This document shows positions 1 through 24,488 of a stretch of DNA of 24,488 nt, in pieces. Origin of the DNA: Thioalkalivibrio sp. (GTDB lineage: Bacteria > Pseudomonadota > Gammaproteobacteria > Ectothiorhodospirales > Ectothiorhodospiraceae); NCBI GenBank assembly GCA_003555285.1, contig PWGH01000148.1, positions 1-24,488 on the forward strand, read 5' to 3'. The notes beneath the pieces were generated by a model, which made no database searches, had not been told where the DNA came from, and saw nothing but the letters and a program-made list of their open reading frames with translations. Numbering within the stretch: position 1 is the stretch's first letter; every line of letters starts with the position of its first letter. The position numbers were made by a program, and so were the translations under genes.

Positions 1-2501
1 CGGTGTTCGTCGCGCTCGCGGTCGTGATAGTCGACCACCAGGGCCATCTCCCGGTCGTAGTCGGTGAAGCAGATGCGGGTGAGCCGCTCGTGGGCGACGC
101 GCTGGGTCAGCTGCATGATGTGGAAGTAGCGCAGGTAGACGCTGCCCTCGGACAGGTTCTGATGGAACTGCGCCATCAACGGTTCGTCCTCCGGGCGAAT
201 CGGACGGATCGTCACGGCCCGCTCGTCCTTCAGGACCCAATCGGTAACGTACTGGATCGGATAGGGTCGGATCGCCGGGCGCGGCAAGGTCTGCATATCG
301 ACGTTCGGTTCATGCAGCAGCACCCGGGCATCCAGGGCGCGCAAGGCGCCGTGTCCGGAAGCGTCCATCGGCGAGGCCAGCAAGGGGTTGATGTCGATCT
401 CCTTGATCTCCGGATGCTCGATGATCAGCTGGCTGAAGCGCACCAGCAGCTTTTCGATCTGCGGCAGGTCCACCGCCTCGCGGCCGCGAACGCCCTGCAG
501 TGCGGTATGAATGCGGGTCTGCTCCATCAGGCGACGGGCGAGGGTGGTCGTCAGCGGCGGCAGGGCGACGGCGCTGTCGCGCATCACCTCGACCATCTGC
601 CCGCCGGCACCGAACAACAGCACGGGGCCGAACTGGGCATCGACACTGCTGCCGAGGATGAGTTCGTAGCTGTCGTCGCGGGAGATCATCGGTTGCACAG
701 TGACGCCGTCGAAATGCTCCGCTCCGGCCTTCGCCGTCACGGTGTCGCGGATGCCTTCGAAGGCCGCGGTCACGGCCGTGTCGTCGGTCAGGTGCAGGCG
801 CACGCCGCCGACGTCGCTCTTGTGGGTGACGGTCTTCGAGTCCAGTTTGACCACCACCGGATAGCCGATCGAGCGGGCCTGGAGCACCGCCTCGGCGGCG
901 GTGTGCGCCTTGTGGGTCGCGACCACCGGGATGCCGTAGGCCGACAGCAGGGTCTTCGACTCGAGTTCGGTCAGCACGGTGCGCTGGTCGCGGGCGGCCT
1001 GCTTCAGCAGGCGTTTCACCTGGGTCAGCGCGAGGCCGGACTCGTCCCAGGTCATCGCCGGGGCCGGGGTTTCATACAGCGCCTTCAGGCTGCAGTGGTA
1101 GCGCCACATCAGGTTGAACAGGTGGGCGGCGGCATCCGGATGCGAATAGGTCGGGATGTTGGCCTGGTTCAGAATCGCCTGGCCGGCGACGACGTCGGCG
1201 CCGCCCATCCAGCTGGCGAGCACCGGCTTCTTCAGGTCTTTCGCGCATTCCTTGATGCGCTCGGCGGTGCGGGTCGGATCGGTCATCGCCTGCGGCGTCA
1301 GCACCACCAGGATGCCGTCGGCATTCGGATCGCGTGCGGCGATCTCGAAGGCCTGGGCATAACGCTCCGGATCGGCGTCGCCCAGGATGTCGACCGGGTT
1401 GCCGTGGCTCCAGTGCGCCGGGAGTACGGCATTCAGTCCGGCCAAGGTGTCTTCGTGCAGCGGGGTCAGCTCGCCGCCGCCGGTGATCAGCGCGTCGGTG
1501 CTGAGCACGCCCGGGCCGCCGGCATTGGTCAGAATCGTCAGACGCCGTCCCTGCGGCAGATAGGCCTGCTTCGCGAGCACCTGCGCGACATTGAACATCT
1601 CGGCCAGCGAGTCGACGCGCAGCACTCCGGAGCGACGGAACGCGGCGTCGAGCACCGCATCGCTGCCGGCCAGGGTGCCGGTGTGCGAGGCGGCCGCCTT
1701 CGCAGCAGCGTCGGTGCGGCCGGCCTTGATCACGATGATCGGCTTGGTCAGCGCGACCTCGCGGGCGGCGGAGAGAAACGAGCGGGCATCGCCGATGCTT
1801 TCCATGTAGATCACGATGCTGCGGGTGTGCGGATCATCGCCCAGGTAGTGGATGAGATCGCCCCAATCGACGTCGAGCATCGAACCGATCGACGCGAAGG
1901 TGCTGAAGCCCACGTTGTGCTGCCGGCTCCAGTCGAGTACCGCGGTGCCGACCGCGCCGCTTTGGCTGATGAAGGCGACGTGGCCGGGCTGGGCCATCAC
2001 CCCGGCGAAGGTCGCGTTCAGACCGGTGCGCGGGCTCATCACCCCGAGGCAGTTGGGCCCGATCACCCGCAGCGCGCTGTGCTGCAAGGCTTCCTGGATC
2101 TCGGCCTCCAGGGCCGCGCCTTCGGTTCCGATTTCCCGGAAGCCGGCGGAGATCACGATCGCACCGCGTACGCCCGCAGCCACGCATTCGCGAATCACCG
2201 CGGGCACGGTCGGTGCCGGCGTGGCGATGATTGCCAAATCCACCGATTCCGGCACATCCGCGATCGTGGCGTAGGCGCGGACCCCCAGCACGCTCTGGCG
2301 CTGTCCGTTCACCGGGTACAGGGTGCCGCCGAAGGGGTGGCTGAGCAGGTTCCACAGCAGGGTGCGGCCGACACTCCCGACCCGGTCGGTGGCGCCGATC
2401 AGCGCGATCGACTTCGGGGAGAAGATCGAACGCAGGTGCTGGTGATCGGAACGCAGGATATCGTAGGACCGATCGGGATTCCGGGCGAGACTCAAGCTCA
2501 T
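1..2501 (-). CDS. patZ: PatZ-like acyl-CoA ligase (ADP-forming) / GNAT protein acetyltransferase, 3' end beyond the window
   Basis: The reading frame is open from ATG 2501 to the window edge (about 833 codons), so the C-terminus is missing. The N-terminus carries the CoA-binding Rossmann domain of ADP-forming acyl-CoA synthetases (starts [16 protein letters not shown], then [16 protein letters not shown]). It is followed by the succinyl-CoA ligase-like domain with the phospho-histidine loop [17 protein letters not shown], an ATP-grasp domain ([21 protein letters not shown]) and the start of a GNAT acetyltransferase ([18 protein letters not shown]). This order matches E. coli PatZ/YfiQ (Pka), which acetylates lysines on metabolic enzymes such as acetyl-CoA synthetase; in PatZ itself the ligase part is catalytically dead. 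Here the histidine loop looks intact, so ligase activity cannot be excluded. The Shine-Dalgarno is weak. ATG 2501 is chosen because the CoA-binding fold starts soon after it; ATG 2508 is in another frame. Confidence 0.9.
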
Positions 2502-2742
2502 GGTGCATACCTGTGGTGGGCTTCGCCGAGGCCGGTACGAAGCGCGGCTACAATCAACGTGGCAACGCGCACTTCGGGCGTCCCGGCGAGAGGCTGTGCT
2601 GCATTGCACAACGAAAGCTTACTCACAATCTGAATCCAATTCAAGGATCTGATTCGCATTTTTACCCAGTATCTTGCCAACGACCGTGATGGCGTTGGGA
2701 CCGGGCGACAGTTTGGTGGGCCAGCATCGGGGGAAATACGCA

Positions 2743-3081
2743 GTGGGCTTCTGGAATCAGATGGCGTACGCGATACGCAGCACCCGCGCGGCCATCGCCG
2801 CTCTGGGTATGGTGGTGGTGTTGATGGTGCTGCTGTACGGCCGCTGGACGACGCCGGAGGTGGTGGACCGGCGTGTGCTCCTGGTTCCCGTGCTGGCGGT
2901 GGAGCGGGAAAGCGAGGAGACGCACTGGATCCGGGTCGTGGTCGAAACGCCGGAGGATGGGGTGCTGCGGATCCTCTGGCGGGAGGCGCAGCCGTCGTTG
3001 CAGGCGGGTGCCGAGGTGCCGCTCGCGGTCATCGAATACGCCGATGGTCGCCGCGATTACCGGTTATTGGCACGCCCTTGA
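2743..3081 (+). CDS. small single-pass membrane protein of unknown function
   Basis: This encodes a 112-residue protein that I do not recognise. GTG 2743 is preferred because a CGGGGGAA Shine-Dalgarno lies about 8 bases upstream. In-frame alternatives are TTG 2674, ATG 2689 and ATG 2761. A short basic N-terminus (AIRSTRAAIAALG) leads into one hydrophobic helix (around residues 16-33). The remaining ~75 residues are soluble and predicted beta-rich: VLLVPVLAVERESEETHWIR, then WREAQPSLQAGAEVPLAVIE and a C-terminal RRDYRLLARP. The likely topology is N-in with a periplasmic C-terminal domain. It is divergent from patZ and followed by a weak terminator hairpin. No functional motif is visible, so the gene call rests on codon pattern, Shine-Dalgarno and terminator. 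Confidence 0.6.
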   Translation: MGFWNQMAYAIRSTRAAIAALGMVVVLMVLLYGRWTTPEVVDRRVLLVPVLAVERESEETHWIRVVVETPEDGVLRILWREAQPSLQAGAEVPLAVIEYADGRRDYRLLARP

Positions 3082-3148
3082 ACCCAGGATGCCTGGCGCC
3101 GTGCCGCCACGCATCCATGCCCGCCCATAGGATTCAACTCTGGTCGCG

Positions 3149-3177
3149 CGGGATCTTCAGCGGCCATCCCGGTTTTT
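3149..3177 (+). terminator. probable intrinsic terminator after the small membrane protein gene
   Basis: A 6-bp inverted repeat CGGGAT (3149-3154) / ATCCCG (3166-3171) with an 11-base loop is followed by GTTTTT. It lies about 70 bases after the + strand stop at 3081 and abuts the stop of the convergent lipoprotein gene. The stem is short, so strength is uncertain. Confidence 0.45.
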
Positions 3178-3716
3178 CACCAGATTGACGCATCCGATGC
3201 CCTGTCCAGTCGCTCGAACATCCGCTGTCGATACCTGTCTCGAGCGGACGTTGGAGCGGGATCGGATACCGTTGCCTCGTCCATTACCGCGGACCCGAGA
3301 CGTTCCGGCCGTTCGAAGCGCTGGTTCGCGGTTGTCGCAGGCGGTGCGTAGCCGAAGGTGCCATCCGGTTCGGCAGTTCCCGGGATCGTCCCACGGCGTT
3401 GCACCGTGACGTCGGTGTGGCCCCCCTGTCGGGTGACGATCCGGTGTCCATCTCGGTACCGCGTGATCTGCGTCCCGTCGGCGTGAATCGGGTCACCCTG
3501 CGTCGCATGGGTGCTGCTCGTGCCGCGGTGATGGTGGGTGTGCACATCCGCCACCGCGCACCCCGTCGCGCCCGGACTCAGCACCAGCAGTAGGGCCAGC
3601 GCGGCGGCACCCGAGGTGCTGAGTCGTTCGATGGTCCCTGGTCTGCCCGATCGCCGGTGTTCCCGAGGTGGAAACCGGGGTGACGCGCTGCTTGTCGGGC
3701 GGCACCGGCCGCTCAC
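3177..3716 (-). CDS. putative lipoprotein translationally coupled to a curlin-repeat gene
   Basis: This encodes a 179-residue protein of unknown family. GTG 3716 is chosen because it overlaps the TGA of the upstream curlin-repeat gene as GTGA, a typical coupling arrangement. No better start is in frame before the hydrophobic segment. A basic ~33-residue N-terminus precedes the hydrophobic stretch TSGAAALALLLVLSPGATGC; the terminal Cys could be a lipidation site, though ATGC is an imperfect lipobox. The mature part is polar. It begins with a His cluster (VADVHTHHHRG), continues with ADGTQITRYRDGHRIVTRQG and TVQRRGTIPGTAEPDG, and ends in a charged tail (SARDRYRQRMFERLDRASD). Co-translation suggests a role with the secreted curlin-like proteins, such as anchoring, chaperoning or export, but this is inferred from position only. 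Confidence 0.6.
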   Translation of the reverse strand: MSGRCRPTSSASPRFPPREHRRSGRPGTIERLSTSGAAALALLLVLSPGATGCAVADVHTHHHRGTSSTHATQGDPIHADGTQITRYRDGHRIVTRQGGHTDVTVQRRGTIPGTAEPDGTFGYAPPATTANQRFERPERLGSAVMDEATVSDPAPTSARDRYRQRMFERLDRASDASIW

Positions 3717-4027
3717 CGCTGTAGCCCCGGTGCACTCGTGGAACGACCGCGGCCGGCGTCGGCGTGCTTGGCGTGGCCGGCCTGTGCCTGCCGGTTCGGG
3801 TTGCGCTCGCGGCCGCAGCCCTGTCCGGTCTGGTTGATGTTCACATGCCCTTGTTGATACGTGGTGTTGGTGTTGAGTTCTCCGCATTGACTGGTTCGGT
3901 TGATATTGACGTGGCCGATCTGAATGGTCGCATTGTTGTTTTCCTGTGCCACTGCCAGTCCCCCCAGAGAGCTCACGAGGACCGTGCAGGCCATCAGCAG
4001 GATCGACGTGGACGTTGAATGCCTCAT
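3713..4027 (-). CDS. secreted curlin-like 11-residue repeat protein, third of the cluster
   Basis: This encodes 104 residues. ATG 4027 follows a good AGGAG Shine-Dalgarno about 9 bases upstream. A Sec signal peptide (MRHSTSTSILLMACTVLVSS, cleaving near AVAQ) is followed by four 11-residue units with Gln in register, for example VNINRTSQCGE, LNTNTTYQQGH and VNINQTGQGCG. The unit resembles half of a curlin repeat (Pfam Curlin_rpt, Q-x-G-x2-N), in which each half forms one beta-strand of an amyloid solenoid. After the repeats the protein changes to a basic Arg/Gly/Ala tail (RERNPNRQAQAGHAKHADAG) without repeats. Two Cys residues sit inside repeat positions. The stop overlaps the next gene by GTGA. 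Assignment to curlin-like secreted proteins is confident; amyloid formation is inference. Confidence 0.8.
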   Translation of the reverse strand: MRHSTSTSILLMACTVLVSSLGGLAVAQENNNATIQIGHVNINRTSQCGELNTNTTYQQGHVNINQTGQGCGRERNPNRQAQAGHAKHADAGRGRSTSAPGLQR

Positions 4028-4124
4028 GAATGTATTCTCCTGGATGTGCGATAAAACAAAGACAGCCCGATGCTGTCGGAAACGCCGTAACCGGGAAGTC
4101 CTGCACGGACTTCCCGGGATGAAC

Positions 4125-4460
4125 CTAACGGTAGTTTCTTCCGGTGGAATAGGCGCCGCGTGTGGATGTTGAGAACGCCGGGTGGTCATATTGGGTTTGG
4201 CGCACCTTGTTGTCGTTGCGTGCCCCGCGCTGTTGAGTGTTCGACTCGTTCTGCTGGCCGACTTGTACGGTCCGGCTGACGTTGATATCGCAATCCTGAC
4301 GTACGTTGGACTGATTGATTCGTTCGTGCTGAATCTGGACGTTGAAACAGGGACCGTGCGTTCGTTCACTGGCGGTTGCGCCAAAGGTGAAGGATCCTAA
4401 GGCCAGGATCACCACACCGGAGGCCATTAGGGTGGCCTTCATGCTGGGATCGCGCATCAT
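4125..4460 (-). CDS. secreted curlin-like repeat protein, second of the cluster (diverged repeats)
   Basis: This encodes 111 residues. ATG 4460 (or ATG 4457) follows a GAGG Shine-Dalgarno at 5-8 bases; an internal ATG at 4442 would also leave a full signal peptide (MKATLMASGVVILALGSFTF, cleaving near GATAS). The mature protein has five units in 11-residue register that are looser than in its neighbours: INQSNVRQDCD, INVSRTVQVGQ, QNESNTQQRGA, RNDNKVRQTQY. Gln recurs every 11 residues and Asn is frequent at turns, as in curlin repeats. Two Cys residues (PCFN and QDCD) could form a disulfide. The C-terminus is Tyr/Ser/Thr-rich (STSTRGAYSTGRNYR). It lies 64 bases after the first curlin-like gene and 97 bases before the third, all on the minus strand, suggesting one operon. 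Confidence 0.75.
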   Translation of the reverse strand: MMRDPSMKATLMASGVVILALGSFTFGATASERTHGPCFNVQIQHERINQSNVRQDCDINVSRTVQVGQQNESNTQQRGARNDNKVRQTQYDHPAFSTSTRGAYSTGRNYR

Positions 4461-4524
4461 TGATACCTCGTGTTCCGGGAGTGCAAAGGGGATCGACGCC
4501 CGGTTCCGGGCGTCGGCACCGGGT

Positions 4525-4851
4525 TCAATGCTGCGAGCGGCCGCGCGTCAGGCTGGAGCGGTTGGAAAATCCCTGCTGACGGGTTTCGTTGTAGTTGATC
4601 TGTCCGAATTGCCCCGATTCGTTCCAGTTGTGATCGCCGCGTTGACGGGTGCGGTTGGCATTATCCCTGCCTTCCTGGAAGGTGGCATTGTCATTGATTC
4701 GGCCGTGCTGGTAGGTGTCGTTGGTGTTGATACGCCCTTCCTGTATCGTGGTATTGACATTGTTCTGGGCGGAAACGGGCCCCGCCAGTGCGGCCAGCAC
4801 GGCGGCAACTGCGATGGCGGCAGGAATCAGTTTCGATGTGATGGTATTCAT
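4525..4851 (-). CDS. secreted curlin-like 11-residue repeat protein, first of the cluster
   Basis: This encodes 108 residues. ATG 4851 has a GAGG Shine-Dalgarno 7 bases upstream. The signal peptide (KLIPAAIAVAAVLAALAGPV, cleaving at SAQ) is followed by an almost perfect array of six 11-residue units: NNVNTTIQEGR, INTNDTYQHGR, INDNATFQEGR, DNANRTRQRGD, HNWNESGQFGQ, INYNETRQQGF. The consensus is I-N-x-N-x-T-x-Q-x-G-R. Curlin repeats of CsgA/CsgB are about 22 residues (strand-turn-strand) with Q-x-G-x2-N motifs, so two of these units equal one solenoid turn, giving about three turns. That is smaller than CsgA (five turns). It is probably the first gene of the four-gene cluster. No csgD/E/F/G homologue is present in the window, so the export route is unknown. 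Confidence 0.85.
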   Translation of the reverse strand: MNTITSKLIPAAIAVAAVLAALAGPVSAQNNVNTTIQEGRINTNDTYQHGRINDNATFQEGRDNANRTRQRGDHNWNESGQFGQINYNETRQQGFSNRSSLTRGRSQH

Positions 4852-5266
4852 GGTTTATCCTCATTGTCGGAAAAGTCGATGTTTGATCCGTTCTATGAAA
4901 AGAATCGGGACGGGCGGGCTTGATGCGGTCCGAATGTGGAAGTCCTGAATCAAGATAATCAGGGCCTTTCCGGTGAGAATCCGGCCCGCCATCCCGCCGT
5001 CGAAATGAGGATAGTGGAGGCAACTGAACGGGTTCTGAACATGTGAAAAAAATCTCAATCGGCGTTCAGGTTTTGTTTACTTTAGGGAAACCCTGATGTA
5101 CCAACATTGCCTTGGGTGGGTCGGGCAGGCGAACAGGTGCCGGCCCGGTATGACCGCGAGGCGGCGACCCGGTCGGGCGCAGCGGTAAGGGCAGCGGGCA
5201 ACGGGCGAGGGCGACAGAGGGGAAGGGGCGAGCTCCAGCGCGGCTGGAGCCAGACCCTGGTGCCGG
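4852..5266. other. 415-base intergenic stretch upstream of the curlin-like cluster
   Basis: No convincing gene on either strand. It must hold the promoter of the curlin-like cluster, but I find no clear sigma70 -35/-10 pair. Two things are visible: an AT-rich patch around 5038-5083 (an A7 run on the + strand, T7 on the minus strand) unlike the surrounding DNA, and a short dyad AGGGAAACCCT at 5084-5094. The 5232-5250 hairpin, listed separately, belongs to the neighbouring DUF3185 gene. Confidence 0.5.
5232..5250 (-). terminator. perfect 8-bp hairpin downstream of the DUF3185 gene
   Basis: GCTCCAGC (5232-5239), a 3-base loop, then GCTGGAGC (5243-5250), 16 bases after the stop at 5267 on the minus strand. 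It has no U-tract on either strand, so it may be a weak or Rho-assisted terminator or an mRNA 3'-end stabiliser. Confidence 0.45.
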
Positions 5267-5479
5267 TCAGCGTCGGGGCGCTCCGAAGATGGTCAACAGC
5301 AGGCCCGCGACGGTAGCTGCCGCACCACCGATGAAGTACCACATGGTTTCTTCGGTGTAGCGGCCGGTCAGACCCTCGTGCACTTCTTCAAAAAAGGTCT
5401 CGGAGGCCTGCCAGCCGAAAAATAGCAGGAGGATGCCTACGACCAGCAGTACGATGCCAAGAATCCGAATGGGCGTCAT
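5267..5479 (-). CDS. DUF3185 family small membrane protein
   Basis: This encodes a 70-residue protein. ATG 5479 is preceded by AGGAGC at 7 bases, which decides it over upstream in-frame starts. It has two transmembrane helices: RILGIVLLVVGILLLFFGW at the N-terminus and FIGGAAATVAGLLLTIFG at the C-terminus. They flank a polar loop with the family signature QASETFFEEVHEGLTGRYTE. DUF3185 proteins are small inner-membrane proteins of unknown function, common in gammaproteobacteria. It has its own strong sigma70-like promoter (5563-5591). A second DUF3185 protein lies at 18809-18997. Confidence 0.85.
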   Translation of the reverse strand: MTPIRILGIVLLVVGILLLFFGWQASETFFEEVHEGLTGRYTEETMWYFIGGAAATVAGLLLTIFGAPRR

Positions 5480-5562
5480 GGAATGCTCCTTGGTAAGGGT
5501 GGGTGGCGGTTCGAGCGCGCTCGGGGCGATCAGTGTCCGCCCTTCCTCTGGACGGTACGCCA

Positions 5563-5591
5563 AGTATTTGGATTGACAAGGTTCCTGTCAA
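5563..5591 (-). promoter_or_regulatory. sigma70-type promoter of the DUF3185 gene, with dyad over the -35
   Basis: On the minus strand a perfect TTGACA (5591-5586) is separated by 17 bases from AATACT (5568-5563), 4/6 to TATAAT. This predicts a transcript start near 5556 and a leader of about 75 bases before ATG 5479. The -35 is one arm of an inverted repeat TTGACA (5573-5578) / TGTCAA (5586-5591), which could be an operator. Confidence 0.6.
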
Positions 5592-5672
5592 CGGCAGGAC
5601 GGTTGCAAAACCGTTCGGCGCGGCACCGTGGAGCCCTCGGGAAGGCCCGCTGCGCAGGCCAACACGGTGTCT

Positions 5673-8384
5673 CTACGTGGGTTGGACGGTGGACGGTGGG
5701 GTCGCCGGGTGGGAGGCCCAGGCGGCGGTGAAGCTGGCGGCAGTCACGGGATGGCCGAAGCGATAACCTTGGCCGATCTGGCAGCCTTCGCGACGCAGGA
5801 AGTCGGCCTGTTCCGCTCGTTCCACGCCCTCCGCGATCACCTCCAGGCCCAGACTCTGGCCCAGGCCGATGATCGCTCGAACAATGGCTTCGTCATCTCG
5901 GCAGTGGCCGATATCGCGGACGAAGGAGCGGTCGATCTTCAACCGGTGCAGCGGTAGACGCTGGATATAGCCGAGCGAGGAGTAGCCGGTGCCGAAGTCG
6001 TCCACCGCCAATTGGGCCCCCAGCGCTCGCAGGGCATTGAGGGTGTCGATCGAACGCTCCGCCTGGCGCATGATCATCGATTCGGTCACCTCGAGTTCCA
6101 GCCGTTTCGCGGCCAGGCCGGTGGTGTTCAGCACGTGTTCCACATGGGCAACGAGGTCACCGCGCTCCAGTTGTTGCGTGGACAGGTTGACGGCCAGGCG
6201 CGGAAGCCGCAGGCCCTGATCGTCCCAAGCCCGCATCTGGGCGCAGGCCTCGGTGAGCACCCAGGCGCCGATGTCGGCGATCACACCCATCTCCTCGGCG
6301 ATTGGAATGAACAGCGCCGGCGACACCAGGCCTAACTGGGGGTTTTGCCAGCGTAACAGGACCTCGGCCCCGGCCAGGGTCCGATCTTCCAGGTGGATCT
6401 GCGGCTGGTAGTGCAAGAAGAACTCGTCGCGATGCAGGGCGCCGCGCAGGGCATTCTCCATGTGCAGCCGTTCGTCGGCATCCGCGGCCATTGCGGTGTG
6501 GTAGAACTGGTAGGTGTTGCGGCCCTGGGACTTGGACTGGTGCATCGCGAGGTCGGCGTGCTTCAGCAGGTTGTCGGGATCGGTGCCATCACGCGGGTGG
6601 AGGCTGATGCCGATGCTCGCGGTGATGAACAATTCCCGGTTCGGCAGAACATGCGGTTGCCGGCATTGCTCCAGTAGATCTTCCGCGAGGTCGGCAGCGC
6701 GACCTTGGGGATCGTCGTCCTGCAGCAGCACGACGAATTCGTCACCGCCGACGCGTGCGAGGGTGTCGCCGGCCCGGAGTTTTTCCGTCATGCGGTTGGC
6801 GATGGCGCGCAACAAGTCGTCGCCGACGGCGTGCCCGAGGCTGTCGTTCACGTGCTTGAAACGGTCCATGTCCACGAACAGGACCGCGAGCCGGTGGTTG
6901 CGGCGCCGGGCCCGATCGAGGGCCTGCTTGAGGCGCGTGAGCAGCTGGCCCCGGTTCGGCAGCGCGGTCAGCAGGTCATGATGCGCGAGATAATCCAGCC
7001 GTTCCTCGGATCGCTTCAAGCGGCTGATGTCGGTGAACACGCCGACATAATGGGTGACGCGATCCTGCGGATCGGTGACGGCGGCGATGGTCATCCAGCC
7101 GGGATATTCCTCCCCGTTTCGGCGCCGGGCCCAGATTTCACCGCCCCATTGCCCCGTTTCCTGCAGGTGGGTCCACAGGGTCCGGTAAAAAGCCGGGCGA
7201 TGGCGTCTCGAGCGCAGATGGCGAGCATTCCGGCCGACGATTTCCGCCTCCGTATAGCCGGTGATTCTGATGAAGGAACGGTTGACGGAGACGATGGTGG
7301 CGTGGGTATCGGTAATCACGATCCCGTCTGCGGTGCTTTCGAAGGCGCGCGCGGTCTGGCGCAGCTGGGCCTCCGCGTGCTTGCGTGCGGTGATGTCGCG
7401 ATTCACACCGCGCCGTCCCTGGTACTGGCCATCGGCGTCGTACACCCCGCGGCAATGGTGTTCGATCCAGCGGATGTCCCCATCCGGGTGCTGGAGGCGC
7501 AACTCCAGCGTGTCATGCGTGTGCTCGGTCTGTTCGGTGTCCGACGTAGCCTCGATCCAGTGCGCGATCCAGCGGGGCTGGTCCTCCGTATGAATCAGGC
7601 GCGTCATGAGCTCGGGATCCTGCAGGAAGGCCTCGGCCGAGTGCCCGCAGACGTTGGCACAAGCGGGGGAAACGTATTCGTAACGGCCCTGCGGCCCGAG
7701 CCAATACTCCCAGTCCGGGGAAAAATCGGCCAGGATCCGGTAGCGCGCCTCGCTCTCCTGCAGACGTTCGTTGCGCGCGCGCAGTTCGTCCTCCCACTGC
7801 TGGCGCTCGCTGAGGTCGATCACGATCCCGATATAGCCTGTGGGATGGGCGTAAGGCGCCTCGCTGAGGTGCAGCAGATGTAGATCGCCGTAAAAGGACC
7901 GGTCCGGATTGGGGCGAAACAGGAGCCGATGCGCAAGGCTGTGCCCGTGGTCGGTCGCCTGCACCAGGGCATGGGACAGATCCGGCGCACAACTCGGATC
8001 GACCAGCCGGAATAGAAAGGGTTGGTGTTGCCATTGGGTCGGGGGTGCGAACACCGCTTCGGCAGCTGCATTCATTTCCAGGATCACCCCCCTTCGATGC
8101 ATCACCAGGATCGGAAGGGGGCTATGGGCAAACAGCGTCCGATATAGGGTGTTGGCCGATTGGGCCTGTTCCTGCGCCGCGCGCAGTTCGCTGTTCTGGA
8201 GCTCCAACTCGGATTGGTAGAGACGCAGGTTCTCCAGGATCAGTTCGAGATCGATGTCCTCCTGGTCCTGGAGCCGGGCGATGCGATCGAGGGGCGTTTC
8301 CTGCGGCGCTGTGCCGGCGTGCGCCTCGATCTCGAGGTCCGGCAGACCAGGGCCGGATGGGGTGGAGCGTTTCGCAGGGCTCAT
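5673..8384 (-). CDS. PAS-PAS-PAS-GGDEF-EAL c-di-GMP cyclase/phosphodiesterase
   Basis: This encodes 903 residues with no transmembrane helix, so it is a cytoplasmic sensor. An N-terminal coiled coil (about 35-80) is followed by PAS domains around 80-195, 205-335 and 340-455. The GGDEF domain (about 460-625) has an intact GGDEF at 546-550 and an intact inhibitory site RAGD at 537-540, so c-di-GMP synthesis with product inhibition is possible. The EAL domain (about 640-885) reads EVL at 674-676 in place of EAL, a common functional variant. It keeps NLS (733-735), ESM (768-770), DDFGTG (795-800) and AEGVE (851-855), so phosphodiesterase activity is also likely. Net direction cannot be read from sequence. 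ATG 8384 lacks a clear Shine-Dalgarno, so the exact start is less certain. Confidence 0.93.
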   Translation of the reverse strand: MSPAKRSTPSGPGLPDLEIEAHAGTAPQETPLDRIARLQDQEDIDLELILENLRLYQSELELQNSELRAAQEQAQSANTLYRTLFAHSPLPILVMHRRGVILEMNAAAEAVFAPPTQWQHQPFLFRLVDPSCAPDLSHALVQATDHGHSLAHRLLFRPNPDRSFYGDLHLLHLSEAPYAHPTGYIGIVIDLSERQQWEDELRARNERLQESEARYRILADFSPDWEYWLGPQGRYEYVSPACANVCGHSAEAFLQDPELMTRLIHTEDQPRWIAHWIEATSDTEQTEHTHDTLELRLQHPDGDIRWIEHHCRGVYDADGQYQGRRGVNRDITARKHAEAQLRQTARAFESTADGIVITDTHATIVSVNRSFIRITGYTEAEIVGRNARHLRSRRHRPAFYRTLWTHLQETGQWGGEIWARRRNGEEYPGWMTIAAVTDPQDRVTHYVGVFTDISRLKRSEERLDYLAHHDLLTALPNRGQLLTRLKQALDRARRRNHRLAVLFVDMDRFKHVNDSLGHAVGDDLLRAIANRMTEKLRAGDTLARVGGDEFVVLLQDDDPQGRAADLAEDLLEQCRQPHVLPNRELFITASIGISLHPRDGTDPDNLLKHADLAMHQSKSQGRNTYQFYHTAMAADADERLHMENALRGALHRDEFFLHYQPQIHLEDRTLAGAEVLLRWQNPQLGLVSPALFIPIAEEMGVIADIGAWVLTEACAQMRAWDDQGLRLPRLAVNLSTQQLERGDLVAHVEHVLNTTGLAAKRLELEVTESMIMRQAERSIDTLNALRALGAQLAVDDFGTGYSSLGYIQRLPLHRLKIDRSFVRDIGHCRDDEAIVRAIIGLGQSLGLEVIAEGVERAEQADFLRREGCQIGQGYRFGHPVTAASFTAAWASHPATPPSTVQPT

Positions 8385-8614
8385 GCAGGCAACCCGGTCG
8401 CGGGGCCGCAGGCTGATGGACGCCCGCGACGGTGATCAAGCAGGGGCGGGTCCGGGCGCGTGCGCCGGCACGGTGTGGGTCTGCTGCAACGGTCCGTCAC
8501 CGGGGGCGGCCATCGTTGGTGAGCGGTTGGGTCGAGGGCATCAGCGCGCATCCGGTCCGTGAACATAGCGTCGGCCAGCCGTGGGCAACCGCTGAAGCCT
8601 CCAGGGCGCTTTCC

Positions 8615-8644
8615 ATATAAGCCCATACGAACAGTGTGGTCGAA
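8615..8644 (-). promoter_or_regulatory. weak promoter candidate for the GGDEF-EAL gene
   Basis: On the minus strand TTCGAC (8644-8639), an 18-base spacer and TTATAT (8620-8615). Both boxes are imperfect and the leader to ATG 8384 would be about 220 bases. The TTATAT stands out in GC-rich DNA, which is the main reason for listing it. Confidence 0.25.
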
Positions 8645-8678
8645 GGGCTCGAGCGGGGGTATCCGGAGAATTCGCTAA

Positions 8679-8693
8679 TCGCCGCTGCGGCGA
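8679..8693 (-). terminator. hairpin after the response regulator gene
   Basis: TCGCCGC (8679-8685), one base, GCGGCGA (8687-8693): a perfect 7-base inverted repeat 14 bases past the stop at 8707. It lacks a U-tract, so it is at best a weak terminator. Confidence 0.35.
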
Positions 8694-8706
8694 CTACGGG
8701 TTCACT

Positions 8707-9399
8707 TCAGAGCAGGGGGTCGACCAGACCGTTGCGGATGGCAAAGCGGGTGAGTCCGGCGACATCATGGATGTTCAGCCGCGCCATGATCTGGGCACGA
8801 TGGCTCTCGATGGTGCGCGCGCTGACGAACAGGCGTTCGGCCATCTCCCGGGTGGTGCGGCTCTCGGCAATAAGTTGCAGGATCTCGCGTTGCCGGGGAG
8901 TCAATGCGTCCAACAGCGTGGGTTGCTGGGCGGTGCTCAAGTTCGATTCCGTCAAGCGGAGGTAGGCCTCGAGGACGTGATGGGAGACCTTCGCGCTCAG
9001 CCAGCGCTCGCCGCTCATGATCGTGCGCAGGGCCAGCTCCAATTCATCGACCGCGGCGCTCTTGACCACATAGCCCAAGGCCCCGGCGCGCAGGGCCTCC
9101 AGCACATAATGTTCGTCGGCATGCATCGACAGCACCACGACCTTGACCTGTGGCGTGCCCTTGGTGATCAGGGCTGTGGCGTCCAGGCCATTGAGTCCGG
9201 GCATCGCGATATCGAGCAGGGCGATCTCCGGTAGCAGCTGTCGGGCCAGGCGCACCGCCTCGCGACCGTCGCTGGCCTCGGCAATCACTTCAAATCCGGC
9301 AAATTCCTCCACCAGTCGGCGGATGCCGCTTCGGACCAGCGTATGGTCGTCCACCAGCACGACGCGGATGGGTTTCGTCAACCCAGGGTTCGGCTTCAT
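8707..9399 (-). CDS. NarL/FixJ-family response regulator
   Basis: This encodes 230 residues. The receiver domain (about 10-125) has the acidic pair DD at 17-18, phospho-acceptor D63 in LLDIAMPG, and the conserved Lys K113. The C-terminal LuxR-type helix-turn-helix spans about 162-225 (LTPRQREILQLIAESRTTRE, then LFVSARTIESHRAQI). ATG 9399 overlaps the kinase TGA as ATGA, so the pair is translationally coupled and this is the cognate regulator of the upstream HPK7 kinase. The gene acts as a DNA-binding transcription factor; its targets are unknown. A longer reading frame upstream of ATG 9399 lies antisense to no signal and overlaps the kinase gene in another frame, so it was not used. Confidence 0.93.
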   Translation of the reverse strand: MKPNPGLTKPIRVVLVDDHTLVRSGIRRLVEEFAGFEVIAEASDGREAVRLARQLLPEIALLDIAMPGLNGLDATALITKGTPQVKVVVLSMHADEHYVLEALRAGALGYVVKSAAVDELELALRTIMSGERWLSAKVSHHVLEAYLRLTESNLSTAQQPTLLDALTPRQREILQLIAESRTTREMAERLFVSARTIESHRAQIMARLNIHDVAGLTRFAIRNGLVDPLL

Positions 9400-11054
9400 G
9401 GTGGCGGCTCCGTGATGGGAATCTGCATTTCGACCAGCGTACCGGCATTCGGTCGGGTGGTAATCGTCAGGCGCCCGCCCAGAAGCCGCGCCCGTTCCCG
9501 CATGCCGGGCAAGCCCTGGCCCGGTGTGCGCGGGTCTGGGCGTGGATCCGGATCGAAGCCATGGCCATCGTCCCGGATTCGCAGCGAAACGGCGCCGTCC
9601 GCGACCGCGACGGCAATTTCGATGTGGGTGGCCTCGCCATGCCGAACGGCATTGTTGATCGCCTCCTGGACGACCCGAAACACGGCCGTCTCCAAGGTCG
9701 AGGACAAGGCCGGGACCGGATCCCGCACCTGGATCCGGCACTGCAGGCGTTCGCTTTGGCTCTGGGCATACCAGTGCAGGGCCTCGGACAATCCCAGATC
9801 GTCCAGGATCATCGGGCGCAACTGCCGGGACAGGGTCTGAATGCTTTCCCGAGCGGTTTCCGCGATCTCGATGCAGTCTTCGAGCCGGCGTCGCTGGGTT
9901 ACATCCTGCAGGTCGCGCTTGAGCCGGTCGAGATTGAGCTTCAGGACCACCATCTGCTGACCGAATTCATCATGCAGGTCACGGGCCAGCGCGCGCCGTT
10001 CGTCCTCCTGCACCGAGAGCAGGCGCTGCGACAGGGTCTGCAGACGCTGGGCATTCCTGGACAGGCGCTGCTCGTTTTCCTGCCGCGCGGTGATGTCGTT
10101 CAGCAACGCGACGCTGTAGAGGAATTCGTGGTGCTCGGAAAAGACCGTGGTGGCGGACACACTGGCCCACAGTGGGGTGGCGTCGGCACGCCGAAAACAG
10201 AAATCGTGTTGCTGTGATCCACCCGTTTTACGCTCGGCGAGCAGCTGTTCGACGCACTCGCGATCCGCCTTGGCCACGAAATCGCCGAGCGGGCGCCCCT
10301 GCATGCTCCAGCGGGGATAGCCCAGCATATCGGCCATGCTTTGATTCACGAACAGCGTCCGTCCTTCGGCGTCGGTCTTCCATACGCCTTCCTGCGCCGT
10401 TTCCACGATGATCCGATATTCGGCCTCGCGTTGACGCAACGTGGCCTCGGCCTGCTTCAGCGCGGTGATGTCCACCAGGCTCATCAGCACGTGATCCTCG
10501 CTGTTCTTGCGCAGCAGGGTGGTGGAGGCCAGCGCGAAGATGGGCCGGCGCTTCCCCTGGATCAGCAGGGTGGCCTCGTATTCGATGTTGCTGTGCGGAC
10601 GTCCGGTATCGATGGTGTCCTGCAGGGCTTTGCGCAAGGCGCAGTGCTTGCAGTTCGGTCCGAATCCGCAACCCCGGGGATGCTCCAGGGCATTGATGCA
10701 CCCCAATACACCACAGGCCTTGTCCGAAAGGGCCACGGGATCGTTCGGCCAACCGGTAAAGGAACGAAAATGCTGATTGGCCTCGATCACCTTGCGTCGG
10801 GGGTCGAGCTGGCAAATCATGATCGGCAGCGAATCGTAGATCTGCTGGAGCTCGTTGCGACTCTCGAGGATCAGGGCCTCGGTCTGTTTTGGGTTCGTGC
10901 GGTGCTGGGCGGTGGCGACGTTGTCTGCGGGATCCAACCCCTTGCGCATTGGTTGCGGATCCGGCTGCGGCGGACCTTTGCGGGGCGAGGATGTTAGGTT
11001 CGACGGCGGCTTGATCGGGCTCACAAGGCGGGTGCTCGTTGCGGACGAGGGCAA
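9396..11054 (-). CDS. cytosolic NarX/NreB-type sensor histidine kinase with a cysteine-rich PAS domain
   Basis: This encodes up to 552 residues with no membrane segment. A disordered Pro/Ser-rich N-terminus (1-50) is followed by a short helix. PAS domain 1 (about 70-195) carries five Cys at 114, 119, 129, 135 and 138 (CGVLGC, RGCGFGPNCKHC). PAS domain 2 spans about 205-325. The HisKA_3 helix has H361 in ARDLHDEFGQQ, and the HATPase domain (about 450-548) has NNAVRHG, DDGHGF and GLPGMRERARLLGG. This is an HPK7 kinase matched to the NarL-type regulator that follows. Cysteine clusters in PAS domains can bind metal or an Fe-S cluster, as in staphylococcal NreB, so redox or oxygen sensing is a reasonable inference. 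TTG 11054 is the outermost start; GTG 11024 and ATG 10949 are alternatives without good Shine-Dalgarno sites. Confidence 0.92.
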   Translation of the reverse strand: MPSSATSTRLVSPIKPPSNLTSSPRKGPPQPDPQPMRKGLDPADNVATAQHRTNPKQTEALILESRNELQQIYDSLPIMICQLDPRRKVIEANQHFRSFTGWPNDPVALSDKACGVLGCINALEHPRGCGFGPNCKHCALRKALQDTIDTGRPHSNIEYEATLLIQGKRRPIFALASTTLLRKNSEDHVLMSLVDITALKQAEATLRQREAEYRIIVETAQEGVWKTDAEGRTLFVNQSMADMLGYPRWSMQGRPLGDFVAKADRECVEQLLAERKTGGSQQHDFCFRRADATPLWASVSATTVFSEHHEFLYSVALLNDITARQENEQRLSRNAQRLQTLSQRLLSVQEDERRALARDLHDEFGQQMVVLKLNLDRLKRDLQDVTQRRRLEDCIEIAETARESIQTLSRQLRPMILDDLGLSEALHWYAQSQSERLQCRIQVRDPVPALSSTLETAVFRVVQEAINNAVRHGEATHIEIAVAVADGAVSLRIRDDGHGFDPDPRPDPRTPGQGLPGMRERARLLGGRLTITTRPNAGTLVEMQIPITEPPP

Positions 11055-11090
11055 AGCGGAGTTCAGATAACCCGTAACGTACTATGCGTG

Positions 11091-11119
11091 ATCCCATATT
11101 GCTATCGGATCCACGTCAA
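11091..11119 (-). promoter_or_regulatory. candidate promoter of the kinase/response-regulator operon
   Basis: On the minus strand TTGACG (11119-11114), 17 bases, then TGGGAT (11096-11091). The -35 is 5/6 and the -10 only 3/6. The position fits a leader of about 30 bases before TTG 11054. Confidence 0.35.
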
Positions 11120-11182
11120 GTGCCTGGCCGTGCGAGATAAAGGGCGGTTGAAAAGACGGGTTCTGCGATTCCGGTAGCACCG

Positions 11183-11208
11183 AAAAAAAGCCCGGACAAG
11201 GCCCGGGC
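11183..11208 (-). terminator. strong intrinsic terminator of the DsrE-like gene
   Basis: On the minus strand GCCCGG (11208-11203), a 7-base loop, CCGGGC (11195-11190), then seven T residues (11189-11183). It lies about 40 bases past the stop at 11250 and separates the gene from the kinase operon. Confidence 0.85.
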
Positions 11209-11249
11209 CGGTAACTGCCGCTGTGGATTTTACAACAGCCGACGGGGGC

Positions 11250-11705
11250 TCAGGGACGCAGGTAGGTGTAGCCCTGGCTCTGGAGGTGGGAGATCTCGGC
11301 CACGCCGCTGGGTACCAGATCGGTGGCGGCGGCGTCGTAGAGGGCCGTGGTGATGTCGATGTTGCCGCGGGTCACGGTGACGTTGCAGATATTGAAGTCG
11401 ACACCCTGCATCTTCAGGGTATCGATTCCGCCGCGAATGTCGGCATCGTTCATTGCGTTGCGCAGCAGGCCCAGGCCGGGGCCGTGCATCACCACCTTGA
11501 TGTCCATCTTGTCGGCGCCGACGGCGTTGATGTGGTTCTGGATGTTGCCGAGCGCGGCCTTGTGGCGGGCCGGTTCGTCGTAGTTCACGTGATAGACCAC
11601 CTTCTGTTCGCCATACTCGGCGAGGGCGGTGGTCGGTAGAATCAGCAGGGCGCCGATCAGGGCCAGCGGGAGCAGGTGTCGTGGCTTCCAGGTTTTGAAC
11701 GTCAT
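11250..11705 (-). CDS. exported DsrE-family protein
   Basis: This encodes 151 residues. ATG 11705 has an AAAGGAAA Shine-Dalgarno. The signal peptide (HLLPLALIGALLILPTTALA, cleavage near residue 29) directs it to the periplasm. The mature domain shows the DsrE/DsrF-like Rossmann-type fold signature: QKVVYHVNYDEPARHKAAL, then KMDIKVVMHGPGLGLLRNA and a single conserved Cys, C107, in FNICNVTV. DsrE proteins of the cytoplasmic Dsr system carry persulfide sulfur on a Cys; the exported COG1416-type relatives are widespread in sulfur-metabolising gammaproteobacteria and their exact role is not established. It lies downstream of gdhA on the same strand across a 281-base gap with hairpins, so it is probably transcribed separately. 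A sulfur-carrier role is inference. Confidence 0.88.
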   Translation of the reverse strand: MTFKTWKPRHLLPLALIGALLILPTTALAEYGEQKVVYHVNYDEPARHKAALGNIQNHINAVGADKMDIKVVMHGPGLGLLRNAMNDADIRGGIDTLKMQGVDFNICNVTVTRGNIDITTALYDAAATDLVPSGVAEISHLQSQGYTYLRP

Positions 11706-11762
11706 GGTGTTGTTTTTCCTTTGGGGTTACGGGTGGGGCCGCGCCGAAGCACTGCCCGATGG

Positions 11763-11817
11763 GTTGCGGTCCTTGTCTGTGCTCGGATCCGCAACGGCTC
11801 CCGGGTCAAGCCCGGGA
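11763..11817. repeat. two tandem hairpins between gdhA and the DsrE-like gene
   Basis: An inverted repeat GTTGCGG (11763-11769) / CCGCAAC (11789-11795) is followed four bases later by TCCCGGG (11799-11805) / CCCGGGA (11811-11817) with a 5-base loop. Neither is followed by a T-run. They may terminate gdhA transcription or form a structured leader for the DsrE-like gene. Confidence 0.5.
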
Positions 11818-11986
11818 CGCGTCCTGGGCGAGCGGCAGTGACCTGCCCATCGCTACGGAATCCCCTATAGAGTCGATGACCCGGGCGGTTATTCCATTGC
11901 CTTGTGGCGTCACCGTGTTTCTTCGCCCGGGCTGCGATGCCGATCGAGGGGGCGTATCGCCAGCCGGAGCCGACGAACCGAGGGGC

Positions 11987-13420
11987 TTAACTGCCACCCC
12001 CCAAATCGAGGCTTGCGCAGTGGATCCGGGTGATCGCCAGCGCATAGGCGGCGGTCCGGTAGTCCATGGGCTGCGGCTGCCCCTGGCGCAGCTGATCGAT
12101 CCTCTGAAAGGCCACGCGCATCGCATCGTCGAGTCCCGAGTGCACCAGATCCAGTTCGTCGGCCCCGCGGATCAGGGTGTCGCGCAACCAGTCCGGGGCC
12201 TGCCCGCCGGTCATCAGTTCCAGGGCGGAGACGATGTGCTGGCCGCGGACCTCGTCCAGTCGGCGTTCCAGGCGCCCGAAGCGCATGTGCGACAGGTTGC
12301 GGATCCATTCGAAATAGGACACCACCACGCCGCCGCCGTTGGCATACACGTCCGGCAGGATCACGGTCCCGCGTTCGCGCAGGACCGTGTCCGCGGCAAA
12401 GCTGACCGGCCCGTTGGCGGCCTCGATGATCAGCGGGGCGCGAATTCGCGCGGCATTGCCTTCATGGATCACCCCCTCGAGGGCTGCGGGAATCAGAATG
12501 TCGCAGTCCTTTTCCAGCACCGAGGCGCCCGGGTTCACTAACTGCACGCCGGGAAAGCCTTCGACCGTCCCGGTACGCACCATGTATTGGTGCACGTCTT
12601 CCACGGAGAGCCCACGGTCGTCCACCAGTGCACCATCGCGTTCGATGATGGCGGTGATCCGGGCGCCGTCCTGCTCCTGGAGCAGCTTGGCGGCGTGGTA
12701 GCCCACGTTGCCCAGCCCCTGGATCACGATGCGCTTACCCTCGAGTGAGCCTTCGAGCCCGGCCTCCTTCATCGCCGCGGGGTGGCGAAAGAACTCGCGC
12801 AGCGCATACTGGATTCCCCGGCCGGTGGCATCCAGGCGCCCGGGCATGCCGCCCAGGTCCAGCGGCTTGCCGGTCACGCAGCCGATATAGTTGATGTCCT
12901 CCGGATACAGCGTCTTGTAGGTGTCCATGATCCAGGCCATCTCCCGCTGACCCGTGCCCATATCCGGGGCGAGGACATTCGTGGCCGGGCTCAGGAAGCC
13001 CCGCCGCGCCAGTTCGCGGGCAAAGCGCCGGGTGATGTGTTCCATCTCGTCGCGTTCGTATTGCCCCGGATCGATGCACAGTCCGCCTTTGGAGCCGCCG
13101 AAGGGGATGTCCATGATTGCGCATTTGTGGGTCATCAGGCCGGCGAGGGCCTCGGCCGTGTCCTGATCGATGCTCGGGGAGAAGCGTAAGCCACCCTTCG
13201 CGGGCAGGCGGTGGGTGCTGTGCACCGCACTCCAACCGGTGAAGGTGCGGATTTCGCCGCGCAGCTTCACCGGGAAGCTCACCTGCAGGATGGCGTTGCA
13301 GGCCTTGATGGCGCGGTCGGCGCCGGGTTCGAGGGTGATGAATTGCATCGCGTGATCCACCATTTGCGCCACGCTTTGTTGAAAACTGCTGCCGAGGGGG
13401 AGGGTGCCGTTGTCCGCCAT
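11987..13420 (-). CDS. gdhA: glutamate dehydrogenase (Glu/Leu/Phe/Val dehydrogenase family)
   Basis: This encodes 477 residues. ATG 13420 has AGGAG 7 bases upstream. The N-terminal substrate domain has K75 in PAKGGLRFSP, K99 in MTHKCAIMDIPFGGSKGG and the catalytic K111 in the GGSKGG motif. The C-terminal Rossmann domain has IQGLGNVGYHAAK for the dinucleotide, and the later IIEAANGPV and VILPDVYANGGGVVVSYFEW motifs are typical of the family. The enzyme converts glutamate to 2-oxoglutarate and ammonia. The acidic residue after the dinucleotide fold (IIERDG) is more consistent with NAD than NADP, but cofactor choice is inferred. It is divergent from the SPFH gene across about 230 bases. Confidence 0.93.
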   Translation of the reverse strand: MADNGTLPLGSSFQQSVAQMVDHAMQFITLEPGADRAIKACNAILQVSFPVKLRGEIRTFTGWSAVHSTHRLPAKGGLRFSPSIDQDTAEALAGLMTHKCAIMDIPFGGSKGGLCIDPGQYERDEMEHITRRFARELARRGFLSPATNVLAPDMGTGQREMAWIMDTYKTLYPEDINYIGCVTGKPLDLGGMPGRLDATGRGIQYALREFFRHPAAMKEAGLEGSLEGKRIVIQGLGNVGYHAAKLLQEQDGARITAIIERDGALVDDRGLSVEDVHQYMVRTGTVEGFPGVQLVNPGASVLEKDCDILIPAALEGVIHEGNAARIRAPLIIEAANGPVSFAADTVLRERGTVILPDVYANGGGVVVSYFEWIRNLSHMRFGRLERRLDEVRGQHIVSALELMTGGQAPDWLRDTLIRGADELDLVHSGLDDAMRVAFQRIDQLRQGQPQPMDYRTAAYALAITRIHCASLDLGGGS

Positions 13421-13654
13421 GGGATGACTCCTCTTCTGCGATCAGGCCGGTTCAGGATAACGCCGGCATTGGGTGCAACGCGATCTGCGGCCGGTTCGAG
13501 CCGACCGGGCCGTGCCTGCCCCTGCCGGCCATCGCCCCGGGGCCAGCGATTCCACGGCACCTGCGATCGAACCCAGGCGTGCCGGCGACGGCCGTGAAAC
13601 CTGCTACGCTGCGCGCCCGTATTGCCTTCGATCGGTCTTCAACAGGAGTAGTTC

Positions 13655-14593
13655 ATGGCTGGGTTCGAGTTCGAGCTGTTTGCATTGATTCTCGTCGCTT
13701 TGGCGATATTGATTATCTTCAACGGCGTCAAGATCGTCCCACAGGGCGAGAAGTGGACGGTCGAACGCTTCGGGCGCTACACGCGGGTGCTGGAATCGGG
13801 CCTGAACCTGATCGTGCCCTTTATCGATCGGATCGGCCGGCGACTGCAGGTGATGGAGCAGGTGCTGGACGTGCCGCAGCAGACGGTGATCACGAAGGAC
13901 AACGCCGCGGTGATCGCCGATGGCGTGGTGTTCTTTCGCATCGATGATCCGGCGGCGGCGTCCTACCAGATCCAGGATCTGCACAGCGCGGTGGTGAACC
14001 TGACCACCACCAACCTGCGTTCGGTGATCGGCTCGATGGATCTGGACGAGACCCTGTCGAATCGCCAGCGCATCAACGACGTGCTGATGGGGATCGTCGA
14101 CGAGGCGACCAACCCCTGGGGCATCAAGATCATCCGCATCGAGATCCGCGACCTGCGCATGGAGCCCGAGCTGCAGGAGGCGATGAACCTGCAAATGATC
14201 GCCGAGCGCCGGCGCCGCGCCCAGGTCACCGAGGCCAACGGCAAGCGCGAGGCGGAGATCCTGCAGGCCGAGGGCGAAAAGCAGGGCGCGATCCTGCGCG
14301 CCGAGGGCGATCGGCAGGCGGCCTTCCTGGAGGCCGAGGCGCGCGAGCGCGAGGCACAGGCCGAGGCGCGCGCGACCCAGATGGTGTCCGACGCGATCAG
14401 CGCCGGCAACATTCAGGCGATCCAGTATTTCCTTGGCACCAAGTACGTCGAGGCCCTGCGCGATATCGGTCGTGCGGAGAATTCCAAGCTGGTGCTGATG
14501 CCGCTGGAGGCCGCGGGCATTGCCGGTGCGGTCTCCGGCGTCACCGAACTGGTGCGCTCCATGGCGGCCGACACAGGCCCGAAACCCTCCTGA
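13655..14593 (+). CDS. qmcA: SPFH/band 7 membrane protein (QmcA-like)
   Basis: This encodes 312 residues. ATG 13655 has AGGAG 8 bases upstream. An N-terminal membrane helix (ELFALILVALAILIIFNGVK) leads into the band 7 domain: IVPQGEKWTVERFGRYTRVL, GLNLIVPFIDRIG, then VITKDNAAVIADGVVFFRI. A charged Ala/Glu/Arg-rich coiled coil follows (about 180-250, RREAEILQAEGEKQ-like repeats), and the C-terminus is hydrophobic and glycine-rich. Paralogues of this kind (E. coli QmcA) form large oligomeric cages on the inner membrane and scaffold proteases or membrane microdomains. The next gene is an NfeD protein, the usual partner, with a 12-base gap to its ATG. Confidence 0.93.
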   Translation: MAGFEFELFALILVALAILIIFNGVKIVPQGEKWTVERFGRYTRVLESGLNLIVPFIDRIGRRLQVMEQVLDVPQQTVITKDNAAVIADGVVFFRIDDPAAASYQIQDLHSAVVNLTTTNLRSVIGSMDLDETLSNRQRINDVLMGIVDEATNPWGIKIIRIEIRDLRMEPELQEAMNLQMIAERRRRAQVTEANGKREAEILQAEGEKQGAILRAEGDRQAAFLEAEAREREAQAEARATQMVSDAISAGNIQAIQYFLGTKYVEALRDIGRAENSKLVLMPLEAAGIAGAVSGVTELVRSMAADTGPKPS

Positions 14594-14605
14594 GGCGACG
14601 TGGCG

Positions 14606-15181
14606 ATGGAACAGCTCTTTGCGGCGCCGTGGTATTGGGTGATTGCGGGCGTGGTGTTGATGGGCTTCGAGATCCTGTTGCCGGGGGTGTTTCTGCTCTG
14701 GATCGGCCTGGGCGCCTTGGTCGTGGGGATGGTGTTGCTGGCAGTGCCGGACCTGACGCTCGGAGGGCAATTGCTGCTCTTTGCCGCCTCCATGCTCACA
14801 TCCATCGGTACCGGGTTCTGGGTGCAACGCCACGGCCGATCGGAGCAGCACGAACGCCCGCTGAATCAGGAGCTTCAGGGCCTGGTGGGGCGGCGCCTGG
14901 CGGCGGCCAGCGACTTCGCCCAGGGCCGCGGCCGGGTCCGGGTCGGGGATACCACCTATGCCGCCCAGTGCGACGCCCCGGTTGCGGCGGGCGATACGGT
15001 GCGGGTCACGGCCATCGAATCGGGGCGGCTGCAAGTGGTCCGGGAAGGGACGGATCGCCCGAAGGAAGGTGCGAGCACGAGTAGCGATACCGGAACGGGC
15101 AGCGACAGTGGAACAGGAACAGAGACCGGCACCGACGCCATCGCGGGCGGGCCGGTGCGGGCGCACGACCCGGATCACTGA
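14606..15181 (+). CDS. NfeD-family membrane protein
   Basis: This encodes 191 residues. ATG 14606 is preferred because GAGG lies 10 bases upstream; GTG 14600 would leave only 4 bases. Hydrophobic segments (WYWVIAGVVLMGFEILLPGV, LLWIGLGALVVGMVLLAV and LLLFAASMLTSIGTGFWV) form the membrane domain. An OB-fold NfeD domain follows (about 95-150: LVGRRLAAASDFAQGRGRVR, then AGDTVRVTAIESGRLQVV). The last ~35 residues are an unusual low-complexity Ser/Gly/Thr/Asp tail (SDTGTGSDSGTGTETGTD). It matches YbbK-YbbJ/QmcA-QmcB-type pairs in which the short NfeD protein partners the SPFH protein. It ends 18 bases from the convergent kinase gene. Confidence 0.9.
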   Translation: MEQLFAAPWYWVIAGVVLMGFEILLPGVFLLWIGLGALVVGMVLLAVPDLTLGGQLLLFAASMLTSIGTGFWVQRHGRSEQHERPLNQELQGLVGRRLAAASDFAQGRGRVRVGDTTYAAQCDAPVAAGDTVRVTAIESGRLQVVREGTDRPKEGASTSSDTGTGSDSGTGTETGTDAIAGGPVRAHDPDH

Positions 15182-15199
15182 TTGCGTCACCGCCCGGGT

Positions 15200-16591
15200 T
15201 CAGCTCCCGCCGGCGTCGCCAGGATCCGGGAGCGGCGCGTCGGGGTGCATGGCCTGCTCGATCTGGGGGAGGGCGAAGGGCTTGGTCAGGTAGGCGTCGA
15301 TGCCAACCGTCTTGGCGCGGTTGCAGTGCTTCTCGTCTCCGTAACCGCTCATGACCACCAGCCGAACCTGTCGCAGATGCGGCCGCTGGCGCAGGCTTCG
15401 CGCGACCTCGAAGCCATTCATGCCGGGCATTCCGATGTCGAGGAGGATGATATCCGGGGGCTGGACTTCGGCGGCGGTCAGGCCGTCCAGCCCGTTATGG
15501 GCGACGCGCACGCGATAGCCCTGACCCTCGAGCAGCAACCGGATGCCGTAGGCCAGTTCGCAGTTGTCGTCGATGATCAACACCTCGCGGCCGTTACCGG
15601 GCACGGGCGTGCGCGCGCTCGGGGCGTCGACCGCCAGCACCGGGACCAGCGGCAGGCGCACCGTGAATTCGCTGCCCAGTCCAGGGCCGGCGCTGCTCGC
15701 CGCCAGGGAGCCACCGTGCATCTGGATCAGGCGCTGCGCCAGCGGCAGCCCGACGCCGAGTCCCTTCCCGGCGTGCGTTTCGGCCCGGTAGAAGGGCTGA
15801 AAGATCTGGGCCAGGGTCTCCGGCGTCATGCCCGCGCCGGGGTCGCGGATGCGCACGATCGCCTGGCGGTCCTGAACCTCGAGCCTGAGCGTGAGGGTGC
15901 TGCCCGTCGGGGCGTAGCGCGAGGCGTTGTGGATGAGGTTCACGAAGGCCTGGCGCAGTCGTACCGGATCGGCGTGCAGCGGCAGCTCGCCCGGGGCGAG
16001 CGAGGACTCCAGTTGCTGTTCGCGTTCCGCGAGGTGGTGCTCGGTCTGGCTGATCGCAGCGTCGAGGATGCCGGCCAGGTCTGCCGGTTCCGGGTGCAGG
16101 GTGAGCTGCCCCCGGGTGACGCGGGAAATATCCAGCAGGTCGCGCACCCGGTATTGCTGCGTGCGCTCGGCCAGCGCCATGCGCACGACGCCGAGCAAGG
16201 AGGCGAGGCGCACCGGGCGCTCCAGCAGGGTGATCCGCCGCAACATCGCCGGATTCAGTCGTGCCGCGCGCTGGGCCCAGGTCGAGGCGCTGCTGAGAAC
16301 GATCAGCGGCATCGACGACCAGTCCTCCTGGGCCGTCAGCCGCTGGTTGATGTGCGGACCCGCAGGGCCGTCGATGGCCTCTTCGGCGATCAGCAGGACA
16401 TCGACCGCCTCGTTCAGGGCGGCGATGAACGGTGCGGGCGTCTCGAAGACGCGGGCGTTCCACTCGGCCGAGGCGAACAGCCGGCGCATCACGATCGCAT
16501 CGGCCGGCGTCGGGCACAAGCACAGGACCGTGGCGCTTGCGTAGGCCGGGGCCTCGGTCACATCCGGGATCTCTACATCGAGGGTCTTCAC
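15200..16591 (-). CDS. hybrid sensor kinase lacking its phospho-acceptor (H-box) region
   Basis: This encodes 463 residues. GTG 16591 overlaps the upstream KaiC-remnant TGA as GTGA. Residues ~20-140 are a degenerate receiver with Ala at the expected Asp (VLLIAEEA) and Arg for the usual Lys (LERPVR). The sequence then goes from QQYRVRDLLD directly to ISRVTRGQLTLHPEP (residues 145-168). In related KaiC-linked kinases the long HisKA dimerisation segment containing HELRNPL sits between these two motifs; here it is absent. The HATPase domain is present (FVNLIHNASRYAPTG, RDPGAGM, QPFYRAETHAGKGLGVGL). The C-terminal receiver (about 336-450) is complete, with DD at 341-342, D385 and K437. The protein may bind ATP and be phosphorylated by another kinase, but cannot autophosphorylate on a normal H-box. 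Confidence 0.88.
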   Translation of the reverse strand: MKTLDVEIPDVTEAPAYASATVLCLCPTPADAIVMRRLFASAEWNARVFETPAPFIAALNEAVDVLLIAEEAIDGPAGPHINQRLTAQEDWSSMPLIVLSSASTWAQRAARLNPAMLRRITLLERPVRLASLLGVVRMALAERTQQYRVRDLLDISRVTRGQLTLHPEPADLAGILDAAISQTEHHLAEREQQLESSLAPGELPLHADPVRLRQAFVNLIHNASRYAPTGSTLTLRLEVQDRQAIVRIRDPGAGMTPETLAQIFQPFYRAETHAGKGLGVGLPLAQRLIQMHGGSLAASSAGPGLGSEFTVRLPLVPVLAVDAPSARTPVPGNGREVLIIDDNCELAYGIRLLLEGQGYRVRVAHNGLDGLTAAEVQPPDIILLDIGMPGMNGFEVARSLRQRPHLRQVRLVVMSGYGDEKHCNRAKTVGIDAYLTKPFALPQIEQAMHPDAPLPDPGDAGGS

Positions 16592-16938
16592 ATCAAGGGA
16601 TCGGCCTCGCCCCGATACTCGGGTACGCCGGTGAGTACACCCCGAAACGCGGTGAGCGGTTCGCCGAGGACGATGCCGCTGGGCCCGATTCGGTACTCGC
16701 GCAGCGTCCGTTCATGGTTGCCATAGCGTTTCTTCATTACCGCGATCGCGTTGCGGATGGCGCCGCCCGCCTCGAAGAAACGCTGAACCAGGACCGTGTC
16801 GGCCAGGTAGCTCAGGTCCACGGGGGCGTGCGTGCCGCCACCGAAGAGGCTCGCCTGCGCCAGGGTCAGCACGGTGGTGATGCCGCGAAGGCTCAGGTAG
16901 GTCAGGAGTTCATGGAAATGTGCAGCTGCCTGTCCCAT
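16588..16938 (-). pseudogene. C-terminal remnant of a KaiC-type circadian-clock-family ATPase
   Basis: The 116 codons match only the C-terminal end of KaiC-like RecA-superfamily ATPases: HFHELLTYLSLRGITTVLTL, PVDLSYLADTVLVQRFFEAG, AIAVMKKRYGNHERTLREYR and GPSGIVLGEPL, FRGVLTGVPEY. A complete member has about 480-500 residues with two ATPase domains; both Walker A motifs and the Walker B are missing. The frame stays open upstream to a stop at 17074-17076, but those residues do not resemble KaiC, so the break is a deletion or rearrangement near 16920. KaiC-like ATPases commonly precede hybrid kinases of the type found next. The GTGA overlap with that kinase gene is preserved, which supports an ancestral two-gene operon. 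An expressed short protein cannot be excluded. Confidence 0.75.
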
Positions 16939-17211
16939 GATTGCCGGGTCGTCCTTGCAACGCGGAGAACGAGACTGGGTAACATAAATGACCCCGATCC
17001 GGCACGTAATATCGTAATCGGGCGAGCCGGGTCGATCGCGCCGTGCGCACTGCCCGCGTGGTGGAGCGTATCCTCACGCATCAGGGTGCCCAGGCCTGGA
17101 CGTCTTCGGCGGTGGCGGCTCGATCCCGACGAGGGGAGGCCCAGCCGGGCTTCGTGCGGCGCGGTGGACCCGCCCGATCGATCGAAGGAAGCGTCATAGG
17201 GGGTACACACG

Positions 17212-18639
17212 ATGAATCATGACGAACTCCGGGAGTGGTCCTGCCGGGCCGCCGAGTGGATAGCCGACTACCACCGCGGTCTGCGCGAGCGCCCGGTGCG
17301 GGCCCAGACGGAACCGGGGGCGACCGGCGCGCAGCTGCCGGACCAGGCCCCGGAGGCGCCCGAGGCGATGCAGAGCATCTTCGACGACTTCGCGCGCATC
17401 GTGCCCGAGGCGATGACGCACTGGCAGCACCCGCGGTTCTTCGCCTATTTCCCCGGCAATGCCGCACCCGCCTCGATGCTCGCCGAGCAGCTGGCGAACG
17501 GGATGGCGGCGCAGGCGATGTTGTGGCAGACCGCGCCGGCCGCGACCGAGATCGAACAGGTGATGATCGACTGGCTGCGTCAGGCACTGGGTCTGACGGC
17601 GCCTTTCACCGGCACCCTGCACGACAGCGCCAGCACCGCGACCCTCGCCGCTGTGCTGACGATGCGCGAGCGCAGTCTCGATTGGCAGGGCAATGCCGAG
17701 GGCTTGTCCGGGCAGGCGCCGCTGCGTCTCTACGCCTCGGCCCAAGTGCATTCCTCGATCGACAAGGCGGCGCGGGTGGCCGGGATTGGGCAGGCGAATG
17801 TGGTCAAGGTGGCGACCGATGCGGCGCATGCGCTGGACCCCGAGGCGCTGGATGCCGCGATTCGCGCCGACCGGGCGGCCGGCTATCGGCCGGCGGGGGT
17901 GGTCCTGTGTGTGGGCGGTACCGCGATCGGTGCCTGCGACCGCATTGCCGAGGGGATCGCGGTGGCCAAGGCGCATGATCTGTACACCCATGTCGATGCG
18001 GCCTGGGCGGGATCGGCGATGATCTGCCCGGAGTTCCGACCGCTCTGGGCGGGCATCGACGGCGCCGATAGCATCGTCTTCAACCCGCACAAATGGCTCG
18101 GGGTGCAGTTCGACTGTGCGGTGCAGTTCCTGGCCGATCCCCGGCCACAAATCCGCACGCTCGGCCTGCGTCCGGACTATCTGGAGACTCCGGGGCAGGC
18201 GGCGATCACGAATTTCAACGAATGGACGCTGCCGCTGGGGCGGCGCTTTCGGGCCTTGAAGATCTGGTTCACGCTGCGCGCCTACGGCCTGGAGGGCTTG
18301 CGCATCCGGATCCGCAACCATGTGCATTGGGCTCTGGAACTGGCGGTGGCGATCGCGGCATTGCCGGGCGTCTCGATCGTCACCCCGCCGATGCTGTCGT
18401 TGTTTACCTTTGCCCTCGATGCCGGCGATGCCGCGACCGAGGCCCTGCTTGGGCGCATCAACGACGACGGGCGGATCTACCTGACGCAGACCCACCACGC
18501 CGGGCGCTTCGTGATTCGCGTGCAGGTGGGCCAATTCGATTGCACGCGGGCCGATGTCTTCGGTATCCACGACGTGTTGCGCGAGTTCCTCCTCGACACC
18601 AAGGCCGGCGATCCGACCGGGGGTGGGGCGGTTGGATGA
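17212..18639 (+). CDS. PLP-dependent decarboxylase (aromatic-L-amino-acid decarboxylase family)
   Basis: This encodes 475 residues. ATG 17212 follows GGGGGT. Group II decarboxylase landmarks are in place: HPRFFAYFPGNAAPASMLAE, LWQTAPAATEIEQVMIDWLR, HDSASTATLAAVL, H180 in QVHSSIDKAARVAG (stacks on PLP), D262 in THVDAAWAGSA (binds the pyridine nitrogen) and the Schiff-base lysine K294 in FNPHKWLG. The length and motifs fit bacterial tyrosine/tryptophan/DOPA decarboxylase-like enzymes. Substrate cannot be read from sequence. The gene stands alone, divergent from the KaiC remnant across about 270 bases without visible operator motifs. Confidence 0.9.
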   Translation: MNHDELREWSCRAAEWIADYHRGLRERPVRAQTEPGATGAQLPDQAPEAPEAMQSIFDDFARIVPEAMTHWQHPRFFAYFPGNAAPASMLAEQLANGMAAQAMLWQTAPAATEIEQVMIDWLRQALGLTAPFTGTLHDSASTATLAAVLTMRERSLDWQGNAEGLSGQAPLRLYASAQVHSSIDKAARVAGIGQANVVKVATDAAHALDPEALDAAIRADRAAGYRPAGVVLCVGGTAIGACDRIAEGIAVAKAHDLYTHVDAAWAGSAMICPEFRPLWAGIDGADSIVFNPHKWLGVQFDCAVQFLADPRPQIRTLGLRPDYLETPGQAAITNFNEWTLPLGRRFRALKIWFTLRAYGLEGLRIRIRNHVHWALELAVAIAALPGVSIVTPPMLSLFTFALDAGDAATEALLGRINDDGRIYLTQTHHAGRFVIRVQVGQFDCTRADVFGIHDVLREFLLDTKAGDPTGGGAVG

Positions 18640-18808
18640 CCCAGGTGAACCCACGGGGATGGCGTTGATGCGGGCCGCCGGCCACGGCGGGTGCGCGAAC
18701 GGACCGGGAAACGGATCGACAGCGCCACGCACGTGGGTCAGAATGAAGTCCGGGTCGGCGTCCTTGTCGCGGACGCGCGCATTCCATCCACCCCGGCTGG
18801 AGAATCCC

Positions 18809-18997
18809 ATGACCAACGTCGTCGGCATTGTGCTTGTGATCGCTGGAATCGCCGGCCTGATCTACGGCTATACGGAAAGTCAGAGTGCGAAGGACCAGAC
18901 CACCCGGCTGGTCCTGGGCCGCTTCACCCAGAAGACCCTGATCCTGTTCATCGGCGGTGCTGTCGCCCTCGTTCTCGGCCTGATCCTGTTGCTGTAG
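18809..18997 (+). CDS. DUF3185 family small membrane protein (second copy)
   Basis: This encodes 62 residues. ATG 18809 has GGAGA 5 bases upstream, which excludes the longer upstream frame. It has two transmembrane helices (NVVGIVLVIAGIAGLIYGY and LILFIGGAVALVLGLILLL) around a polar loop (TESQSAKDQTTRLVLGRFTQ). The layout and the loop pattern (E/Q-S, GRFT/GRYT) match the DUF3185 protein at 5267-5479, to which it is paralogous though clearly diverged. Function is unknown. It lies 169 bases after the decarboxylase. Confidence 0.82.
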   Translation: MTNVVGIVLVIAGIAGLIYGYTESQSAKDQTTRLVLGRFTQKTLILFIGGAVALVLGLILLL

Positions 18998-19126
18998 CTG
19001 CAAACCCCGCACGCCGGCGCCGTCGGGAGGGCTTCCTCTGGATGCCATCCCGGACTATGGTGTGTTCTGTGAATCTAGGCGGAACGAGGGATACGATCCG
19101 TTATGGTGCGGTCGTCCATCGTTGGG

Positions 19127-19149
19127 GCGTCCCCGGATTCGGGGGACGC
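19127..19149 (+). repeat. hairpin in the leader of the STAS gene
   Basis: GCGTCCCC (19127-19134), a 7-base loop, GGGGACGC (19142-19149): a perfect 8-bp stem 34 bases before the STAS start. No T-run follows, so it is more likely a leader structure or Rho-dependent end of the upstream gene than an intrinsic terminator. Confidence 0.4.
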
Positions 19150-19182
19150 GGTGTATTGGGGTACTGAATCGGAGGGGTGGCA

Positions 19183-19488
19183 ATGGGGGTCAAGCGGGAG
19201 GTCGACGAGGGCCAGCGTCGGGTGACGATCAAGGTCGACGGGCACTTCGTCTTTTCCGAGCACAAGGCATTCCGGGATGCCTATCGCGATATGCCGGCCG
19301 GCGGCATGGGCTATGTCGTGGATCTGGGTGGGTCCTCCTATCTCGACAGTTCGGCGTTGGGTATGCTTTTGTTGCTGCGCGAACATGCCGGCAGCGAGGC
19401 CGCCGAGGTCCGAATCCGTAACGCCAATGCCGACGTCCGGCGCGTGCTGCGCATTGCCAACTTCGAACGCCTGTTCACGGTGGAGTGA
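19183..19488 (+). CDS. STAS-domain anti-anti-sigma factor
   Basis: This encodes 101 residues, a lone STAS domain. ATG 19183 sits 5 bases after a GGAGGGG Shine-Dalgarno; GTG 19177 overlaps that Shine-Dalgarno and is unlikely. The phosphorylation loop reads SSYLDSSALGMLLLLREH, with S56 (next to S57) at the position phosphorylated in SpoIIAA/RsbV/HsbA proteins. Further motifs are VTIKVDGHFVFSEHKAFRDA and the C-terminal RRVLRIANFERLFTV. Such proteins bind an anti-sigma factor when dephosphorylated. The convergent gene encodes both a PP2C phosphatase and a kinase-type ATPase domain, its expected regulator; the two stop codons are 22 bases apart. Confidence 0.9.
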   Translation: MGVKREVDEGQRRVTIKVDGHFVFSEHKAFRDAYRDMPAGGMGYVVDLGGSSYLDSSALGMLLLLREHAGSEAAEVRIRNANADVRRVLRIANFERLFTVE

Positions 19489-19510
19489 CCGTTGCGGGTC
19501 GGCCGGGAGG

Positions 19511-21232
19511 TTACCATCGGTAGACGGCCTCCACCTGCCGGCCCCCGCGCTGGTACTGCAGGCTTGTACACAGGCTGCGCACCAATGCGATGCCGCGTCC
19601 CCAGGGTTGGTGGATCTGCCGTTCCAGAGCGGCGGTACCGTTGAATCGGGAACTGTCGAAGCCGTCGCCGCTGTCGCTCAAGACAATCGTCACCTGTCCG
19701 CCCGGCGGCAGGGGCGTAAAGGTCAACTCCAAGGTGATGGTGCCCCGGCAGCCCGCCATGAGCCGCTCGGCCCGTTCCCGGTAGTACTGCTCAAAACCCT
19801 CCGGTGTGGTCTTCATTGCCGAATTCAATTGCAGGATCCCGTGCTCGATCGCGTTGTTGTAAAGCTCGAGAACGATGGTTTCCAGCGTGCCGAGGTGGGC
19901 CTCCAGGCCGTCCAGCATGTGCAGGGGCTGGAGCAGGGCATAGATGCTCTGCAGGGTATCGATGCGATCATCGGACAAGGAGATCGACCAGCGCCAGCCC
20001 TCGCGGTGCGCGTCAGGCTGGGGTTCGCTGGAAGGGCGGATCAGGCTGGGGCCGATCCGGATCTCGACAACGGTGACGTCGTCGTGTGGCGGCGTATCCT
20101 GGCAATGGGCATCGAGCGCCCGAATCAGGTCGGGCAGAATCGGGTCTTCGGCGGGCCGGCCGGACCAAAGCGCCTCAAGCCGCGCGTGGCCGAACATCGC
20201 GCCCGCCGGGTTCACCGCCTCCAGCAGGCCGTCGCTCAACAGCAGCAGGCGTTCATCGCCGGCGAGCGGAAGCCGCAGCAGTTCCTCCGCAGCCGGGGCA
20301 TTGGCAACAATGCCCAGCGGCAGGCCGCGCGATCCCAGTTCCCGGACTCCCCGCGGGCTGGATAGCACGGCCGGCGGCATGCCCCCGTTCCAGAAGCGCA
20401 GTTCATGCCGGCTGGCGGGTATGGAGGCGATGCAGGCGGCCATGAAACGCTCGGTGGGGAGCACGGCAAACAGCGTCTGATTGAGCGCGGCCAACAGGCA
20501 GGCTTCGTCCGCGCCGTCGCGCGTCATGGCGTGAAAGATCTCGGTCACCGGTAAGGCGGCGATCGCGGCCGGCAGGCCGTGCCCGGTGAAATCGGCCACC
20601 AGAACCCGCAGCCCGCCGTCCGGCAGATGGGCCGTCAGCACCAGATCGCCGTTGAAGGTGGCCGCCGGGCGCAAGAATTGGTCGAGGCCATCCGGCGTGA
20701 CATTGCGGCTGGTGATCATGCGGGTGTACACGCGTTCGGCCAGCGCCTGTTCCTGCTGGTCGCGCGCGTGCCGCTCGCCGAGTTGCTCATGCTGGGCACG
20801 CAGGGCGCGGTGCAGGTCCCGAACCCGCTCCATGGCCTGGATGCGCGCCTTCAGGATCGGGATCTGGAAGGGCTTGGTGATGAAATCGTCGCCGCCGGCC
20901 TCGGTGCAGCGCACCAGCGCCGGGCTGTCGTGCAGGGCCGTAAGGAAGATCACCGGGACGAAGCGTTCGCCGGCCAGCGCCTTGATCCGGCGGGTGGTCT
21001 CATAGCCGTCGATGCCCGGCATCATCACGTCCATGAACACGATGTCCGGCGCGTCCTCCTGGTACAAGGCGATGGCGCGCTCCCCGTTGTCAGCGGTCAG
21101 GCACCGGAAGCCCTCCCGGCTGAGCACCGATTCCAGCAAGCGCAGGTTGGCGGGCTCGTCGTCGACGAGCAATGCGGTACCCCGTGCCGGTGGCTCGTGG
21201 GCGGCGTTCGCGAGTGGGGGTGCTTTAGACAT
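19511..21232 (-). CDS. receiver-PP2C(SpoIIE)-HATPase partner-switching regulator (HsbR-like)
   Basis: This encodes 573 residues. The receiver (about 18-135) has DD at 24-25, D68 in FMDVMMPG and K120 in ITKPF. A coiled coil (about 137-170) leads to a SpoIIE/PP2C phosphatase domain (about 175-395) with metal-binding acidic residues in FNGDLV (D196), VADFTGHG (D214), LLSDGLLE (D334) and HDDVTVV (D384/D385). The C-terminal RsbW-type HATPase (about 420-573) has the N-box LELYNNAIEHG, SDSGDGFD and GRGIALVRSLC. The architecture matches Pseudomonas HsbR, which phosphorylates or dephosphorylates the STAS protein HsbA depending on receiver state. Its partner here should be the convergent STAS protein. 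ATG 21232 has AAGG 6 bases upstream. It lies 66 bases after the cytochrome gene on the same strand. Confidence 0.92.
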   Translation of the reverse strand: MSKAPPLANAAHEPPARGTALLVDDEPANLRLLESVLSREGFRCLTADNGERAIALYQEDAPDIVFMDVMMPGIDGYETTRRIKALAGERFVPVIFLTALHDSPALVRCTEAGGDDFITKPFQIPILKARIQAMERVRDLHRALRAQHEQLGERHARDQQEQALAERVYTRMITSRNVTPDGLDQFLRPAATFNGDLVLTAHLPDGGLRVLVADFTGHGLPAAIAALPVTEIFHAMTRDGADEACLLAALNQTLFAVLPTERFMAACIASIPASRHELRFWNGGMPPAVLSSPRGVRELGSRGLPLGIVANAPAAEELLRLPLAGDERLLLLSDGLLEAVNPAGAMFGHARLEALWSGRPAEDPILPDLIRALDAHCQDTPPHDDVTVVEIRIGPSLIRPSSEPQPDAHREGWRWSISLSDDRIDTLQSIYALLQPLHMLDGLEAHLGTLETIVLELYNNAIEHGILQLNSAMKTTPEGFEQYYRERAERLMAGCRGTITLELTFTPLPPGGQVTIVLSDSGDGFDSSRFNGTAALERQIHQPWGRGIALVRSLCTSLQYQRGGRQVEAVYRW

Positions 21233-21298
21233 GGTCTGCCTTGAACGTAGCGCGGGAGGCGAACGTTGGTCGCGAATGGGAACGCTATCCCTTGCAAG

Positions 21299-21760
21299 TC
21301 AGTATGTAAGGACCAACGCGTCGAGTTGCTCCTTGGTGATGTCGTCCCAGCGTTCCAGGTTCCATGCGTTATCGCCGCCGATCCAGGTCTTGAAGGTCGC
21401 GTGGTTCCGCTCGCGTTCGCTCGCGTCCTCGCCCAGGTGCTCGTACATGTTGCCCGGCGTACCCTCCGGATGGTTGCTGCCATCGTCCAGGCGGCGCATC
21501 AATGCACCGGTATCGGGGTAGACCACGAACATGATCAGGTCGGCATAGGAATCCATACGCGGGCCCTGATTCATTTCCATGTAGCGATCCTTGTCTTCGT
21601 CGAACTCCCCCACATAAGGTGCCTGGGCACCATGGCATGCGGCGCAGTGTCTCTCAAACAGAGGCTGGATGTCCTCGCGGTAGGTCACTTCGTCGGCAAG
21701 CACAGGGGCGATGCCTGTCAACAGAGCGGCAGCAGTGAAGATGATGCGAAGACTCTTCAT
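21299..21760 (-). CDS. exported mono-haem c-type cytochrome
   Basis: This encodes 153 residues. ATG 21760 has AAGG upstream. The signal peptide (SLRIIFTAAALLTGIAPVLA, cleavage at residue 22) is followed by one haem site, CAACH at 39-43, in DIQPLFERHCAACHG. That phrase is typical of cytochrome domains that sit in larger periplasmic redox proteins. The rest (PYVGEFDEDKDRYMEMNQGP, then DTGALMRRLDDGSNHPEGTP) holds several Met residues that could give the distal ligand, but I cannot assign it. It probably serves as a periplasmic electron carrier, with partner unknown. It is transcribed in the same direction as the PP2C regulator, so they may share a transcript. Confidence 0.85.
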   Translation of the reverse strand: MKSLRIIFTAAALLTGIAPVLADEVTYREDIQPLFERHCAACHGAQAPYVGEFDEDKDRYMEMNQGPRMDSYADLIMFVVYPDTGALMRRLDDGSNHPEGTPGNMYEHLGEDASERERNHATFKTWIGGDNAWNLERWDDITKEQLDALVLTY

Positions 21761-22000
21761 GGGGTTCTTACCTTGAGTTGGATGATGGTGGGTTCAAGAC
21801 CGGTCAGCGTCAGGCTAGGCTTGGAATGCCGCAGATTCAACCCATCGGGATTCCCCGGAGGAGATTCAGGGGTTCACGCACGGTGGGGGCAGGCCATCCG
21901 CGTAGTGCCGCGCCGGCGCCTTGTTGAGCGCGTACGGTTTCTTGCTCGAGCACCGATCTCGCATTGTATCGTACGCCCATACACCCTTCGGGAGTTTGCG

Positions 22001-22639
22001 ATGCCGGACAGCACCCTCGGCGCCCCCGTGTTGGAGCTTCGGGACCGCCGGATCTACCGCCTTCGGGAGAGCACACCCACGGTCTGGCTGATCGATGATC
22101 GGGAGCTTGGCGGCATTCTGGTCAACGCGCCGCCCTTCTCCCATGCCACGCTGGAAGCGATCTGCGCGGTCACTCGGCCCGCCTACCTGTTCCTGCCCAG
22201 CCGACATGGGGCCCAGGATCTGGCCGGCTGGCGCGGGGCCGGGTTCGAGATTCTGGCCTTCGAGGCCGAGGCCCCGGCGATCCGTGCGGCCGGAGGCATC
22301 GTGGACATCGACTTCAACCGCAAGCAACGGCTCTCGCGCACCATCGACTTTTTGCCGATGGCGGGCGTTACCGAGGGCAGCTGCGCACTGCGGCTGAAGA
22401 ACCTGCCTGGCGTGGTCTTCTTCGGCCCGATGCTCGCCCCCGGCCCGGATGGCTGGCCGGCGCTGACCCCGAATCCGGACGATCACTCCTGGGAGGCCCG
22501 CCTGTTCGGCGCCCTCGGCGTGAAGGACCTGAAGTTCGCCTACGCCTTCTGCGACCGCTACGAACCCGGGCAGACCCGGTTTGGCCCCGACGCGGACACG
22601 CAGATCCAGCAGCGCATCGAGGCGGTGTTCGAGGCGTAG
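22001..22639 (+). CDS. metallo-beta-lactamase-fold protein with missing metal ligands
   Basis: This encodes 212 residues. ATG 22001 has GGAG 8 bases upstream; the longer frame upstream is a chance opening. The backbone motifs follow an MBL-fold hydrolase: VWLIDDRELGGILVNAPPFS, PAYLFLPSRHGAQDLAGW where HxHxDH should be, FLPMAGVTEGSCALRLK where PGHTxGS should be, and VVFFGPML where FxGDxL should be. The metal-binding His/Asp set is therefore nearly all lost; only H69 remains in the first motif. The C-terminal part (FAYAFCDRYEPGQTRFGPDA) resembles the same family. The protein is likely a non-hydrolytic, binding or regulatory member. The fold assignment comes from motif alignment by eye. A clear terminator follows. 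Confidence 0.7.
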   Translation: MPDSTLGAPVLELRDRRIYRLRESTPTVWLIDDRELGGILVNAPPFSHATLEAICAVTRPAYLFLPSRHGAQDLAGWRGAGFEILAFEAEAPAIRAAGGIVDIDFNRKQRLSRTIDFLPMAGVTEGSCALRLKNLPGVVFFGPMLAPGPDGWPALTPNPDDHSWEARLFGALGVKDLKFAYAFCDRYEPGQTRFGPDADTQIQQRIEAVFEA

Positions 22640-22670
22640 CGGCTTTCCGGAAAGGGCCGACTCTTTTTTT
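22640..22670 (+). terminator. intrinsic terminator of the MBL-fold gene
   Basis: Directly after the TAG at 22637-22639, CGGCTTT pairs imperfectly (two-base bulge) with AAAGGGCCG across CCGG. The stem is followed by CTC and seven T residues (22664-22670). Confidence 0.75.
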
Positions 22671-22684
22671 GGTTCTGTTCTTGC

Positions 22685-23227
22685 CTAGGACGTGCTGCCG
22701 GGCGACCACTGATACACTTCTTGGAAACGCCGGACATAGAAGAAACGGATGGTCTCGACGAGGATTAAATTCGAAGTGGGGGATTCGACAAAGCGTTGCA
22801 GGTAATTGTGCTTGGTGGTGAGCGCCTGGCCCCACTTTTCAACCTCGCCCGGATCATCCAGAATCCTGGCCTCCCCGGTGATCGTGACTGCGCAGATCAG
22901 ATTGATGCTTTCGGGTTTGTGAGAACGGTTGTCTATCATTAGTGATACTTTATTGTTACCGGAGATCAAATCGAATTTTCTGGTTCTTGAGGGGGTTGAA
23001 AAAACGATCTGGCTCATATTTTCGTTGATGGCAAAGCTGATCAGGGAGACATAAGCCTGACCTTCGCCTTGCGTGGCAAGAACGGCAAAGGGTTGACCCT
23101 TGCAGAGTTCTTCGATTTCCGTAACAATATTTTCTTGTGCACCGTTGTTGGTGCAGGAAACCACATCAACAAAGGTGGGTTCATCGTAGTTTCGATTCAA
23201 AACAGCGCTCCCCATGAAAAACAACAA
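22685..23227 (-). CDS. FMN-binding split-barrel (pyridoxamine 5'-phosphate oxidase family) protein
   Basis: This encodes 180 residues. A well-placed AAGG sits 7 bases before TTG 23227; ATG 23215 is the alternative but is 19 bases from it, so I favour TTG. Split-barrel features are IEELCKGQPFAVLATQGEGQ, AYVSLISFAINENMSQIVFS, STPSRTRKFDLISGNNKVSLMI and the late FFYVRRFQEVYQWSPG strand. Members bind FMN, haem or F420 and include heme-utilisation and general-stress flavoproteins; the exact cofactor and substrate are unclear. Base composition is much lower in GC than the neighbours: the 60 bases at 22921-22980 are 35% GC. This suggests recent acquisition. Confidence 0.85.
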   Translation of the reverse strand: MLFFMGSAVLNRNYDEPTFVDVVSCTNNGAQENIVTEIEELCKGQPFAVLATQGEGQAYVSLISFAINENMSQIVFSTPSRTRKFDLISGNNKVSLMIDNRSHKPESINLICAVTITGEARILDDPGEVEKWGQALTTKHNYLQRFVESPTSNLILVETIRFFYVRRFQEVYQWSPGSTS

Positions 23228-23501
23228 TATTTTTCCTTCTGATCGCCGAGGCAGGCATGCAATGAATCTGTTTGAGCGTCCTCAACGCCTTTTTGCACCT
23301 GATGATCACGAAAGCACCGCGGTGTGCAGAACGCTGCTCGACGGCGTTCGTCATTGCGAGTATAGCGCGGCTCTACTGCGCGTGGCGCAACCGGGCTCGA
23401 CCAGATGCTCAGGATGGCTCAGTGGCCTCGAAATGCAGCGCGCAAGCGCTCCGCGGCATTCCCGGGGGCGGGCCCGCTGATCAGCTTCGGGTACGCTCGG
23501 A

Positions 23502-24275
23502 TCAGCCGCCCGGAACGAGCAGCGAAAGACCGAAGCGAACGCTCCATTCCGGCAGGCCGTCGACATCGCGCAGATTGTATTCCGGGTTGATCGACCACTT
23601 GATCGACTGACCGCCGATACTCGTTACCTTGCTCAACTGCGCGCCGATCGGCAGGTTGATGGCTTCGCTGCGTTCCCAGTCATAGGTCCATTGGGCATCA
23701 CCGGCCGCCAGCGCCCAGCCGTTGCCCATCTGGTAGGCCAGTACGGGCTGCAGGCTGCTGATGCCGATATCGTCCGCGAACAGGTTCTGGTTGAACAGCC
23801 CGTAGGTCCAGCGGCCGCTGGTTGTCACGAAGCCGGCCGCCGGTCCCATCGCGAAGGTGTCCGAATCACCATTGCGACCCGGCAACAGCTGGGCCACCGG
23901 GCCGGCGCCCCAGCGTCCCCACGGCTTGTCGAACACCACCAAGTTGAAGATCGTGACGTCCGACAGGCCATCAGGTGCAGGCCCGCTGTGGGTGTAGTTG
24001 ACGGTGGCCCGCAGAATATTGCTGGTATTCCAGGCGCGGAAGGGGATGACCGTCTGAAACTGACTCGATCCGGCTGCGTCATCCAGCCCATGAAAGCTCG
24101 GAATCCGGGTGTAGCGCAGGTTCAGCGACATCAGCGATGCCGTCGGGTCGGCGGCCTTCCTGGCCAGCTCTTCGGTGTCGTCGGCCAGAACCGAGGGCGC
24201 GGCAACCGCGAGCGCGAGCGCCGAGACCCCGACTGCAATGCTCGGTCGAAAAAAGCGTGCGATGAATCCCTTCAT
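23502..24275 (-). CDS. outer-membrane beta-barrel protein (MetA-pathway phenol degradation/'neuromedin U' family)
   Basis: This encodes 257 residues. ATG 24275 has only a weak GGGCGAG Shine-Dalgarno. The signal peptide (VGVSALALAVAAPSVLA, cleaving before DDTEELARK) is followed by alternating aromatic/polar strands typical of an outer-membrane barrel: VIPFRAWNTSNILRATVNYT, DVTIFNLVVFDKPWGRWGAG, GPAAGFVTTSGRWTYGLFNQ and the C-terminal EWSVRFGLSLLVPGG. In databases such proteins are often labelled 'neuromedin U' or transporter; the real function is usually unknown, and porin-like uptake of small organics is proposed for relatives. It lies 58 bases after the truncated gene at the window end, probably in the same operon. 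Confidence 0.82.
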   Translation of the reverse strand: MKGFIARFFRPSIAVGVSALALAVAAPSVLADDTEELARKAADPTASLMSLNLRYTRIPSFHGLDDAAGSSQFQTVIPFRAWNTSNILRATVNYTHSGPAPDGLSDVTIFNLVVFDKPWGRWGAGPVAQLLPGRNGDSDTFAMGPAAGFVTTSGRWTYGLFNQNLFADDIGISSLQPVLAYQMGNGWALAAGDAQWTYDWERSEAINLPIGAQLSKVTSIGGQSIKWSINPEYNLRDVDGLPEWSVRFGLSLLVPGG

Positions 24276-24333
24276 CGCGACTCGCCCGGATCACAACTCA
24301 CTCCTGATGCCTTCATAATCCACATCATGGCGT

Positions 24334-24488
24334 TCAGTCCTGAAACTCGGGTGTCCAGGGCAGTTCGGGATCTTCCGGCAGGCCGCGCGAGATCGGCGGG
24401 CCCATCGAATGGTCGGTGCCGTCGTCATAGGTCCCTGTGAACATGATCATCTCGCAAAAGCCGGTCGCCACGATCGGCCCGTCCGGCC
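24334..24488 (-). CDS. C-terminal fragment of an unidentified gene, 5' end beyond the window
   Basis: The last 50 codons of a minus-strand frame end at TGA 24336-24334. The residues include VATGFCEMIMFTGTYDDGTD and HSMGPPISRGLPEDPELPWT, ending TPEFQD. The amino-acid pattern is that of a real protein, and the 58-base spacing to the outer-membrane protein gene suggests an operon. I do not recognise the family from this fragment. Confidence 0.5.
   Translation of the reverse strand, partial: PDGPIVATGFCEMIMFTGTYDDGTDHSMGPPISRGLPEDPELPWTPEFQD

Follow-up and report, generated by a model that had tools for sequence, protein, structure and literature searches.

Curli research usually treats curlin subunits and their exporter, CsgG, as a single system. 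A stretch of 24,488 nucleotides from Thioalkalivibrio sp. (contig PWGH01000148.1; hereafter the window) carries three adjoining genes for small exported proteins built on curlin-type units, and it raises the question of what such proteins might form, and whether they depend on that exporter.

Three small exported proteins built on the curlin strand unit

Gene A (positions 4525–4851, minus strand) encodes a protein of 108 amino acids with a signal peptide to about residue 28 and six curlin-type units of 11 residues at residues 31–96 (about 4564–4761, minus strand). Gene B (4125–4442, minus strand, with an alternative start at 4460) has five units and conserved cysteines at Cys32 and Cys51, and its first unit begins with Cys instead of Asn. 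Gene C was placed at 3713–4027 (minus strand; 104 amino acids) after a longer mechanical open reading frame had been rejected; it has four units, a conserved Cys48 and a second Cys past unit 4, and its relatives contain up to six units. Judged by eye and by hydropathy, each protein has a signal-peptide-like N terminus. The preliminary description of three adjoining minus-strand genes, each encoding a signal peptide and four to six tandem 11-residue units, agrees with these assignments (six, five and four units). Its word 'strict' suits A and C better than B, the least regular of the three.

Identities at a lag of 11 residues in the mature parts numbered 28 in A, 13 in B and 17 in C, values reached by 0, 114 and 2 of 10,000 shuffles, respectively, when the best lag of 5–29 was taken; the periodicity of B taken by itself is therefore modest. 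The motif N.[NSTA].[TSVIL].Q occurred six, four and four times in A, B and C, compared with shuffled means of 0.13, 0.10 and 0.11. Because both the 11-residue periodicity and the motif counts lie above shuffles, we rejected chance repeats. The tandem kernel of a strand (N at 1, Q at 7 and G at 9, with a period of 11) is present in all six units of A and all four of C, and the five units of B carry Cys or other residues at some of these sites. Gene A had 55 relatives in the protein database; in an alignment of 28 rows (27 of these relatives plus the window), 26 rows had six units and two had five, as counted by regular expression. Perfect hairpins on the minus strand occupy the A–B spacer (4494–4515, 10 bp) and the B–C spacer (4091–4117, 11 bp), and may cause A to be produced in the largest amount. 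Stems beyond those in shuffles (p ≤ 0.05) were seen in 9 of 16 A–B and 5 of 13 B–C spacers.

The 11-residue repeat had initially been presented as a contrast with curli, which was wrong: a standard curlin strand unit has 11 residues, and two such units make up the 22-residue repeat. As given in the cited part of Sleutel et al. 2023 (PMC10192328), the curlin repeat consists of two motifs N-$-Psi1-$-Psi2-$-Q-X-G-X-X, which is the A, B or C unit twice over, so the 11-residue period does not distinguish these proteins from curli. A profile of A searched against PDB sequences gave one match only, the solved curlin 8c50 (E = 9.5e-7). Structure prediction also agrees with a beta-solenoid: AlphaFold2 models, which cover A and B, place one strand on each unit, giving A six strands and B five. 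Foldseek returned 40 matches for A in the PDB, none under E = 0.001. The Pfam curlin family PF07012, put forward in the preliminary description as a check, had no match to A, B or C of the window at E values up to 10; the B protein of one relative scored 13.3 bits against a gathering cut-off of 20.7, and several A relatives carry the JGI label 'minor curlin subunit'. We conclude from sequence and prediction that A, B and C have signal peptides and curlin-type units, each unit of A and B being predicted to form a single strand.

A polar core, conserved surfaces and paired cysteines

Psi1 was Asn in 166 of 166 units of the A family and Psi2 was Thr in 92% of them, and the C family behaved similarly (Psi1 Asn in all 76 units, Psi2 Thr in 97%), counted with a unit pattern that fixes positions 1 and 7 only. 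B is mixed at the inward positions, with S/N/A at Psi1 and T/V at Psi2. By contrast, Psi1 and Psi2 were hydrophobic in all 16 matched units of E. coli CsgA and CsgB. Curlins are expected to have hydrophobic residues or Ser/Thr at Psi1 and Psi2; the A and C types depart from this at Psi1 (Asn) and conform at Psi2 (Thr). Because of the Asn at Psi1, we say that such a protein works like a CsgA and not that it is one. As far as sequence can tell, the true difference from curli is in the polar Psi positions, N-x-N-x-T-x-Q in A and C. In a more distant relative (G263, L058), Psi1 is Ala or Ser; the polar core thus merges gradually with that of ordinary curlins.

Mean conservation in A was 0.98 at inward positions, 0.78 at outward strand positions and 0.38 in the C-terminal tail, and each unit of A retains its own residues across the family. 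Together, the conserved outward positions and unit-specific residues suggest that A has specific partners and is not a freely varying fibre repeat. In four to five close pairs per gene, with few changes per pair, dN/dS was 0–0.18 for A, 0.08–0.40 for B, 0.17–0.38 for C and 0.11–0.78 for D, a fourth gene described below; these values point to purifying selection on A–D in close pairs, and those of A, B and C are low.

Two cysteines were present in all 57 aligned B rows (the window, seven loci and 49 of 60 database matches); one occupies kernel position 1 of the first strand, the other position 9 of the second. According to the cited part of PMC10192328, a curlin solenoid has bonds between Asn1 and the glycine-bearing arc, from which we infer that a disulfide could replace this contact in B. 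In C, all 17 rows share one Cys, and a second, slightly shifted Cys was recognized by eye.

A fourth gene and two forms of the cassette

Gene D (3177–3716, minus strand) has a GTG start that overlaps the stop codon of C, and its product contains a lipobox-like GATGC and a strand-like TDVTVQ; Pfam gave no family over cut-off. Comparison with its 35 relatives suggests that D is a fourth exported partner, with a curlin-type strand in most of them (a loose pattern in 31, typically STAVIxQSG, found in 2.8% of shuffles) and a lipobox-like motif in about half (17, by the PROSITE pattern). The window D has the lipobox-like motif and lacks the STAVI-type strand of most relatives.

A profile scan of genome contigs with the A alignment yielded 21 loci, hosted by Thioalkalivibrio, Thiocapsa, Thiocystis, Competibacteraceae, Chromatiaceae, other Gammaproteobacteria, Macromonas and a Burkholderiaceae bin. 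A-B-C-D was complete in 19 loci including the window, which are partly dependent (L013 and L014 share a bin, and several loci are closely related); contig ends truncate L005, L021 and L059. The recurrence of this order in other genomes supports the earlier idea of several distinct curlin-type subunits in one operon. That account was nevertheless incomplete, as it contained neither gene D nor the polar Psi positions, the conserved cysteines, the promoter element or the autotransporter variant.

This variant is a second form of the cassette, found at seven loci, in which C is absent and A-B-D is followed by an autotransporter of 467–511 amino acids. All seven of these proteins have a C-terminal PF03797 barrel and curlin repeats at the N terminus (for example, L016:1869–3404, L017:11344–12816, L018:7374–8858 and L019:4641–6164); PF07012 scored over cut-off in L016 and L017 and reached 14.3–19.8 of the 20.7 bits in the other five. 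A literature text search pairing both terms found no precedent for curlin repeats joined to an autotransporter barrel. In 14 other genomes no close homologue was found, with weak matches in G011 and G018, and the Pfam-scanned window proteins included no autotransporter. At L062 (6201–6813, genome G263), two near-identical tandem copies of A, more curlin-like, stand ahead of B, D and the autotransporter.

The cassette is patchily distributed, occurring in 9/210, 12/47 and 1/399 genomes of three orders, the first of which is that of Thiocapsa. A viral origin was rejected, as none of 27 pattern stretches in viral contigs encoded an A relative, and megablast of plasmids gave no match to the cassette. 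Because many hosts are sulfur oxidisers, we considered a sulfur-globule coat protein; this was dropped because the genes are present in so few genomes of the Thiocapsa order and also occur in Competibacteraceae and Burkholderiaceae bins.

A PhoP-box-like element upstream of gene A

A PhoP-box-like direct repeat, GTTCAG-N5-GTTCAG (5024–5040, minus strand), lies 189 nt upstream of A, and a −10-like hexamer, TATCCT (5008–5013, minus strand), follows 10 nt past it; the hexamer is absent from a plain sigma-70 scan, which demands a TTGACA-like element. The repeat was first spotted in the window and then sought in relatives. It was present upstream of A in all 20 A-B-C-D-type cassettes (the 19 complete loci and L005; up to two mismatches, same strand, within 350 nt), compared with a shuffled mean of 0.165 and a maximum of 2. 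A TANNNT hexamer, a pattern picked post hoc, stood downstream of the box in 20 of 20, at 11 nt in 18 and at 10 nt in two. One of the seven autotransporter-type cassettes had the box. Exact copies numbered 43 in 26 genomes, versus 5 for a reversed control pattern.

The enteric PhoP box is given as (T/G)GTTTA-N5-(T/G)GTTTA in the cited part of PMC3335776. Like sites of that regulon, the element is a direct repeat with a 5-nt spacer one turn upstream of a −10 and recurs upstream of phoP itself: allowing up to one mismatch (a limit set after viewing the matches) on the same strand within 1.5 kb, we found the box at 18 of 21 PhoP homologues versus 1 of 9 paralogous regulators. The exceptions were L076, where the box has two mismatches, and L077 and L094, which have none. 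PhoP/PhoQ-like genes adjoin the cassette in L012 and in L014/L015; the best NCBIfam matches in L015 were PhoP (1.6e-68) and PhoQ (3.5e-63), both below equivalog cut-offs. In the Thiocapsa locus L007, the two-component genes that lie 7 kb away from the cassette are of the heavy-metal type and not PhoP/PhoQ, and were discarded as candidates. A literature text search, by spelling only, found no mention of the GTTCAG box. Taken together, these comparisons show that A–D each retain a separate identity and a set place in the gene order, and that a conserved PhoP-box-like promoter precedes the operon.

Further box sites were observed. In L005, L013, L014 and L015, a second, exact box stands back to back with the cassette box, facing phoP in L014/L015. 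The window has a site with two mismatches at 5064–5080, with no gene seen behind it. In Thiocapsa-type genomes G007, G127, G006 and G005 (L105, L107, L108 and L116, respectively), an exact box precedes by 53 nt the ATG of a small gene for an exported Gly-rich protein of 108–109 amino acids, one copy of which had no Pfam family over cut-off. Other window genes on the minus strand encode a small membrane protein with DUF3185 (5267–5479, upstream of the operon) and, farther away, a PccH-family cytochrome c (21299–21760).

Curli exporter genes in the genomes of relatives

With E. coli as a positive control, neither CsgE nor CsgF was found in any of 26 relatives' genomes that carry cassette genes, and a CsgG-family protein was found in six and not in the other 20. 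Many of these genomes are bins, but a single contig makes up essentially all of G235 and of G236, neither of which yielded CsgG, and G127 comes close to this. No csg-type family appeared among the Pfam-scanned window proteins (six, then ten; a subset of the window open reading frames). The initial impression that no csg operon surrounds the genes is therefore upheld by genomes with the recurrent gene order, and a csg operon elsewhere is unlikely in the relatives. A NarL/LuxR-type response regulator and a PAS histidine kinase lie at 8707–11054 (minus strand), about 3.9 kb from A, with no link to the operon; CsgD is also of the LuxR type. Among CsgA-bearing genomes in general, only 1033 of 43,279 are without CsgG, by the figures in the cited part of Sleutel 2023 (PMC10192328).

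Interpretation

We consider it somewhat more probable than its negation that the four-gene operon encodes a small curlin-solenoid assembly of the outer envelope, under PhoP-type control and independent of the CsgEFG exporter. Open strand edges would let the subunits stack end to end into a short solenoid or fibre of mixed composition, in which A would be the main component. Cysteine pairs could lock the edge turns of B and C, which would then act as caps or starters, and D, or the curlin-repeat autotransporter in the other form, would tie the stack to the outer membrane. Expression would follow an envelope signal of the PhoP/PhoQ kind, and export would proceed without CsgG, CsgE or CsgF. We advance only tentatively, at less than even confidence, the fully specified version: a curli-like fibre or cap system without CsgEFG that combines hetero-solenoids, an all-polar Asn-Asn-Thr-Gln core, disulfide-locked caps, a D or autotransporter anchor and a PhoP/PhoQ switch.

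Rather unlikely, in our estimate, is that the proteins form short, closed, non-polymerising solenoids that remain periplasmic or stay on the inner side of the outer membrane, for example to bind a ligand or to stabilise the envelope under PhoP-type stress. Such proteins would fit the lack of CsgE and CsgF and the scarcity of CsgG in the relatives, the conserved Cys pairs and the PhoP-box-like promoter, as well as the near-fixed unit number and conserved outward residues of A, which are unlike those of freely varying fibre subunits. However, the near-uniform units and open edge strands favour stacking, and the partner in the sister form, an autotransporter with curlin repeats, points outward.

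Ordinary curli, with csgEFG elsewhere in the genome, seem very improbable. Our searches covered the genomes of 26 relatives, and six of those genomes do have a CsgG-family protein, but the Pfam CsgG family is unspecific (171 correct of 601 matches in the table cited from PMC3521004), CsgG was not found in 20 genomes, including the near-single-contig G235 and G236, and CsgE and CsgF were found in none despite the positive control. Least credible of all are decaying remnants of a curli operon or functionless low-complexity sequence, for which the short proteins and patchy presence might speak, but which the dN/dS values, the unit-specific conservation and the retained gene order and promoter contradict.

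If the curlin-solenoid assembly is real, the conserved curlin-type operon, with no CsgE/F, a promoter of its own and a natural autotransporter swap, would mean that curlin solenoids have been recruited for other envelope uses, and it would provide a small model for the folding, capping and anchoring of polar-core solenoids. The element upstream also gives Chromatiales and Thioalkalivibrio-type bacteria a specific candidate PhoP box.

Comparison with known systems

The promoter element resembles the enteric PhoP regulon (cited part of PMC3335776) in its hexamer direct repeat with a 5-nt spacer in the −35 place and in its presence upstream of phoP homologues; it differs in its hexamer, GTTCAG, and in its hosts, mostly Chromatiales and Thioalkalivibrio-type, and is a candidate PhoP site. 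The gene after D in the seven C-less cassettes shares the C-terminal PF03797 barrel of type V autotransporters, whereas its N-terminal part consists of curlin-type repeats.

As in E. coli csgBA-csgDEFG, the products are predicted to be secreted and include more than one curlin-type subunit, probably with distinct roles. Unlike that system, the cassette occurs in genomes with CsgE/CsgF in 0/26 and the CsgG family in 6/26, its core is polar instead of hydrophobic, and no CsgD-type gene was identified. The cited part of PMC10192328 places R15.5 of Pontibacter korlensis (8c50) and Sinorhizobium fredii A0A249PTX6 among CsgA-like curlins of the centrosymmetric class. The A-type unit shares their kernel and spacing, N-$-Psi1-$-Psi2-$-Q-X-G-X-X, and the A profile matches 8c50; unlike these curlins, A–C have only four to six strands each, come from three paralogous genes accompanied by D, carry conserved Cys in two of their number (B and C) and lie behind a PhoP-box-like promoter. 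The S. fredii protein, which has a Ser/Thr core where the window type has Asn at Psi1 and Thr at Psi2, likewise combines a polar core with a location outside a csg operon and, as described in the cited part of PMC10192328, is the nearest printed case that we have seen.
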